Source: Chlorobiaceae bacterium
Lineage (GTDB): Bacteria > Bacteroidota > Ignavibacteria > Ignavibacteriales > Ignavibacteriaceae
Direction: 5' to 3'
Length of the DNA stretch: 64,000 bases
Assembly: GCA_013824085.1 (NCBI GenBank)
Contig: PNNF01000009.1
Coordinates: 1-64,000 of the forward strand
The position numbers and the translations under genes were made by a program. Shown here piece by piece: positions 1 to 64,000 of this stretch. The notes below the pieces were generated by a model that ran no database searches, was not told where the DNA came from, and saw only the letters and a list, made by a program, of their open reading frames with translations. Positions within the stretch are counted from its first letter, which is position 1. Every line of letters begins with the position of its first letter.

Positions 1-850
1 CAATTAAACTCTTCAATATCTTAATGTTCTCTTTATCTTCTAATTGTTCTTTCCCTTTAGGAGTTTCAAGAATTTTTGGAATGGATTCTAATCTCTTGTC
101 GTTTAAAATATTACGAAATCCTTCCAATCCAATAAATCCTTTACCAATGTGTTCATGCCTGTCAACTCTGCTTCCAAGCGGTTTCTTACTATCATTAAAG
201 TGAAAACATTTTAAGTAGTTTAATCCAATAATTTCGTCAAATTCTTTAATAACATTCAGATAATTTTTTTTTGTTGCAATATCATAACCTGCTGCAAAAA
301 TATGTGCCGTGTCAATACAAACTGACATACGATTTTTATCTTCAACTAAATCGATAATTTTTCTCAGATGTTCAAATTTATAACCAATAGATTTTCCTTG
401 TCCTGCAGTTGCTTCAAGCATACTGCTGACTTTATACTTCGGTGTTTTGTTATGAGCAATATTTATCGACTCAGCAATAATTTTTATTCCTTCATCCTCT
501 CCTTGTCCGCCGTGTGTTCCGGGATGAAAATTTAAGTAGGGAATCTCGAGAAGTTCGCATCGTTCAAGTTCGTCAATAAAAGCTATTCTCGATTTTTCAA
601 GATTCACATTTTCAGAAGCGCATAGATTAATCAAGTAAGAATCATGAGCAACTACAAATTTTATTTTTGATTTAGCTAATTTCTGCTTAAACAAAATAAT
701 CTCTTTTTCAGATAATGGGTTTGATTTCCATTGAGTATTATTTTTGGTAAAAATTTGCATCGCATTAAAATCTAATTTCTCTGCAAGATCAATACTTGTT
801 GAAACTCCACCTTGTATGGAAGTATGTGCACCAATTAATTGTTCAATCAT
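1..850 (-). CDS. nfo: Deoxyribonuclease IV (AP endonuclease), C-terminus cut by window edge
   Basis: Cleaves the backbone 5' to abasic sites in base excision repair, using three zinc ions in a TIM barrel. The frame is open from the ATG at 848-850 to base 1, about 283 codons, so only the last few residues are missing (family about 280). Visible landmarks in order are an N-terminal IGAHTSIQGG motif, FHPGTHGG, DTAHIFAAGYD, HFNDSKKPLGSRVDRHEHIG and a final LETPKG segment, which carry the His, Asp and Glu metal ligands of the Nfo/EndoIV family. It starts only 2 bp after the stop of the upstream reductase gene, so it is probably last or near-last in the long minus-strand operon. The family assignment is secure. 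Confidence 0.95.
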   Translation of the reverse strand, partial: MIEQLIGAHTSIQGGVSTSIDLAEKLDFNAMQIFTKNNTQWKSNPLSEKEIILFKQKLAKSKIKFVVAHDSYLINLCASENVNLEKSRIAFIDELERCELLEIPYLNFHPGTHGGQGEDEGIKIIAESINIAHNKTPKYKVSSMLEATAGQGKSIGYKFEHLRKIIDLVEDKNRMSVCIDTAHIFAAGYDIATKKNYLNVIKEFDEIIGLNYLKCFHFNDSKKPLGSRVDRHEHIGKGFIGLEGFRNILNDKRLESIPKILETPKGKEQLEDKENIKILKSLI

Positions 851-852
851 TT

Positions 853-1746
853 TTATAATTTTTCATTTAGAGATTTTAAGATAGATTCATCAATTGACAT
901 TGGTGATATGCCAAGTGGTTTTAGTTTGTCAATATTTAATGAGACATCTTCAACTGCGGGATAGTTGGGAATTTGATACATCGAAATTTTATTGAGTAGT
1001 GATTTGTCGAAAGATCCAATGTCGCAAAGCTTTTCGCCAAGTTCAAATCGAGAAATTCTTTCACTTCCACCAATGTTGATTATATCGCACTTGATCTCTT
1101 TGATAATCAATTTATTAATTATCGTTGCCACATCGCGAGCTGATATTGGTGTTCGGAATTGATCAGTAAAAAGATTTATTGGCTGAGATTTTTGTAAGTT
1201 ATCAATCATGTGCCTAAAATAATTTTTACTCCTCGTTATTCCATAACCGAACAATAATGCAGTTCTTAATATTAAATAATTTGGGGAATATTTTTTTACA
1301 GCCAATTCTCCTAAGAGTTTTGTCTCAGCGTAAATTGAAAGTGGATTTAGCTTCGAATCCTCTTTTAAGAAATTCCCTCTGTAGCCCGCGTAAACTAAAT
1401 CAGTAGAAGTATAAATTAATTTTGAATTAAATTGTTCGCACAATTGTGCAAGAGTTTCAGTCGCTTTTACATTGCATTCATAGTAATCTTTTGTAGTATG
1501 TTCAGTACTAATTATTGGCGAAGTGATTGCGGCAGTATGAATGACAATATCAGGATTGAATGAAGAGAAAATATTTTTTACTTCGGAATGATTTCTCAAA
1601 TCAATTTTTACTGAATTGAAATTTGAACAATTACCGATTGTGCTATTGAATAATGAAAGCAATTCAAATTGATGTGAGAATTCGAGATTTAAATATTCTC
1701 CAAGAAAACCGCTACCACCAGTAATTAATATTTTTTGTTTTTTCAT
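853..1746 (-). CDS. RmlD-like NAD(P)-dependent sugar-nucleotide reductase (SDR)
   Basis: 297-residue extended short-chain dehydrogenase resembling dTDP-4-dehydrorhamnose reductase (RmlD substrate-binding family). The Rossmann motif GGSGFLG lies at residues 10-16, an active-site Ser sits in YTSTDLVYAG (about 114), and the catalytic YxxxK is Tyr139/Lys143. Length matches RmlD (about 290). No other rhamnose genes (rmlA, rmlB, rmlC) are in the window, so the true substrate is unknown; it could be any nucleotide-sugar or a methionine-adenosyltransferase-beta-like role. It lies 48 bp downstream of the barrel gene and 2 bp upstream of nfo on the same strand, suggesting read-through from the upstream operon. 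Confidence 0.8.
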   Translation of the reverse strand: MKKQKILITGGSGFLGEYLNLEFSHQFELLSLFNSTIGNCSNFNSVKIDLRNHSEVKNIFSSFNPDIVIHTAAITSPIISTEHTTKDYYECNVKATETLAQLCEQFNSKLIYTSTDLVYAGYRGNFLKEDSKLNPLSIYAETKLLGELAVKKYSPNYLILRTALLFGYGITRSKNYFRHMIDNLQKSQPINLFTDQFRTPISARDVATIINKLIIKEIKCDIINIGGSERISRFELGEKLCDIGSFDKSLLNKISMYQIPNYPAVEDVSLNIDKLKPLGISPMSIDESILKSLNEKL

Positions 1747-1794
1747 AAGTTAAAAAAATTTTATGGAGGAAAATAAATTATTTAGAAAGATATT

Positions 1795-2634
1795 TCACAA
1801 ATAAAATCGTGACCGAATGCCAATAACAAAATAATTTATTTCGTAGTTTTCAAATGTTGTGTTTTGATAAGATGCTATCAACGTAATTTGTTTTATTAGA
1901 TTCAGTTCAGCTTGTAGATAGATTTGACTTTTCTGAGTTTCATTCTGATTAAATAAGGTCAAGAGATCATTATCAAAATAATATGCTCGCTTTCCTGCAA
2001 ATCCACCAACCTTTATTAACAACTGCGAGAAAGGGAGATAATGAATTTTGCCACCTAAAGAAAAAAGATTTCGTCCATCTTGCAATAAGGAAAAATTTGG
2101 TCTAACTGCAATTAAAAATCTTTCTCCAAGAATTCGTTCATATCTTAAAGTGAACTGATTCACAGTTTGTTTCGGGAGACTATCTTGACTTAAAACACCA
2201 GTCGCATTCAAATGAGAATATGCAATTCCATAAAAATTTATTTTGTCCTGAAAAATAAAATCAAATGAGTAAAGATTTGTGAAGTCCGAATAATTGAATA
2301 ATTCAGAAGCGTTATAATTAAAATTTCCTTTAAGATGTAAATAAATAAACTTTAAGAAAACATTGCTAAAGCTAGTTGAAACACCGCCTAAAAACATCTG
2401 CTGATTGTAATCCCAAGCAGGATTATCAATAGTCAAATTGTCATAGCTGTTAAGAAGGAAAATATTTTTTGATATTTCTAATGTATTATAAAATGCGAAA
2501 GAATTCGATTTGTTTTCGTTATCGTAATTAGCATTTGTATAAAAAATAGAAGACTGTAATAGATTTCCACTCACTTGTGAAAAAGAAAAAAACGAATTAA
2601 TAAAAAATAGAATTACTAAAAATCTGAACTTCAT
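1795..2634 (-). CDS. Predicted outer-membrane beta-barrel protein
   Basis: 279 residues with a clear signal peptide (hydrophobic FLVILFFINSFFSFS ending near residue 19) followed by alternating hydrophobic/polar strands rich in Tyr, Phe and Asn and a C-terminal aromatic-Leu ending (FYL), typical of outer-membrane barrels. I do not recognise a named family. The pairing with an upstream TPR gene resembles the YaiO-type arrangement of TPR plus barrel, but that comparison is loose. The start overlaps the end of the TPR gene by 4 bp, so the two are likely translated together and may form one envelope unit. Confidence 0.6.
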   Translation of the reverse strand: MKFRFLVILFFINSFFSFSQVSGNLLQSSIFYTNANYDNENKSNSFAFYNTLEISKNIFLLNSYDNLTIDNPAWDYNQQMFLGGVSTSFSNVFLKFIYLHLKGNFNYNASELFNYSDFTNLYSFDFIFQDKINFYGIAYSHLNATGVLSQDSLPKQTVNQFTLRYERILGERFLIAVRPNFSLLQDGRNLFSLGGKIHYLPFSQLLIKVGGFAGKRAYYFDNDLLTLFNQNETQKSQIYLQAELNLIKQITLIASYQNTTFENYEINYFVIGIRSRFYL

Positions 2635-3266
2635 TTCAGGAGATTTAACCCTTCTAATGCAGACGCATCATCCTTTGAAAGCATAAGTACGTTGGTCAAG
2701 AGCTCTTTTGCTTTGGCAGAATTTCCGAGATAATAATATGTCCAACCAAGTGAGAGATTGACTGAATATTCGCCGGGGTAACTCTTGAAGACTTTTTCTA
2801 AATATTTTTTTGCTTCATTATAATTAGTTTCGGAAAGTGCAATTTGTCCCAAACCAAGATTTGCAAAATAATTTTCGGAATCTACTTTCAAGATACTTTT
2901 ATAAATCTTTTTAATTTCTTCCCAATTATTTTTTGCTGATAAAGGATAAGTCAAGCCGAGTTGAGATTCAATACTGCTATTACTAATTCTGACGGCATTT
3001 CTATAATAACTTTCAGATTTATCAAAATCATTCAGTATAAATGCGAGCCAACCAAGTCTAAGATTAATTAAATAATTCTCTTTATTTTTTTCGTAAATTT
3101 TTTCCAATTCAGAAAATGCTTTTTGATTATCACCTAAAGTTGAGTGTTCAATCGATTTATTAAATGCTGCAACTTTTGGGTCTTCGCTTTTAGAAATAAG
3201 CGCATACGAAAAAATTGACATAATAATTGCAGTCAAAATTATACTCAAAGCCACAAATCGTTTCAT
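2631..3266 (-). CDS. TPR-repeat protein, membrane-anchored or exported
   Basis: 211 residues: an N-terminal hydrophobic segment (residues about 5-25, signal or anchor) followed by four to five tetratricopeptide repeats, seen as recurring patterns such as NLGLGQIALSETNYNEAKKY and NLSLGWTYYYLGNSAKAKEL. TPRs mediate protein-protein contacts, so a scaffolding role between the fused transporter/peptidase upstream and the barrel protein downstream is a reasonable inference. It begins 9 bp after the stop of the urea-transporter/M23 gene and ends in a 4-bp overlap with the barrel gene. Specific function unknown. Confidence 0.75.
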   Translation of the reverse strand: MKRFVALSIILTAIIMSIFSYALISKSEDPKVAAFNKSIEHSTLGDNQKAFSELEKIYEKNKENYLINLRLGWLAFILNDFDKSESYYRNAVRISNSSIESQLGLTYPLSAKNNWEEIKKIYKSILKVDSENYFANLGLGQIALSETNYNEAKKYLEKVFKSYPGEYSVNLSLGWTYYYLGNSAKAKELLTNVLMLSKDDASALEGLNLLK

Positions 3267-3275
3267 GATTTTCTC

Positions 3276-5399
3276 CTAAATTTTATTAACACTTACTTTT
3301 AATTTCTTGTCATCTGAAAAAGAAAAATTATTTACCACTCCATCTTCAGAAATCGTAATAGTTCCAGTAAAAGATTTTTTATAGAACAAAAATAAATTAT
3401 TTCCTAATACGTTAAGATTATTTTTTATTACAATATTTTTATCATCTTCTAATCGTTCACTAAAAAATGAAAACTTCTTTACTTCAATATGATTTTTTGA
3501 TAATATAAAAAACTCAGATAGATATCTAATAATATTATTTGGCATTAGTGAAAAAGAAATCTCATCACTCCACTCTAACGAAGTATGAAATGTTAAAGGA
3601 ATTTGAGACGCATTAAGGAAAAAATAATATAATGCTGAATTTTTCTTCCCGACATAATTAGTAATGTAAAATATTTTTTCTGTTTTATAAAGATAGACAA
3701 CATCTTCTTTCGATGATTCGATATAAAGATTGTTCATCATATCAATTTTCACTTCCCATGTTTCTTTTGTTTGTTTTCCATTTATGTTTACATCAAATTC
3801 AAATTTATCACCGAAATTAAAATCGAATGCTTGCTTAACAATTTTATGTGTTTCAATATTTTGTACGAGAGAATTTTCTTCGGGATAGTCAAATAATTTT
3901 AATTTTAATTTCTCATTTTCTTTTACAATAAAATGTGCGAATGGATACTTATAAGTTTTGTCGCCTAATTTATTTGTCAACTGAAATTGGAAATGTAAAT
4001 GTGGAATTGGAGATCTTCCACTGTTTCCGCAATAGCCAATTAAATCTCCTTTTCTAACATTATCATTTTCTTTAACCTTTATTGAATCAACTTTGAGGTG
4101 AGAGATTGAAGAAAAGAGACCTTCGCCATGATTGATGATAACGGTGTTTCCCCAATTATTCTCAACGTTCACTTCCCCGATATTGTTGTCATCAATGTAA
4201 TCGATAATTTTTTCGACCGTTCCGTTTGCGGGCGAAACGACTGGTAAACCGAAGCAGAAATAATCGCTCGTTGAATTTCCTGAATTACTAAATTCTTTTT
4301 TGTCCGAATCAACAACAACAAAGTCCCAAGCGTACTTCCAATCTTCTTTGTGTGTGTGCTTTCCATTAAATCCTTGTGAGACAAGCCATCGCCCGAAGAA
4401 TGGAAGTTCTGCAAAAAAATATTTGAATCGATCAAAGCGAGATTTTCTGTTCTGATGATAATAATAATTTTCTTCGGGTGAGCCGGGAGAAAAATAGAGT
4501 AAGACTAAATCAGATTGATCTTGTCTGAATTTTAATGAATATAAAGTTGTCAGAACAATAAAGTTAAAAGGTAAAACAAGTATTAAAATTGCTGATGGTA
4601 ATAATTGATAGAAAAAAAGAGTGAATATGACCACCATCATTATTGAAATTGACATAAGAAGAAAACTTTTTTTAGATGGAATTATTAAACTTCCACCTAA
4701 CGCAAAGGCTGTTAATATTGAGTTCAAGCTTGTAATCAAAAAAAGTTGATCAAACAGATGTGGAGCAAGCAACATTAAAAAAAGATAGTTGAACGTAAAC
4801 GCAAAAACACTTATCATAAATAATAATCGTGAAAATATAAGAATTCCAATCACAATTAATAATCCCGCAAGTGCATCTGCCTGCAAAAGAATCATTCCAA
4901 ATGATCTGAAATAATTTTTTACAATATCAGGAAGAAATGCAATGAGGGAAGAATCTTTTACCGAAACTATATTAATTTTTGTCTCTGGGAAATTACCGAT
5001 GAAGACTAAAAAAATAATTAAAGATAAAACAAATGGAATGCTTAGTCCGGGAAGATTAAATAATTCTGCAAAAAAATTTTCAATAACAGCGCTAATCAAA
5101 AAAGAGATTAAAATAAATAATGGAAGTATTAACAAAATAAAAAGAGTTATGTCAAAGTAATATCCAACTGCTGCGGCAAACAAAATTCCGTTGAATCCAT
5201 AGTAACCAGATCTGATTTTCTTCTCGTCAAACTTAAGTAGAGTGGCAATTAAATTAGAAATCACAACTCCCAATAATCCTAGCAAACCAATCTCAGGTGA
5301 AATGAGTGAGGCAATTAAAATAATTCCTCCCAACCATCTTCTGTTAGAAAAAAAAATTTGTGCGTAAGAATATAAAATCGAATCAAAAAAAATTGTCAT
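3276..5399 (-). CDS. Urea-transporter-like membrane domain fused to M23 metallopeptidase domain
   Basis: 707 residues. The N-terminal half (about 15-295) is a multi-spanning membrane domain with the urea transporter (SLC14/UT) signature GYYGFNGILFAAAVGYYF at 65-82, a LPGLSIPFVL loop, and a second-half counterpart LNSILTAFALGG near 220-240. A soluble region from about 340 to 480 is an M23 (LytM-type) peptidase: HTHKEDW and AWDF near 350-360 and HLHFQF near 468 supply the zinc ligands, with GWTVIINHG-like core sequence (GNTVIINHGEG) between. About 220 further C-terminal residues are unassigned. UT proteins are passive urea/amide channels; M23 enzymes cut peptidoglycan peptides outside the membrane. 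It starts 1 bp after the decarboxylase stop. The fusion is clear; its job is not. Confidence 0.85.
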   Translation of the reverse strand: MTIFFDSILYSYAQIFFSNRRWLGGIILIASLISPEIGLLGLLGVVISNLIATLLKFDEKKIRSGYYGFNGILFAAAVGYYFDITLFILLILPLFILISFLISAVIENFFAELFNLPGLSIPFVLSLIIFLVFIGNFPETKINIVSVKDSSLIAFLPDIVKNYFRSFGMILLQADALAGLLIVIGILIFSRLLFMISVFAFTFNYLFLMLLAPHLFDQLFLITSLNSILTAFALGGSLIIPSKKSFLLMSISIMMVVIFTLFFYQLLPSAILILVLPFNFIVLTTLYSLKFRQDQSDLVLLYFSPGSPEENYYYHQNRKSRFDRFKYFFAELPFFGRWLVSQGFNGKHTHKEDWKYAWDFVVVDSDKKEFSNSGNSTSDYFCFGLPVVSPANGTVEKIIDYIDDNNIGEVNVENNWGNTVIINHGEGLFSSISHLKVDSIKVKENDNVRKGDLIGYCGNSGRSPIPHLHFQFQLTNKLGDKTYKYPFAHFIVKENEKLKLKLFDYPEENSLVQNIETHKIVKQAFDFNFGDKFEFDVNINGKQTKETWEVKIDMMNNLYIESSKEDVVYLYKTEKIFYITNYVGKKNSALYYFFLNASQIPLTFHTSLEWSDEISFSLMPNNIIRYLSEFFILSKNHIEVKKFSFFSERLEDDKNIVIKNNLNVLGNNLFLFYKKSFTGTITISEDGVVNNFSFSDDKKLKVSVNKI

Positions 5400-5400
5400 C

Positions 5401-6762
5401 TTAAACAGGAATCAATTTTAATTTTTTAGGAAGTAATTCTTGCTCTAATAAATAATCAAGATTTTCTGCTTTTCTAATTAATTCTACTTTGCCATTTTCC
5501 ATTATCATCACAACGTTTGGACGCATAGAAATAAACTGCATCCATTGCGTCATATTATATGCACCAACATATTTGATAAGTAGTTTGTCACCTCTATTTA
5601 TCGAAGGCAGATTGATGCTTTCAGTTATGCAATCGATGTTCATACAAAGCGGACCATAAATTGCAGTATCTTCAGTATGCACTCCAGAGTTTTGACACAA
5701 TTGAATATTATGCTTGTACCAAAAACTTGTAAACAAAATATTAACACCCGCATCAATTATGACTGCTCGTTTTCCTGATGTGAGTCTTTTGTTAGTAATA
5801 ACTGAAGTGATTAAAAATCCTGCGTCGTCAATTAATGCTCTCCCAGTTTCAAGTATAAGAGTTGGTAAATCTTCACTCTTAAATGAAACATCAAAAATTC
5901 CATTTGTAATTGCGTCAGCGTATTGTTCAACTGAAGGTACGAGTTGTTCAGCAGGAAGGTATTGTCCAATGAGTGTATTGTGAGAAGCAAAACCGCCGCC
6001 TAAGTCAAGATACTCAAGGCTTACATTGAATTCGTTTTTTATTCTTTTACACAAACCAGCAAGATTATAAGCAGCAATTCTATAAGCTTCAGCAGACATA
6101 ACGTAAGTTCCGATATGTGTATGAAGCCCGACTAATTTTAAGTTTTTATTTTGAATTATTCTGTTAATCGCTTGCCAAGATTCGCCGTTTTCAAAATTAA
6201 ATCCGAAGCGATCCCAAATAGGATAGATTCCGACATCCATATTAATTCTAATCGCAACTTCTGCTCTAATATTATTTGTCTCAGCTAATTCTGAAATCAA
6301 AAATAATTCATCGAAATGATCGATATGAATTTTGGATTTATTTTTCATCGCGTTCAAAAGTCCCGCTTCACTTTTTGCTGGACCATTAAAAATAATGTGC
6401 TCACCTTTAACGCCGAGTTTTCTCGCTTTGTCATATTCAAAATCTGAAACTACTTCAGCCCATGAACCTTCTTGATGAAAAACAGAGCAGACAGCGTCTA
6501 AATAATTTGTTTTGTATGACCAAGCAAATTGAACTTTAGGATATCGATTCTTAAAAATTCTAAAAGCATTTTTTTGATTTTGTCTAATTTTTTTTTCAGA
6601 GATTACGAACAACGGCGAACCATATCCTTCGCATAAAGACTTGATTGAAACTCCATCAATATCAACTGTTGGTCTTGATAAGGAACTGCTCCCAAATTTA
6701 TTCATCAGACCAGAATACTGCTTAGTGATTGTTGGTCGCTCATATCTTAATTTTTTTTTCAT
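5401..6762 (-). CDS. Group IV PLP-dependent decarboxylase (diaminopimelate/ornithine decarboxylase fold)
   Basis: 453 residues of the alanine-racemase-like barrel family. PLP Schiff-base lysine is Lys84 in SYKTN; HTHIG (214-218), LDLGGG (252-257) and ETGR (305-308) bind the cofactor phosphate and ring; Cys373 and Asp377 in CMNID correspond to the conserved CxxxD substrate-site motif. About 30 extra residues precede the usual LysA start. The C-terminal AYNMTQWMQF replaces the LysA GAY(G/S)xxx(S/A)SNYN motif, so the substrate is probably not meso-diaminopimelate. Its location between an ATP-grasp ligase (4-bp overlap upstream) and a transporter argues for a dedicated pathway rather than lysine biosynthesis. 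Candidates are an amino acid or a carrier- or peptide-linked amino acid. Confidence 0.85.
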   Translation of the reverse strand: MKKKLRYERPTITKQYSGLMNKFGSSSLSRPTVDIDGVSIKSLCEGYGSPLFVISEKKIRQNQKNAFRIFKNRYPKVQFAWSYKTNYLDAVCSVFHQEGSWAEVVSDFEYDKARKLGVKGEHIIFNGPAKSEAGLLNAMKNKSKIHIDHFDELFLISELAETNNIRAEVAIRINMDVGIYPIWDRFGFNFENGESWQAINRIIQNKNLKLVGLHTHIGTYVMSAEAYRIAAYNLAGLCKRIKNEFNVSLEYLDLGGGFASHNTLIGQYLPAEQLVPSVEQYADAITNGIFDVSFKSEDLPTLILETGRALIDDAGFLITSVITNKRLTSGKRAVIIDAGVNILFTSFWYKHNIQLCQNSGVHTEDTAIYGPLCMNIDCITESINLPSINRGDKLLIKYVGAYNMTQWMQFISMRPNVVMIMENGKVELIRKAENLDYLLEQELLPKKLKLIPV

Positions 6763-7799
6763 AATTTTAATTCTCCAGTGGTACTAATTTTTTCAAAGAC
6801 TTTCATATCAGTAATTAAATCCCAAGCACACCTAACAAACATCTTCCCAATTTCATAATTGCTAAACGAAGTAACTTTTTCATCCATTCCAAGCTTCACT
6901 AATGCCCAAGGTAAATTTTGTCCGGCGTTTGGTGCTAAATAAACCCAAGCAGGAAATCGAGGATTAATCTCTAGTAAAAAATATTCACCAGTTGCAGCGG
7001 ACTTAATAAATTCAAGCTCCAAACCACTTTTCCATTTAGAAGTTAGAATAAATTTATTTGAGACTCCGAGCAAAGTTTTGTCTAAAATCGTAACTCCCGA
7101 CCAACCTTTTCCCTTGTCAGTTATGTAAAGCTTTCGCATAACCACAGCACCAATCGTTTTGCCTGTGCCGTCACCTAAACCGACAACATTAAATTCATCA
7201 CCTTTAATATATTCTTGAACTATTATTGGGAAGCCCCATTTCTGTTTCAATTTATTAAATGCAACAACTGCTTCATCAAAATTATTTACGATATACGCTT
7301 CATAAAAAATTCCTTTGAGCACAACGGGATAAGAAAAATTATTTTGGATAGAATGCAGATTAGAAATATTTGTTGCTAAAATATTTTTTGGAACTTTTAT
7401 TCCCTGCTTTGTACAAAAATTAAACAACTTATCTTTCGACCTTATTTCAAGCTGTTCAAACGTTGGTAGAAATAATTTTATTCCCGCTTCCAAAAGCTTA
7501 TCTTGAATTTTTATAAATGCATAAAGCTCAGAGTCGAGAGTGGGAATAATGAAATCGAGTTTTTCTATTTTATGAATTGCTAAAAGTCGTTCTAAAAAAT
7601 ATTCCAAACCACTTGATGGATAAGGTATCAAATAAGATTTGGAAGTCAACTTTTCGATGTATAAACCGGGATCAAGCGAATCATAGGATAATCCGATTAT
7701 TTCACCTTTGAAATCTTTTGCGTCTTTTATACTTCTGATAACAGGAACTCCAGGTCCAGGGCTATCAATAGCATTTAATCCAGTAACTGCTATTTTCAT
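6759..7799 (-). CDS. ATP-grasp ligase (CarB/PylC-like)
   Basis: 346-residue ATP-grasp protein: N-terminal Rossmann-like preATP domain (MKIAVTGLNA, and PTLDSE near 86-91), ATP-binding Lys162 in VVLKG, the adenine-strap region QEYIKGDEF (195-203), and the Mg-binding LEINPRFPAW (276-285). This fold joins a carboxylate to an amine or thiol through an acyl phosphate. The closest general look is the CarB/PylC type of single-domain ligase; the substrate cannot be read from sequence. It overlaps the PqqD-like gene upstream and the decarboxylase downstream by 4 bp each (ATGA junctions), so the three are very likely made in fixed ratio and work in one pathway. Confidence 0.85.
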   Translation of the reverse strand: MKIAVTGLNAIDSPGPGVPVIRSIKDAKDFKGEIIGLSYDSLDPGLYIEKLTSKSYLIPYPSSGLEYFLERLLAIHKIEKLDFIIPTLDSELYAFIKIQDKLLEAGIKLFLPTFEQLEIRSKDKLFNFCTKQGIKVPKNILATNISNLHSIQNNFSYPVVLKGIFYEAYIVNNFDEAVVAFNKLKQKWGFPIIVQEYIKGDEFNVVGLGDGTGKTIGAVVMRKLYITDKGKGWSGVTILDKTLLGVSNKFILTSKWKSGLELEFIKSAATGEYFLLEINPRFPAWVYLAPNAGQNLPWALVKLGMDEKVTSFSNYEIGKMFVRCAWDLITDMKVFEKISTTGELKL

Positions 7800-8050
7800 T
7801 TTTCAGTCACTAAAGAATAAAATTTTAATTGTGCTACAAGCTCTTCAAAATCTTTTTCAATCGTATTCGTATCAACTATATAATTTTCTGTGAAGAATTT
7901 TAAGATTTCTTCTTTTGATTTTCTTGAGCGCAGCATTCTAACTATTTCTGAGCCTGTTTTATTGAGTGTAAAAGTTTCTCCTGTTGTGTGCAGAAAAAGA
8001 AATCCTGAATCACTAACAGCAAGATTTTCTATAAGATGTATTTTACTCAT
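7796..8050 (-). CDS. PqqD-family small protein (RRE-like peptide-binding fold)
   Basis: 84 residues covering a whole PqqD domain: GFLFLHTTGETFTLNKTG at about 16-33, EIVRMLRSRKSKEEI, and a C-terminal DFEELVAQLKFYSLV helix, matching the family pattern of a small winged-helix RiPP-recognition element. In PQQ and other RiPP pathways such proteins hold a precursor peptide for a radical SAM enzyme. No radical SAM gene or obvious precursor is adjacent here. It is the first gene of the minus-strand operon and overlaps the ATP-grasp gene by 4 bp, so it may present a substrate or carrier to that ligase. Confidence 0.85.
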   Translation of the reverse strand: MSKIHLIENLAVSDSGFLFLHTTGETFTLNKTGSEIVRMLRSRKSKEEILKFFTENYIVDTNTIEKDFEELVAQLKFYSLVTEK

Positions 8051-8249
8051 ATTAAAATCCAGTTATTTAAATAATTAAGATTAGTAAAATTAAGAGAAAC
8101 AAATTTAATTTTCTTAACAATACTTTTGAATAAATTAATTTAGTCAACAAGAAAAAATGTTTATTTTTAGAAAGCAAAATATAAATGATAATTTCTGTTT
8201 ATGTCATTCGACAAATTACTAATTAATAAAGTTTGTTAGAGAGAAAAGA
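8051..8249. promoter_or_regulatory. Divergent intergenic region between the PqqD-led operon and kdsC
   Basis: 199 bp of very AT-rich sequence separating the minus-strand operon from the plus-strand kdsC gene, so it must hold both promoters. I could not find a convincing Bacteroidota-type TTTG/TAnnTTTG promoter or an operator palindrome. A 21-codon ATG frame at 8157 exists but has no ribosome-binding site and is not considered real. Confidence 0.4.
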
Positions 8250-8753
8250 TTGCAAAAGATTTCAAAAAAAATTTCACAAAAAATAAAAAAAATAAAAGTT
8301 TTACTCACGGATGTTGATGGAGTGCTAACTGATGGCGGAATGTATTACACTGATTCTGGTTTGACAATGAAAAAATTTAATGTCAAAGATGGAATGGGAA
8401 GTTACATACTAAGGGCGGCAGGAATAAAGGTTGGGATAGTTACTTCCGACAAAAGTGAAATTGCAAAAGTAAGAGGTGAGAGATTAAATTTAGATTTTAT
8501 TTATATCGGAGCACTCGATAAAAAAAATATTTTAAATGAGATATGCAGCCAAAATAATTTTAGTTATGAAGAGATTGCATTCATTGGCGATGATGTAAAT
8601 GACACAGAAATATTGAGCACTGTTGGATTTAGTGTTTCACCAAAAGATGCATTACCAGAAATAAAAAAAATCGTTGATTACATTTCTGACAAAAAAGGCG
8701 GTAAAGGTGTCTTCAGAGAAGTTGCAGAGATGATTTTGAAATATCGAAAGTAA
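8250..8753 (+). CDS. kdsC: 3-deoxy-D-manno-octulosonate 8-phosphate phosphatase (HAD-IIIC)
   Basis: 167-residue HAD phosphatase that hydrolyses Kdo-8-phosphate to Kdo in lipopolysaccharide core synthesis, acting in the cytosol as a tetramer. The nucleophile and acid/base aspartates are Asp21 and Asp23 in DVDGVLTDGG, followed by the KdsC-type KKFNVKDGMG segment, a TSDKSEIAK motif (motif II/III region) and the Mg-binding FIGDDVND. Size and lack of a cap domain fit KdsC. The frame begins at TTG (8250); the next in-frame ATG would delete the conserved N-terminus. It is followed after 7 bp by the transglutaminase-like gene. Presence implies an LPS-bearing outer membrane. Confidence 0.92.
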   Translation: MQKISKKISQKIKKIKVLLTDVDGVLTDGGMYYTDSGLTMKKFNVKDGMGSYILRAAGIKVGIVTSDKSEIAKVRGERLNLDFIYIGALDKKNILNEICSQNNFSYEEIAFIGDDVNDTEILSTVGFSVSPKDALPEIKKIVDYISDKKGGKGVFREVAEMILKYRK

Positions 8754-8760
8754 AATCCAA

Positions 8761-10188
8761 ATGAAAATAGTTAGTTCCCTTTTTACAATAATATTTTTTG
8801 CTGCCATTATGTATTCTCAAGAAAAAATTTCAACAGTGGATTCATTAATTAACTCCGGTGAATTTAACAAAGCTAAAGAATTAATTCACAGTGAACTTTG
8901 TGAGGCTAATTTATCTGCAGAAGTTAGATACAATCTCAATTTTAAGTTGGAGTTAATGGATAGAGTTAAATTAGATTTTAAGCGAACTGAAGAAGATGTT
9001 CTGAACGCTCTGAGGAAATATTATCCGAATATAAAATCAGAAGATTTAAGAAAATGGGAAGTAAATAATTCGCTTGAGATGAGAATGATAAATGGGGAGA
9101 GAAGATATTTCAATAATGCTGTGGCAAATCTGTTTAGAATCGACAATGATGCAAAAAAAATTAAAGAAAGTATCGATGGAATTGTTCCGAACAAACTAAC
9201 AGAATTTCTTTCATCATATTTACCGAAATTGGTAGTACAACATGAAACAGAAAAACAGAAATTAATTAATCCCATCAAAGTGAAAATTAACTACACGCTT
9301 TCTGTAAAACCAAATGTCGTTCCCGATGGAGAGATGATTAAATGTTGGTTACCTTTTCCTAAAGAAACTAGAAGAAGACAAACAGAAGTAAAATTAATTT
9401 CATCCAGTCCAACGAACGCTATTGTTGCTCCTGATGAATTTTTACAACGAACAATTTTCTTACAGCAGAAATCAATTAAAGATAAACCCACAGTGTTTAA
9501 TGTTGAATATAGTTTTTTGAGTTATGCAGAATTCAATTCTATTAATGAAGAAAATTTTGTTGTTGTTCCAGATGACTCAATTACAATAGAATACACTCAG
9601 GAAAGAGCGCCGCATATTATTTTTTCTGATGAGATAAAAAAATTATCCGATGAAATTGTTGGAGATGAAAAAAATCATTACAGAATTTTGAAAAAAATAT
9701 TTACGTGGATTAGCAAAAATATTCCTTGGACAAGTGCACTCGAGTATTCAACAATACCAAGTCTCTCAGGCTACTGTGAAAAAAATAGACGAGGTGATTG
9801 CGGAATAAAAGCGATGCTATTTGTTACGCTTGCACGTCTAAATGGAATTCCAGCAAAATGGCAAAGCGGTTGGATGTTACACCCGGGGAACTTGAATCTG
9901 CACGATTGGGCTGAAGTTTATGCAAACAGTATTGGATGGATTCCGATTGATGTCGATTTTGGTTTACAAAAATCTGAGAAGAAAAAAGTAAAATATTTTT
10001 TCTTAGGTAATACAGATAATTATCATTTTATTGTTAATGATGATTTTTCACAACCGTTTTTTCCGAGTAAGATTTTTCCAAGAAGCGAAACTGTTGACTT
10101 CCAGAGAGGCGAAGTTGAGTGGAGAGGTGGAAATCTTTATTTCGACAAATGGAATTACAAAATGGATGTTACATTCGAAGAAAAATAA
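8761..10188 (+). CDS. Exported transglutaminase-like (cysteine protease fold) protein
   Basis: 475 residues with a signal peptide (ending near residue 20, ...AAIMYSQ). The C-terminal third is a transglutaminase-like domain: Cys in RRGDCGIKAML (near 347), His in NLHDWAEVYA (near 381) and Asp in WIPIDVDFG (near 398) form the triad. The N-terminal part is helical and then beta-rich (NYTLSVKPNVVPDGEMIKCW onward), without a family I can name. Such exported proteins commonly act as peptidases or amidases on peptides in the periplasm. It lies 7 bp after kdsC and may be co-transcribed. Substrate unknown. Confidence 0.8.
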   Translation: MKIVSSLFTIIFFAAIMYSQEKISTVDSLINSGEFNKAKELIHSELCEANLSAEVRYNLNFKLELMDRVKLDFKRTEEDVLNALRKYYPNIKSEDLRKWEVNNSLEMRMINGERRYFNNAVANLFRIDNDAKKIKESIDGIVPNKLTEFLSSYLPKLVVQHETEKQKLINPIKVKINYTLSVKPNVVPDGEMIKCWLPFPKETRRRQTEVKLISSSPTNAIVAPDEFLQRTIFLQQKSIKDKPTVFNVEYSFLSYAEFNSINEENFVVVPDDSITIEYTQERAPHIIFSDEIKKLSDEIVGDEKNHYRILKKIFTWISKNIPWTSALEYSTIPSLSGYCEKNRRGDCGIKAMLFVTLARLNGIPAKWQSGWMLHPGNLNLHDWAEVYANSIGWIPIDVDFGLQKSEKKKVKYFFLGNTDNYHFIVNDDFSQPFFPSKIFPRSETVDFQRGEVEWRGGNLYFDKWNYKMDVTFEEK

Positions 10189-10227
10189 TTTTCAATTTGT
10201 TCATTATTTTTTTTTGACTAAAAAAAA

Positions 10228-11070
10228 TCACTTCAATAATATCATCTTCTTGATTGAGTTGTTTCCAGAGGCAGTCAGTCTATAAAAATATATTCCTGTT
10301 GGTTGAGAAATTCCTTTCCCATTTTTTCCATCCCAAGTAACATCGTGCGTTCCAGCTTGTTGAAATTGATCAACTAAAGTATTTAATACTTCTCCTTGAA
10401 CATTAAAAATTTGTAGCTTTACATTTTCTGATTGTGAGAGTGAATAATTTATTTTCGTTGATGGATTAAATGGATTGGGAAAATTTTGAAACAATATAAA
10501 ATCAGTTGGGGTATGATTCGTTAAATTTGTTGTTACTCCAGTTGAAAATATTTCATAAAAATAATTCGCGAAATCAGGATAATTATATCTCGTCACAATA
10601 CACTCGAGTCTTCCATCATTGTCGCTATCAACCAGTGATGGATATGAGAAATAAAATTGTGGGTCATTTCTTTCAAACACAGTTGCACCATTTACGATGT
10701 TTAAAATCTTAAACGATTGACGATAATTTGTTGGTGTTCCATGATAAGCTAAGACATAAAATTCGGTTATCTTATCATTAGTCAAATCAGTTATAAGCGA
10801 ATAAATTTGTGAACCAGCAAGTCTCTCCGCCGCTGTGAAAACATACGTGTATTGCGGAGTGTTAGAAAATCCATCTCCCATTACTTGAAATTTTAACGAG
10901 TCGAGAAGAAACAATCTGGATTTCCAAGAGTTGCCGTTGCTCTCAAAATTTAGCCAACCTGAAACAGTTTGATAAGAGATTGAGTTTGAGATCCAAATAT
11001 TTGACCATTGAGGAAAAATATTTATACTAAGTAGAATGAATAGAGCAACTGAATAAAATAAATTTTTCAT
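10228..11070 (-). CDS. Secreted protein with T9SS type A sorting domain
   Basis: 280 residues: signal peptide (residues 1-19), a beta-rich central region with a DSDNDGRLE calcium-loop-like segment of the FG-GAP/EF type near 150, and a C-terminal type IX secretion sorting domain starting at NFPNPFNPSTKINYSL, continuing through a GIYFYRL strand and ending KKMILLK. The signal peptide directs Sec export; the C-terminal domain is recognised by the T9SS translocon and is usually removed at the surface. The N-terminal cargo region resembles no enzyme I know. It is convergent with the transglutaminase-like gene (40 bp gap). Confidence 0.85.
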   Translation of the reverse strand: MKNLFYSVALFILLSINIFPQWSNIWISNSISYQTVSGWLNFESNGNSWKSRLFLLDSLKFQVMGDGFSNTPQYTYVFTAAERLAGSQIYSLITDLTNDKITEFYVLAYHGTPTNYRQSFKILNIVNGATVFERNDPQFYFSYPSLVDSDNDGRLECIVTRYNYPDFANYFYEIFSTGVTTNLTNHTPTDFILFQNFPNPFNPSTKINYSLSQSENVKLQIFNVQGEVLNTLVDQFQQAGTHDVTWDGKNGKGISQPTGIYFYRLTASGNNSIKKMILLK

Positions 11071-11402
11071 GATTCAAGCTTCCAAATAATTAATTTACTA
11101 AAATAAAAAATAAATCGTTTGAGGCAATCGTTATTGAATTGAATCGGCTTTCAACGAAAACCTAATTTACTCAATTTTATCGATATCTAATTCCTAAAAG
11201 AAAATGAGTTGAAGGTGATAATAAATAACGAATATTGACAAGTAATTAAAATTAATTTAGTTATAGATTTCAACCATCACAAATAATGTTGGTGGCTGAG
11301 ATTGTTATTTGTGTTACAAAAATTAATGAAGAATATTTTCGAAAGAAATTATTTTTGGTATTATTCTGAAAAATCGTAGCTATATGATGAGAAGAATTTT
11401 TA
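11071..11402. other. Intergenic gap with one inverted repeat
   Basis: 332 bp without a credible gene. It contains a 9-bp perfect inverted repeat, CACAAATAA at 11278-11286 and TTATTTGTG at 11305-11313, separated by 18 bp. It lies downstream of the minus-strand TPR gene and could fold in its transcript, but there is no U-rich tail, so a terminator call is not justified. The rest is AT-rich and presumably includes the promoter of the T9SS cargo gene. Confidence 0.5.
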
Positions 11403-11906
11403 TTAGTCAGAAAACACTGAATTAATCGATTGGATATGTTTATCTATCAAAAATATAACTCTCTCCAAGTCGGGGTAATTGGGGACAATTTTTTTTGCTT
11501 CATCAAAATATTTTTTTGAATTATTGATATCACAAAAAAGCCAGATTATTCCTAACATCAATTTGTAATCGACGGAGCTTTCATTTAATTCCTTTTGAGA
11601 TTCAATTAACTTTAGTATTTCTGGGCAGGGGCAATCTTCATCTAAAAGATCTATATTTACAATAAATTCAATGTCAGTTTCAATTATATTTTTGAATAGC
11701 TTAAATGATTCAGAAATTCTACCCGTCTGTGCGTGACAAATAATTAATTTCCGGCTAATAAACTTATTGTTTGGGTCTTTTATCAAAGCTTCTTCTAAGT
11801 AGTGTTGAGCGGCAAGGAAATTTCTTGCAATAAAATATTGATTACCGAGCATCTCGTTCATTTCATACCCAAAATTATTTAAAAAAGGTTGTCTAAAATT
11901 AAGCAA
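11403..11906 (-). CDS. Short TPR-repeat protein, possibly 5'-truncated
   Basis: Up to 167 residues if translation begins at TTG 11906, or 152 from the ATG at 11861. TPR-like helices are visible (LAAQHYLEEALIKDP, ISESFKLFKNIIE, SKKYFDEAKKIVPNYPDLE). The first helix of the first TPR (LNNFGYEMNEMLGNQYF) begins upstream of the ATG, and the DNA immediately before it is one arm of a 14-bp inverted repeat, so the gene may have lost its original N-terminus. It lies 56 bp downstream of the double-rhodanese gene on the same strand. No signal peptide is visible. Function unknown. Confidence 0.6.
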   Translation of the reverse strand: MLNFRQPFLNNFGYEMNEMLGNQYFIARNFLAAQHYLEEALIKDPNNKFISRKLIICHAQTGRISESFKLFKNIIETDIEFIVNIDLLDEDCPCPEILKLIESQKELNESSVDYKLMLGIIWLFCDINNSKKYFDEAKKIVPNYPDLERVIFLIDKHIQSINSVFSD

Positions 11907-11950
11907 AATCTATTTATCTATATCAATAATACAAATATTTTAGACAACCT
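11886..11950. repeat. 14-bp perfect inverted repeat, 37-bp spacer
   Basis: AGGTTGTCTAAAAT at 11886-11899 is exactly complementary to ATTTTAGACAACCT at 11937-11950. The pair sits between the double-rhodanese gene and the TPR gene, and its left arm covers the 5' end of the TPR frame. It could be a long-loop mRNA hairpin or the ends of a tiny mobile remnant. No flanking target-site duplication was evident. Confidence 0.7.
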
Positions 11951-11962
11951 ATAATAAGCAAA

Positions 11963-12958
11963 TTATCTAACGAAGGGGAAATTTTTAATTTCGCTTGCGT
12001 GCCAAGTTGTCAAACCATTTGTTCTCATCCAGTCATAGTTCATTGCATTTACTCCAAACAATAGAGATTTTGCATCGTAACCTAAAACTTTTAAGATAAA
12101 AGCAGTTTGAGCTGATGTTTGACCAGTGTAACAATAAATTACGATAGTTCTGTCAGTAGGTAAAGTTTTCAAATGTGCTGAAAGCTTCAAGTCACTGCGT
12201 GGAATGTAATTAATTGCACCACTTAAATGTCCTAAATCATAATGAGCTTTTGGCCAATAGTTCACTAAAAAATAATTTGATAAACTTGGAGTAACTGTCT
12301 GCCAAGTAATTCTAATATCCGCCCATGGATCAGTAGATGCTAATAATTGGTCAATTCTTGCTTCAAGAATTTCTCTACCAGTTTTTTTGCCTGTGTTCAA
12401 ATTTGGCAATGAGCCAGCAGCAGGTTTTGGGAAATTTGTTGTAACAAAATTAGTGAAGTTATTTCCAATATTAGGATTCCAACTATTTGCAACTTCGGAG
12501 TTCCAAGCAGACATTCCAAATTTTACTGAAAAAACATTAGCGTGTCCGAGAAGTCTTAGCATTGCAGTTGCGTATCCAGAAGTTTGTCCTGAATAGCAAA
12601 CAATAGCTATTCTATCAAAGGAAGCTGGATTAATTGTTTTCATATGTGCTAACAGATCTTTCAATTGGACATTCACAGCGCCTTCAATTCGACCTCGAGC
12701 TGTGAAATCTGTTGCAAGTCTAATGTCGATGATGTGAAGTTTTGCAGGGTTTACCAACTGTAGGTCTCTAACTGCTTGAACATCCATAATTGCAGGAAGA
12801 AGCGTATTAAGATAGTCACCAGTAGATTCTAGATGTTGAACTAAAACTTCAGCTTCATTAATTGATGGTTCTACTATCGACTCTTCTTCTGTACAACTCG
12901 TGAATACAAAAAGTAGTGGAAGAATCATAAATAGTAAGAACATTTTTCGTAGGTTCAT
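11963..12958 (-). CDS. Lipoprotein with two rhodanese domains
   Basis: 331 residues. A signal peptide ends in a lipobox with Cys22 (VFTSC), predicting lipidation. Two rhodanese (sulfurtransferase) domains follow: the first at about 65-160 with catalytic Cys121 in CYSGQTSG, the second at about 205-325 with Cys276 in CYTGQTSA. Both cysteines are retained, so both domains could carry a persulfide, although the second lacks the usual DxR start (its opening strand reads DIRITWQTV). It starts 34 bp after the multiheme cytochrome stop with a good ribosome-binding site (GGAG), indicating one operon. A periplasmic sulfur-handling role linked to that cytochrome is inferred, not shown. Confidence 0.88.
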   Translation of the reverse strand: MNLRKMFLLFMILPLLFVFTSCTEEESIVEPSINEAEVLVQHLESTGDYLNTLLPAIMDVQAVRDLQLVNPAKLHIIDIRLATDFTARGRIEGAVNVQLKDLLAHMKTINPASFDRIAIVCYSGQTSGYATAMLRLLGHANVFSVKFGMSAWNSEVANSWNPNIGNNFTNFVTTNFPKPAAGSLPNLNTGKKTGREILEARIDQLLASTDPWADIRITWQTVTPSLSNYFLVNYWPKAHYDLGHLSGAINYIPRSDLKLSAHLKTLPTDRTIVIYCYTGQTSAQTAFILKVLGYDAKSLLFGVNAMNYDWMRTNGLTTWHASEIKNFPFVR

Positions 12959-12992
12959 ATATTTCTCCGTTTTTGATTATGTTATTTGATTA

Positions 12993-14363
12993 TTAAGGAA
13001 CATTCCAACTATTTGGTAATTTGCCATCAACCACAACGGGAGCTGAAGCTTCTAATTCCCAAGATAATAAGTCACTCCTAAAAAGATAAAGATCTCTATT
13101 TTTATAAGTTCCATCAGGATTTCTAATAATATGGCACGCTTCATAGCAAGATTGTCCCTGACTCACTCTTGTTCTGTCTGTCCATCTAATAATATTATGT
13201 GGTGTTGCATATTTATAAGTAGGACGAGCACTAAAATTTGATAAGAGAGGTACTCCATAATTTTTCCAGCTATCGGGTGCTTGAACCGCTCTTCTTAATA
13301 CAGCAAATTTGTACGGCTTTGTTTCAGGTATTGGATTTATTCCAATCTTAAAATCTTGATAAGAAGCAATTCGTGCGCCATCTCCACCAATATGACAACT
13401 TCCGCAATTATTGTAATCTTGAGAATGACAAGTATTGCAACTAAAAGAATTGAAGTGTGCAGAATGATAGATATTATTAGTTTGAACACCTTGATGACAA
13501 TCAGTACATTTTGGTAAAAGTGGCATCTTGTATCTTTGGTCATAAATTTGTCCATCACCATGAATTTCATTTTTGGTATGACAGTTGGTACAAGTAAATC
13601 TATTCTGAGTTAAATGAACATCTGGTTGTGTGCCTGCTCCTTGCCCAAGATAAGCGTGTCCAACACGACTTGAGTGACAAGCAATGCAATTATCTTTCAT
13701 ATCAGGTTTGGAAAAAGCATGTCCTCGCAATAGTCCACCACCTGCTGCTTTGGGCCTGTTCACATGGCAATCGCCACAAGTTGCATGGCATCGTGCACAA
13801 TTGTCATTATAACCTTGTTTCATTTGTGCAGATAATCTATCAAATCCTTCAGGAATATTTGGTAGCCCTGAACGAATAACAACCATCGACTTTTGTCCCC
13901 AGCCTTGTTCATGTAAACTATTTTTTGTTCTCAAATAGATGTCAGTATGGCAGGAAGCACATTTTTGCTCGGCATAATCTGATGGGTTAGGGATAAAACT
14001 TCCTGAATGAGCAACTTTTTTATCAGAAGTATTATCTACGCCACCATGGCAAGCAGTACAGGGCATTCTGCCGTGCACAGAATTTTTAAATTCAGTATAA
14101 CCCTCACCACCAATAAATACTCTATCATATGGAAAAATTACTGGAGCATCTCCTCCGCAACCTGGGGGAGTAGTGGATGGCGGATCCGGAGTATGAACCC
14201 GCTTTAGAGTTTCATAATTAGTGTGGCATCCCTCGCAAGATGCGATTGATGCATCGTCAGTTGGAGTAGTTGGATCTTTTTCTTTTTTCTCAGTACAACC
14301 TGCACCAATTACGATAATAAACAGCACTAATAAATATGAGCTTAGTATTTTTTTAAGTTTCAT
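12993..14363 (-). CDS. Multiheme c-type cytochrome lipoprotein (11 heme motifs)
   Basis: 456 residues with a lipobox-type signal (VIGAGC, Cys23). I count ten CxxCH sites (CEGCH, CTACH, CASCH, CARCH, CGDCH, CIACH, CTNCH, CTDCH, CNTCH, CGSCH) plus one CxxxCH (CYEACH) near the C-terminus. It also has extra His residues for bis-His ligation, typical of periplasmic or surface electron carriers and multiheme reductases. I cannot assign a named reductase family. A GGAGAAC ribosome-binding site lies 3 nt before the ATG. It is the first gene after a sigma-54 type promoter and is followed by the double-rhodanese lipoprotein. The sigma-54 activator gene upstream is the likely regulator. Confidence 0.9.
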   Translation of the reverse strand: MKLKKILSSYLLVLFIIVIGAGCTEKKEKDPTTPTDDASIASCEGCHTNYETLKRVHTPDPPSTTPPGCGGDAPVIFPYDRVFIGGEGYTEFKNSVHGRMPCTACHGGVDNTSDKKVAHSGSFIPNPSDYAEQKCASCHTDIYLRTKNSLHEQGWGQKSMVVIRSGLPNIPEGFDRLSAQMKQGYNDNCARCHATCGDCHVNRPKAAGGGLLRGHAFSKPDMKDNCIACHSSRVGHAYLGQGAGTQPDVHLTQNRFTCTNCHTKNEIHGDGQIYDQRYKMPLLPKCTDCHQGVQTNNIYHSAHFNSFSCNTCHSQDYNNCGSCHIGGDGARIASYQDFKIGINPIPETKPYKFAVLRRAVQAPDSWKNYGVPLLSNFSARPTYKYATPHNIIRWTDRTRVSQGQSCYEACHIIRNPDGTYKNRDLYLFRSDLLSWELEASAPVVVDGKLPNSWNVP

Positions 14364-14389
14364 AGTTCTCCTTCAATTTGTAGAAGATA

Positions 14390-14405
14390 AACAAATTCTA
14401 TGCCA
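14390..14405 (-). promoter_or_regulatory. Candidate sigma-54 (-24/-12) promoter of the cytochrome operon
   Basis: On the minus strand the sequence reads TGGCAT, five bases, then TTGTT, against the consensus TGGCAC-N5-TTGCW. The invariant GG at -24 and the correct spacing are present; the -12 GC is GT. Transcription would begin roughly 17 nt before the cytochrome ATG, leaving room for its ribosome-binding site. The sigma-54 activator gene lies just upstream, which supports the call. Confidence 0.5.
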
Positions 14406-14443
14406 AATTTAATGGTTAGAATTAGATGATTTTACAGATAATG

Positions 14444-14493
14444 CGAAACAATGCGTTTCGATGTTTCAGTAACAGTTGAACGTTTTTGAAACA
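14444..14493. promoter_or_regulatory. Candidate upstream activator sites (inverted repeats)
   Basis: Two nested signals lie 40-90 bp upstream of the -24 element. CGAAAC at 14444-14449 pairs with GTTTCG at 14455-14460 (5-bp spacer). TGTTTCA at 14462-14468 pairs with TGAAACA at 14487-14493 (18-bp spacer). This is the normal position for an enhancer bound by a sigma-54 activator, and the same TGTTTCA word occurs twice in front of the activator gene itself. Confidence 0.5.
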
Positions 14494-14533
14494 AAATGGT
14501 TAATTGGAAGAATTCGAGGGTGCGATCTTATTT

Positions 14534-15868
14534 TTAAGTAATTAGAGAATATTTTTTAAGTTTCCGCCAAAGTGTTGTGCGCCCAATTCCTAATTCTTTA
14601 GCAGCTAAAGCCTTGTTCCATCTGTTTTTTTCTAATATTGCTAATAGTTCAGATTTTTCAGAATTTGTTATACTGACAGGAGTGATATTTTTCGTAAACT
14701 GAGTAGTAGTTTTGTACTCTAACAAAGTGTTAGGTAATTTTATCTTTTCGATTGTATCTTTTTTTGTGGTTCTAACAAAAGCATATTCAATAACATTTTC
14801 TAACTCTCTTATGTTTCCCGGCCAACTGTAATCAGATATTACGTCAATTGCTGCTTCTTCAATCTCAAATATCTCTTTTTTATAATAGATTGAAAATTTA
14901 TTTAAGAAATGCTTTACTAAAGGAATTATGTCTTCTTTTCTTTCTCGAAGTGGCGGTATATAAATTGGGATCACATTTAGACGATAAAATAAATCATCTC
15001 GAAAAGTTCCACGCCTTAATGCATCCTGAATATTTTGGTTAGTGGCTGCGATTACTCTTACATCAGAATATCGAGTTATTGATTCACCAACTCGCTCAAA
15101 TGTTCCTTCTTGTAAAACTCGAAGCAATTGAATTTGCATCTGAAGAGGCATCTCGGCTACTTCGTCCAAAAAAATTGTTCCATTATTTACAATCTCAAAT
15201 CTCCCTTGCCTATCTTTGATAGCGTCAGTAAAGGCGCCTTTTACATGTCCGAATAATTCGCTTGCAAGTAAATGTGAAGGAAAGACAGAACAATTTATTT
15301 TTAAGTAAGGAAATTCATTTCTTGAGCTTGTTTTTTGAATTGCATTTGCAACCAATTCTTTGCCTGTCCCTGATTCACCATGAATAAAAACAGGAGCGTT
15401 CGATTCAGAAATTTCATCTATCAACTCAAATATTTCTTGCATCTGTTTACTATAGCCAATCATTCCTTGAAATATTTTTTTCGTCATCAAATTTTTTCCC
15501 AACAATTCAAATTCACATAAATCTCTAAACGAAACCACTCCGCCTATTGGGTCATTATTATCATCATAAAGAACAGCAGCATTTATTTTGATTGGTAACT
15601 TATTGCCTTTGTTTGTGGTGATTGAATAAGTATAATCAAAAATATTTTGTTTGGTTTTGAGGACGGTGGCAATTGGACAATCAGAAAAGCACTGCTCCGA
15701 GCGGAAAATATGTTTACAAAATTTCCCCAATACTTCTTCTTTTAAGTGACCAGTAATTTTTTCAGCAGCTTTATTAAAAAAATTTACTTTAAAATTTTTA
15801 TCAACAGTAAAAACACCTTCACCAATTGAATCTAAAATATTATCCTTTAATTTATCAGAAAGCAACAT
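14534..15868 (-). CDS. PAS-domain sigma-54-dependent transcriptional activator
   Basis: 444 residues: PAS domain (about 8-115), AAA+ sigma-54 interaction domain (about 135-365) with Walker A GESGTGKE (164-171), GAFTDA (211-216; a common natural variant of GAFTGA) and Walker B TIFLDEV, then a Fis-type helix-turn-helix at the C-terminus (ALAAKELGIGRTTLWRKL). There is no receiver domain, so sensing is through PAS, which contains three clustered cysteines (Cys51, Cys60, Cys64, ending CFSDCP) that could bind a metal cluster or sense redox. It lies 170 bp upstream of the cytochrome operon on the same strand and is its probable regulator. Confidence 0.93.
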   Translation of the reverse strand: MLLSDKLKDNILDSIGEGVFTVDKNFKVNFFNKAAEKITGHLKEEVLGKFCKHIFRSEQCFSDCPIATVLKTKQNIFDYTYSITTNKGNKLPIKINAAVLYDDNNDPIGGVVSFRDLCEFELLGKNLMTKKIFQGMIGYSKQMQEIFELIDEISESNAPVFIHGESGTGKELVANAIQKTSSRNEFPYLKINCSVFPSHLLASELFGHVKGAFTDAIKDRQGRFEIVNNGTIFLDEVAEMPLQMQIQLLRVLQEGTFERVGESITRYSDVRVIAATNQNIQDALRRGTFRDDLFYRLNVIPIYIPPLRERKEDIIPLVKHFLNKFSIYYKKEIFEIEEAAIDVISDYSWPGNIRELENVIEYAFVRTTKKDTIEKIKLPNTLLEYKTTTQFTKNITPVSITNSEKSELLAILEKNRWNKALAAKELGIGRTTLWRKLKKYSLIT

Positions 15869-15870
15869 AA

Positions 15871-15895
15871 TGTTTCATAGTTACTATTTGTTTCA
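15871..15895. promoter_or_regulatory. Two direct TGTTTCA boxes in front of the activator gene
   Basis: TGTTTCA occurs at 15871-15877 and again at 15889-15895, spaced 18 bp start to start, immediately 5' of the activator ATG (15866-15868). The word matches the arms found in front of the cytochrome operon. Autoregulation by the activator is the simplest reading; two 7-mers in AT-rich DNA could also be chance. Confidence 0.4.
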
Positions 15896-16141
15896 AAAAA
15901 TCTGCAATGAACTAATAAGTTCCAAAAAATATATTGTTCACATTGAAAATTAGAAGATAAAAACGAGATTGTAAAGGATTTATTTAAATAATTATCTCAG
16001 TAGAGTCATTTCGCATCAAAGTTTGAGAAAGTTTTATGAAGGAGATGAACAATGAAGTTATAAATTTACTAAAATAATCTAGAAGTAAATTACGGTGCTT
16101 TCATGAAAAAATATTTATTCAAACTTGCTAATTGCTTAAAA

Positions 16142-17324
16142 TCAAATAGCTAATTTTTTTTCTTTTATATTTATTGGCAGTTCGAAAAAAAATCTTGCCC
16201 CATTCCGTTCATTATTTTCAGCCCATAATTGACCATGCAACATTTCGGAAAAATTTTTAACGATATATAGACCTAATCCAGTTGAGGATTCACCATTGGT
16301 TGGAGTAGCTGAAGTTTTTGAATATTTTTTGAATAATTTTTTTTTTATCGTCTTCGGTTAATCCCGGTCCACTATCAATTATTTCAAATCTAATTTTGTT
16401 ATTTTTTTGTGAAAGGTTAATAATCACAGTGCTCTCAATTGGAGAATATTTTAGAGCATTAGAAATTAAATTTTCCAATATTCCGGTCATTTTTAGTTTA
16501 TCCGAAGTGATTATTAAATTTTCTTTTAATTCATTTTTCAAAATCAATTTTTGTTTTTTTGAAGAAGCTAAAATTGTAAATGAATCATAAACGTTCCTTG
16601 CTAATTCTGAAATTGAAAAATTAGAAATTTCAAGGTGCATTTTTCCTTCCTCAATTCTCGATGAGTTCATAATCTGAGTTATAATCTCATACATTCTTTT
16701 TGCAGACAAATAAATCGATGCTGAGATCTCTTTAATTTCGGGATTATCAGAGTTGTCCTTCAAAATTTCAGTTAAACCAAAAATAGCATGAATTGGATTT
16801 TTTAAGTCGTGCGAAGTGATGTTCATTAATTCATCTTTTAATTCATTCGCTTTATGCAGTGAGTCTAATGTTCTTAGATGGACATTCACTTGTTTCATTA
16901 GCAGTTGGTAAATATCTATTATCCCAAATCTATTTTCAAACCTTACAACAATTGGGTCAAACACACTTCCCGAAATTCTATCCAGCGCTAATGTGGTATC
17001 ATCAAGTACGGTAATTTCAGATTCTAAAACTAAAATATTATTTGATGGATTTTCTTCTAGATACTCGGCGATGCTTCTTTTTGAAAATAATTCGATACTA
17101 TATTTCTTACTCATTATTTGATAAAATGAGTTTCTAGCAATCATGCTATAAAAATTTTTTTCAACAACAACAATTACTCCGGGCAATGTTTTATTCTCAG
17201 AAAATAGAGAGATCAAAACTTCAACAGAATCAATTTTATCGACAGCAATAAAAAGGGTTTCAACATCTCGAAGAGATGAATCAAAAATTAATTTTTTACT
17301 AGTTAACTTTTTTTTCTTTCCCAT
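16142..17324 (-). pseudogene. Sensor histidine kinase with a single-base frameshift in an A10 tract
   Basis: The first frame (16290-17324) gives 344 residues: an N-terminal receiver-like or sensory region, His172 in TSHDLKNPIHAIFG (HisKA), an N box LISNALKYSP and a G1 box DSGPG, and then ends abruptly in unrelated residues. The minus-strand A10 run (T10 at 16337-16346) is the cause. With nine A the frame continues with a normal HATPase ending (LFKKYSKTSATPTNGESSTG, then LGLYIVKN and RFFFELP) to a stop at 16142-16144, giving about 393 residues. The restored part closely parallels the kinase at 38690-41890. It may be a true mutation, slippage-tolerant phase variation, or a sequencing error. No transmembrane segment is seen, so it would be cytosolic. 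Confidence 0.85.
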
Positions 17325-17610
17325 AATGAATTTATAAAGTTTATTTATTACTCAATAAAAATTGTAGAAAACTATCTCAAATATTTAGTACGCAATTTAG
17401 AGAGTAGCCAGTTCAGGTGCGTTAAATCTATATTAAGTTTTCGTTAAATCTTCAGCTTGCTTTCTTTGGAAATAGAATATTCGATAAATATTTATTTTTG
17501 GCTAAGAGTAGTTCTGTTTAATTGCGATGTGCTCTTCTCTAATATGATAATTGAACTTTATGGAGTAAATTAATTGTTTAAAACATAAAAATATTAAGAG
17601 CTTTACTACT

Positions 17611-19014
17611 TTGAACTTTTCCGAAAAAATTAATCATTTAAAATTTCTTTCTGTTGCAAGCCAGATTTCTAAAAAAATGAATGTGCCTTTATTTATCGTG
17701 GGCGGATTTGTACGAGATTTAATTTTAGACAGACCACGCAACGAAATAGATTTTTTAGTAGTTGGTGATGGTCCTTCGTTCGCTTCAGAATTCGCAAAAA
17801 GTTTGGGAATAGAACAGATCTCAATTTATAGAAATTTTGGAACTGCACATTTTCGATATCAAGAGATTAACCTTGAATTTGTTGGTTCGCGTGTTGAGTC
17901 TTACAATAAATCATCTCGCAATCCAATAGTTACAAAAGGAACATTTGAAGATGATATTAACAGACGGGATTTTACGATCAACACTCTCGCAATTTCATTG
18001 AATGAAGAAAATTTCGGAATGCTTATTGATTTGTTTAACGGAGCGGAAGATATAAAAAATAGACTTATCAAAACTCCGCTTGATCCAGAAATTACTTTCG
18101 ATGATGATCCGTTAAGAATTTTAAGAGCTTTTCGTTTTGCTGCACAATTAAATTTTTCTGTTCACCCAGAATTAAAAAAAGTAGCCGAGAAATATAAAGA
18201 GAGATTAAAAATAATTTCTCAAGAAAGAATTACAGATGAGTTATTTAAAATACTCGCAAGTGAAAAGCCATCAATTGGGTTGAAACTACTTTATGAAACA
18301 AAAGTGATGGAAACAATTTTTCCCGAGATTCATTTAATGGGTGGAGTTGATCAACGAAAAGACTATCACCATAAAGATGTTTTTTATCATACTTGTTTGG
18401 TGGTTGATAATATTTCAGTGATGTCACAAAATATTTGGTTACGCTTTGCAGCCCTTGTTCATGATATCGCAAAACCTCAAACGAAAAAATTAGTTGAAGG
18501 AATTGGCTGGACTTTTCATGGGCACGATGAGATTGGTGCAAGAATGATGAAAGGTATTTTTAGACGATTAAAACTTCCACTCAACAGAATAGAATATATT
18601 CAAAAATTAATTCGACTCCACTTAAGACCTATTGCTCTTGCATCAGAAGAAGTAACTGACTCTGCAATCAGAAGACTAATTGTTGAAGCAGGTGAGGACC
18701 TTGATGATTTGATTACTTTGTGTCGTGCTGATATTACAAGTAAGGATCAAGATAAAGTTTCTAAATATTTAGAAAACTATAACAGAGTAATGGCGAGAGT
18801 ATTTGAAGTTCGAGAGAAAGATAAACTTAGAGAATTTCAATCTCCAGTTAGAGGAGAAGAGATTATGAAAATTTGTAATCTTCAACCATCAAGAAAAGTT
18901 GGCGAAATAAAAAAAGCTATTGAAGAAGCAATTCTTGAAGGCAAAATCCCCAATGAGTATGAAGCGGCTTTGGAATATTTAATGAAGATTAAAGATAATT
19001 TTTTGGATATTTAA
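17611..19014 (+). CDS. tRNA nucleotidyltransferase / poly(A) polymerase family enzyme with HD domain
   Basis: 467-residue class II nucleotidyltransferase that adds CCA (or parts of it) to tRNA 3' ends. The head domain shows VGGFVRDLILDRPRNEIDF (about 31-49), followed by the RRDFTINTLA motif near 123, the DDPLRILRAFRFAAQL template-arm motif near 170-185, and a C-terminal HD phosphohydrolase domain (HTCLVV and ALVHDIAK near 270-290). The usual catalytic DxD reads E-I-D here, which is conservative. Translation appears to start at TTG 17611; the conserved N-terminus follows directly, so a later ATG is unlikely. It is monocistronic by position. Confidence 0.9.
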   Translation: MNFSEKINHLKFLSVASQISKKMNVPLFIVGGFVRDLILDRPRNEIDFLVVGDGPSFASEFAKSLGIEQISIYRNFGTAHFRYQEINLEFVGSRVESYNKSSRNPIVTKGTFEDDINRRDFTINTLAISLNEENFGMLIDLFNGAEDIKNRLIKTPLDPEITFDDDPLRILRAFRFAAQLNFSVHPELKKVAEKYKERLKIISQERITDELFKILASEKPSIGLKLLYETKVMETIFPEIHLMGGVDQRKDYHHKDVFYHTCLVVDNISVMSQNIWLRFAALVHDIAKPQTKKLVEGIGWTFHGHDEIGARMMKGIFRRLKLPLNRIEYIQKLIRLHLRPIALASEEVTDSAIRRLIVEAGEDLDDLITLCRADITSKDQDKVSKYLENYNRVMARVFEVREKDKLREFQSPVRGEEIMKICNLQPSRKVGEIKKAIEEAILEGKIPNEYEAALEYLMKIKDNFLDI

Positions 19015-19050
19015 TCGAATCTAAAAATTTTAATTTGAATTATAAATTAA

Positions 19051-19097
19051 TTGATGATTGATGATTGATGATTGTTAATTGACGATTGATGATTGAT
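19051..19097. repeat. Short tandem repeat of about TTGATGA units
   Basis: About 47 bp in which a 7-bp unit (TTGATGA and one-base variants such as TTGACGA) is repeated six to seven times, in the 257-bp gap between the nucleotidyltransferase gene and the efflux operon. It looks like a minisatellite prone to slippage. The remaining gap is AT-rich with nothing recognisable beyond the operon's presumed promoter. Confidence 0.8.
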
Positions 19098-19271
19098 AAA
19101 TTTTTGTTGTTCATTGAACCGAGTGGAATATTATTTTTCTTTATAACCAACAAATCAGAAATTTTACTTTTTATCAATTATTTTTACCGTTCATAAATAA
19201 AAGCAAAAACTAAATAACGCTGAAACTATTTTAGACTCAGTTGTTTATAAAATTTTAATTTGGAGTGTTGA

Positions 19272-20618
19272 ATGCGAAATCTCCTCGTAACAATTTTTAT
19301 CATTATATTTTCATTTCAATTAGATGCTCAAGAAACTCTAACATTGAATGAAGCGGTTAGAATAGGTTTGCAAAAAAATGTTTACCTACAAAAAATTTCA
19401 AATAATATTCAAATAGCTGAATCAAATCTACTTACTTCATATGGAAATTTTTTGCCAAGCGTAGCAGCTTCAACATCATGGGGTTGGACTCGATCAGAAG
19501 ATGTAGGCGGAACAGCAACTATTTTTGGGCAAGTGATTCCGATTCCGCAATCAACATCTGACACAAGAAATTATAACGCAAGCATTAGTGGAAGTTGGAC
19601 CTTGTTTGATGGGCTTGCAAACTATAATCAATTATCGAAAAGTAGAAATGAACTTGAAGTTGCAAAACTGCAGATCGAAAGAGCAAAGCAGGAAGTTATA
19701 TTCCAAACAGTGAGCGGTTATTACGATGTGATAAATTTGAAAAAACAGATGGAAGTTGCTGAAGATAATTTGAAGTGGAATCAAAAAAATCTTGAAATGG
19801 TAACAGAAAGAAATAAAGTTGGACAAGTGACTCTGGCTGATGTTTATTCACAGCAAGTAAGAACTGGCACGGCTGAACTTGATGCAATTAGAGCAAAAAA
19901 TAATTATGAAACTGGAAAAAGTAATTTCTTGTTTAATCTTGGATTGGATGTTTTAGAAACATATAATTTTATCGACCCAACATTAGAATCAGACAAAGCA
20001 ATTCATGATGCTTCAGAATTTATTTTAGCCGAAGAGCTAACAGCATTGATAAATAAGGCGTTAAACACTCGTTCAGATTTTCAAAGTGCTCAATTAAATC
20101 TTGAGAATGCAAATAAAAATATCACGATAGCAAATTCTGGGCACTTACCTTCAATCTCAAACACTTTCGGTTTTTATTCACGCACTGATAAATTTGATAA
20201 TATTTTAAAAAATAAAACATACACAGTTGGACTTGCGTTAAATATTCCAATCTTCTCTGGGTGGAGTATCGATAATAGAGTTCAGATGGCTGAAGTAGAT
20301 GCGAAGAATAAGAAATTAGATTTAACTGATCTTGAAAGAGAAATCAAAAAGAATTTGCAAAAAAATTATTTGGATCTCCAAGCTTCAATAAAGAGAGTTG
20401 ATTTATCACAAAAAAATATTGTGGCTGCAGAGGAAAATAGAAAGATAGAAGAGAGCAAGTATTCACTTGGGTCAACGACATTATTAAATGTCTTAATTGC
20501 AAATTCAGAATATACTATGGCGCTTTCAAATTTAATAAACGCACAATTTGAATTTTTAAAATTAAAGGAACAACTTAATTATTACTTAGGTGTTCTTGAT
20601 TCTTCAAAATATGAATAA
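19272..20618 (+). CDS. TolC-family outer-membrane efflux channel
   Basis: 448 residues: a signal peptide (cleavage near residue 20, QLDAQ) then the two pseudo-repeats of the outer-membrane efflux protein family, each opening with an alpha-helical region (TLNEAVRIGLQKNVYLQKI and, in the second half, LINKALNTRSDFQSAQLNLE) and with beta segments such as GSWTLFDG and PIFSG. It forms the trimeric exit duct through the outer membrane. It is the first gene of a five-gene plus-strand operon, followed by the periplasmic adaptor, ABC ATPase and two permeases, all within 25 bp of each other. Exported substrate is unknown. Confidence 0.93.
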   Translation: MRNLLVTIFIIIFSFQLDAQETLTLNEAVRIGLQKNVYLQKISNNIQIAESNLLTSYGNFLPSVAASTSWGWTRSEDVGGTATIFGQVIPIPQSTSDTRNYNASISGSWTLFDGLANYNQLSKSRNELEVAKLQIERAKQEVIFQTVSGYYDVINLKKQMEVAEDNLKWNQKNLEMVTERNKVGQVTLADVYSQQVRTGTAELDAIRAKNNYETGKSNFLFNLGLDVLETYNFIDPTLESDKAIHDASEFILAEELTALINKALNTRSDFQSAQLNLENANKNITIANSGHLPSISNTFGFYSRTDKFDNILKNKTYTVGLALNIPIFSGWSIDNRVQMAEVDAKNKKLDLTDLEREIKKNLQKNYLDLQASIKRVDLSQKNIVAAEENRKIEESKYSLGSTTLLNVLIANSEYTMALSNLINAQFEFLKLKEQLNYYLGVLDSSKYE

Positions 20619-20640
20619 ATTTTTTTTTAGGAGTTAGATA

Positions 20641-21918
20641 ATGGCAAACGGAAATAATAAAAAGAATTCAAAGAAAAAAATCTATGTATTTGGTGGGCTT
20701 GGCGTACTTGTACTTGGATTGATTTTATTGGTTATAATTCAAGGTAGTAAAGAAGAAATTATTACTGTCCAAACTGAAAAAGTAGAAAAAAGAAATATCA
20801 CCCAAAATGTTACTGCTACTGGAAAAATTCAGCCAGAGTTTAGCGTAATCATAACCCCTGAAGTTACAGGTGAAGTTATGGCTTTAACAGTTAAAGAAGG
20901 AGATGATGTTAAAAAAGGGCAAGTTCTGTTAAGAATAAAAGCAGATACATACTTAGCTCAAAAAGAAAGAGTTGAAGCAAACCTGCAATCTGCAAGGGCT
21001 TCATTGAGTATCCAAAAAGCTCAACTCGATAAAATTACAGGAGATTATAATCGTGTAAAAGATCTCCACGCAAAGAGACTATCAAGCGATGCTGAAATTG
21101 AAGCTTCAAGAAGTCTATATCTCACGTCAGTTGCTTCGTTTGAATCTGCACAAGCAGTGGTTCAGCAAGCACAAGCGTCATTGCGCGAAGCAAATGAACA
21201 ACTAAATAAAACTGTAATCACATCTCCAATAAATGGTACAATAACAAAATTAAATATCGAAGTTGGGGAACGAGTTCTTGGCAGCGGCTTTACTCAAGGT
21301 ACAGATATTATGACAGTCGCTGACTTATCACAAATGGAAGCAATTGTAGATGTTGATGAAAATGATGTAACAATTATTTCAGTAGGCGATACGACAAGAA
21401 TAAAAGTTGATGCTTTCAGAGATAGAGTGTTTAATGGAATCGTAACACAAATTGGTAACAGTGCAAAATCTGCTGGCTTCGGCACACAAGAGCAAGTAAC
21501 AAATTTTGAAGTGCGAGTAAGATTACTTGATACTGATATTAATCTGCGTCCTGGAATGTCTTGCAACGGAACAATTGAAACTGAGACTAAAAAAGATGTA
21601 GTAGCTGTTCCGATCCAAAGTGTAACTGCAAGAACAGATGTAGAAGCACCTAAGACCGAAGAAGAACAATTAATTACTAGCGCAAAAAAACGCGAAAGAA
21701 GAATTCAAGAAATAGTTTTTATTATTGTTGATGGAAAAGCAAAAGCAGCAAATATCGAAACCGGAATTAGCGATGATACATATGTAGAAGTAATCTCTGG
21801 CTTGAGTGGAGGTGAAGAAGTTGTCTCTGGTACTTATCGAGCAATATCAAGAGAATTGAAAGATGGTTCGTTAGTAACTAAAGAAGAGAAAAAAACTAAC
21901 CAAGCTGAAAAGAAATAA
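20641..21918 (+). CDS. Periplasmic adaptor (membrane fusion protein) of MacA/HlyD type
   Basis: 425 residues: a single N-terminal transmembrane anchor (about 15-37), split biotinyl-lipoyl domain (TPEVTGEVMALTVKEGDDVK and TSPINGTITKLNIEVGERV), a long alpha-helical hairpin rich in Ala, Gln and Glu between them, then beta-barrel and membrane-proximal domains (VDVDENDVTIISVGDTTRIK onward). It bridges the inner-membrane ABC pump and the TolC-like channel. An AGGAG site precedes the ATG, and the gene sits 22 bp after the channel gene and 19 bp before the ATPase gene. Confidence 0.93.
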   Translation: MANGNNKKNSKKKIYVFGGLGVLVLGLILLVIIQGSKEEIITVQTEKVEKRNITQNVTATGKIQPEFSVIITPEVTGEVMALTVKEGDDVKKGQVLLRIKADTYLAQKERVEANLQSARASLSIQKAQLDKITGDYNRVKDLHAKRLSSDAEIEASRSLYLTSVASFESAQAVVQQAQASLREANEQLNKTVITSPINGTITKLNIEVGERVLGSGFTQGTDIMTVADLSQMEAIVDVDENDVTIISVGDTTRIKVDAFRDRVFNGIVTQIGNSAKSAGFGTQEQVTNFEVRVRLLDTDINLRPGMSCNGTIETETKKDVVAVPIQSVTARTDVEAPKTEEEQLITSAKKRERRIQEIVFIIVDGKAKAANIETGISDDTYVEVISGLSGGEEVVSGTYRAISRELKDGSLVTKEEKKTNQAEKK

Positions 21919-21937
21919 TTTAACTTTCGGATAAATA

Positions 21938-22675
21938 ATGACAATAATAAATATAGAACATATCGCGAAAATTTATCAAGTCGGTTCGGAGCAAGTACAC
22001 GCTCTTAGAGATGTAACACTGAAAATTGATAAGAACGAATATGTCGCAATTATGGGACCATCTGGTTCTGGTAAATCTACTTTGATGAATATGCTTGGAT
22101 GCCTTGATACACCTACTCATGGTCTATATCAATTCAATGGTAAAAATGTGAGTCAGATGAATGATAATGATTTAGCAACTATAAGAAATAAAGAAATCGG
22201 TTTTGTCTTCCAAACATTTAATTTGCTGCCACGCTCTGATGCACTTCATAATGTAGAGCTTCCATTAATTTATGCGGGTGTATCAAGCTCAGAAAGAAAA
22301 GATCGCGCATACGAAGCATTAAAAAGTGTTGGACTTGCAGATAGAGTTCATCATAAACCAAATGAACTTTCGGGTGGACAAAAACAAAGAGTAGCAATTG
22401 CAAGAGCATTGGTAACAAAGCCATCATTGATTTTGGCTGATGAACCAACGGGAAATCTTGACTCAAAAACGGGTGAAGAAATCATGGAATTGTTTAATAA
22501 TATTTATGAGCAGGGGAACACAATTATTTTAGTTACACACGAGGAATATATTGCTGAACACGCTGTTAGAATTATTAGAATTAAAGATGGGTTAATAGAA
22601 AAAGATGAAGCAGTTAAAAGAAGATATATTCCAAATTCAGTTTCAAAAAATATTAATACTGTAGGAACGGTGTGA
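21938..22675 (+). CDS. MacB/LolD-type ABC transporter ATPase
   Basis: 245 residues, standard length for the MacB/LolD/FtsE ATPase family. Walker [10 protein letters not shown] near 41-49, Q-loop FQTFNLLP, signature [15 protein letters not shown], Walker [13 protein letters not shown] and the switch His in VTHE are all intact. It powers the two FtsX-like permeases that follow; together with the adaptor and channel this makes a tripartite, mechanotransmission-type exporter. The 3' end overlaps the first permease by 4 bp. Confidence 0.95.
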
Positions 22676-23907
22676 AAAATTATTTGTTTGAATTGAAAGA
22701 AGGTTTGATAATTGCATTTAGAGCAATCAGATCAAATAAGATTCGTGCAGCATTAACAACGCTCGGAATAGTGATTGGTGTTACTTCAGTTGTGCTAATG
22801 GCTACTGCAATTAGAGGAATCGATACTTCATTTAAAGAGGGAATTAGTTCACTCGGAGCTGATGTTCTTTACATCGACAAATGGGCTTGGTTCTCGAATG
22901 AAGATTGGTGGAAAATTAGAAAAAGAAAAAATATTAGAATTGAAGAATACGAAGAATTTAAAAATTTAATTAAACTTCCTAAAGCTGTTGCACCAACACT
23001 CTGGATAATTAATAAAGTAAAACGTGATGATAAAAATATTGAAAATGTTTTTGTCACTGGAACAACAAGCGATTATTTGAGCACAACAAATTTTTCATTT
23101 TCGGCGGGAAGATTTTTCACTGATGTTGAAAGCCGAGGCTCAAGATACACAGCCGTTCTTGGAAGTGAAATTGCTGAGAGTCTTTTCCCACGAGAAAGTG
23201 CAATCGATAGAGAAATAAAAGTTGGTGATGTAACTTATCGAGTAATTGGTGTTCTTGAAAAACAGGGAAGTTTTATTTTAGGAAATTTTAATCCTGATAA
23301 ACAAGTTTATGTCCCTATCGGAACTATCTTTAAACATTTTATTTCAGATAGAATTAGAAGCATCACAATTAATGTTCGTGCACAAAATCCTGACATGGTT
23401 GAAGCGACTAAAGAAGAAGCAACTGCAGTGATGCGAAAAGTTAGAGGATTAGAATTTGGTGAAGAGAATGATTTTTCAGTCAATCAACAAGAAGGTTTAA
23501 CAACCAATTATGATCAGACTGTTGGAGTTATTTCAATAGCTGGATATTTTATTACAGGACTTTCGCTTTTCGTAGGAGCTATTGGCATTATGAATATTAT
23601 GTTCGTCTCGGTGAAAGAGAGAACGAAAGAAATTGGAATTAGAAAAGCGATTGGTGCAAAACGAAGAACAATACTTGCACAATTTTTGATTGAGTCATCT
23701 TTAATTTGTTTACTTGGTGGACTCATAGGATTACTGTTAGCTGTCTTGCTCAGTCAACTGATGGCGCAATTTTTACCAACAACAATACAAGTCGATATTG
23801 TTATGATTGCCATAGGAATATCTTTACTAACGGGAATAATAGCGGGCTTTGCACCTGCATACACTGCATCAAAATTAGATCCTGTTGAAGCATTGAGGTA
23901 TGAATAA
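22672..23907 (+). CDS. MacB-like ABC transporter permease (first of two)
   Basis: 411 residues beginning at GTG in a 4-bp overlap with the ATPase gene. Topology is typical of FtsX/MacB permeases: TM1 near residues 25-45 after an [10 protein letters not shown] motif, a large periplasmic MacB-PCD domain (about 50-275), then three TMs at 285-400 with the conserved [20 protein letters not shown] coupling helix and a C-terminal DPVEALRYE. Unlike MacB, the ATPase is a separate polypeptide. Two different permeases are encoded, implying a heterodimeric membrane part. Confidence 0.93.
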
Positions 23908-25139
23908 TGAATTTCTTTGAAAACTTAAAATTATCTTTTCATTCGCTCAGAGCCAATAAACTCAGGGCTATACTAACGATAACAGGAATTGTTGTTGGCA
24001 TTTTTTCTATAATCGTTATCAAAACAGTATTAACAGTATTGCAGACGAGCATCGAAAGCGGCGTTTCACAATTAGCGAAAAATACTTTTCAAATACAAAA
24101 AATGCCTGCAGTTCAGATGGGTGGTCCCGGCTCAAGAGCAAGATATAGAAGCCGCCCCGATATCACACTCGACGAATATGAACGATTGAAAGAAGTTCTC
24201 TCATACGCAAAACACGTGGGAGCTGAACAATGGGAATCCGGAAAAATTATTGAATTTCGGAATAAGCAAACCAATCCAAATATTTCTGTTTCAGGAGCTA
24301 CTGCTGAGGCAATGTTAACAAACAATTGGATAGTTGAAGACGGAAGAACACTCAGAGAAAATGATGTCTTTAGAAATAATCCAGTTGTAATACTGGGAAA
24401 AGAGATTAAAGAAAAATTGTTTCCAAATATTTCTCCTATTGGGCAATTCATCAAGCTCGATGGATACTTGCTACAAGTGATTGGAGTGCTCGAAGCTCAG
24501 GGACAATTTTTTGGACAGAGTCGAGATAATTTTGTTGTCCTTCCGCTCTCTTATTTTCAAACAATTTATGGCAGACGATCAAATAGCATAAACATTACTG
24601 TGATGTCATATTCAAAGCTTGATTACAACCAGCTAATTGAAACAGCCACTGGATATTTTAGAACAATTCGTAAAGTTCCTCCGGGCGATGAAAATGATTT
24701 TGAAATTTTTAGTAACGAATCTATTATTGCACAGATTGGACAGATAACATCAGGCATAGAAATAGGCGCAATGGTAGTTTCATTCATTGCATTGATTGCT
24801 GCGGGAATTGGAATTATGAATATTATGCTTGTGTCAGTTACTGAAAGAACGCGCGAGATTGGAATCAGGAAAGCAGTTGGTGCAAAAAAAATAAATATCT
24901 TATTACAATTTTTTTCAGAAGCAGTTTCACTCTGTTTTATTGGAGGAGCATTTGGAATTCTACTCGGAGTAGCTGTTGGTAACATTGCTGGTATGGCTCT
25001 GAATGCCGCTACGGCTGTGCCTTGGGATTGGGTTTTCATTGGCTTTGTTATCTGTGGTTTAGTTGGAGTTATTTTTGGAACTTATCCTGCATACAAAGCA
25101 GCGAACTTAGATCCGATAGAAGCTCTAAGGTATGAATGA
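23907..25139 (+). CDS. MacB-like ABC transporter permease (second of two)
   Basis: 410 residues, same design as its upstream neighbour: TM1 after LRAILTITGIVVG, periplasmic domain about 50-270, three C-terminal TMs with VSVTERTREIGIRKAVGAK and a terminal DPIEALRYE. Its start codon overlaps the previous stop by one base (TAATG). The two permeases share family motifs at the same positions but clearly differ over their periplasmic domains, as expected for an old duplication that now forms a heterodimer. It is the last gene of the efflux operon. Confidence 0.93.
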   Translation: MNFFENLKLSFHSLRANKLRAILTITGIVVGIFSIIVIKTVLTVLQTSIESGVSQLAKNTFQIQKMPAVQMGGPGSRARYRSRPDITLDEYERLKEVLSYAKHVGAEQWESGKIIEFRNKQTNPNISVSGATAEAMLTNNWIVEDGRTLRENDVFRNNPVVILGKEIKEKLFPNISPIGQFIKLDGYLLQVIGVLEAQGQFFGQSRDNFVVLPLSYFQTIYGRRSNSINITVMSYSKLDYNQLIETATGYFRTIRKVPPGDENDFEIFSNESIIAQIGQITSGIEIGAMVVSFIALIAAGIGIMNIMLVSVTERTREIGIRKAVGAKKINILLQFFSEAVSLCFIGGAFGILLGVAVGNIAGMALNAATAVPWDWVFIGFVICGLVGVIFGTYPAYKAANLDPIEALRYE

Positions 25140-25385
25140 TGTTGATTGCAAAGAGAAATAATTTTAAAAGTTGTAGAATTTTTTTAAATAAATTTTTCTA
25201 AAAACTTAGTAAAGACGAAAATTATATTGAATGAAGGTAGATTAAGTAAAGGTTAAATATTTAAATAATTCAATATTTAATTTGTATTTTATGAAAGAAT
25301 ACTTTAATTTTTGTGAAGAGATGAAGTATTTTATTAAAAAAATTCTATAAGTACGTTTATAATCAATAATTAATTTGAGGAATAT

Positions 25386-26504
25386 ATGAAAAAATTATTT
25401 CTGTTTTTAGCGATAGCGATGTCAATGGGGACATTTTCCATCGCACAAGCATATAAAGATTCGTGGCAAGTTGGATTCGGGTTTGTGTACCCGCGTTTTG
25501 TCGGAGCAGATATTATAAGCAATGAGGGAAATTATGGTATCTATGCTTCGGCACAGAGAAAATTTTCTGAGCATTTTGGAATGAGATTTAAGCTTGCTTT
25601 TAAAGATTTAAGAGGAAAATATATTCCTACAGTCACCCCCTCTACTCAAACTCTTCATTTCTCTGGAGACTTTGATGTTCTTTATAGTTTTGTTCCATGT
25701 GAGGCTGTTTCTCCATACTTTGGAGTCGGTATTGGTCCGTTGTATTATCAGGTCAATAACCCTACGACTACTTCGATAAAAGATGGGGAGTGGATGGCTG
25801 ATTATCAAGTAAATTTCTTGTTCGGTGTTGATTTTAATTTAAATGCTGATTGGAAAGTTAATACTGAGTTAGCTTATCATACTGTTTCTACTGGAAGATT
25901 TGATGGTAGATTTGATAGAATAGGCGGAATGCTTGGAGGTCCTTACGTTTCATATATGACTTTTAATCTTGGTGCACTTTATTATTTTGAAAAAGGAGAG
26001 CCTTCAAAATATTGCCAAATATATGATGGTATAACTCAAAAGGTAGAAATTGATTATAGCAAGATTGAAGATATAGTTAGAAGATATCAACAAAAACCTG
26101 TCGAAATTGACTATAATAGAATTGAAGATATCGTAAAGAAATATGGCGCAGCTCCTGTAAAAGATAGTTGGGTTTTAATCGGAGTTAATTATGATTTTAA
26201 CAAAGCTACTTTAAGACCAGAATCTTTCCCAATATTAGTAAATGCTATTGAAGTTCTTTCAAATAATCCTTCAATAAAAGTTGAAATTCAAGGACATACT
26301 GATAATATTGGCTCAGACACTTTCAACAGAAATTTAGCAGCAAGAAGAGCTGAAACAGTTAAACGTTTCTTAGTTGCAAATGGTATCGATGCTGGAAGAT
26401 TAACAACTGTAGGCGTCGGCGAAGCTAAACCAATTGCTGATAATAATACAGAAGAAGGCAGAGCACTTAATAGAAGAATTGAATTTAAAGTTTTAAGCAA
26501 GTAA
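25386..26504 (+). CDS. OmpA-family outer-membrane protein
   Basis: 372 residues: signal peptide (about 1-21), an N-terminal outer-membrane beta-barrel (about 25-205), a linker holding two near-identical repeats (VEIDYSKIEDIVRRY, then VEIDYNRIEDIVKKY) and a C-terminal OmpA peptidoglycan-binding domain (about 255-372) with the expected IQGHTDNIGSDTFNRNLAARR core and ALNRRIEF ending. It ties the outer membrane to peptidoglycan. A GAGG site precedes the ATG. It has its own promoter region (246-bp gap upstream) and a strong terminator directly after it. Confidence 0.93.
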   Translation: MKKLFLFLAIAMSMGTFSIAQAYKDSWQVGFGFVYPRFVGADIISNEGNYGIYASAQRKFSEHFGMRFKLAFKDLRGKYIPTVTPSTQTLHFSGDFDVLYSFVPCEAVSPYFGVGIGPLYYQVNNPTTTSIKDGEWMADYQVNFLFGVDFNLNADWKVNTELAYHTVSTGRFDGRFDRIGGMLGGPYVSYMTFNLGALYYFEKGEPSKYCQIYDGITQKVEIDYSKIEDIVRRYQQKPVEIDYNRIEDIVKKYGAAPVKDSWVLIGVNYDFNKATLRPESFPILVNAIEVLSNNPSIKVEIQGHTDNIGSDTFNRNLAARRAETVKRFLVANGIDAGRLTTVGVGEAKPIADNNTEEGRALNRRIEFKVLSK

Positions 26505-26521
26505 ATAAATTTGCATTAAAT

Positions 26522-26556
26522 AAAAAAAGGTCATTGAATAAATGACCTTTTTTTTT
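26522..26556. terminator. Strong bidirectional Rho-independent terminator
   Basis: AAAAAAAGGTCATT (26522-26535), loop GAATA, then AATGACCTTTTTTT and further T. The 14-bp perfect stem with A tract on one side and T tract on the other can end transcription of the ompA-like gene (plus) and of the convergent SpmA/SpmB-like gene (minus). Confidence 0.93.
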
Positions 26557-26565
26557 GCCCATCGT

Positions 26566-28191
26566 TTATGCAAACAATAATCTAACAATAAATAAAGCTC
26601 CTAAAATCCCTGCCATATCAGCTAACAATCCAGCTGGAAGTGCGTGTCTGGTTTTCTTAATACCAACTGAACCGAAATAAACTGCAAGCACATAAAATGT
26701 AGTTTCAGTGCTACCGTAAATCGTAGAAACTAAAATACCAAGAAATGAATCTGGTCCGTGAACAGAAATAATTTCAGCCATAATGCCTAATGAACCACTT
26801 CCTGAAAGAGGTCGCATCAGAGCCATTGGCAACGCCTCTGCAGGCATTCCAATCAACGAAGTAATTGGTTGCAAAACAAATATTAACCAATCCATTGCTC
26901 CACCAGCTCTGAAGATTCCAATCGCCATTAACATTGCAACTAAAAAAGGAATTATACGAACAGCAACATTGAAGCCTTCTTTTGCACCTTCAACAAAACA
27001 TTCATAAACTTTAACTTTCTTGATAAAGCCAAAAGTAACAAAAGTTAAAATTAATAATGGAATTGCAAGCGAAGAAATTATTGTAATAACAATTTTTAAT
27101 GATTCAGGATTAATGAAAGACAAAAATGATTTAATCGTGCTTCCGAGTCCACTTAATGAAATAATTGCAATGAGAGAAATTACGCCGAGAATTATTCCGA
27201 AAAGTTTTGAGTTAGATTTAAACCAATCTCCAACTCCACCTTTTTGAAATGGAAATTTTTCAAGAATTTTTGTTGAAATAATTGCTGTTACTGTCGCACA
27301 AAAAGATCCAAACAATGCTGTTCCTATAATGATCGCAGGCTCAGCACTACCAGCAGATGCTCTGATAGCTATTGCTGTGGCTGGAATTAACGTAAGTCCT
27401 GCAGTGTTGATAGCAAGAAACGTACACATTGCATTTGTAGCAGTTCCTTTTTCTGGATTTAATTTATCAAGCTCTTCCATTGCTTTTAAGCCGAATGGAG
27501 TTGCAGCATTTCCTAATCCCAAAAAATTTGCAGACAAGTTCATCACGATTGATCCCATTGCTGGATGGTCGTGTGGAACATCTGGAAATAAAAGTTTTGT
27601 AAGTGGTCGAACGTTTCGCGCTATTGAATTTATTAGTCCGGCTTGCTCAGCTATTCGCATCACGCCTAACCAGAGAGCCATAATTCCAATCAGTCCTAAT
27701 GCTATCTTTACAGCAACTTCCGCTGACGATAAAGAAGAATTCGTAATTTCTTTCAGCTTAAGAAAAGAAGCGTCTTCCATTTTAATTTGAGTGTTGAATG
27801 TCAGTGAATCACTTTTGGACAAAATTGTAACCTGTGCAAACAGATCATCTTCTTTACCGCTCGCACTTGCAATTTTTTTTATTGTTGTAGGAGTACTTTC
27901 ATTAACCATCATTACAGAAGAAAGTTGATTATCACTAACTCGAGTGAATTTTGTTTTTAACTCAATATCTTTCTCTGAAGCGATGTTAAAATAATTTTTT
28001 AAATTTTCCTTCGTTAGAATCGCTACACCGTCAACCTGTTTTTTATCAACCGAAAAATTTTCGTTGAGAGAAATGTAAAATGGGATCTGATTTCCTGATT
28101 GGAATTTATTTGTAACTTTATCAGAAATATCAGTTGTAAGAGCAGCCGCTAAGCCAAGTACAATCAATGCTAACCAAACGTAGTTGAGCAT
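26566..28191 (-). CDS. Fused SpmA-SpmB-like nucleoside-recognition (Gate) membrane protein
   Basis: 541 residues. The N-terminus (MLNYVWLALIVLG) and the segment around 175-330 match spore maturation protein A (e.g. NFLGLGNAATPFGLKAMEEL), while the last ~150 residues match SpmB (FVEGAKEGFNVAVRIIPFLV, LIGMPAEALPMALMRPLSGS). A soluble insertion of about 130 residues (30-160) follows TM1 and probably lies outside the membrane. SpmA/SpmB are needed for spore core dehydration in Firmicutes; fused homologues in non-spore-formers have unknown transport roles. It follows an N-acetylmuramoyl-alanine amidase gene by 7 bp, which hints at an envelope role. Confidence 0.9.
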   Translation of the reverse strand: MLNYVWLALIVLGLAAALTTDISDKVTNKFQSGNQIPFYISLNENFSVDKKQVDGVAILTKENLKNYFNIASEKDIELKTKFTRVSDNQLSSVMMVNESTPTTIKKIASASGKEDDLFAQVTILSKSDSLTFNTQIKMEDASFLKLKEITNSSLSSAEVAVKIALGLIGIMALWLGVMRIAEQAGLINSIARNVRPLTKLLFPDVPHDHPAMGSIVMNLSANFLGLGNAATPFGLKAMEELDKLNPEKGTATNAMCTFLAINTAGLTLIPATAIAIRASAGSAEPAIIIGTALFGSFCATVTAIISTKILEKFPFQKGGVGDWFKSNSKLFGIILGVISLIAIISLSGLGSTIKSFLSFINPESLKIVITIISSLAIPLLILTFVTFGFIKKVKVYECFVEGAKEGFNVAVRIIPFLVAMLMAIGIFRAGGAMDWLIFVLQPITSLIGMPAEALPMALMRPLSGSGSLGIMAEIISVHGPDSFLGILVSTIYGSTETTFYVLAVYFGSVGIKKTRHALPAGLLADMAGILGALFIVRLLFA

Positions 28192-28198
28192 TCTAACC

Positions 28199-29233
28199 TC
28201 AATTGTTTAATAAATGAATTGTCTCTTCAAATGGAAAAGAATGATTATTGTTTATATTTTTTAAAAATATTTTTATCAATGGTGAATTAATTTCAACATT
28301 ATTAAAATTCAAAATTAATTCATTTTTTTTTGGTTCAAACAAAAAATTATTTTGCTTTACAGAATCAACGAAAACTGTAATTGAGTTGCTATCTATTTTT
28401 ATGACATCGTTCACTTTGAATTTAACTGCAGTTGAATCATCAGTTACAATAGTTTTTATATGTTCAATTCTCGGAATACTATTTGAAACATAGCGCGCGA
28501 TTCCTCTAAAGATTCCCCAAGCTTGAATTTTATTAAATGTTGTATCAATTAATCGCAACTCTTCGATGTGATGAGTCCAAAATCCACCTTCGACTAAAAC
28601 TGCGGGAATATTTGTCTCTCTCAAAACTGCGAATCCACGTTTTGGAAAAATAATATAATCGGAATAAGTACCATCGAATGATCCAGTGCCGCCAGAGTTG
28701 CGCATTGCATATGCAAGATCACGTTGTATGTAGCGGGCTAAGTCTCTCTCCATCGGCTCGTATTCATAATCAGTCTCTTGTGCGTGATAAAAAGTCGAAG
28801 TGTAATTTGTCCAATTGTCATTTGCTCGTCCCGGTGCGTTGTGATGAATACTGATAAAAAAATCTGCACTACTTTGATTTGCTAATCGGGATCTTTCACT
28901 GAGGGAAACGGTTGAGTCAGCAGTTCTCGTCATATAAACTTTTGCACCAGCTTCTTCAAGAAAATTTTTTAAGTATAAAGCGACAGAAAGATTAACATCT
29001 GCTTCGACAGCTAATTTTCTGGGTCCAACACTTCTTCTATCTTCGCCACCGTGTCCCGCGTCAATAAAATAGGTGTAATTTGAAATATGGTTCTCGAAGC
29101 GATCAAAAAATTTATTATATGATGCAGTATCCTGAAGCTCAAAGGGAACATCAAAATAGACTTCGATTCTTTGAGTTCTACACCCAATAAAAACTAAAGT
29201 TAGTGCAAGCAGAAAAAATAATTTATTAATCAC
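28199..29233 (-). CDS. N-acetylmuramoyl-L-alanine amidase, lipoprotein (Amidase_3)
   Basis: 344 residues. A lipobox (LVFIGC, Cys18) predicts lipid anchoring. The Amidase_3 domain (about 53-240) has zinc ligands His61 in DAGHGG, Glu77 in AVEADVNL and His130 in SISIH-type FISIHHNA, with the catalytic Glu in VLVEGGFW (near 210). It cleaves the bond between MurNAc and the stem peptide, used for daughter-cell separation or wall remodelling. The C-terminal ~100 residues are beta-rich and could be a targeting domain. It sits in a minus-strand pair with the SpmA/SpmB fusion and 56 bp downstream of the NtrY-like kinase. Confidence 0.92.
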   Translation of the reverse strand: MINKLFFLLALTLVFIGCRTQRIEVYFDVPFELQDTASYNKFFDRFENHISNYTYFIDAGHGGEDRRSVGPRKLAVEADVNLSVALYLKNFLEEAGAKVYMTRTADSTVSLSERSRLANQSSADFFISIHHNAPGRANDNWTNYTSTFYHAQETDYEYEPMERDLARYIQRDLAYAMRNSGGTGSFDGTYSDYIIFPKRGFAVLRETNIPAVLVEGGFWTHHIEELRLIDTTFNKIQAWGIFRGIARYVSNSIPRIEHIKTIVTDDSTAVKFKVNDVIKIDSNSITVFVDSVKQNNFLFEPKKNELILNFNNVEINSPLIKIFLKNINNNHSFPFEETIHLLNN

Positions 29234-29289
29234 ATTTTTATTTTCTTTATGATTTAAAAATTAGTATGAAATTTAGAATTGTGAAATTA

Positions 29290-32200
29290 TTATTTCGATT
29301 TGTTTATTGTTAATAGAAAAGTGGTGCCAGTTGAAGATGAATTAAACAATTCAATTTTTCCTTCAATTGCAGATAAATATTTCGCAGCCAACTTTAATCC
29401 AATTCCCATTCCTTTATTTTTTGTTGTGAAATTTTCATTGAATATTTTTTCCTTAACATTCTCATCAATACCACTCCCATTGTCTTTTACCGAAATAAAA
29501 AATTTATTTTCATCTTCCGAAACTTCTATCACAATTTTATTTGCATTAGCTTGAATAGAGTTTCTGGTCAAGTTGATAAACACTCTTCTTATTTGGTCTC
29601 TATCAGCATTGATAAAAACTGCGTTACTTTTTGCCTCAGTTGTAATTTCAATTTTTTCTTGTTTGAAGAGAATTTCAATCTCATTAATTATTTGTAATAA
29701 ATCAAAAATTTCGGAGTTGTAATTTGGCATTCTCGCAAATCGGGAAAACTCAGATGCAATTTGATTCATAGTTTCAATTTGATTTAACAGCGTGGAAGTA
29801 ATTTTTCCAAAACTTTCATCAAAATTTTTTGATTTATCTTTGTAAGAAATAACCAATTGTTGAATCATCAACTTCATTGGTGTAAGCGGATTTTTAATTT
29901 CGTGTGCAACTTGTTTTGCCATCTCTTTCCAAGCGCTCTCTCTTTCCAACTGTGCAATCTCTTTTTGAGTTCGCTTAAGATCATTCGTCATCTTATTAAA
30001 ATTATTTATTAAATCACCCAACTCACCTTTAGATCTATTTTCAATCTGAATATTCAAATCACCGAGTGCAATTGCTTGAGTTGTTGATGTTAGCTGTCGA
30101 ATAGGCTTGGAAAATCTATTCGCAATTATCGAACTAAAAATAATAATTATGATTATCGCAAATGAATAAACACCAAAAAGAAAAATATCAAATTCATTTG
30201 GATTGTATGAAACATAGACTTCGTTAAATAAATCATTTATAGAAAAAATATAATTTTCATCGTCAATAATAAATTTTCTGTAATAGACTATGTTTGGAAA
30301 TCCTTCAAAAAATTCTTGCTCATAAAAACTTAAAGCACCTTTAGAAAAGAATGAAGAATAAGCAGCGGGATTAATAATGCTCCCAATAACATTTGCACTC
30401 TTTAAATAGTTTTCTGAAGAAAAATACAAAACTTGATTTCTATAAACATTGAAGGAAATATTCAACTCTTCATCTACTTTGGAGAGTGCAGTTTGCAACT
30501 CACGCTCTGGATGATCCTGAAGTTGTTGCTTGACATGACTCTCAATCAGATTTAATTTTTCACTTAGAGAATAGTAAATCATTTCGTTCGTGTTCTCTTC
30601 AACGTTGATTCTATTGAAGATAGCGAGTGCAAGAATTGGGAGGATCGAAGTTAGTAGTAGAATAAATAGTAGTTGATACCTGAAACTATTTACAATGTTA
30701 TAATATTCTTTCCAATTATAGAGAAGATACGTCAAACAAATAAGTAGTAAAATTATTGAATGTATAAAACTAATTTTGAAAAAATTGAATAGAATCCATT
30801 CGACTTCTCGTTCTTTTTGAAACACAGCAGTATAGTAGAATGAATCATTAAGTTTTTCTTTTTGAATATAAATAATAAAATTTTCGTGATTAATATTATG
30901 CTCAATCCAAACTTCATTTTCAGCTGTGAAATTTGATTCTAACATTTTTGAAATATCATCTTCAGTTGGAATAAAATCTCCAGCAATAACTCTCACATAC
31001 CTATCACTAATTTTTATAATTCCTAAATCACTCAATCGAATCACATCATTTATTTCATTAGTTGTGCGATAGATGGGATTAGTAGTTGTTAGCAAATTTG
31101 GATCGTATTTAATTGTCGCAACGATGTACCCAAGAATATTTCCACGAGAAATGATGGGAGTGATTCCACTGAAAATAATTTTCTCAGATTCAGTTTCTTC
31201 GCTTATATCCAGCACTTGCAGTTCTAAATTTTTCATTGCAAAAAATATTTTTGGTGCAATAAATCTTTCATCAACGCCTTTTGAAAACGATCCAACTAAA
31301 TTTCGATTTTTGTCTAAGAAAGAAATTGATGAATTAAATGCTTCATTCACAAGCGAGCTGTTTTTCCAAGTTACAAAAGCTGCTGAGTTAAAATTAGTTT
31401 TGTCTTGTGCGTAATAACTGCTGATGAGTTCTGAATTTACAGTATGAAGTAATGTTTCGTTTAATAAAAATGTAAAATAACTTTCGTCAGGTCTATTAAT
31501 TTCAATAGCAGTTCTTTTTAGTGATTGTTTTTCTAATTCAAGATTGAAATGATTTAATAATATTATCGAAACGAATGATGATGAAACCGTTAATGAAACA
31601 ATTAAAATTAAGAGTGAGTTTTTATTCAAATTTATTATAAAGTGAATTGTCCCCAATATTATCAATACAATTACCAACAAAGGAAAACTTATCAGTGGCT
31701 CTTTTTGTAGAGTAATGAATAAATATGACATCAATAAAATTGTTGCAACTAAAAATAAATAGAATCTAATTCGGAAATTTATTTTATCCTTTAAAGCGTT
31801 CTGAATTATCAATGCTAAACAGAGCAGCAGAATTAATCCTGAAATTGTAAAAAGTAAAACGTTGATGTTCATCAGCAAAAGTGGAAATTGCGGAAACAAA
31901 TTTTGGTCTCGGAAAAATCTTAGAGTGGAGTCGAAAATTACGCTCTTAATCGAAGCTGAAATTCCGCGAATCCCTAACAAAATAATAAAGAAGGAAACTG
32001 AAGCAACAGAAATTTTTACAATTGTAAATTTTAGAAAATCATTAATTGCATTTTGATTTTTTCTGCAAAAATGAAATAGTATAATTGCAGCAGTAAATAG
32101 AAAAATATTTGTAATTAAAAATTCTAATGGCGATTTTACAATTCCTCCTGCGAAAGTAGAGGAAAAGTAATTCGGATTATTAATGCTACTGCCCACAAAC

Positions 32201-33123
32201 AACGATGTTACATTTAATGAAAAAAGCAACCATCGAGTGAAAAAGAGAAGCAAAAAAATTAATAAAATCTTGAGTAAATCACTGCTGAGTTTTTTAAAAT
32301 CACTCTTTAACGAAACGATAAAAAAGAAAAATCCAATAAAAATTAATAATGTCTGAATTTTATTTACAGTCGAACGAAATGTATTGATATCAGCATTTAT
32401 AGAAGGGGAGAGTGCAGTAACAACTCCAATCTGTTTTTTCAAATTATTTAATAATGAAAAAGAAAATTCTCTTCCGTCGAGTGATTTGGGCTTGAAATGA
32501 TTATAACCAATTTTAACAGAGACTGAGAACTGCTCTTCCACTAATTTTGTAAAACTTATCTGATCAGATTTCTTGTCGCTGAATGTATATTTTTGTTCAA
32601 ATAATTTTGCTGAAACTAAAAAATATTTTTTTCCACCGATTGATAGAGTATCCGAATAGAAAAGAAATACGTTTAACGGATTTTCTATAAATTCAGTTGA
32701 GCCAAAATTCAAAGTATCAATATCTATTGTTTCAAATTCTATCTTCTCATTCTGATTCCATCCAATTAAATTATGTGTTGAATCAAAAAGAAGAATTGAT
32801 AAACCGGAATATTCTTTATCATTAATTACTGAAAAAAATATTTTTCCTTCTTCAACATTTTTCTCATTCTTCAATTTAAGTTTTGAAATTAATTCAGTGG
32901 AAGAGTTAATTAAGTCTTTTTGTTTTTGTTGAAAGAGTCGAATAATTTCATTCTCAATTTTTACTTGTTTGGTTAATGAAATTTCGCTCCAATTATTTTC
33001 TTTATAGTCAATAACTCGTGGTGTGAAAAAACCGATTAGCAGTATTGCAGTGAGAAGTATAACTACAAATGAAAAATATTTTCTATCGCCAATAAAAAAA
33101 TGTTTTAATTTATTTTTAATCAT
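29290..33123 (-). CDS. NtrY-like transmembrane sensor histidine kinase
   Basis: 1277 residues with many predicted membrane spans in the first half (clusters near 15-35, 255-300, 340-540), extracytoplasmic sensor regions, a final TM near 955-975, a HAMP domain (SKPIRQLTSTTQAIALGDL), a coiled linker, then HisKA with the NtrY-style WKEMAKQVAHEIKNPLTPMK (His near 1069) and a full HATPase domain (NLTRNSIQANA, DNGSGID, GMGIGLKLA). Kinases of this type usually signal to a sigma-54 activator, but no partner regulator is adjacent. Its start overlaps the DUF4783 gene by 4 bp, so the two are co-translated and probably functionally linked. Confidence 0.92.
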   Translation of the reverse strand: MIKNKLKHFFIGDRKYFSFVVILLTAILLIGFFTPRVIDYKENNWSEISLTKQVKIENEIIRLFQQKQKDLINSSTELISKLKLKNEKNVEEGKIFFSVINDKEYSGLSILLFDSTHNLIGWNQNEKIEFETIDIDTLNFGSTEFIENPLNVFLFYSDTLSIGGKKYFLVSAKLFEQKYTFSDKKSDQISFTKLVEEQFSVSVKIGYNHFKPKSLDGREFSFSLLNNLKKQIGVVTALSPSINADINTFRSTVNKIQTLLIFIGFFFFIVSLKSDFKKLSSDLLKILLIFLLLFFTRWLLFSLNVTSLFVGSSINNPNYFSSTFAGGIVKSPLEFLITNIFLFTAAIILFHFCRKNQNAINDFLKFTIVKISVASVSFFIILLGIRGISASIKSVIFDSTLRFFRDQNLFPQFPLLLMNINVLLFTISGLILLLCLALIIQNALKDKINFRIRFYLFLVATILLMSYLFITLQKEPLISFPLLVIVLIILGTIHFIINLNKNSLLILIVSLTVSSSFVSIILLNHFNLELEKQSLKRTAIEINRPDESYFTFLLNETLLHTVNSELISSYYAQDKTNFNSAAFVTWKNSSLVNEAFNSSISFLDKNRNLVGSFSKGVDERFIAPKIFFAMKNLELQVLDISEETESEKIIFSGITPIISRGNILGYIVATIKYDPNLLTTTNPIYRTTNEINDVIRLSDLGIIKISDRYVRVIAGDFIPTEDDISKMLESNFTAENEVWIEHNINHENFIIYIQKEKLNDSFYYTAVFQKEREVEWILFNFFKISFIHSIILLLICLTYLLYNWKEYYNIVNSFRYQLLFILLLTSILPILALAIFNRINVEENTNEMIYYSLSEKLNLIESHVKQQLQDHPERELQTALSKVDEELNISFNVYRNQVLYFSSENYLKSANVIGSIINPAAYSSFFSKGALSFYEQEFFEGFPNIVYYRKFIIDDENYIFSINDLFNEVYVSYNPNEFDIFLFGVYSFAIIIIIIFSSIIANRFSKPIRQLTSTTQAIALGDLNIQIENRSKGELGDLINNFNKMTNDLKRTQKEIAQLERESAWKEMAKQVAHEIKNPLTPMKLMIQQLVISYKDKSKNFDESFGKITSTLLNQIETMNQIASEFSRFARMPNYNSEIFDLLQIINEIEILFKQEKIEITTEAKSNAVFINADRDQIRRVFINLTRNSIQANANKIVIEVSEDENKFFISVKDNGSGIDENVKEKIFNENFTTKNKGMGIGLKLAAKYLSAIEGKIELFNSSSTGTTFLLTINKSK

Positions 33124-33554
33124 TTTATAGTTAATTGAGCAATGATATAATTATCTCCTTGTTGTCTTAACGAGATATAAACTTGTGCAGTCTCTTTCCG
33201 CCCTTTATTTTCATAGGTTAAAGTTCCGAAGCCGTACGGATTGTTGTCGCTTCTTCTTATCGCAAACTTAAAATTTATTGGTCTATGAACGTTGAAAAAA
33301 TTATCGAGAATATTGTAAAGTTGACTCGAAGAAAAGTATCCAGATTCACCAGTTGATAAACTTAAAAAAGTTTGGTTCGATAAATACTTAGAGAAAGAAG
33401 AGACAGAACCTGAATTTAATCCAGACAAAATTTCATCAAATACTTCATTTGATTTTTGATAAACCTGATTTGGATTATTTGCTGCTTGTAAAAATGATCC
33501 TAAAAAAATAAAATAAAAGCAGACGTATAAATATTTTTTAATGTTTTTTTTCAT
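33120..33554 (-). CDS. DUF4783 exported protein
   Basis: 144 residues with a signal peptide (about 1-23, ending LQAA) and a compact alpha/beta domain matching the DUF4783 pattern (NQVYQKSNEVFDEILSGLNS, NILDNFFNVHRP, YISLRQQGDNYIIAQLTI). The fold is expected to be NTF2-like. The family is common in Bacteroidota and has no known function. The 4-bp overlap with the downstream NtrY-like kinase suggests that it may be an extracytoplasmic accessory of that sensor. Confidence 0.85.
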   Translation of the reverse strand: MKKNIKKYLYVCFYFIFLGSFLQAANNPNQVYQKSNEVFDEILSGLNSGSVSSFSKYLSNQTFLSLSTGESGYFSSSQLYNILDNFFNVHRPINFKFAIRRSDNNPYGFGTLTYENKGRKETAQVYISLRQQGDNYIIAQLTIK

Positions 33555-33635
33555 GAATGACTCTTATCAAATTTAACTAAATCTCTAATTTTATCTAAAT
33601 CAATCGTCTGCTTTTTATCAGCTTTGTTAAACAAA

Positions 33636-34457
33636 TTACTCACTTGTGCGTCCAATTCTTAATCGACTTTTATCCATCTTTCGCTCGCTTGGATTTTTTA
33701 CTGATGGCTTCAATTGTCGCACTCCATCAACAGTTTGGTAAGCCCAATCGAAAACTATTCGATCTCTTGTAATTGATGAGACTCTAATTTTTGCGTAGTG
33801 GTTGTCCCATGTCCAAATAACATAAGTATTTCCAACGCGTGCAATAACATCTTTTGTTTCAGACCAACCGGAAGTAGGAGCGTAAGGAATATCGTAAATA
33901 TCTGATGTTCGTCCCATATCTATAATATCTGAATCATCCCAAACATTTAGATAAAAAGTTCCTTCAAAATTTTCGAAGAAAAAATCTGAAAGATTATCAT
34001 CATAAGGACGAACTTCAAATCCCTTAAAATAATAGCCGGAGTTATTTGGAAATCTTCTGTAGTCAAAAATACTTTCACCAAAACCTTCAGGGCGCGGTGT
34101 TGCGTAAATTACATCACGACTCAGTTCACTTTCATTTCCATCAAAATCATAAGCAGTAATTGCGTAATAAGTTTTTACTCCGTTTACTGCATCGAAGTCA
34201 GTGTAAAATTCATTTCGAGATGAACCAATAATTTCATATCGACCATCGTAGCGATCACTAAAATAGATGTTGTAACCTGCAAGGTCAGATTCTCTATTTC
34301 GATCCCAAGCTAAATCAACGCGGTTATCTCCATTGATTAAATAAATATTTTGTGGTTCACTTGGGGGCGTATCATCAAAGTGATGATTAAGTCCGTCTGA
34401 ACAACCTATGGATGTAAGAGAAAAAATTGTAAGGAATAATAAATATAAATTTTTCAT
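33636..34457 (-). CDS. Lipoprotein with fibronectin type III domain
   Basis: 273 residues. Lipobox SIGC (Cys19). One fibronectin type III domain (about 30-120): PSEPQNIYLINGDNRVDLAW at the start and KTYYAITAYDFDGNESELS at the end. The remaining 150 residues are beta-rich and aromatic, with no family I recognise. Fn3 modules usually mediate binding at the cell surface. It stands alone between the DUF4783 gene (81 bp away) and pyrC (216 bp away) on the minus strand. Confidence 0.85.
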   Translation of the reverse strand: MKNLYLLFLTIFSLTSIGCSDGLNHHFDDTPPSEPQNIYLINGDNRVDLAWDRNRESDLAGYNIYFSDRYDGRYEIIGSSRNEFYTDFDAVNGVKTYYAITAYDFDGNESELSRDVIYATPRPEGFGESIFDYRRFPNNSGYYFKGFEVRPYDDNLSDFFFENFEGTFYLNVWDDSDIIDMGRTSDIYDIPYAPTSGWSETKDVIARVGNTYVIWTWDNHYAKIRVSSITRDRIVFDWAYQTVDGVRQLKPSVKNPSERKMDKSRLRIGRTSE

Positions 34458-34673
34458 GTCAGCTCCATTTTATCAATTATATTCAGTTACTCAAAATAGA
34501 TGCCAAAAAATAACTCAATATTTCTACAAAAATGATTCTGAAAATTGTCTCTTGTACTAATTTCTAAACAACATTGTATAGATTAAAATTTTAACTGAAC
34601 ATCTTAAAAAAAATGTTTCAAATTAATTAATGAAAAAGCGATAAAAAATTTTTAGAAAATTTAATTATCCCAA

Positions 34674-35966
34674 TTAGATACTTAGAAATTTATCTCCAAT
34701 AAAAATTTGCTTGTTGTTAATTGCGGCTTTCGCTCTGCCCGAAAGTAATTTTTTGTCAAAGGGAGAATTTTTTGAAATGCTCTTAAATTTATTTACTTCA
34801 ACAGTCCAGACTTCATTAGGATCGAAGATTGTTAAATTTGCGAGTTCTCCAACTTCAATTTTGGGAACTTTTATATTTAAAATTTTTCTCGGGTTAATCG
34901 AAAATTTTTCAATCAGTTGTTCAATCGTTAAATGTTTTTTGTGATAAAGTTCAGTGAATGCAATCCCAATTTGTGTTTCTAATCCTAAAATTCCATTTGG
35001 GGCGTATTCAAATTCTAATTCTTTTTCCTCAGGTGCGTGAGGTGCGTGATCGCTTGCAATACAGTCAATAGTGCCGTCAACCAATCCTTTTATAATCGCA
35101 GCAACATCTTCAGCTGTTCGAAGTGGTGGATTCATTTTATAATTTGTGTTATATGTTTTGAGTGAATCATCAGTCAAAGAAAAATGATGAGGAGCAACTT
35201 CAGCAGTTACATTAATTCCATTCTCTTTTCCTTTGCGTACAAGTTCAACTGCACCTTTGGTGCTAATGTGAGCGATATGAACTTTTCCTTTTGTATAATC
35301 AGCCATCATAATATCACGCATCACAATCAAATCTTCAGCGACAGATGGAATTCCCGGCAACCCAAGAAAAGTTGAATTGAAGCTTTCGTTCATAGCTCCA
35401 CCAGCGAGTGTTTCATCTTCACAATGATCAATAATTGTTTTGTTCAGCATCTTTGAATATTCAAGCGCTGTGCGTAAAATTTTTGCAGATTTAATTGCAA
35501 CACCATCATCAGAAAATGCAATTGCTCCAGCTTCAGAGAGCTCAATCATTGGTGCGAGTGTTTCGCCTTTGCGTGACATTGTAGCAGCAGCAACGGGATA
35601 AACATCTACGAGATGTCCATTTGCTTTTTCTTTAATGTAACGAATAACTTCAGCTGAATCGATTGTTGGGTCAGTATTTGGCATACAAGCAATTCCTGTG
35701 AATCCACCAGCAGCAGCAGCATTTGCGCCTGTCTTTACAGTCTCTTCATCTTCTCGTCCCGGTTCACGTAAATGAACGTGCATATCAAAAAATCCCGGTG
35801 CACAAATTGCATCATTGAATTCAAATACTTTTGCATTTTTTTGATCATCACTTGTGATAGCACCAATCTTTGTAATAATTCCATCTTCAATTATTAGATT
35901 AGTTTTTTTGTTCAGTTTCTGATCAGGATTATTTAAGATTAAATTCTTTAAAATAGTTTTCATCAT
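34674..35966 (-). CDS. pyrC: Dihydroorotase
   Basis: 430-residue class I dihydroorotase, third step of de novo pyrimidine synthesis, closing carbamoyl-aspartate to dihydroorotate. Metal ligands are visible in DMHVHLREPG (His63, His65), the IIDHCED and VHIAHIST histidines, and catalytic Asp in ASDHAPH. Length fits the 420-450 residue bacterial type. It follows pyrB by 9 bp in a pyrR-pyrB-pyrC operon. A second Met directly after the first leaves the exact start ambiguous by one codon. Confidence 0.95.
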   Translation of the reverse strand: MMKTILKNLILNNPDQKLNKKTNLIIEDGIITKIGAITSDDQKNAKVFEFNDAICAPGFFDMHVHLREPGREDEETVKTGANAAAAGGFTGIACMPNTDPTIDSAEVIRYIKEKANGHLVDVYPVAAATMSRKGETLAPMIELSEAGAIAFSDDGVAIKSAKILRTALEYSKMLNKTIIDHCEDETLAGGAMNESFNSTFLGLPGIPSVAEDLIVMRDIMMADYTKGKVHIAHISTKGAVELVRKGKENGINVTAEVAPHHFSLTDDSLKTYNTNYKMNPPLRTAEDVAAIIKGLVDGTIDCIASDHAPHAPEEKELEFEYAPNGILGLETQIGIAFTELYHKKHLTIEQLIEKFSINPRKILNIKVPKIEVGELANLTIFDPNEVWTVEVNKFKSISKNSPFDKKLLSGRAKAAINNKQIFIGDKFLSI

Positions 35967-35975
35967 TTTTCACTT

Positions 35976-36899
35976 TCAATTTTTTGTTCCTAGTAGATAT
36001 AAAACCGCCATTCTTACAGCAACTCCATTTGTTACTTGCGGAAGAATAATTTGATTTGGTCCATCGGCAACTTCATTTGATAACTCAACACCACGATTGA
36101 TGGGGCCCGGATGAAGAATTAAAATATCTTTTCCGATACGATCTAATCGTTGTCGCGTTATTCCATAGTATTGTTGATACTCTCTGATGGAAGGAAAATA
36201 TTCTCTCGCTTTTCTTTCCAACTGAATTCTTAAAACATTTAGAACGTCATTGTCTCTAATAGCATCATCAATGTTGTAATAAACTTTCACACCTAAATTT
36301 TCAATCTCTTTCGGAATCATTGTTGATGGGGCGCAAACCGATACTTCAGCTCCCATTGTTTTTAATCCAAAAATATTTGACAAAGCTACCCGGCTATGTG
36401 CGACATCTCCTACGATACAAACTTTTATTCCTTCGATTGAACCAATTTTTTCTTTGATTGAATATAAATCTAGTAGCGCTTGAGTTGGGTGTTCATGCGT
36501 CCCGTCGCCTGCATTAATGATATTTGCATCGCAGAGTTGAGTTAAATAATATGGTGTTCCTGCAGCAGCGTGTCGAACAACAACCATATCAATTTTCATC
36601 GCTTCAATATTTTTTATTGTGTCTTTGAAAGTTTCACCTTTACTAACACTACTTGTAGAGACTGAAAAATTTATTACATCAGCCGAGAGTCTTCTTTGTG
36701 CTAACTCAAAAGAAATTCTTGTGCGAGTAGAATTTTCGTAAAATAAATTTAAGATAGTTTTCCCTTGAAGAGTTGGAACTTTTTTTATTGGTCTCTCAAG
36801 AATTTCCTTAAAAGTTTTTGCGGTATCGAGAATTAGATTTATATCTTCTTTAGGAACATTGTGTAATCCCAATAAATGTCTGCTTGATAGTGGCATCAC
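35976..36899 (-). CDS. pyrB: Aspartate carbamoyltransferase, catalytic subunit
   Basis: 307 residues catalysing carbamoyl phosphate plus aspartate to carbamoyl-aspartate, the committed pyrimidine step. The carbamoyl-phosphate-binding STRTRISFE motif, HPTQALLDLY and the C-terminal HPGPINRGVE loop are intact. No pyrI regulatory subunit is next to it, so the enzyme is probably an unregulated or dihydroorotase-associated form. The start overlaps pyrR by 4 bp and pyrC follows by 9 bp. Confidence 0.96.
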   Translation of the reverse strand: MMPLSSRHLLGLHNVPKEDINLILDTAKTFKEILERPIKKVPTLQGKTILNLFYENSTRTRISFELAQRRLSADVINFSVSTSSVSKGETFKDTIKNIEAMKIDMVVVRHAAAGTPYYLTQLCDANIINAGDGTHEHPTQALLDLYSIKEKIGSIEGIKVCIVGDVAHSRVALSNIFGLKTMGAEVSVCAPSTMIPKEIENLGVKVYYNIDDAIRDNDVLNVLRIQLERKAREYFPSIREYQQYYGITRQRLDRIGKDILILHPGPINRGVELSNEVADGPNQIILPQVTNGVAVRMAVLYLLGTKN

Positions 36900-37453
36900 A
36901 TCTCCTTAATTTCGTTACTGACATCAATTAGATAGACGGCATCTTCGCCATCCACTTCGCTTACTTTTACTTTCACTTCTTCGTTAATAGAAGTTGGAAT
37001 ATTCTTGCCGACGAAGTCTGCTCTAATCGGCAACTCTCTGTGTCCTCTATCAACCAAGACACAAAGCTGAATCGTATTTGGTCTTCCTAAGTCCATTAAT
37101 GCGTTTAGTGCTGAGCGGACTGTTCGTCCAGTATAAAGCACATCATCAATCAAAATAATATTTTTATCACTCACATCGAAAGTGATATTTGAGACTGATA
37201 CTTGTGGTTGCTTTAATCTCTTGCGAAAATCATCTCTGTATAAAGTTGCATCAAGAATGCCGAGAGTAATCTCAACATTATCAATCTCTTTTATTTTTGC
37301 TTGAATTCTTTTTGCGATAAACTCACCACGTGTTTTAACTCCCATTAAAATCAGGTTTAGAGTTCCTTTGTTTTTTTCAATTATTTCATGAGCGATTCTA
37401 GTAATGATTCTCGCCATATTTTGTTCGTCAATTATTTTTGCTTTTATTCTCAT
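36896..37453 (-). CDS. pyrR: PyrR regulator / uracil phosphoribosyltransferase
   Basis: Phosphoribosyltransferase-fold protein that senses UMP/UTP and regulates pyr mRNAs in Gram-positives, often with uracil phosphoribosyltransferase activity. The PRPP motif IILIDDVLYTGRTVRSALNA is intact. The frame is open further upstream to an ATG at 37477, but a strong AAGGAGG lies inside that extension, 11 nt before the ATG at 37453. Starting there gives 185 residues (MRIKAKIIDEQNMAR...), matching the family length, so I chose it. It heads the pyrR-pyrB-pyrC operon; the leader can fold over its ribosome-binding site. Confidence 0.93.
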   Translation of the reverse strand: MRIKAKIIDEQNMARIITRIAHEIIEKNKGTLNLILMGVKTRGEFIAKRIQAKIKEIDNVEITLGILDATLYRDDFRKRLKQPQVSVSNITFDVSDKNIILIDDVLYTGRTVRSALNALMDLGRPNTIQLCVLVDRGHRELPIRADFVGKNIPTSINEEVKVKVSEVDGEDAVYLIDVSNEIKEM

Positions 37454-37464
37454 AAACAAAAAAT

Positions 37465-37489
37465 CCTCCTTGGCCATGAGCCGCAGAGG
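37465..37489 (-). promoter_or_regulatory. Hairpin that would mask the pyrR Shine-Dalgarno
   Basis: In the mRNA, CCTC (37489-37486) pairs with GAGG (37468-37465) of the ribosome-binding site, and GGC (37482-37480) pairs with GCC (37474-37472) around a 5-nt loop, with a small internal loop. This could sequester the SD of pyrR. No PyrR anti-antiterminator or intrinsic attenuator was recognised in the 130-bp leader, so translational control is an alternative. Confidence 0.4.
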
Positions 37490-37611
37490 TTCCTTTCAAT
37501 TATTATAACGGTATTTTCTTTCATCCTTTTCTACTTCTCCGAATAGAGTTAAAGGTCAATTAATTTATTTAGTCAAATTTAAGAATTTTATTTGAATAAT
37601 TTTAAAAAAAA

Positions 37612-38571
37612 TTAAATTTCAATTATTGCACTTTCTCGGGCTAAAAAAACTTCCAATGTTGAATCGGGATAATTTGATTTTTTATATATCAACGCAGTGT
37701 TTAACAATTCACAAATTTGATCATCGCTTCGGTCTGGTGCATGATGAAAGAGCGCCAATTTTTTTACTTCCGCATTTATTGAAATATCTAGTCCGTATAG
37801 TGCTGAACTATGTCCCCAATCAATTTTTTGAATCTCTTCATCAAAAGAATATTGTGCATCGAAGATTAGTAAATCTGTTTGATTGTAAAATTTTAAGTAA
37901 GATTTAATTTGCTCAATCGACATATTAATATATTCAGCATCTGTAGCTAAGACAACAGATTTATTACCTGCTTCAATTCTATACGCAAATGATTTCCCGG
38001 GATGATGAAGTTCTTTATTTGTAATCTGAAAATTGTTCACCTCAATAATTTCATCAGGTATTAGTTGATGAAAAATTTTGTTCGAGGCCATATTCCCAAG
38101 CAAAACAGGGAAGAATCGGAAATCTTGATGAGCTTCAAGACTGGATAATAAATTTTTGTGAACGCTATAAAAATTAATTGTTACATCTTTATTGTATGCG
38201 GGAAGAAAAAATGGAAATCCTGAAATGTGATCGTAATGTGTATGAGTCAGAAAAATGTGAAGTTCATTGAGCTCTTTATTATTTATTTTTTTTTCGAGTG
38301 AATATCCGAGCTCTCTTATTCCAGAACCCATATCAAATATTAGCATCGAATTTTCATTTTCGATTTGAATGCAAGTAGTGTTCCCGCCAATGAGATTGGT
38401 CTTCTCTAAACTTAACTCATTAATAAACGATAATCTTTTTTCGTGAGATGTAATATCTTTGCTGGCAGCAATTTCTAATATTTTGAGAAGACTCGATTTA
38501 TAATTAGAAAAAGTTAATGGAGTTGGAATTGAGCCACGCACACCCCAAAACTTAACTTTCATAATTTTCAT
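37612..38571 (-). CDS. MBL-fold metal-dependent hydrolase
   Basis: 319-residue metallo-beta-lactamase-fold protein of the group that opens with KFWGVRGSIPTP, related to RNase Z/PhnP and class II cyclic-nucleotide phosphodiesterases. The metal site HTHYDH, an early GGNTTCI motif, a LATDAEY segment and a late HHAP His are present. A hydrolase of phosphodiester or cyclic nucleotide bonds in the cytosol is likely; the exact substrate is unknown. It stands alone between the pyr operon and the large kinase, separated by 118 bp or more on each side. Confidence 0.85.
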   Translation of the reverse strand: MKIMKVKFWGVRGSIPTPLTFSNYKSSLLKILEIAASKDITSHEKRLSFINELSLEKTNLIGGNTTCIQIENENSMLIFDMGSGIRELGYSLEKKINNKELNELHIFLTHTHYDHISGFPFFLPAYNKDVTINFYSVHKNLLSSLEAHQDFRFFPVLLGNMASNKIFHQLIPDEIIEVNNFQITNKELHHPGKSFAYRIEAGNKSVVLATDAEYINMSIEQIKSYLKFYNQTDLLIFDAQYSFDEEIQKIDWGHSSALYGLDISINAEVKKLALFHHAPDRSDDQICELLNTALIYKKSNYPDSTLEVFLARESAIIEI

Positions 38572-38689
38572 TAATCCTTTTTTTTATAGAGTTAAAATAA
38601 TAAAATAATATTTTCTACAAAGAATCAATGCTCACATTATTTTTTTATTTGAGGAATTATTTTTTTGATAAAATAGAAAGGAAAAAAAA

Positions 38690-41600
38690 TTATTTAGATG
38701 GCTCTATTTTTCCTTCACCAATAGGAAGGAAAACTGTGAATGTAGTTCCTTCACCGGGTTCGCTTTCTACTTTTATCTTCCCTTTGTGTAGTCCAACAAT
38801 TTCATGAGCAATAGATAGCCCTAATCCTGTTGATGATTCGCCGCCTGTTGGTTGAGCAGACAGTCTTTGGAATTTCCCAAATAATTTTGATTTATCATTA
38901 AGTGTGAATCCAGGACCCGAATCTTTACAAATAATTAGTGCAAATTTTTCTTCAATTTTAAGCTCAACAATAATTTCTTTTTCTAAAGGAGAATATTTAA
39001 CAGCATTGCTTATAAGGTTGTCAATTGCGGCTCTAATCCATTTTAAGTCTGCTTCAATCCATATTTCGGAATCATACTTGAAGATAATTTTTTGTTTTTT
39101 TAGACTTGCCTTTGTTTGATTAATAAAAATAATTTTTTCAACAAGTTCTTTTAAGTTTAAATTAGTTTTAGCTAATTGAAACTTTGTGCTTTCGATAATT
39201 GCAGAATCTAAAATTTCTGTGACTATGTGTAGCATATTTAATGAAGATTTTAAAATAACAGATGCAAACTGTTTTCTTTCACTCGCGCTTAAATTTTCAT
39301 CTTGCAGCATTTCAGAATAACCCAAAATTCCTGTTAATGGATTTTTCAAATCGTGTGCAGCAATCGCCAAAAGATTACTCTTAAATTCATTTACTTTTTG
39401 CAAGTCTTCATTTGTTCTTTCAATTTCAATTTTGGAAAATTGAGTCTCCCGCAATAAATTCTCAGCATATTCTTTTTCATTTTTCAGATCAATGGTTTTT
39501 TCAGCGACCAATAGTTCCAATTTTTCTTTTTCCCGCCTAAGTCTATTTAATCTTCTCTCAAGCAATTGTTGAATCAAAAAATAGAATCCAACAATTAATA
39601 TTATCGCATAGAGTGTTACAGCCCACCATCTAAAATACCATGGGGCAAGAATCGAAAAACTAATCTCTTGTATTTCGCTCCAAAAATTACCTGATTGTTG
39701 TGCACGCACTTGAAAAATATATTCGCCTGGAGGAAGATTATAAAATTCACTTTTATTATCGGAGTTGTAATCCACCCAATCATCCATTAATCCAACGAGA
39801 CGAATTTGATAATTGATTTTGTTAGGATATGTGAGCGATGCAAAAATAATTTCAAGATTTACTTTTCCAACAAATTCAGTTGCAAAATCAGAAATATAAA
39901 TCTGATCATCATTGACTCTCATACCTAATAGCGTTGGCGTTGGAGTCTTATTAATCCGATTTTCTTTTTCTTGTAAATAAAATAATCCGTTTGATGTTGC
40001 AACCCAAATTCTATTGAACTTATCGATTGCAATTCCGTTCGCTGAAACAACAGAATTTTTTAACCCATCGTGACTTGAAAAAGAAACCAGCTGATTATTT
40101 ATTTTGAAAAGCAGATCCTGTTCAGTACCTATCCAATAATTTTTTTTATGGTCAAGGCTTACAGCTTTCATAGGAGAGTGTTGATATTTTTTCTCAGCGA
40201 TTAATAAATTTGAAATTTCTCCATCTTTAATTTTACACAAGCCGCGTGATGAAGCAACAAAAAATTCATTCTTTCCAATCGACTTAAAATCAAATATCAT
40301 TACCTGATTCTTAAAATGTTCATGGTTGCTGATTTCTATCTCTGAAAATTTTCCACTGCTTTTGTTGTAGTGGAATAAATTATAAGTTGAATCGGAATAG
40401 ATAAAATAAATTTCTCCGAGCTCATCAATTGAGAGTAATTGGGAATTGTTTGAGGAGACAGGGAAGTCATAAAAAATAATTTTAAAATCTTTATCAATCC
40501 TGATTACTCTATTTCTCAACTCGACAAATCCCCAACTATTTCCATCCTTATCGATATTGAGGGAAGTGATTCTTCCGCCTAATTCTCGTGGGCTAATAAT
40601 TTTTTCATCGTTACCTTTTTTAACAAATAATTCTGAGTTGCGATATGAAACCCACAAATTATTATTTTGAACATCGAATGAGAAAACCCTTTTTCCTTGG
40701 CTTCTGTGAATCAATTCATAAATAATATTTCCATTTTGATAAATCACTTTGTAGATGTTTTCTTGGTCTGAGAAGTAAATATTCCCCGATTCATCAGCAA
40801 TTAAATTTCTAATATAAATGCTTCCCACGCTTGATAAATCAGCACGAAATTGTGCCTGAGTAAAAATGTTTTTCTTCATCAAAACAATTCCATCATCGCT
40901 ACAAATCCAAATTCCATTTTCTCTATCTTTAAAAATTTTATTAATAGTTCCCGATGAAACTTCTGCAATCCTAACTAATAATTTAGTTTTTGGATTCCAA
41001 CTAAAAAGCCCACTGTTCCAAGTCCCAATTAAATAATTTCCTTCTGGAGTTTTTAGAAATGTCGAAACTTCAGCTAACGAGAGAAGAAGTTTAGAAGTGA
41101 TGGATTTAAAATCTTTTGAATAATGAACCTCTTCGATTCCAAAATTTGTTGCGACAAGAATTCTTCTTGTTCCATTTAATGAAATATGATTTATAAAACT
41201 ATTCGGTAGAGTGGCTTTGTATTGAAGTTTGATAAATTTATCTTTGGCTCTATCAAATCTGAATAGGGAACCAGTCCAAGAGGAAACAATTAAATTATTC
41301 ATTTCATCTTCTACAAACACAAAAGATCTAAAGTAACTATCAGAAGCGTAAGTAGAATCGAATTTATATTTTTTATAGATTCCATTTTTTATTTGAATAA
41401 CTCCGTTAATATCGCTAATCCAAAATGAGCCATCACTTGCCTCAAAAATCGATTTAGGATAAGTCAGTGCGGTATCTGAAGCTGTCGTTGTGCCTTTTAA
41501 TATTGGTTCGTATTGATATCCATGTTGCTTTCTATTTAAATAACCAACGCCAAAATCTGAAGCAACAACTACTCTATTGTTGGAAGAGTTGTACAAAGCT

Positions 41601-41890
41601 TTGATGTATGACGAAGGAATTTCTTCGGAGATTGTAGTGAACGATTTGCCATCATACAATACAAGCCCTGCGTCAGTTCCGATCCAAATAAAACCTGCAG
41701 AGTCCTGAGTGATAGTTTTAACTAAATTGCTCGTTAGCCCTTGTTCATCGTTGTAAAAAAAGAAACCATAATTTTGTGATTTAGTTATTTCTGCAGAAAA
41801 AAAAATTAAAATTGATAAAAGAAAAAAGAATTTTAAAAATATCGAAGTAAGAAATTGTTTAGCAATATGTGGTGTGTTAGTGTTGAGCAT
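38690..41890 (-). CDS. Two-component-system propeller sensor histidine kinase
   Basis: 1066 residues: signal/anchor (about 18-38), a long periplasmic double seven-bladed propeller made of Reg_prop repeats (for example ITQDSAGFIWIGTDAGLVLY, LDHKKNYWIGTEQDLLF), a Y_Y_Y domain (about 675-745), one TM near 757-778, a coiled coil, HisKA with AAHDLKNPLTGILGYSEML (His near 847) and HATPase (NLISNAVKYS, DSGPGF, GLGLSIA). Unlike the Bacteroides hybrid sensors it lacks receiver and AraC domains, so it must signal to a separate regulator not present nearby. Its ligand is unknown; glycans are typical for this family. Confidence 0.92.
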   Translation of the reverse strand: MLNTNTPHIAKQFLTSIFLKFFFLLSILIFFSAEITKSQNYGFFFYNDEQGLTSNLVKTITQDSAGFIWIGTDAGLVLYDGKSFTTISEEIPSSYIKALYNSSNNRVVVASDFGVGYLNRKQHGYQYEPILKGTTTASDTALTYPKSIFEASDGSFWISDINGVIQIKNGIYKKYKFDSTYASDSYFRSFVFVEDEMNNLIVSSWTGSLFRFDRAKDKFIKLQYKATLPNSFINHISLNGTRRILVATNFGIEEVHYSKDFKSITSKLLLSLAEVSTFLKTPEGNYLIGTWNSGLFSWNPKTKLLVRIAEVSSGTINKIFKDRENGIWICSDDGIVLMKKNIFTQAQFRADLSSVGSIYIRNLIADESGNIYFSDQENIYKVIYQNGNIIYELIHRSQGKRVFSFDVQNNNLWVSYRNSELFVKKGNDEKIISPRELGGRITSLNIDKDGNSWGFVELRNRVIRIDKDFKIIFYDFPVSSNNSQLLSIDELGEIYFIYSDSTYNLFHYNKSSGKFSEIEISNHEHFKNQVMIFDFKSIGKNEFFVASSRGLCKIKDGEISNLLIAEKKYQHSPMKAVSLDHKKNYWIGTEQDLLFKINNQLVSFSSHDGLKNSVVSANGIAIDKFNRIWVATSNGLFYLQEKENRINKTPTPTLLGMRVNDDQIYISDFATEFVGKVNLEIIFASLTYPNKINYQIRLVGLMDDWVDYNSDNKSEFYNLPPGEYIFQVRAQQSGNFWSEIQEISFSILAPWYFRWWAVTLYAIILIVGFYFLIQQLLERRLNRLRREKEKLELLVAEKTIDLKNEKEYAENLLRETQFSKIEIERTNEDLQKVNEFKSNLLAIAAHDLKNPLTGILGYSEMLQDENLSASERKQFASVILKSSLNMLHIVTEILDSAIIESTKFQLAKTNLNLKELVEKIIFINQTKASLKKQKIIFKYDSEIWIEADLKWIRAAIDNLISNAVKYSPLEKEIIVELKIEEKFALIICKDSGPGFTLNDKSKLFGKFQRLSAQPTGGESSTGLGLSIAHEIVGLHKGKIKVESEPGEGTTFTVFLPIGEGKIEPSK

Positions 41891-42080
41891 AAAAATTTAA
41901 ACAGCATTCGAGAATTATTTTTAAAATTCGATATCAGTCGTAATAAAATTGTTTTTATTACACTTGTAAAATATGAACAAAATAGTTAGCAGGAAAATTA
42001 ACCTTATTAATAAAGAATCCCCAAATATAGTGGGACTTTCTAAGGAATTATCGTATAAAAAAAATGGAGAGTTATTTCAT
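41891..42080. other. Gap 5' of the propeller kinase with one AT hairpin
   Basis: Left edge of the accessory island and presumed promoter of the large kinase. It contains a 9-bp inverted repeat, GTAATAAAA (41940-41948) and TTTTATTAC (41953-41961), with a 4-nt loop. No gene is seen. Confidence 0.4.
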
Positions 42081-42200
42081 CTACAGCATTTTTCTCGATT
42101 CAACTTTATTTCCTTGGATTAATCTGTAAATGTAAAATCCCGAAACTTTGCTTTTAGCATTCCGATTGACAAGATGCCGGCCAGCATTAATAAAATCGTT
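42081..42200 (-). pseudogene. Fossil of a T9SS type A sorting domain
   Basis: The minus strand reads NDFINAGRHLVNRNAKSK, VSGFYIYRLIQGN and then VESRKML followed by a TAG stop (42081-42083). This is the final ~38 residues of a T9SS sorting domain (compare the VNDF, AGxH, SGxYIYxL and KKM pattern in the two cargo genes nearby), with one Trp replaced. Nothing upstream continues the domain: the NxPNPFNP part is missing and the sequence runs straight into the repeat at 42205. It is the stump of a cargo gene. Confidence 0.75.
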
Positions 42201-42204
42201 TATA

Positions 42205-42367
42205 AAAATATGTTTTAGTCCTTTGTTTTTTATGTAATAATGATTTATTGATCCTCTACGAGGATCGGATGTTTTTTCCTCTATATTTTTTACAATAATA
42301 AAACATCTACGATGTTTTTATGAGTTGAATTCATAGATGATTTAGCAATGTATTATTACAATAAGAA
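42205..42367. repeat. Long direct repeat, left copy (pairs with 47152-47263 and 47880-48002)
   Basis: Bases 42205-42316 recur at 47152-47263 (112 bp, two mismatches counted by eye), and 42245-42367 recur at 47880-48002 (123 bp, nearly identical). The left copy is continuous while the two right copies each carry only part of it, and together they bracket the two T9SS cargo genes. This is the structure expected if the cargo genes were inserted into, or duplicated with, a repeated locus. Confidence 0.9.
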
Positions 42368-42460
42368 ACATCTATGATGTTTAATATAGAATGACCTCGT
42401 AGAGGTCACATTATTGTAATAACGAATACCCAAGAATGAAACTAATCCTCGGAGAGGATT
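42250..42460. repeat. Array of five 17-nt perfect hairpins (REP-like), left cluster
   Basis: Five palindromes share one design, 7-bp arms around a 3-nt centre: GATCCTC-TAC-GAGGATC (42250), AAACATC-TAC-GATGTTT (42301), AAACATC-TAT-GATGTTT (42366), TGACCTC-GTA-GAGGTCA (42392) and AATCCTC-GGA-GAGGATT (42444). They are spaced 26-65 bp apart. The same words return in the right cluster (47197-47952). REP-like elements mobilised by a RAYT transposase elsewhere in the genome are the likely explanation; no such gene is in this window. Confidence 0.85.
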
Positions 42461-42564
42461 TATAAGATTCTTTCAGGAAGATTTTCACTTATCATTCCTT
42501 AAATCCCTTAATTCCCGATTTTCCTTGACATAATTATTTTTTTTTAATAAGTTAAAAACAAAAT

Positions 42565-42710
42565 GAAACGATTTATTAAACATATCGTTTCTCCCGATCC
42601 CAATCGTCTTTACGGGATATTGTTGCACGTGGGAGGCGGGAAATTATTTTTAACCCTAATTGAGTTTTTATATAAAAAGGAAACGGAAAATATTGCCGTT
42701 TCCTTTTATT
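42565..42710 (+). ncRNA. Candidate structured small RNA or leader ending in a terminator
   Basis: Three hairpins follow each other: GAAACGAT/ATCGTTTC (42565-42572 with 42584-42591), ATCCC/GGGAT (around 42597-42616) and the strong terminator stem at 42675-42707. The stretch between contains GC-rich words (GCACGTGGGAGGCGGG) unusual for this genome. A 63-codon frame crosses it but reads through the terminator stem and has no ribosome-binding site. I do not recognise an Rfam family. It may equally be debris of the island. Confidence 0.3.
42675..42707. terminator. Terminator-like hairpin upstream of the subtilase gene
   Basis: AAAAGGAAACGG (42675-42686) pairs perfectly with CCGTTTCCTTTT (42696-42707), 12 bp, 9-nt loop, with T-rich sequence following on both strands. 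It separates the repeat cluster from the subtilase gene and would stop transcription entering or leaving the island. Confidence 0.8.
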
Positions 42711-42809
42711 ATTTTAAACAAAACATAAAAGAATATTATGTTGGTTTTATATAAATGAGAAACTGGAGGATATAAAACAATATTTTTTAACATAAAACAC
42801 GTGGCAAAA

Positions 42810-44753
42810 ATGAAAAAGATTTTTTTAACAATTTCGATTATTACCTTAATAACCGTTAACATTTTTTCACAAGATTCAATCTATACTTTCAACAATCAAG
42901 TATTTCATTTTGAAAATAATAATTGGTATGTTCTAGATGAAGCAACAAGTGAAAAATTCAAAATAAACCCCCGTTCTTTCACGGTAAAACTTAAAGAACA
43001 GATACCTTATATTGCATTTGAAAACTTTTGTCAGGCACAAAATATAAGTATAATCAGAAAAAATAAACTCGGATATATCGACATTCACTTACCAGAAAAT
43101 AGTAATTTCCGTAATTTTTACGGGATATTAAAAAACAAAGCTTTCTTTGAAAATATTCACTTAAACAGCTATGGTAAATCAACGAGTGAAGAAACCAATT
43201 ATCCAAACGACCCATTTTTTAATGAACAATATTATCTTTTTGATTATTATGAACAAGGGTGGCCTTCTATTGATGTTTTAGGAGCATGGGATATAGAAAA
43301 TGGATCAACAAATCAAGTTACAGTTGCTGTGATAGGAATGGGTTTTGACCTGTTACATACAGATTTATTTTTTACATCTGGTTATAATTATGTCTTAAAC
43401 GAAAATCCGAATTGGCCAATTTATACAGACATTGAACAACATCATGAAACTGCAATTGCAGGAATAATTGCAGCAAAAACCAATAACGAAATTGGTATTT
43501 CCGGTATTGCTGGTGGATGGTATCCAAATAATCCAGGTGCTGTAATAATGCCATTGAAAGTTGGCGAAGGAAGGTTTTACGCCCTTGAAGTTATTGATGA
43601 TGCAATAATTTATGCTGCTGAAAATGGAGCTAAAGTTATAAATATGAGTTTTGTTATACCGCCTTCGGCAGCACTTGAAGCTGCAGTTAAATATGCTTAT
43701 AATCAATACGGGTGCATACTAATTTCAACAACTGGTCATTATGGTGGTACAGGAATGCCTTATCCCGCTAGATATTCAGAAGTTCTTGCTATTGGCGGAA
43801 TATTAAAAGATTGGTCACGTTTAGGTAGAATCGGAGAACAACCAGATGATATTGATGCAGTGGCACCTGCTGAAGATATATTTACTACATTTAATGCCGA
43901 TAATTATGGCAATATTGGTTCGGGCACATCATTTGCAGCGCCACAAGTTGCCGGTATTTCTGCATTATTATTATCTAAACATCCAAATTTAATTCCTATG
44001 GATATTAAGAATATTGTCAAACATGCATCAGTTTATGAACCTAACATGGAAAATGATCCACTTAAATTTGGAAATGGTTTAATAAAAGCAGATAGAGCAT
44101 TGAACGCTATAATTCAAAATTGGGAAGTACTACCACCATATCCCAATAATTTACGGGTATCTGCTATACCAAATCAACACCCGGTTTTGACCTGGCCTAC
44201 TATTTTACCTTTTAAAAGAGGTGATATAATTGAAAAGTATAATATCTACCGTTCAATAGGTACTGCACCTTATAAATTTATAAAAGTTAGTGAAGTAAAC
44301 CATAATTCAGTATTACAAAACCATACCTGGGTTGACAACAGTTATACAGTCGATGGCGGTGGTGTTCCTTACTACCGGTACAGAGTTACATCTGAAGACG
44401 TTAAGCAAATACAATCTATAACATCAAATGAAGTTGTAGTTAATGCGAATATAGGTTGGAAAATTAATACTGGAATAAGTGGTGAAATTTTTGATTACAA
44501 CCTATCCCAAAACTACCCCAACCCTTTTAACCCCTCAACAACCATTTCCTTTTCTATTAAGGAAACAGGGTTGGTTACACTAAGCGTATATAATATATTG
44601 GGGCAATTATTATCTGTTGCAGTAAATGAAGTCAAAGAACCGGGAAATTACACCACACAATTTGATGCTTCTTTACTCTCAAGCGGTGTTTATATTTATC
44701 AACTAAAGGTGAATGACTTTATTTCATCAAAGAAAATGGTAATTACAAAGTAA
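42810..44753 (+). CDS. Secreted S8 subtilisin-family protein lacking the catalytic Asp, T9SS cargo
   Basis: 647 residues from the ATG at 42810 (a GTG three codons earlier is possible). Signal peptide about 1-20, peptidase S8 domain about 135-400, Fn3-like domain about 425-530, and a T9SS sorting domain at the C-terminus (NYPNPFNPSTTISFSI ... KKMVITK). In the S8 domain the expected VAVIDTG reads VAVIGMG, so the catalytic Asp is Gly (near residue 176); HGTHVAG is HETAIAG (His kept, near 212); the Ser motif GTSFAAP is intact (near 374). It may be an inactive or specialised surface protein. Repeats flank the gene pair. Confidence 0.88.
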   Translation: MKKIFLTISIITLITVNIFSQDSIYTFNNQVFHFENNNWYVLDEATSEKFKINPRSFTVKLKEQIPYIAFENFCQAQNISIIRKNKLGYIDIHLPENSNFRNFYGILKNKAFFENIHLNSYGKSTSEETNYPNDPFFNEQYYLFDYYEQGWPSIDVLGAWDIENGSTNQVTVAVIGMGFDLLHTDLFFTSGYNYVLNENPNWPIYTDIEQHHETAIAGIIAAKTNNEIGISGIAGGWYPNNPGAVIMPLKVGEGRFYALEVIDDAIIYAAENGAKVINMSFVIPPSAALEAAVKYAYNQYGCILISTTGHYGGTGMPYPARYSEVLAIGGILKDWSRLGRIGEQPDDIDAVAPAEDIFTTFNADNYGNIGSGTSFAAPQVAGISALLLSKHPNLIPMDIKNIVKHASVYEPNMENDPLKFGNGLIKADRALNAIIQNWEVLPPYPNNLRVSAIPNQHPVLTWPTILPFKRGDIIEKYNIYRSIGTAPYKFIKVSEVNHNSVLQNHTWVDNSYTVDGGGVPYYRYRVTSEDVKQIQSITSNEVVVNANIGWKINTGISGEIFDYNLSQNYPNPFNPSTTISFSIKETGLVTLSVYNILGQLLSVAVNEVKEPGNYTTQFDASLLSSGVYIYQLKVNDFISSKKMVITK

Positions 44754-44769
44754 TAATCATAATTTTCAT

Positions 44770-44796
44770 TTGTCCCCGTAAATTATGCGGGGACAA
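44770..44796. terminator. Intercistronic hairpin between the two cargo genes
   Basis: TTGTCCCCG (44770-44778) pairs with CGGGGACAA (44788-44796), 9-bp GC-rich stem and 9-nt loop. There is no T tract, so it could be a partial terminator or an mRNA-stability hairpin that sets the ratio of the two cargo proteins. Confidence 0.6.
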
Positions 44797-44816
44797 TTAA
44801 ATATTTAAGGTACATA

Positions 44817-47126
44817 ATGAAATTAATTACGATAATAATTACACTTCTTTTTTGTTCTAATGCAGTGTTAACACAGGAATTAGAATTAATTGGTCCGCCG
44901 GGTGGTTTTGTTAGGAGTATCGGTATAAATCCATTAAATCCAAATACAATTTACACAGGGCAGAGTGGTTTATTTGAACGTTCTTATGATGGGGGAGAAA
45001 ACGGTTACCCGATATTTAACAATTTTCAAAATCAATCTGTTCATCAGATTGTTATTCCGGATACCGATACCAATATTATTTTTGCGAGTATCTCATCCGG
45101 TGCAATAAAGAGTAGTAACAGGGGAAAAGATTGGGAATCTATACATCAATCATCAGCTCACTTATTTGATATACAATTTAAATTAAACCCTCTGAATAAT
45201 GATATAATATATATGAATGTTGAAGGAAGAGAATTATGGAGGAGTAACAACAGAGGTAAAGATTGGTTTTTATTATACCAATTTGAATATATTAGCATGG
45301 GTTTACGTTTACGAAGTTTTGATATTGCAAAAACGGATACTTCGATTATGTATGCAGGTTCAGGGGGTAAAATTTACAAAAGTACCAATAGCGGCTCAAA
45401 TTGGTTCATGACTCACGACAACTCCGTTTCACACGGTACAATAAGGGAAATTAAAATAAATCCGCAAAATCCAAATTCATTCTATTTTATTCGCAGTTCA
45501 TATAGTCTTATGAAATCTGAAGACGGAGGAAAAACTTTTAATTATCTTGATGCTTTTTTAAAATATCAATTACATCCTTCTGACACGTTGATTTTATACG
45601 GGACAATTTCCTTGCCTTACCCCACAGGTAAATTAGTTAAAAGTATAGATGGTGGTAATACCTGGTTTAGTATAGTAAATGATATAGGTTTAAATAGAAT
45701 TGTTCCATCAGAATTATATATCAATGAGAAAGAACCTGAAATTATTTTTTTGGGTTTATCTGGATTAGGTGTTTTCAAATCTACCAATGGCGGAAATAAC
45801 TGGAATAAGACAAGATTTACAAATACAAATAGCATATATAAGGTAATAGAAGATATTAACAACCCAGGGTCATATTTAAGTTTGCAAGCGGGTTGGGGCA
45901 TATTAAGGACAAGTAATAATGGTAAAGAATGGCTTCAACCGGTTTTTCATCCTCCTGGTATTTTCCAATCATCTCTCTGTTATATGAGCGATATTTCTTA
46001 TGATCCATCAAATAAAAGACGTGCATTATTGGCAGGTAATATTGGCTTGTTTGAAACTACAGATGGAGGAGAAAATTGGTACTATTTAGATAAACTTCCT
46101 TATGTCCATTCAGTTATGTTTCATCCGCAAAATGAAAATATTGTTGTTGCGGCATCATCAAGTGCATTTATATGGAGTGCCTGGTTACATCGAAGTACAG
46201 ATAGTGGTGATAATTGGTATATTGTAGAAGATTTTGGTGGTTTTATATATGGAGTTGACAGATTATACTCCGACTTTAACAATAGTAATATTTTTTATGC
46301 AGTCGGTAGTATGAAAATACTTCGTTCAACCGATGCCGGAGAAACCTGGGAATTACGTGTAAACGGTATAGCAACTGACAGTGATGGTAATGTTAATGGA
46401 CTGGTGGATATTGCTGTCTCTCAATATAATTCCGAATTACTTTATTGTATTCAGAGACCTTTCAGCAGTAGTATCGGCGGTCGTACCGGTAACCTTTATA
46501 AAAGTACAAACAGTGGATTGAACTGGGTAAAGATTGATTCAGTATTAAAGTTATATGATGAATCATTAAATTATAGAAGTATCTGGCTTGACCCGGATAA
46601 ACCCGGTCGCTTATATGTAGGATTATATGACAACCATGATGTGCCATCTTCAATTTATTCAAAAGATGGAGGTTTGTTTCTTACAGAAGATGATGGAAAA
46701 AGCTGGAGAAAAGTTTATGCTGACAGGATATATGACAGTGGAATATATTCTGATAGTAATAACCCGCGAAATATATTTCTTACAACACGATACGGTATAA
46801 TGAAATTTGTTGATACATTAATAGTAACTTCGGTAAATAGTAATATAGAATTAGAGCAACCGACATATTACCAACTTTCCCAAAACTACCCCAACCCGTT
46901 TAACCCGGTAACAACAATTAATTACCAGATTCCTGCGGATGGATATGTTACGTTAAAGGTTTATGATGTATTAGGTAAAGAAGTGGCACTGCTTGAGAAA
47001 CAGCATCGAACAGCAGGCAGTTACACATTAAATTTTGATGCGTCAAATCTATCAAGTGGGTTATACATTTATGAAATACGCGTAAACGATTTTGTTCAAC
47101 AGCGTAAGATGATGGTGTTGAAATAA
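44817..47126 (+). CDS. Secreted BNR/sortilin-type beta-propeller protein, T9SS cargo
   Basis: 769 residues: signal peptide (about 1-19), then many Asp-box/BNR blades with the recurring S-x-DGGxxW pattern (KSIDGGNTWF, KSTNGGNNWN, ETTDGGENWY, RSTDAGETWE, KSTNSGLNW), as in sortilin (VPS10) and glycosidase-type propellers, about 20-670. It ends with a T9SS sorting domain (NYPNPFNPVTTINYQI ... RKMMVLK). No catalytic residues were recognised, so adhesion or binding is the likely role. It lies 63 bp after the subtilase-like gene on the same strand and probably shares its transcript. Confidence 0.88.
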   Translation: MKLITIIITLLFCSNAVLTQELELIGPPGGFVRSIGINPLNPNTIYTGQSGLFERSYDGGENGYPIFNNFQNQSVHQIVIPDTDTNIIFASISSGAIKSSNRGKDWESIHQSSAHLFDIQFKLNPLNNDIIYMNVEGRELWRSNNRGKDWFLLYQFEYISMGLRLRSFDIAKTDTSIMYAGSGGKIYKSTNSGSNWFMTHDNSVSHGTIREIKINPQNPNSFYFIRSSYSLMKSEDGGKTFNYLDAFLKYQLHPSDTLILYGTISLPYPTGKLVKSIDGGNTWFSIVNDIGLNRIVPSELYINEKEPEIIFLGLSGLGVFKSTNGGNNWNKTRFTNTNSIYKVIEDINNPGSYLSLQAGWGILRTSNNGKEWLQPVFHPPGIFQSSLCYMSDISYDPSNKRRALLAGNIGLFETTDGGENWYYLDKLPYVHSVMFHPQNENIVVAASSSAFIWSAWLHRSTDSGDNWYIVEDFGGFIYGVDRLYSDFNNSNIFYAVGSMKILRSTDAGETWELRVNGIATDSDGNVNGLVDIAVSQYNSELLYCIQRPFSSSIGGRTGNLYKSTNSGLNWVKIDSVLKLYDESLNYRSIWLDPDKPGRLYVGLYDNHDVPSSIYSKDGGLFLTEDDGKSWRKVYADRIYDSGIYSDSNNPRNIFLTTRYGIMKFVDTLIVTSVNSNIELEQPTYYQLSQNYPNPFNPVTTINYQIPADGYVTLKVYDVLGKEVALLEKQHRTAGSYTLNFDASNLSSGLYIYEIRVNDFVQQRKMMVLK

Positions 47127-47151
47127 TTTTTTCAATAGGGCTAATGCATAG

Positions 47152-47263
47152 AAAATATGTTTTAGTCCTTTGTTTTTTATGTAATAATGATTTATTGATC
47201 CTCTACGAGGATCAGTTGTTTTTTCCTCTATATTTTTTACAATAATAAAACATCTACGATGTT
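47152..47263. repeat. Long direct repeat, first right copy
   Basis: 112 bp matching 42205-42316 with two mismatches, starting 26 bp after the stop of the propeller gene. It carries the hairpins GATCCTC-TAC-GAGGATC (47197-47213) and AAACATC-TAC-GATGTTG (47248-47264). Confidence 0.9.
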
Positions 47264-47390
47264 GTTAATTTGTTTTTATTTACATAATTAAAAAAATCGA
47301 AACTCTTCCTCCGAAAGCCTTCGGAGCAGAGTGACAATAGGAGAGAGGAAACGCAGAATTTGTTTGATTGCAATGACTCAAATAAAAATA

Positions 47391-47532
47391 TTTTTCCTCG
47401 TAGAGGATAAATTATTGTAGAAAAGAAATGTACCCAAAAGCTAAAATCCTCGGAGAGGATTAATAAAAATTATCGAATCGATTGCTCCGGCTTTTAAGAC
47501 GTGGAAAGGATGAAATGAGTTTGGCTAAAGCC
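47391..47532. repeat. Direct repeat of 142 bp, first copy (second at 47690)
   Basis: This block and 47690-47831 are about 90% alike by eye and are offset by 299 bp. Both start at TTTTTCCTCGTAGA, contain the hairpin AATCCTC-GGA-GAGGATT (47445 here) and end with the palindrome GGCTAAAGCC. The 150 bp between them is another mosaic of short repeats. A diverged version of the middle part also lies at 42404-42470 in the left cluster. Confidence 0.85.
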
Positions 47533-47689
47533 GAGTTGTATTGTTGATAATTATTCCACGCGATAAATCTCGTGGCAATTATTTTCTCTTACATAATTCA
47601 AAACCAGAGACTCTTCTCTTCGTTCAGAGTGACAGCGTGATTCTGTTTTACAATAATAAATCATCTGCAATGATTTATTATATTTATTA

Positions 47690-47831
47690 TTTTTCCTCGT
47701 AGAAGATAAATTATTGTAGAAAAGAAATGTATCCGAAAATTAAAATCCTCGGAGAGGATTAATAAAAATTATCGAATCAATTGCCACATCTTATAAGGCG
47801 TGGAAAGGATGAAATGAGTTTGGCTAAAGCC
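47690..47831. repeat. Direct repeat of 142 bp, second copy
   Basis: Second copy of the block at 47391-47532. Its first hairpin has decayed (CCTCGTAGAAGA), while AATCCTC-GGA-GAGGATT at 47744-47760 is intact. Confidence 0.85.
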
Positions 47832-47879
47832 AATTATTATTTTTCTTCATCTCCACGTGATAAATCATTTGGCAGTGTG

Positions 47880-48002
47880 TTATTGATCCTCTACGAGGAT
47901 CAGTTGTTTTTTCCTCTATATTCTTTACAATAATAAAACATCTACGATGTTTTTATGAGTTGAATTCATAGATGATTTAGCAATGTATTATTACAATAAG
48001 AA
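47880..48002. repeat. Long direct repeat, second right copy
   Basis: 123 bp nearly identical to 42245-42367, including hairpins at 47885-47901 and 47936-47952. With the copy at 47152 it reconstitutes the left repeat unit. The whole 47127-48067 stretch holds no gene, only repeat modules. Confidence 0.9.
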
Positions 48003-48067
48003 TGTAATGCTTCAGGGGAAAAGTTACAATTAATATAAAATAATAGTTGGTTAATAAAAATCATAAA

Positions 48068-48290
48068 TTAAGCTGCTTGATTAATGGAGTTCCAATAATT
48101 TGCTCTCATCGCTTCTGCATTTTCTAGTTTTAATTCTCTTTCAAAAAGTATTTATACATAATTTATTGCTTCAAAAGTAACTTCCCAACTTAAGCATTAT
48201 AAGCTTGGGTTTCAACTAAATTATAAAGTTCATTTTCAACATTGCCTACAACAGCAATCTTAAGGTGATAGATCTTGTTAAATAAGTCTC
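48068..48290 (-). pseudogene. Decayed gene remnant
   Basis: The minus strand reads a protein-like tail, LSWEVTFEAINYV, an in-frame stop, then ILFERELKLENAEAMRANYW and NSINQAA with a TAA at 48068-48070. One frame away and just upstream is IAVVGNVENELYNLVETQAY. At least one stop and one frameshift separate the pieces. The family is not recognised. It marks the right edge of the accessory island; bases 48291-48443 show nothing. Confidence 0.55.
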
Positions 48291-48443
48291 ATCTAATGAA
48301 GGACATAAAGTGAAATTATAGAATAAAAAAAATCTAATTATAAACGTAGAGATAAAATTTTCGCTACTAAATGATGATTATAAAAATATTTATCTTAAAC
48401 ATTATTGATATATTTAAGTCTATAAAAAAGAAAAAATATTAAT

Positions 48444-49280
48444 ATGAGATACAATTTTTTATTCTTAATCGCATTTGCTATCGTTAATTTTTCATCGGCA
48501 GAAATTTTTGCTCAAGAAGAAAATTCTGATACAGTAGAAGTCTATCTAATCGATTCCTTTGTGCCTCCAGAAAATCCGAACAAATTTATTCTCTCCTTCT
48601 TTACAAGTAAGCCTGTAAAATCAAAATTATTATTAAAAGGGAAATCATTTTCTGTTTCTGAAAATTTTTCTGAAAACCACAAAGCCGAAATTGACATATC
48701 AAAAATAAAGTTCGACTCGCCAAATGTTTATTTTTATGTTGAAGTAGAAAATGAAACAGGAAAAAATTTTATTAGTGAGAAATTTGATTTCCTAATTCCA
48801 AGTGAGCTTATTTTTACGAGCGACAAAAACTATTTTGTTAATTGTTTATTTGGTGGGCTCTTTTTTCTTACTCCATCGTTTGGGTATGCAATTGTTGATG
48901 ATAAAAATAATTTTATGATAACTAAAGAGTTATCTTTATTCTCTTATCATCTTAAAGGATTTAATTATCCAACAGGTTATTTGGCTCTTGAGTTTAGTCA
49001 TATTCCAAAAGCTACAATAAAAAATTATCTTCGACTTGGTTACAAGCATATTTTTGAGATACCAGCGATTGAGTTTGTTTCTCCCGGTTTAAATTATACA
49101 ACTAATCTGCTCGGTTACAACGGAGTCTCTCCAGAGCTTACATTCGGTTTATTCAGGTTTTACGAGATGTTTACGGTTTATGCAAGAGGCAGATATAATT
49201 ATAAGGTTGGTGATATTTCTTCCGAGTTTACAGAATTTTCAGTTGGTCTTTATTCATCATTTTTTACTCTACATTTTTAG
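48444..49280 (+). CDS. Exported protein of unknown function, likely outer-membrane
   Basis: 278 residues with a signal peptide (about 1-23, ending EIFAQ). The first ~110 residues look like a small beta-sandwich (FILSFFTSKPVKSKLLLKG, NVYFYVEVENETGK). The rest is aromatic and strand-like (FGYAIV, TFGLFRFYEMFTVYARGRYN) and ends with FTLHF, a C-terminal Phe typical of outer-membrane barrels. No family recognised. It is 5 bp upstream of the double-GNAT gene and may be co-transcribed with it and the TonB-dependent receptor. Confidence 0.6.
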   Translation: MRYNFLFLIAFAIVNFSSAEIFAQEENSDTVEVYLIDSFVPPENPNKFILSFFTSKPVKSKLLLKGKSFSVSENFSENHKAEIDISKIKFDSPNVYFYVEVENETGKNFISEKFDFLIPSELIFTSDKNYFVNCLFGGLFFLTPSFGYAIVDDKNNFMITKELSLFSYHLKGFNYPTGYLALEFSHIPKATIKNYLRLGYKHIFEIPAIEFVSPGLNYTTNLLGYNGVSPELTFGLFRFYEMFTVYARGRYNYKVGDISSEFTEFSVGLYSSFFTLHF

Positions 49281-49285
49281 GATTT

Positions 49286-50194
49286 ATGATTATAAAAAAT
49301 TTCACCAAAGATTTATTAACTCCAGTTGCCAAACTTTGCAGACAGAGTATGGAGCTTGACATCATGCCCGATTTTTTACTTGAAGAAAAAATTTTTCACG
49401 AACCAGATTACAATCCTGAGCTGACTTTAGTTGCATTTTCTGAAAATAATTCTGAACCGGTTGGGTTTATTCAAGCTGTGGTTAAAGCTCGCAAGGATGA
49501 ATCGATTGGTTATGTGAAATTGTTTTGTGTCGCTCCAGATTATAGAAGAAAAGGAATTGGAAAAAAACTTTATGAAGCGGTCGAAGAAAAAATAAAAGCA
49601 CAAAAAATAAAATTGATTAGAGTTTATGAATCTTACCCAAATTATTTTATGCCGGGAGTTGATCCATTTTATACAGAAGCAATTTCTTTTTTCGAGAGAA
49701 TGGGATTTAAGAAATTTAGTGATACTTCAAATTTAATTTGCGATTTAGTTACTCAAGATTTTGATACGGCGAACGATGAAAAAGAATTAAGCGAAAAAAA
49801 TATTATTTGTAAAAGAGCAGATGAATCTGATAAAGAAAAAATTTCACAATGGTTGAAAATTAATTTTGAAGCATGGATTCCTGAAGTTGCTGAAGCATAT
49901 AAAAATAATCCTATCTCACTTCACATTGCATTGGATGGAGATGAAATGTTAGGCTTCTCTGCGCACGAAGTTAACAATCGTGGAACAGGTTGGTTTGGAC
50001 CAATGGGTACTTCTGCAGCCGCACGTGGAAAGGGAATTGGCTCAATCTTACTAAAAAGATGTTTGAATGACATGAAAGAAATTGGACACAACAAGGCAAT
50101 TATTCCTTGGGTTGGACCAATTCCATTTTATATGAATTATGTAAATGCTAAAATGCAAAGAATTTTTTGGCGATATGAAAAAAATATGGAGTAA
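49286..50194 (+). CDS. Protein with two GNAT acetyltransferase domains
   Basis: 302 residues with two tandem GNAT folds: the first (about 1-150) has the acetyl-CoA loop YRRKGIGKKLYEAVEE, the second (about 170-300) has ARGKGIGSILLKRCL. Both P-loop-like motifs are intact, so both could bind acetyl-CoA, although in tandem GNATs one copy is often structural. Substrate unknown. It follows the outer-membrane gene by 5 bp and precedes the TonB-dependent receptor by 34 bp. Confidence 0.88.
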   Translation: MIIKNFTKDLLTPVAKLCRQSMELDIMPDFLLEEKIFHEPDYNPELTLVAFSENNSEPVGFIQAVVKARKDESIGYVKLFCVAPDYRRKGIGKKLYEAVEEKIKAQKIKLIRVYESYPNYFMPGVDPFYTEAISFFERMGFKKFSDTSNLICDLVTQDFDTANDEKELSEKNIICKRADESDKEKISQWLKINFEAWIPEVAEAYKNNPISLHIALDGDEMLGFSAHEVNNRGTGWFGPMGTSAAARGKGIGSILLKRCLNDMKEIGHNKAIIPWVGPIPFYMNYVNAKMQRIFWRYEKNME

Positions 50195-50228
50195 ATCGGC
50201 AAAATAAATTGTTACGTATTTATCATAG

Positions 50229-52766
50229 ATGAGAAGAGAGATGAAGTTAGTTTTATTTTTAGTATTACTCCCGATTATTGCATTTTCGCAAAATGGAAAT
50301 TTGAAAGGCAGAATTTCTTTCAACAATGAGGGACTTCCTTCAGTAAATGTTCAGATTGAAAATTCATCGCGAGGCGTTATTTCTAATCGCGAAGGTGAAT
50401 ATGAAATTGAAAATATGTTGCCGGGAAAATATAAAATCAGATTTAGTTTAATTGGGTATCGCACTGAAATTATCGAGACAGAAATAAAACCTAATGAAAC
50501 GAAAATCTTAAATGTTGTTCTCGAAGAACAAGCATTTCAAATTGGCGAAGTAAGAATTTTGGGTGACAGAGGTCAAGAGCAAAGCGATCCAAGAACAAGT
50601 TTGATAAGCTTAAATCCCAGAGAAGCAAAAATTTTACCCGGAGCTGGTGAAGATGTTCTAAGAACTTTACAAGCTCTTCCTGGTGTGCTTGCACCCGCTG
50701 ATTTTTCATCGCAACTTGTTGTGCGTGGAAGTGGACCTGATCAAAATTTAATTATTATTGATGACGTAGAGATATTTAATCCGTATCGACTTTACGGTGC
50801 AATCAGTATGTTCAATCCTGATGCAGTCTCCGAAGTGAATTTAATTACCGGAGGTTTTCCATCACGTTTTGGTGATCGGCTCTCTGCAGTGCTTGAAGTT
50901 ACTAATCGCGAAGGAACAACCGATAGTTATTTTGATGGTAGAGTGAATGCTTCAATCATTAATGCAAATGTAATTTTTGAAGGAAAAAATCCTTTTGGAA
51001 TAAAAGGAAGTTGGCTGATTAATTCGCGAAGAACTTACTACGACTTAATCATTGAGCCATTTGTTAAAAGAGCGGGACTCGTTGATGAGAATGTTAGTTT
51101 CCCAAGTTTCTATGACGTTCAATCGAAATTTGTTTTTGGTCCTTTTGATGGACATCGATTTTTATTTAATGCAATTTATTCCGAAGATGGAGTTTATGTT
51201 GTAAGCGGAGAAAATCGAGAAACACCTGACAGCATCTCCGTTGATAACATCACGAAGAATAATGTTTTCAGTGCTGCTTGGCATTATGCTTCCGAAAATA
51301 ATTTCTTGAATAAACTCACCGCATCTTATTATTCTAATGCTGGCTTGACCGATTTCGATTCACAAGTTCTTGATCCTTCACTTAATCGAGATGAATTTGA
51401 AGGAGCTATTTCCGATACGCTTAAAATGTATTTGCTTGGAATAAAATTCAAATCTGATTTTACATTTAATAAATTTTCGGTTGATGATAGAATTACTTAC
51501 AAATGGAATAAAAATATTTTTGAAGCGGGCGTTGGTTATGATCGGCTTGAAACCATTGTCGATTTTCGGTTTGAGTTAGACCCACAATTGCAGGCAATAA
51601 TTTCAGCCAATCCAGAGATGCGTGCAGCAATTAGTAGTATCAGAGATGTGAAAGCTTACAATCGTTTCAGAGCATTTGCACAAAACACTTTCGCAATTGG
51701 TGATAGATTTTTTATTCAACCGGGACTTCGTTTTGATCACTATGAAATTCTTGCTAAGTCATATGTCGCACCGCGGTTATCATTCTCATTTGCAATTGAT
51801 CCACTTACAACATTACGAGCTGTCTGGGGAGTTTATTATCAGTCGCCCGGCTATGAAAAATTAGTTGACCAAAATGTTTTCTTTGATCTTTCTAAAAAAT
51901 TTACTGAACAGCTGGAAGCAGAACAAGCGCTTCATTATGTATTAGGAATTGAGCGTTGGATTTCTGAAGAGTGGAAAGTAAAAGTTGAAGGATACTATAA
52001 AGATTTTAGAGATTTGATAATTCAAAAACGTGTTCCGGGTTCAAAATATTATACTGAACCAATTCCGGGACGTGATCGGCGTTTAGCTTCAAGTTGGACG
52101 CGACCTGTTAGTTTATATTCAGACTCGCTTACTCAAATCCCTGTCAATGGCTCTTTCGGTGAAGCTTATGGAATAGAATTTTTACTTGAGAAAAGAAATA
52201 TTACGAGTGATTCAAAATTAAATGGATGGGTTTCTTATTCTTACGCTTTTGCAAATCGATATGAACGCGGAGAAATAATTCCGTTCAGATGGGATCAACG
52301 ACATACATTTAATGTTGTGATGAATTATCGATTTAATAAAACTTGGGATGTTGGTGCACGCTGGCAGTATGGCTCAGGCTTTCCTCACACTACTCCTGTG
52401 GGAATTAGACCACGCATAATTTTGCAAGATCAAGACGGAGATGGAATTGTAGAAACTCCAGTTATAGCAACACGTAGAACTTTTGCAAATCCAATTACTG
52501 ATGAAGCAATTTTAGATATCGACAATGGACGCGAAGATAGATTTAATGCACGTAAACCCGCTTACCATCGACTCGATATTAGAGTAACTGCTTTCGTAAA
52601 ATTATTTAATCTTGATTGGAGTTTTTATCTTGATGTGATTAACGCTTACAATCATAAAAATGTTATTGATTACGATTATGATATAAATAGAAATTTAGAA
52701 ATTGAAAGAGAGACCGATTATATGTTCCCGATACTTCCAACAATTGGATTCAGTGTAAATTTTTAA
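50229..52766 (+). CDS. TonB-dependent outer-membrane receptor
   Basis: 845 residues (841 if translation starts at the fifth codon, ATG 50241, which has the more typical signal peptide). After the signal peptide there is a carboxypeptidase-regulatory-like beta-sandwich (about 24-105; GNLKGRISFNNEGLPSVNV, GKYKIRFSLIGYRT), a plug domain (about 120-225; LRTLQALPGVLAPADFSSQL, VVRGSGPDQN, IDDVEIFNP) and a 22-strand barrel ending in GFSVNF with terminal Phe. It imports a bound ligand with TonB energy. No SusD partner is adjacent, so it is not a classical glycan-uptake pair; the ligand is unknown. Confidence 0.92.
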   Translation: MRREMKLVLFLVLLPIIAFSQNGNLKGRISFNNEGLPSVNVQIENSSRGVISNREGEYEIENMLPGKYKIRFSLIGYRTEIIETEIKPNETKILNVVLEEQAFQIGEVRILGDRGQEQSDPRTSLISLNPREAKILPGAGEDVLRTLQALPGVLAPADFSSQLVVRGSGPDQNLIIIDDVEIFNPYRLYGAISMFNPDAVSEVNLITGGFPSRFGDRLSAVLEVTNREGTTDSYFDGRVNASIINANVIFEGKNPFGIKGSWLINSRRTYYDLIIEPFVKRAGLVDENVSFPSFYDVQSKFVFGPFDGHRFLFNAIYSEDGVYVVSGENRETPDSISVDNITKNNVFSAAWHYASENNFLNKLTASYYSNAGLTDFDSQVLDPSLNRDEFEGAISDTLKMYLLGIKFKSDFTFNKFSVDDRITYKWNKNIFEAGVGYDRLETIVDFRFELDPQLQAIISANPEMRAAISSIRDVKAYNRFRAFAQNTFAIGDRFFIQPGLRFDHYEILAKSYVAPRLSFSFAIDPLTTLRAVWGVYYQSPGYEKLVDQNVFFDLSKKFTEQLEAEQALHYVLGIERWISEEWKVKVEGYYKDFRDLIIQKRVPGSKYYTEPIPGRDRRLASSWTRPVSLYSDSLTQIPVNGSFGEAYGIEFLLEKRNITSDSKLNGWVSYSYAFANRYERGEIIPFRWDQRHTFNVVMNYRFNKTWDVGARWQYGSGFPHTTPVGIRPRIILQDQDGDGIVETPVIATRRTFANPITDEAILDIDNGREDRFNARKPAYHRLDIRVTAFVKLFNLDWSFYLDVINAYNHKNVIDYDYDINRNLEIERETDYMFPILPTIGFSVNF

Positions 52767-52851
52767 TTACAGAAAAAAATATAATCTTTGCATAGAAGAG
52801 AAATTAATTTTAATAATAAATAGTAGTTTTGATTGACATGAGGAGCGAGCT

Positions 52852-54018
52852 ATTTTAACAGTATCCGAATTAACCAACGAAATAAAAAGCGTAGTTGAAA
52901 AAAAATTTGATGCTATTACTATCATTGGTGAAATTTCAAATTTCAAACCTTATTCCTCAGGGCATTGGTATTTCACGTTAAAAGATTCCAACGCACAAAT
53001 TTCCTGCACGATGTGGAAAAGTCTGAACAATGCAGTTTATTTCACTCCACAAGATGGAATGAAAATTATTGTGCGTGGAAGAGTTACTGTTTATCCACCG
53101 AGAGGCAATTATCAATTCGATGTTCGCACTATGCAACCTGCTGGTGTAGGTGAGCTACAATTAGCTTTTGATAAACTCAAAGAAAAATTGTTGAAGGAAG
53201 GTTTGTTTGATTTATCTACAAAAAAAAATATTCCATCATTCCCTGAAAAAATTGGAATCGTAACTTCAATTGATGGCGCAGCTTTGAGAGATATGATAAG
53301 CGTAGCAAAAAGAAGATTGCCAATAACTGAATTAATTATTGCTCCCGTGAAAGTTCAAGGAGCTGGTGCGGCTGAAACAATTGCAGAAGCAATAAAAGAA
53401 TTGAATCAAGATGAAAGTATCGATTTAATTATTGTCTCCCGAGGCGGTGGTTCAATTGAAGATTTGTGGGCATTCAACGAAGAAGTTGTGGCATACGCAA
53501 TATTTAATTCTGAGATACCAATAATAAGTGGAGTTGGACATGAGATAGATTTTACAATATCCGACTTCGTTGCAGATTTACGCGCCGCAACTCCAACAGC
53601 AGCAATGGAAATCGCTCTGCCTGATCAAGCAGAAATTTTTTTAGCACTAATTACAACGAATGGAAATAATTATGAATTGATGAAAGAAAAACTGGCTGAT
53701 ATTTTTTCTACAATTAATTCTATTGAACAATCTCGAGCTTTCAAATATCCCGAAAATATTGTTAATCAGAATTCGCAGAGATTAGATAATGTTTTTTTTA
53801 AAGTAAATAATTCTGTAGAAAAATTGTTAAATCGATGTAACAATAAATTAGAATTTATTGGAGCTAAACTTGAATCTCACGATATTGAGAAAGTGTTAAA
53901 AAAAGGTTTTGTTTTAGTGAAGCAAGCAGATAAATTTGTGCAGCGTTCAATAATTTTCTCAGAAAATAATCCTTTTGTACTCCGTTTTTATGACGGCAAT
54001 GTGGAAATCAAAAAATGA
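52852..54018 (+). CDS. xseA: Exodeoxyribonuclease VII large subunit, apparent ATT start
   Basis: Degrades single-stranded DNA with XseB. Conserved sequence begins well before the first ATG (53011): TVSELTNEIKSVV, the OB-fold IIGEISNFKPYSSGHWYFTL, then PPRGNYQFDVRTMQPAGVGE, IGIVTSIDGAALRDM, SRGGGSIEDLWAFN, GVGHEIDFTISDFVADLRA and TPTAAME. In this frame a TGA lies at 52834-52836 and there is no ATG, GTG or TTG until 53011. ATT at 52852 sits 6 nt after GAGGAG, ideal spacing, giving 388 residues. The C-terminal part is a shortened coiled coil. The 3' end overlaps xseB by 4 bp. Confidence 0.92.
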   Translation: MLTVSELTNEIKSVVEKKFDAITIIGEISNFKPYSSGHWYFTLKDSNAQISCTMWKSLNNAVYFTPQDGMKIIVRGRVTVYPPRGNYQFDVRTMQPAGVGELQLAFDKLKEKLLKEGLFDLSTKKNIPSFPEKIGIVTSIDGAALRDMISVAKRRLPITELIIAPVKVQGAGAAETIAEAIKELNQDESIDLIIVSRGGGSIEDLWAFNEEVVAYAIFNSEIPIISGVGHEIDFTISDFVADLRAATPTAAMEIALPDQAEIFLALITTNGNNYELMKEKLADIFSTINSIEQSRAFKYPENIVNQNSQRLDNVFFKVNNSVEKLLNRCNNKLEFIGAKLESHDIEKVLKKGFVLVKQADKFVQRSIIFSENNPFVLRFYDGNVEIKK

Positions 54019-54242
54019 AAAAAAAACAATCACCAGAGACGAGAACATTCCAAGAAAATTTAGAGCGACTCGAAGAAATTTCTCGATTGCTCGAGGAAGA
54101 AAATGATTTGGAAATTTCTATTCAACTTTATGAAGAGGGAGTTGAATTAACTAAGCTCTGTTACGAAAAACTAAAAAATGCAGAACTCAAAATTACCGAA
54201 TTGAAATCGAACGTTAATTTAGTTTCCCCTTCAGAAAAATAA
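54015..54242 (+). CDS. xseB: Exodeoxyribonuclease VII small subunit
   Basis: 75 residues, normal length. The family signature FQENLERLEEISRLLEEEND and the following LYEEGVELTKLCYEKL helix are intact; it forms the helical partner of XseA. It starts in a 4-bp overlap with xseA and is 18 bp before dxs, so xseA-xseB-dxs form an operon, an arrangement seen widely in bacteria. Confidence 0.94.
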   Translation: MKKKQSPETRTFQENLERLEEISRLLEEENDLEISIQLYEEGVELTKLCYEKLKNAELKITELKSNVNLVSPSEK

Positions 54243-54260
54243 TTAGGAGAATATATTCAA

Positions 54261-56183
54261 ATGAATTTTGACTTAACCAAATATCCAATATTATCGCAAG
54301 TGCAAGTTCCTGCTGACTTCAGACAAATGGATATTAATGACCTTAAACAATTGTGTACCGATATTCGTGAATACATGGTGGACGTAATTTCAGAAACGGG
54401 TGGACACTTCGGAGGTGGACTTGGAACTGTTGAATTAACCGTTGCACTGCATAAAGTTTTTAATACTCCAGAGGATTTGATTGTTTGGGATACTGGTCAT
54501 CAAGCGTATCCTCATAAAATAATTACGGGAAGAAGAGACAGACTGCCAACGATAAGACAGTTGAATGGCATTTCAGGATTCCTAAAACGTAATGAGAGTG
54601 AGTATGATTCTTTTGGTGCTGGACACGCAACTACTTCAATATCTGCTGCGTTAGGAATGGCACACGCACAAAAAATTTTAGATCAAAATAAAAAAGTTGT
54701 TGCTGTTATTGGCGATGGCGCTATGACTGGCGGAATGGCTTATGAAGCAATGAACAACTCTGGAATTTTGCGTAGCAATTTAATTGTTGTACTCAATGAT
54801 AACCGCATGTCTATTGCTCCAAACGTTTGGCAAATTTCAAATTACTTTACTGAATTAATTTCTCATCCAGAATATAATCGATTTAGAGGTTATGTTTGGG
54901 ACTTAACTGGTAAGCTCGATCACTTTGGAGATAGATTAAGAAAAATTGCGGGCAGACTTGATAAAGGATTAAAATCAATTGTAACTCCGGGCATGTTGTT
55001 TGAGTCGCTCGGCTTCAGATATTTTGGTCCCGTTAATGGACATAATTTACATCAGATGATAAATCTTTTGGAACACGTTAAAGATTTGACCGGCCCAATT
55101 CTTATTCATTCAATTACAGAAAAAGGAAAAGGTTATAAGCCCGCAGAAGCTCATATTCAAAGACTCCATGCTTCAACACCTTTTGATAAATTAACAGGCA
55201 AAGCTTACAAAAAAGAAAACGCTCCGAAAGCTTACACAACAATTTTTGGAGAAGCTCTTGTAGAGTTAGTAGAAAAAAATCCTAAGATAACCGGTATTAC
55301 TGGTGCAATGCCAGATGGAACGGGTTTAAATATTCTTCAAGAAAAATGTCCTAAAAATTATGTTGATGTTGGTATTGCTGAAGAGCACGCTGTTACTTTT
55401 GCTGCTGGACTTGCAACACAAGGAATCATTCCCGTAGTTGCGGTTTACTCAACTTTTTTACAAAGAGGATTTGATCAAATTGTTCATGACATTGCATTAC
55501 AAAAATTGCATGTTGTTTTTGTGCTTGATAGAGCAGGACTCGTTGGTGCTGATGGTCCTACGCATCACGGAACATTTGATTTAACTTACTTGAGATTAAT
55601 TCCACATATGGTAATTATGGCTCCGAAGGATGAAGCAGAATTACGAAATATGCTTTTCACTGCAATCGAATATAAAAAAGGACCAATCGCTCTTCGTTAT
55701 CCAAGAGGAAATGCAATTGGTGTTCCTTTAAATCCAAATTTTGAAAAACTCGAAATTGGTAAAGCAGAAAAATTAATTGATGGAAAAGATGTCGCTATTC
55801 TTGCAATTGGTTCTATGGTTGACTATTCATTAAAGGCACAAAAATTATTATTGAACGATGGTATTGAAGCTGAAATTATTAATATGAGATTTGTGAAACC
55901 ACTCGATACTAATTTACTTGACGATGTTGCAAAACGATTTAACAAAATTGTTACTCTTGAGGAGAATACTATCGTTGGTGGATTTGGTTCTGCAGTTGCC
56001 GAATATTTTATCGATAATAATTATAAGAATGACATACTCCGGATTGGATTACCAGATTATTTTATTGACCATGGCACTCAAGAAGAATTGCATGCTCAAC
56101 TTGAAATTGATCCTAAAGGTATTCACAAGCGAGTAAGTTTTTTTCTGCAAGAAAAATTTGAAAAAAAAGAAATTCTAATTTGA
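54261..56183 (+). CDS. dxs: 1-deoxy-D-xylulose-5-phosphate synthase
   Basis: 640 residues; condenses pyruvate and glyceraldehyde-3-phosphate, first step of the MEP isoprenoid pathway. The thiamine-diphosphate motif GDGAMTGGMAYEAMN (near 151-165), the early SETGGHFGGGLGTVELT and DTGHQAYPHKI motifs, the catalytic Glu in VGIAEEHAVTFAAGLA and the GADGPTHHGTFDLTYL loop are intact. A GGAG site precedes the ATG. The 3' end overlaps the oxidoreductase gene by 4 bp. Confidence 0.96.
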   Translation: MNFDLTKYPILSQVQVPADFRQMDINDLKQLCTDIREYMVDVISETGGHFGGGLGTVELTVALHKVFNTPEDLIVWDTGHQAYPHKIITGRRDRLPTIRQLNGISGFLKRNESEYDSFGAGHATTSISAALGMAHAQKILDQNKKVVAVIGDGAMTGGMAYEAMNNSGILRSNLIVVLNDNRMSIAPNVWQISNYFTELISHPEYNRFRGYVWDLTGKLDHFGDRLRKIAGRLDKGLKSIVTPGMLFESLGFRYFGPVNGHNLHQMINLLEHVKDLTGPILIHSITEKGKGYKPAEAHIQRLHASTPFDKLTGKAYKKENAPKAYTTIFGEALVELVEKNPKITGITGAMPDGTGLNILQEKCPKNYVDVGIAEEHAVTFAAGLATQGIIPVVAVYSTFLQRGFDQIVHDIALQKLHVVFVLDRAGLVGADGPTHHGTFDLTYLRLIPHMVIMAPKDEAELRNMLFTAIEYKKGPIALRYPRGNAIGVPLNPNFEKLEIGKAEKLIDGKDVAILAIGSMVDYSLKAQKLLLNDGIEAEIINMRFVKPLDTNLLDDVAKRFNKIVTLEENTIVGGFGSAVAEYFIDNNYKNDILRIGLPDYFIDHGTQEELHAQLEIDPKGIHKRVSFFLQEKFEKKEILI

Positions 56184-57184
56184 TGCAAAATCTAAAAATT
56201 GCTCTTGTTGGATTGGGAAAAATTGCACAGTTGATGCATTTACCAATTCTAAAAATAATGAACAACGTTTCAATTACAGCAATTGCCGATAGTAACAAAT
56301 CTCGACTTGAATCAATGGCTAAGGAATTAGGGCTTGATACTTACTATCAAGATTATTCTAAGCTTTTGGAATCTGAAGAAATTGATGCTGTGTTTATTAC
56401 CACACCGACGAACACTCACAAAGAAATCGCTTCTGCTTTTATAAAAAAAAATATTCCAACTTTTATTGAGAAGCCAATTGCAATTTCATACAAAGAGACT
56501 AACGAAATTGTAGAGCTTGCAAAAATTCATAAAGTTCCCGTTATGGTGGGAATGAATATGAGATATCGGCCTGATGTGATGCTCTTGAAAAGCATTATTA
56601 ATTCAGGCGACATTGGAGAAATATTTTACATAAAGTGTGGTTGGCTCAGTTCACAAAGCAGTGATAGCAAATGGTTTACATCAAAGGAACAAGCGGGTGG
56701 CGGAGTTATTTTTGATTTAGGAATTGTTATTCTTGATCTCGCTTTATGGTATTTAGATTTTCCGATGATTGATTCAGTTACTACAAAAAATTTTTTCTTG
56801 AATACTAAAACTGTTGAAGACTCTTCTGTAAGTATGATTAGATGCAAGTCCGAAGCAATAATATCAATAGAGACAAGCTGGTCGATTAAATCAGAAAAGG
56901 ATTCTTTCTACATCGATATTTTTGGAACTAAAGGAAGTGCTTCCTTGAATCCATTAAAAATTTATAAAAAAGATTTGAATCAATACATCGACATTTCTGC
57001 TAATAGCAATGAGAACAGAACTCTTGAGTATAAAAAATCTTTTAAAAACGAGTTGAAACATTTTATTGGTGCGGTTAGAAAATACAATCCGGTTTTATCA
57101 ACAGCAGAAAATGCACTTTCAAGAATGAAAATTATTGAAGCAATGTATTTGTCTGCAAGTAGAAAAGAAGAAATAAAATTATGA
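56180..57184 (+). CDS. Gfo/Idh/MocA-family NAD(P)-dependent oxidoreductase
   Basis: 334 residues: N-terminal Rossmann fold (ALVGLGKIAQLMHLPIL near 7-23), the family EKPIAIS motif (Lys near 95) and a C-terminal alpha/beta substrate domain containing AGGGVIFDLGIVILDLALW, where the usual active-site D/H-x-x-x-H pair reads D-L-G-I-V-I-L-D, without the canonical His. It oxidises or reduces a sugar, cyclitol or sugar-nucleotide; substrate unknown. It is co-transcribed with dxs (4-bp overlap) and with the response regulator downstream (4-bp overlap). Confidence 0.9.
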   Translation: MMQNLKIALVGLGKIAQLMHLPILKIMNNVSITAIADSNKSRLESMAKELGLDTYYQDYSKLLESEEIDAVFITTPTNTHKEIASAFIKKNIPTFIEKPIAISYKETNEIVELAKIHKVPVMVGMNMRYRPDVMLLKSIINSGDIGEIFYIKCGWLSSQSSDSKWFTSKEQAGGGVIFDLGIVILDLALWYLDFPMIDSVTTKNFFLNTKTVEDSSVSMIRCKSEAIISIETSWSIKSEKDSFYIDIFGTKGSASLNPLKIYKKDLNQYIDISANSNENRTLEYKKSFKNELKHFIGAVRKYNPVLSTAENALSRMKIIEAMYLSASRKEEIKL

Positions 57185-57879
57185 AGCAGATGAAAAAAAA
57201 AATATTGTTGGTTGACGATGAAAAAGATATTGTGGAATTTCTAAAGTATAATCTTGAAAAAGAAAATATCGAAATAATCACTGCTTACAACGGCGAAGAA
57301 GCTATTAACAAAATGGATTTAATGCCTGACCTCGTAATATTAGACGTAATGATGCCTAAGTTAAATGGCTTTGAAGTATGTAAAAAAATTAGAGCAAATC
57401 TAAAATTCAAAAATATTCCTGTGATTTTCTTAACTGCAAAAGCTTCCGAAGTTGACGAAATTATTGGGCTTGAAATTGGTGCAAGCGACTATATTCAAAA
57501 ACCAATCTCTCCAACAAAATTAATTGCGCGTGTAAATTCTAATCTACGAAAAAATGAAGATTCAAAAGATCAGAAGGAATTAGCTGTGCTTAATCACGGC
57601 GACATAACAATTGACAGAAATAAATATGTTGTAATTATTGATGGAGAAGAGAAAGTTTTTCCACGTAAAGAATTTGAACTCTTGTATTATCTAATTTCAT
57701 ATCCCGATACAGTTCACACAAGAGAAACATTATTGAAGAAAATTTGGGGAACTGATATTTACGTAATCGATCGGACAGTAGATGTGCATATTCGCAAAAT
57801 ACGAGAGAAACTCGAAAGCTATTCTGACTTGATCGAAACTGTAAAAGGAGTTGGTTATCGGATCAAAACTCCCAATTAA
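57181..57879 (+). CDS. OmpR/PhoB-family response regulator
   Basis: 232 residues: receiver domain (about 6-120) with DD acidic pair near 14-15, phospho-acceptor Asp in LVILDVMMP (near 58) and Lys in YIQKP; then a C-terminal winged-helix DNA-binding domain (RKEFELLYYLISYPDTVHTR, DRTVDVHIRKIREKL). It pairs with the kinase gene that overlaps its 3' end by 29 bp. The PhoB-like look is family-level; no phosphate genes are adjacent, but an OprO/P-type porin lies 2.3 kb downstream. Confidence 0.94.
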   Translation: MKQMKKKILLVDDEKDIVEFLKYNLEKENIEIITAYNGEEAINKMDLMPDLVILDVMMPKLNGFEVCKKIRANLKFKNIPVIFLTAKASEVDEIIGLEIGASDYIQKPISPTKLIARVNSNLRKNEDSKDQKELAVLNHGDITIDRNKYVVIIDGEEKVFPRKEFELLYYLISYPDTVHTRETLLKKIWGTDIYVIDRTVDVHIRKIREKLESYSDLIETVKGVGYRIKTPN

Positions 57880-58897
57880 TGTAAAGCTGATTTTTCATTC
57901 TCTTTCATTCATAAAGAAAGAACTTTTTCTTTTTTTATTTTTATTAATTGTAGCAATTGTTGTAACGCATTATTTTGTCTATTCGCTCACAGTTTCACTT
58001 CTGATTTTTTTAATCCTACTCCTACTTTTTGTTTTTCAATTAATCAGAAAAAGAATTGATGAAATTTCTGAAATAAAAAAAATGATGATTGCAATTAGAA
58101 AAGGTGAAGTGAAAAATATTTCTGATATAAATCTAACTTCAAATTTAGAGCCGGTCGAATCAGAAATTCGTGAGATGTATTCGCAAATAAAAAATGATAT
58201 CGATTACTTAAAAAAATTAGAACGAATGAGAAAAGAATTTTTAGGAAATGTTTCTCACGAACTACGAACTCCGATTTTTGCAATACAAGGTTACATCGAA
58301 ACGCTACTTAATGGTGCAATTAGTGACACGAAAGTGAACAAACATTTTTTAGAAAAAGCCAATAACCATACGGTTCATCTAAGCAACCTCGTCAATGATC
58401 TGATTGATATTTCGATGATTGAAACGGGCGAGATGAGAATGAGTTTTCGATATTTTTATATCTCAGATTATATTCACGAAGTTATAAGTGACTTAAAACC
58501 TTTCGCTGATGAAAAAAAAATCGAACTTCGTTTTGTTCCTACTGAAAAGAATATTCAAGTCTTCGGTGACAGAGCAAGGATTAAGCAAGTCTTGACCAAT
58601 CTCACCGTCAATGCGATAAAATATACTGAAGTTGGTTCAGTAACAATTGAGCTTATTGAAGAGAACAAAAATATTAAGATAGTTGTTAGAGATACGGGAA
58701 TCGGAATTCCGCCCGAAGATTTACCAAGAATATTCGAAAGATTTTTCAGAGTAGATAAAGAGAGATCGAAAGATGCAGGCGGCACTGGGTTAGGTTTAGC
58801 AATAGTAAAACATATTGTTGAAGCTCACACTTCTAAAGTTGAAGTAGTGAGCAAAGTTGGTGTGGGGACAGAATTTTCTTTTCGATTAAAAAAATAA
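57851..58897 (+). CDS. PhoR-like sensor histidine kinase
   Basis: Up to 348 residues. Two closely spaced TM helices (about 24-45 and 49-66) leave almost no periplasmic loop, so stimulus detection is likely within the membrane or cytosol. HisKA (FLGNVSHELRTPIFAIQGYI, His near 136), N box NLTVNAIKY, G1 DTGIGIP, F box and GGTGLGLAIVK are intact. The start is uncertain: the frame opens at TTG 57851, which lies directly against an AAAGGAG, while ATC 57857 has better spacing; no ATG exists before the first TM. It overlaps the response regulator by 29 bp and is the end of the dxs operon. Confidence 0.9.
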   Translation: MVIGSKLPINVKLIFHSLSFIKKELFLFLFLLIVAIVVTHYFVYSLTVSLLIFLILLLLFVFQLIRKRIDEISEIKKMMIAIRKGEVKNISDINLTSNLEPVESEIREMYSQIKNDIDYLKKLERMRKEFLGNVSHELRTPIFAIQGYIETLLNGAISDTKVNKHFLEKANNHTVHLSNLVNDLIDISMIETGEMRMSFRYFYISDYIHEVISDLKPFADEKKIELRFVPTEKNIQVFGDRARIKQVLTNLTVNAIKYTEVGSVTIELIEENKNIKIVVRDTGIGIPPEDLPRIFERFFRVDKERSKDAGGTGLGLAIVKHIVEAHTSKVEVVSKVGVGTEFSFRLKK

Positions 58898-58911
58898 ATT
58901 AGAACATTTTG

Positions 58912-58998
58912 CGGAAGGGGAGGGATTCGAACCCTCGGTACGCTTTCACGCACACACGCTTTCCAGGCGTGCCAGTTAAGCCACTCCTGCACCCGTCC
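58912..58998 (-). tRNA. tRNA-Ser (anticodon GGA)
   Basis: 87-nt class II tRNA on the minus strand with long variable arm, serine-type D arm (GAGTGGCTTAACTGG), anticodon stem-loop ACGCCTGGAAAGCGT with anticodon GGA, and T arm GAGGGTTCGAATCCCTC. The acceptor stem (GGACGGG/CCCTTCC) has one mismatch at the fourth pair. CCA is not encoded, which fits the presence of a tRNA nucleotidyltransferase-like gene in the window. Confidence 0.95.
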
Positions 58999-59138
58999 AA
59001 GATTAAAAACTCTGTTTCAATAAAATAGAAAACAAATATAGACATTGCCGAGTTGTTCACCAATTTTAACGAAAGAAAATATTTAATAACAAACAGAAAT
59101 TTAGTAACTTTATTTTTAAGTTTTAAAGAAGTAACTAT

Positions 59139-59888
59139 ATGCTGCCTGAAATATTATTAAAATCTCTGCTCATTGTACTCTCTGCTCTCATTGGAGCTTT
59201 GAGTGTTTTTTTTGTAAAATTAAATCATCACAAACTTTGCGCAATTATTTCTGTCTCTGCGGGTGCATTGCTTGGAGCAGCTGTTTTTGTAATCATCCCC
59301 GAAGTTTCAAGTCTAATCTCAATTTATCAAATAATTATTAGTGCGGGTACTGGCTACTTACTCTTTTGGGGAATAAGCAAATACTATTTTCATGTCTGTC
59401 CCGCTTGCTCTGCGAGCCACTTCGATGAACAGACTACAAAGAAATTTTCTGAAATTGTTTTAACATTAATCACTGCATTGTCATTTCATTCTTTTATGGA
59501 TGGCTTAGCATTAACGAGCGGAAATATACATAGCCACTCAGATGGAAATTCAATTTTTGCCGCAATATTGACTCACAAATTTCCCGAAGGACTTGCACTT
59601 GCTGCGTTAATGCTTGGTGCAAATTATTCAAGAAAAAAAATACTTTTGTATGTCGTCTTAATTCAGTCAACAACAATTTTTGGTGCAGTTACAGGATATT
59701 TTCTTTTGCAAAGTGGAGTTAGTAGTGTCTTCTTAGGATTGATTATGGCTCACGTCGCGGGTGGATTTGTTTATCTCGCTCTTCACGCAATTCTCGGTGA
59801 GATGTTGAAGAACCATAAGCTATTGGTCTTGTCATCTTTTGGCGGCGGTATGTTGTTGATTTATTTAGTCCATCTTTTAGTTCATTAA
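59139..59888 (+). CDS. ZIP-family divalent metal transporter
   Basis: 249 residues with about eight TM helices. The binuclear metal site is visible in TM4 as HSFMDGLAL and in TM5 as HKFPEGLAL (HxxxD and HxxxE patterns). A small cytosolic loop has HVCPACSASH, a possible extra zinc-binding knuckle. ZIPs move zinc, iron or manganese into the cytosol. It stands alone between tRNA-Ser and a repeat-bearing gap. Confidence 0.9.
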   Translation: MLPEILLKSLLIVLSALIGALSVFFVKLNHHKLCAIISVSAGALLGAAVFVIIPEVSSLISIYQIIISAGTGYLLFWGISKYYFHVCPACSASHFDEQTTKKFSEIVLTLITALSFHSFMDGLALTSGNIHSHSDGNSIFAAILTHKFPEGLALAALMLGANYSRKKILLYVVLIQSTTIFGAVTGYFLLQSGVSSVFLGLIMAHVAGGFVYLALHAILGEMLKNHKLLVLSSFGGGMLLIYLVHLLVH

Positions 59889-59913
59889 TATTTTGTAAAT
59901 GATTTTGTGTTTG

Positions 59914-60016
59914 GAGTCTTAGTGGCATTCAAATTTTTTATTCTAATTTATTTCAGATAATTAGCCACCAAGCACAAAGGCACTAAGTTAATTAATGGAG
60001 AGCTGTCCACCACAAT
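59914..60016. repeat. Dispersed repeat, left copy (right copy at 61319-61413)
   Basis: About 100 bp from GAGTCTTAGTGGCATTCAA to TGTCCACCACAAT, repeated with minor changes at 61319-61413, on either side of the porin gene. The core (ATTAGCCACCAAG...GGCACTAAG) resembles dispersed repeat debris common in related genomes. The rest of the 331-bp gap between the ZIP and porin genes shows nothing else. Confidence 0.85.
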
Positions 60017-60219
60017 TTTAAACTCATCAAAAATTTATAATCCATTACTTTTAATTATTTTAACAGAGTGAAAATTTATTGTTTGCTCAGTGATTAGTTC
60101 TCTCCTTGTTAAAAAACGCTTTCTATTTTTTCTCGAGTTGAGAAGATAACCTATCAACAAATTCACAAAAAAATTAGCGAGTGATTTTCAATTTAATGTT
60201 TCCTAATTAAAACAAAATT

Positions 60220-61218
60220 ATGATAGGAAAAATGTTTACAACAATAAAAATAATTTTTATTTTAGCAACGGCAATGACGTTAGGCATCACTTCACTTAAT
60301 GCAGGTGAAAATGTGAAATCAGGATTTGGTACAATGAGTATCAAAGGACTTGTGCAATTCTGGTACGAACATGATAATGTCCGTTCCCCAAAAGATTTTT
60401 TTAGAATTCGCAGAACTGAAATAAGATTATCGGGAACAATTAATCCAATAGTCGCTTGGACAGTAATGATTGACCCTGCAACAATCAGGGAAGATAATCT
60501 GAGAAACTCCTTACTCCAAGATGCACAAATTATTTTAACTCCATTTGAAAATTGGACAATAAGTGCAGGACAATTTATTTTTCCATTTGGTTTGGAGGGC
60601 TTAATGTCATCGGCACGCCTTGATTTTGCAGAAAGATCGATGCTTACAACAAAATTAAATTGGGCAAATTTTAGAGACATCGGTTTTACAATTCGACACA
60701 ACATAAAATTAGCCGGTATTGAAATACAACCAACTATTGGATTGTTAAATGGTGAACGATTAAATAGATGGGATCTAAATGAGTCAATGGATTTTATTGG
60801 CAGATTAGTTGTTAGCCCAACTGAACATTTACATTTTGCAGTTGCTCATTACAACGGATGGGCAGGGGCTAACGAAACAAGAAGTCTCTGGTCAGGTGTA
60901 GAATTGATGTTCACTCAAGATAAGTTTACAGTTTATGGTGAATTTGCTGCAGGTAAAAATGCAGGAATTAATATCAATAATTTTTACTTAAGTGGTACGT
61001 ATAATTTTTTTAAAAACTTGCAGTTAGCTTTAAGATATGACTATCTTGATCACAACAGCGATACACCATTAAATGCTGTGACTGAAAAAACAATTGGTCT
61101 GAACTATTTTATTGAAGGACATAATTCTAAACTTCAACTAAATTATATTTTTCGTGGCGAAGAAGGAACAAGCATTAACAATGACGGAATTCGGTTCAAT
61201 CTTCAAACTGCGTTCTAA
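60220..61218 (+). CDS. OprO/OprP-like porin
   Basis: 332 residues (or 328 from the second ATG, 60232), signal peptide ending near residue 28 (SLNAG). The body matches phosphate-selective porins O/P: SIKGLVQFWYEHD, FRIRRTEIRLSGTINP, the ISAGQFIFPFGLEG strand-loop and a C-terminal NLQTAF with terminal Phe. It forms a trimeric anion-preferring 16-strand channel. The position between two copies of a dispersed repeat suggests that the gene could have moved as a unit. Confidence 0.85.
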   Translation: MIGKMFTTIKIIFILATAMTLGITSLNAGENVKSGFGTMSIKGLVQFWYEHDNVRSPKDFFRIRRTEIRLSGTINPIVAWTVMIDPATIREDNLRNSLLQDAQIILTPFENWTISAGQFIFPFGLEGLMSSARLDFAERSMLTTKLNWANFRDIGFTIRHNIKLAGIEIQPTIGLLNGERLNRWDLNESMDFIGRLVVSPTEHLHFAVAHYNGWAGANETRSLWSGVELMFTQDKFTVYGEFAAGKNAGININNFYLSGTYNFFKNLQLALRYDYLDHNSDTPLNAVTEKTIGLNYFIEGHNSKLQLNYIFRGEEGTSINNDGIRFNLQTAF

Positions 61219-61318
61219 CAGAAATGAGGAAAATGTTTTTCGGTTCAACTTTTTGCAAGTGTTCTGAAGATTAGCCACGAATGCACGAATGGAATAAGTG
61301 AATGATGAATTACGCTTA

Positions 61319-61413
61319 GAGTCTTGGTAGCATTCAATTTTTTATTCTAATTTTTTTCAGATAATTAGCCACCAAGGCACTAAGTTAATTAATGGAGAGA
61401 TGTCCACCACAAT
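61319..61413. repeat. Dispersed repeat, right copy
   Basis: Second copy of the 59914-60016 repeat, lying between the porin stop and the tRNA-Ser(CGA) gene. A shorter related phrase (GATTAGCCACGAATGCACGAAT) lies just before it at about 61269-61290. Confidence 0.85.
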
Positions 61414-61446
61414 AGGAATTGTGTTGGATAAACGAAAATAAATATT

Positions 61447-61533
61447 GGAGAGATGCCAGAGTGGTTGAATGGGGCGGTCTCGAAAACCGCTGTACCGTTT
61501 ACGGTACCGAGAGTTCGAATCTCTCTCTCTCCG
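61447..61533 (+). tRNA. tRNA-Ser (anticodon CGA)
   Basis: 87-nt class II tRNA: acceptor GGAGAGA pairs with TCTCTCC, D arm with GAGTGGTTGAATGG, anticodon stem GCGGT/ACCGC with anticodon CGA, long variable arm, T arm GAGAGTTCGAATCTCTC. CCA is not encoded. An open frame starting inside it runs into the next gene but is not used. Confidence 0.96.
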
Positions 61534-61554
61534 CAAAACATTAAATCAAAAAAT

Positions 61555-62367
61555 ATGAAAAAACTAATTTCAATTTTATTTCTTCCGCTTTTATTTTTTT
61601 CCATAACTTTTGTTGCTTGTGGAGAGCCGAGAGACAATAGAGTTAAGGTTTCACAAAACTATTCTATTCGTTACTCTGTTTTTTTTCCCGCAACTTATCA
61701 AGAAACTGAAAAAGATTTTCCAACAATATTTATGCTTCACGGACTTGGAGGCGATTTCAGACAGTGGCAAACAATTGCAGACCTTCAAAAATTTGCAGAT
61801 AAATATCAATTCATAATTTTTACTGTTGATGGATTTATTGACTCCTGGTATCTGAACAGTAAGTTCGACAAGGAGATGCAATACGAAACAATGTTCATCG
61901 AAAGATTTCTGCCAAAAATTTTTGCAAGATATCGTATTAATGAGGGGAAACTTGGAATTACGGGATTAAGTATGGGTGGACACGGTGCAATAAAATTTGT
62001 CTTAAAGTATCCCGAAATTTTTTCTGCAGGCGCAAGCACAAGTGGAATTCTTGACATAACAAAATTCGATGACCGCTCAACTATAGCACAACATTTAGGT
62101 GAATTCAATTCCTATCCCGAAAATTGGAAAGCGAATTCTTGTTACTATCTTTTAGACAAATTAACAAATAAAAATGTTAAACTTTTTGTTGATAGCGGAG
62201 TTGATGATTACGCTTATGATGTTACGAGAGCGTTTAAAGAAAAAGCAGATTCGCTCGGCATCTCTTGTGAATTTTTAGAAATGGAAGGCGGACACTTTCA
62301 CGAATATTGGTCAAGGGCTGTAGTTCATCACTTTAATTTTTTTGATAGGGTTTTAAATAATAAATAA
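61555..62367 (+). CDS. Lipoprotein esterase of the alpha/beta-hydrolase (esterase D-like) family
   Basis: 270 residues from ATG 61555; the frame is open further back only because it reads through the tRNA. Lipobox FVAC (Cys22). Alpha/beta-hydrolase fold: oxyanion region MLHGLGGD, nucleophile Ser139 in GLSMGGHG, Asp in DSGVDDYAYD (near 214) and His in GGHFHEYW (near 246). Similar to esterase D/antigen-85-like enzymes that cleave short acyl esters or feruloyl esters. It acts in the periplasm or at the outer membrane. It is 21 bp after tRNA-Ser and 39 bp before the MATE gene. Confidence 0.9.
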   Translation: MKKLISILFLPLLFFSITFVACGEPRDNRVKVSQNYSIRYSVFFPATYQETEKDFPTIFMLHGLGGDFRQWQTIADLQKFADKYQFIIFTVDGFIDSWYLNSKFDKEMQYETMFIERFLPKIFARYRINEGKLGITGLSMGGHGAIKFVLKYPEIFSAGASTSGILDITKFDDRSTIAQHLGEFNSYPENWKANSCYYLLDKLTNKNVKLFVDSGVDDYAYDVTRAFKEKADSLGISCEFLEMEGGHFHEYWSRAVVHHFNFFDRVLNNK

Positions 62368-62406
62368 TTTTATCCTACTCGCTTTATCTATTCTTAAATT
62401 TAATTT

Positions 62407-63771
62407 ATGAATTCTTTTAAAAAACATCTTTATGAAACTTTCTTTCTTGCTATTCCTATAATCATTGGTCAATTAGGAATAGTGTTGATGGGCGTTGTCG
62501 ATAGTGCGATGGTTGGAAAAGTAGGTGCAAAATATTTGGCAGCTGCTTCAATTGGCTCAGGAATTTTTGCATTATTTCTTGTGTTGGGTATTGGAATCAG
62601 TTATGCTATTTCTCCGCTTGTCTCAATCTCTATTGCTGCGGGAAAAAAAGAATTTACAAGTTTCATCTTTAAACAATCATTTTATATTAATCTTGTCGTC
62701 GGAATTATTCTCTGTATTGTTACAATTTTTGTTGCAGATTTTATAAAATATTTTAATCAAGAGAAAGAAGTTGAAGCGTTAGCAATTTCGTACACAAAGA
62801 TTCTTGGTCTTTCAATTATTCCCGTTATGATTTTTCAATCTTTCAAACAGTTCATTGAAGGCTTGTCAATTATGCGTCCGGCGATGATTGTTGCTCTTGT
62901 CGCAAATGTAGTAAATGTGTTTGTCAATTGGGTTTTGATTTATGGAGAGCTTGGATTTCCTGAACTTAGATTAGATGGCGCAGGAATTGCAACTTTTATT
63001 TCACGTCTATTTATGGCTGTTGCTTTGGGTTATTTTGTTTTCACAAGTAAATCTTTAATATCTTTTAATCTCAGCATTCGCTCTTATCGATATGATTCTG
63101 TAATAACAAATAAAATATTAAAATTAGGAGTGCCGAGTGGTGTTCAATATTTTTTTGAAGTTGGATGTTTTACATTTGCTGCAGTAATAATTGGTTGGCT
63201 TGGAACCAATCAATTGGCGGCTCATCAGATTGCATTATCAGCTGCAACAATTTCTTATATGACAGTGTTAGGTGTTTCTTCTGCTGCTGCAATTCGGGTT
63301 GGTAGTGAAGTTGGCAGACAAAATATTTATGAGACAAGAATTGCTGCGTTCTCGGCTATTGCGTTGGGAATTATTATCCAAATAATTTTTGCTCTCTTTT
63401 TTATTCTCTTCAGAAATATTATTCCAACGTTCTATGTTTTTGAAATTGAAGTAATAAAGATTGCCGCATCGTTATTTATTATTGCAGGACTATTCCAAAT
63501 ATTTGATGGCATTCAAGCAATTGGATTAGGTGTGTTGCGAGGTTTAACAGATGTAAAAATTCCAACTGCAATTACGTTCACGGCATATTGGTTAATTGGT
63601 TTACCGATCGGTTATTTTTTAGGATTCAATTTAGAGCTTGATGTTATTGGCGTTTGGTTAGGTTTGTTAATTGGATTAGCAACTTCTGCAACATTACTCT
63701 CAATTCGAATAAACATTAAAAGTAAACGAAATATTCTTTTACCATTTGAAGATAAATCGTTGCATTTATAA
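62407..63771 (+). CDS. MATE-family multidrug/organic-cation exporter
   Basis: 454 residues with 12 predicted TMs in two six-helix halves. The family patterns AIPIIIGQLGIVLMGVVDSAMVG (TM1) and, in the second half, KLGVPSGVQYFFEVGCFTFA with LAAHQIAL are clear, and VLRGLTDVKIPT follows in the last third. It exports drugs or metabolites using Na+ or H+ gradients. The substrate cannot be told. It lies 39 bp after the esterase gene. Confidence 0.93.
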   Translation: MNSFKKHLYETFFLAIPIIIGQLGIVLMGVVDSAMVGKVGAKYLAAASIGSGIFALFLVLGIGISYAISPLVSISIAAGKKEFTSFIFKQSFYINLVVGIILCIVTIFVADFIKYFNQEKEVEALAISYTKILGLSIIPVMIFQSFKQFIEGLSIMRPAMIVALVANVVNVFVNWVLIYGELGFPELRLDGAGIATFISRLFMAVALGYFVFTSKSLISFNLSIRSYRYDSVITNKILKLGVPSGVQYFFEVGCFTFAAVIIGWLGTNQLAAHQIALSAATISYMTVLGVSSAAAIRVGSEVGRQNIYETRIAAFSAIALGIIIQIIFALFFILFRNIIPTFYVFEIEVIKIAASLFIIAGLFQIFDGIQAIGLGVLRGLTDVKIPTAITFTAYWLIGLPIGYFLGFNLELDVIGVWLGLLIGLATSATLLSIRINIKSKRNILLPFEDKSLHL

Positions 63772-63861
63772 TGCCATTTAACCATTGAAGAAAATTTTCT
63801 ATTTTTGGAATAGAATTGATTTACTTTCGCCATAGAAATTATTTAGTAAAAGGAGGCATAG

Positions 63862-64000
63862 ATGAACAAGAGATTATATCGTTCGAATAAAGATAAAATG
63901 ATTGCGGGTGTTGCTGGTGGCATCGGCGAATACTTTGACATTGATCCAATATTAGTGAGAATTGCTTTTGTAATTCTGACTTTCGTTCATGGCATTGGTA
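63862..64000 (+). CDS. PspC-domain protein, N-terminus only (cut by window edge)
   Basis: 46 codons before the window ends, from the ATG at 63862 with an AGGAGG site 5 nt upstream. The sequence (MNKRLYRSNKDKMIAGVAGG, then IGEYFDIDPILVRIAFVILT) is the PspC domain of the phage-shock/envelope stress family: a short basic N-terminus, KxxAGVxGGIxxYF and one TM helix. Partial. Confidence 0.92.
   Translation, partial: MNKRLYRSNKDKMIAGVAGGIGEYFDIDPILVRIAFVILTFVHGIG

Follow-up and report, generated by a model that had tools for sequence, protein, structure and literature searches.

The six genes that form a minus-strand run at positions 1795-8050 of the window (the whole stretch of 64,000 nucleotides that was analysed) appear to encode an uncharacterised biosynthetic module whose chemical logic is familiar. 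They encode, in this order, a PqqD-family (RRE-fold) protein of 84 aa (7796..8050, minus strand; PF05402), an ATP-grasp ligase of the CPSase-like (PRK12767 / 2pn1) type (6759..7799; 346 aa), an alanine-racemase-fold PLP decarboxylase that is nearest to N-citrylornithine decarboxylase and DAPDC (5401..6762; 453 aa), a fusion of a urea-transporter (UT)-fold membrane domain with an M23 zinc-peptidase domain and an all-beta C-terminal domain (3276..5399; 707 aa), a TPR protein with an N-terminal signal or anchor (2631..3266; 211 aa), and a predicted outer-membrane beta-barrel protein with a signal peptide (1795..2634; 279 aa). According to the ORF coordinates, the PqqD/ATP-grasp, ATP-grasp/decarboxylase and TPR/barrel junctions are overlaps of 4 bp, the decarboxylase and UT/M23 genes are 1 bp apart and the UT/M23 and TPR genes 9 bp apart, which confirms the layout and strand described in the first-pass annotation. 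The domain calls made there also held: the PqqD protein, the PLP decarboxylase, the union of UT and M23 in a single ORF and the TPR protein (Pfam TPR matches) are backed by Pfam and NCBIfam, and the ATP-grasp ligase by NCBIfam models of the CPSase-like kind and an AlphaFold fold match. The barrel ORF has no match in Pfam or NCBIfam; its assignment is supported by its sequence pattern and by homology, detected with hhalign, to the C-terminal part of a Bacteroidia TPR+barrel protein (probability 96-97%, E ~1e-10).

Comparison among genomes gave strong evidence that the six genes make up one functional unit with all-or-none inheritance in Bacteroidota, because their order is conserved, their presence is all-or-none and their pairwise distances are correlated. 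A genome scan with the decarboxylase yielded 571 relatives, and the best 80, all named Bacteroidota loci, were each re-annotated; a locus was counted as testable when its contig was long enough to show the neighbour in question. Among these best 80 of 571 relatives, the PqqD and ATP-grasp genes were located upstream of the decarboxylase in 68/68 testable loci, and the UT/M23 and TPR genes downstream of it in 58/58, with a detectable barrel in 52 of the latter, so that the six-gene arrangement recurs far above chance. The order in Ignavibacteria is PqqD, ATP-grasp, decarboxylase, UT/M23, TPR and barrel, and that in Bacteroidales, Chitinophagales and Sphingobacteriales is PqqD, ATP-grasp, decarboxylase, UT/M23, TPR+barrel and TPR. 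The gene-neighbourhood analysis thus shows that the arrangement is not unique to this contig, and its homologues did not prove to be already assigned to lysine or polyamine metabolism or to a named RiPP pathway.

In a set of 296 Bacteroidota genomes, the UT/M23 fusion (E <= 1e-50), the ATP-grasp ligase (E <= 1e-60) and the decarboxylase (E <= 1e-80) occurred in one and the same set of 27, while PqqD (E <= 1e-8) was detected in this set and in two weak strays; two identical sets of 27 genomes would have a chance of ~1e-38 if the genes were independent, a figure that the relatedness of the genomes makes less extreme. The operon carriers represent 22 genera, and the pairwise identities of five operon families correlate with each other (r = 0.80-0.92), all of which agrees with the single functional unit proposed from the sequence of this contig. 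No convincing case of plasmid or viral carriage was found for the ATP-grasp ligase, the decarboxylase or the whole UT/M23 fusion. About 9% of the sampled Bacteroidota genomes carry the operon, from Ignavibacteria to Pedobacter and Chitinophaga, so current knowledge probably lacks a widely distributed metabolite. A literature search on the combination of components, with most subscription papers beyond its reach, found no description of the six-gene set.

The decarboxylase ORF matches the Orn/DAP/Arg decarboxylase domains PF02784 and PF00278, and among solved structures the family profile scored best against the N-citrylornithine decarboxylase FigC (7kh2, 277 bits), followed by LysA (1twi, 196 bits) and BtrK (134 bits). 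FigC positions, as given in PMC7857480, were mapped onto 81 copies of the enzyme. The residues typical of alanine-racemase-fold decarboxylases are present in all of them (the PLP lysine K84, the stacking histidine H216, the GGG loop G255-257, E305, the phosphate arginine R308 and the catalytic cysteine C373), and R172 is kept in 81/81 as well. Three FigC positions (T327, M355 and Y383) are retained as Thr345, Met374 and Tyr402, and three others (T330, H357 and R387) are replaced by Trp348, Ile376 and Gln406, each in 81/81 copies; His357 and Arg387 are the contacts of the docked citrate in FigC (PMC7857480). Thr345 and Met374 also take the positions of the substrate Arg and of the Glu in the CES motif of LysA, in both cases as in FigC and in every copy; the departure of the substrate region from LysA that had been noticed earlier is borne out. 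Membership of the FslC/FigC family was rejected (248 bits against the NF041039 cut-off of 500, with Ile376 and Gln406 at the citrate contacts throughout).

If the enzyme were simply a diverged LysA or ODC of ordinary polyamine or lysine metabolism with incidental neighbours, its overall LysA/ODC fold and its 237 bits to the lysA model would be explained. However, this score lies below the curated lysA cut-off of 298 bits while a separate, true lysA (457 bits) is encoded elsewhere in the same genome, the LysA substrate residues are replaced in 81/81 copies, and the gene co-occurs perfectly with its neighbours; LysA identity was rejected on the first two counts and on the substrate residues, and such a housekeeping role is highly improbable and refuted as far as sequence allows. 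The pocket residues are identical across all 81 copies and differ from those of both LysA and FigC, which implies a single fixed side-chain-modified amino acid as the substrate, and a single assay would consequently reveal the substrate class for all copies. Judged from its residues, the pocket is like one made for an acylated diamino acid, minus the proposed citrate contacts. The clade of SbnH, AcsE, MccE, BtrK and FigC tends toward specialised metabolites, unlike DAPDC and D-ODC (PMC7857480).

The ATP-grasp ligase scores below the Pfam cut-offs and matches PRK12767-type CPSase-like models in NCBIfam. Its AlphaFold model (pLDDT 88.9) has 2pn1 as the best fold match (TM 0.72/0.81), and the other matches include biotin carboxylases, CPSase and, in ninth place, the L-amino acid ligase RizA (4wd3). 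The protein 2pn1 comes from structural genomics, and the fold match does not fix the substrate of the ligase. Thirteen of 14 tabulated residues are invariant in 77 copies, and the nucleotide- and metal-binding residues K162, E202, E263, E277, N279 and R281 are present in 77/77, as expected of a ligase of this superfamily. The PqqD protein belongs to the RRE family (PF05402, 41 bits against a cut-off of 23); it has a conserved N-terminal motif (NIA-x-SE-x-GFxFN-x-x-TGDSFxxN), in which A11, G16, F19, G24 and N30 were found in 76/76 copies, and its nearest solved relatives are the lasso-peptide RREs TbiB1 and TfuB1.

These relatives raise the question of RiPP maturation, in which PqqD would be a true RRE, an unlinked precursor would be modified by the ATP-grasp ligase and the decarboxylase, M23 would cut the leader and the envelope proteins would export the product. 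Removal of a leader would be a fitting task for a peptidase that is cytoplasmic and attached to a membrane domain, and MccE, a clade relative of the decarboxylase, has a peptide-nucleotide as its substrate (PMC7857480). Against this, no conserved small ORF (a candidate precursor peptide) was present in the loci searched, neither in the 1.2-kb flanks on both sides nor in the intergenic gaps, and the ligase is CPSase-like, with 2pn1 and enzymes of the biotin-carboxylase and amino-acid-ligase types as its closest folds. RiPP maturation is therefore quite unlikely in our view, and the possible peptide link suggested in the first-pass annotation is weakened by the missing small ORF. Short ORFs that recur in Chitinophagaceae loci were rejected as precursors, since they are antisense to an upstream gene, apparently that of a GNAT acetyltransferase. 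The role of PqqD could also be unrelated to substrate presentation.

The best-supported reading of the enzymatic half, at about even odds and by analogy with known pathways, is a two-step chemistry of side-chain ligation followed by alpha-decarboxylation. The ATP-grasp ligase would link an alpha-amino acid, via its side chain, to a partner through an amide (or acyl) bond, PqqD may present or hold the partner or the growing product, and the decarboxylase would then remove the alpha-carboxylate of the side-chain-modified amino acid to give a primary amine. This order of steps is proposed because it has precedents in FigA/FigC (citryl-ornithine, then decarboxylation) and in BtrJ/BtrK acting on BtrI. 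In the FigA/FigC (FslA/FslC) rhizoferrin pathway of Francisella, a ligase acylates a diamino acid and a decarboxylase of the same clade, the closest solved relative of the operon enzyme, removes the alpha-carboxylate. The operon differs from it in using an ATP-grasp ligase instead of a NIS synthetase, in the Ile and Gln at the citrate contacts, in the absence of a siderophore synthetase and in the addition of PqqD and the envelope genes. In butirosin biosynthesis, where BtrJ is the ATP-grasp ligase, a small carrier protein, an ATP-grasp enzyme and an alanine-racemase-fold decarboxylase likewise work in sequence (BtrI/BtrJ/BtrK), and BtrI is an acyl carrier protein whereas the operon has a PqqD domain, to which a carrier role would fall. 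BtrK, which acts on glutamyl-BtrI (PMC7857480), is a more distant relative than FigC (134 vs 277 bits), and butirosin biosynthesis has no envelope half. Three components weakly resemble exosortase-A-associated proteins (the TIGR03099 decarboxylase, the TIGR04353 HPr-rel-A PqqD and the PrsT TPR protein), but all operon scores are under the curated cut-offs. An exosortase-A (PEP-CTERM) association was rejected, as the source genome contains no exosortase and only 2 of 22 carriers have one.

The UT domain (residues ~5-288 of the fusion; PF03253, 158 bits) aligns with dvUT (3K3F/3ME1) over its full length and without a change in transmembrane segments, and thus has the UT fold. The urea-selective slot of dvUT, which we take to be formed by Q24, E187 (the oxygen ladder), T130 and T294, is not preserved among 70 UT/M23 relatives: the position of E187 is occupied by A, S, L, F or M and by Glu in 0/70, Q24 is kept in 27 and lost in 43, T130 is kept in one and is Ser in 66, and T294 is kept in 11 and is Ser in 49 (the F27 equivalent is present in 70/70). 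As E187 is lost throughout and Q24 is kept in just 27, urea selectivity is not to be assumed, and the earlier proposal that a urea-like product leaves through this domain is weakened. The passage of a larger amine is doubtful too, because pores of the UT type normally admit only solutes of very small size. Unlike dvUT, the domain is also joined to an M23 and a beta domain.

The M23 domain in the same ORF (residues ~345-480; PF01551, 59 bits) has an intact set of zinc and catalytic residues (H350 and D359 in 70/70, H434 in 69/70, H467 and H469 in 68/70), and the AlphaFold model of residues 294-707 (pLDDT 92.1) matches the M23 fold. The all-beta C-terminal domain (residues ~490-707) gave no sequence match in Pfam or PDB; in the fold search with the M23/C-terminal model, one weak match to LolA was recorded at rank 50. 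The side of the membrane on which M23 is located matters, since a cytoplasmic domain could release the product and a periplasmic one could act with the TPR and barrel proteins. UT proteins have both termini on the same side, which is the cytoplasmic side in UT-B. The mean charges are +1.3 for the UT N terminus, +2.5 for the 14 residues after TM10 (net negative in 0/70 copies) and -1.7 for the TM5-6 linker, a pattern from which Nin/Cin and a cytoplasmic M23 domain are predicted. A caveat is that this placement applies charge rules to a fold built of inverted repeats. The closest M23 domains on plasmids were those of haloarchaea, 31-42% identical over 140-200 residues, and of Thermus. Haloarchaea have no peptidoglycan, and this branch of M23 therefore need not be a cell-wall enzyme. 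A C382/C457 disulfide was rejected as proof of a periplasmic M23 domain (the pair is found in 60/70 copies and a single Cys in 6).

Were the UT domain inverted, M23, TPR and barrel could form a periplasmic complex that works on peptidoglycan or at the outer membrane, with the cytosolic enzymes making an envelope-attached modifier. The TPR and barrel proteins have signal-peptide-like N termini, some Bacteroidota M23 relatives carry signal peptides, and the active-site residues of M23 are intact. The LolA fold is usually that of periplasmic proteins, and the LolA-like match of the beta-rich domain, together with the periplasmic TPR/barrel partners, suggests a better fit with a periplasmic M23. 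The positive N terminus and post-TM10 segment with the negative TM5-6 linker, the unchanged TM count over the full-length dvUT alignment and the close M23 relatives in haloarchaea argue in the opposite direction, so that we regard envelope remodelling as unlikely; the charges and the haloarchaeal relatives also weaken the earlier suggestion of an envelope site shaped by M23.

The best explanation of the whole, which we would expect to be right or wrong in equal measure, is a coherent biosynthesis-plus-envelope module for ligation, decarboxylation, release and export. In such a module M23, probably placed where the UT-fold domain opens to the cytoplasm, would trim or release the product; after crossing the inner membrane, the product would come to the TPR protein in the periplasm and the barrel in the outer membrane. 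The output of the module, perhaps under LytTR regulation, may be a small molecule that is secreted and acts like a signal or as a protectant, and this is the weakest step. That all parts combine in a natural-product or signalling pathway not described before (PqqD carrier, ATP-grasp and decarboxylase, cytoplasmic M23 release, re-purposed UT, TPR/barrel export and LytTR control) is a tentative and, on balance, unlikely proposition. Two oddities, a perhaps cytoplasmic M23 peptidase and a urea-channel fold without the urea ladder, are directly testable in cultured carriers (Pedobacter, Mucilaginibacter).

LytTR systems are common in Bacteroidota. A LytS-type kinase and a LytTR response regulator are encoded directly upstream of the operon in ~20 of 65 loci, in some of which the pair overlaps PqqD by 4 bp or is separated from it by 2-6 bp, and this suggests regulated production in response to a signal. 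In 13 loci, the named ones mostly from Chitinophagaceae or Chitinophaga, a GNAT acetyltransferase gene is found upstream instead of the LytTR pair.

The barrel gene at the downstream end of the operon is followed, 48 bp further on, by a minus-strand gene for an RmlD-like NAD-dependent reductase (window 853-1746), and RmlD-like genes likewise lie downstream of the operon in two loci of relatives from the Bacteroidota (L037 and L039). The score of the gene in the window against the rmlD model was 159 bits, below the cut-off of 224, and it is possibly a lineage-specific seventh gene of the operon. On the other side, a KdsC-like HAD phosphatase and then a transglutaminase-core protein are encoded on the plus strand (window 8250-10188), divergently from the operon; this gene pair is also found close to the operon in L035, another relative.

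Among the relatives, about 20 of 65 loci carry genes for a LytS-type histidine kinase and a LytTR regulator immediately 5' of PqqD (e.g., L054, positions 6114-8023; also L076, L097, L107, and others). In 13 loci, including L047, L053, L059, L061, L063, and L073, PqqD is preceded, at a distance of 65-316 bp, by a GNAT acetyltransferase gene.

Two copies of the module were present in one Bacteroidota genome (G054), one at each end of its single contig (G054:C1), which is likely an assembly-end duplication. In another genome, the UT and M23 parts are split over two separate frames (G063:C1:2246027-2248173). The M23 domain of the operon shares 31-42% identity with M23 metallopeptidases encoded on plasmids of Thermus and of haloarchaea (loci L172, L173, L174, and L175); the haloarchaea lack peptidoglycan.
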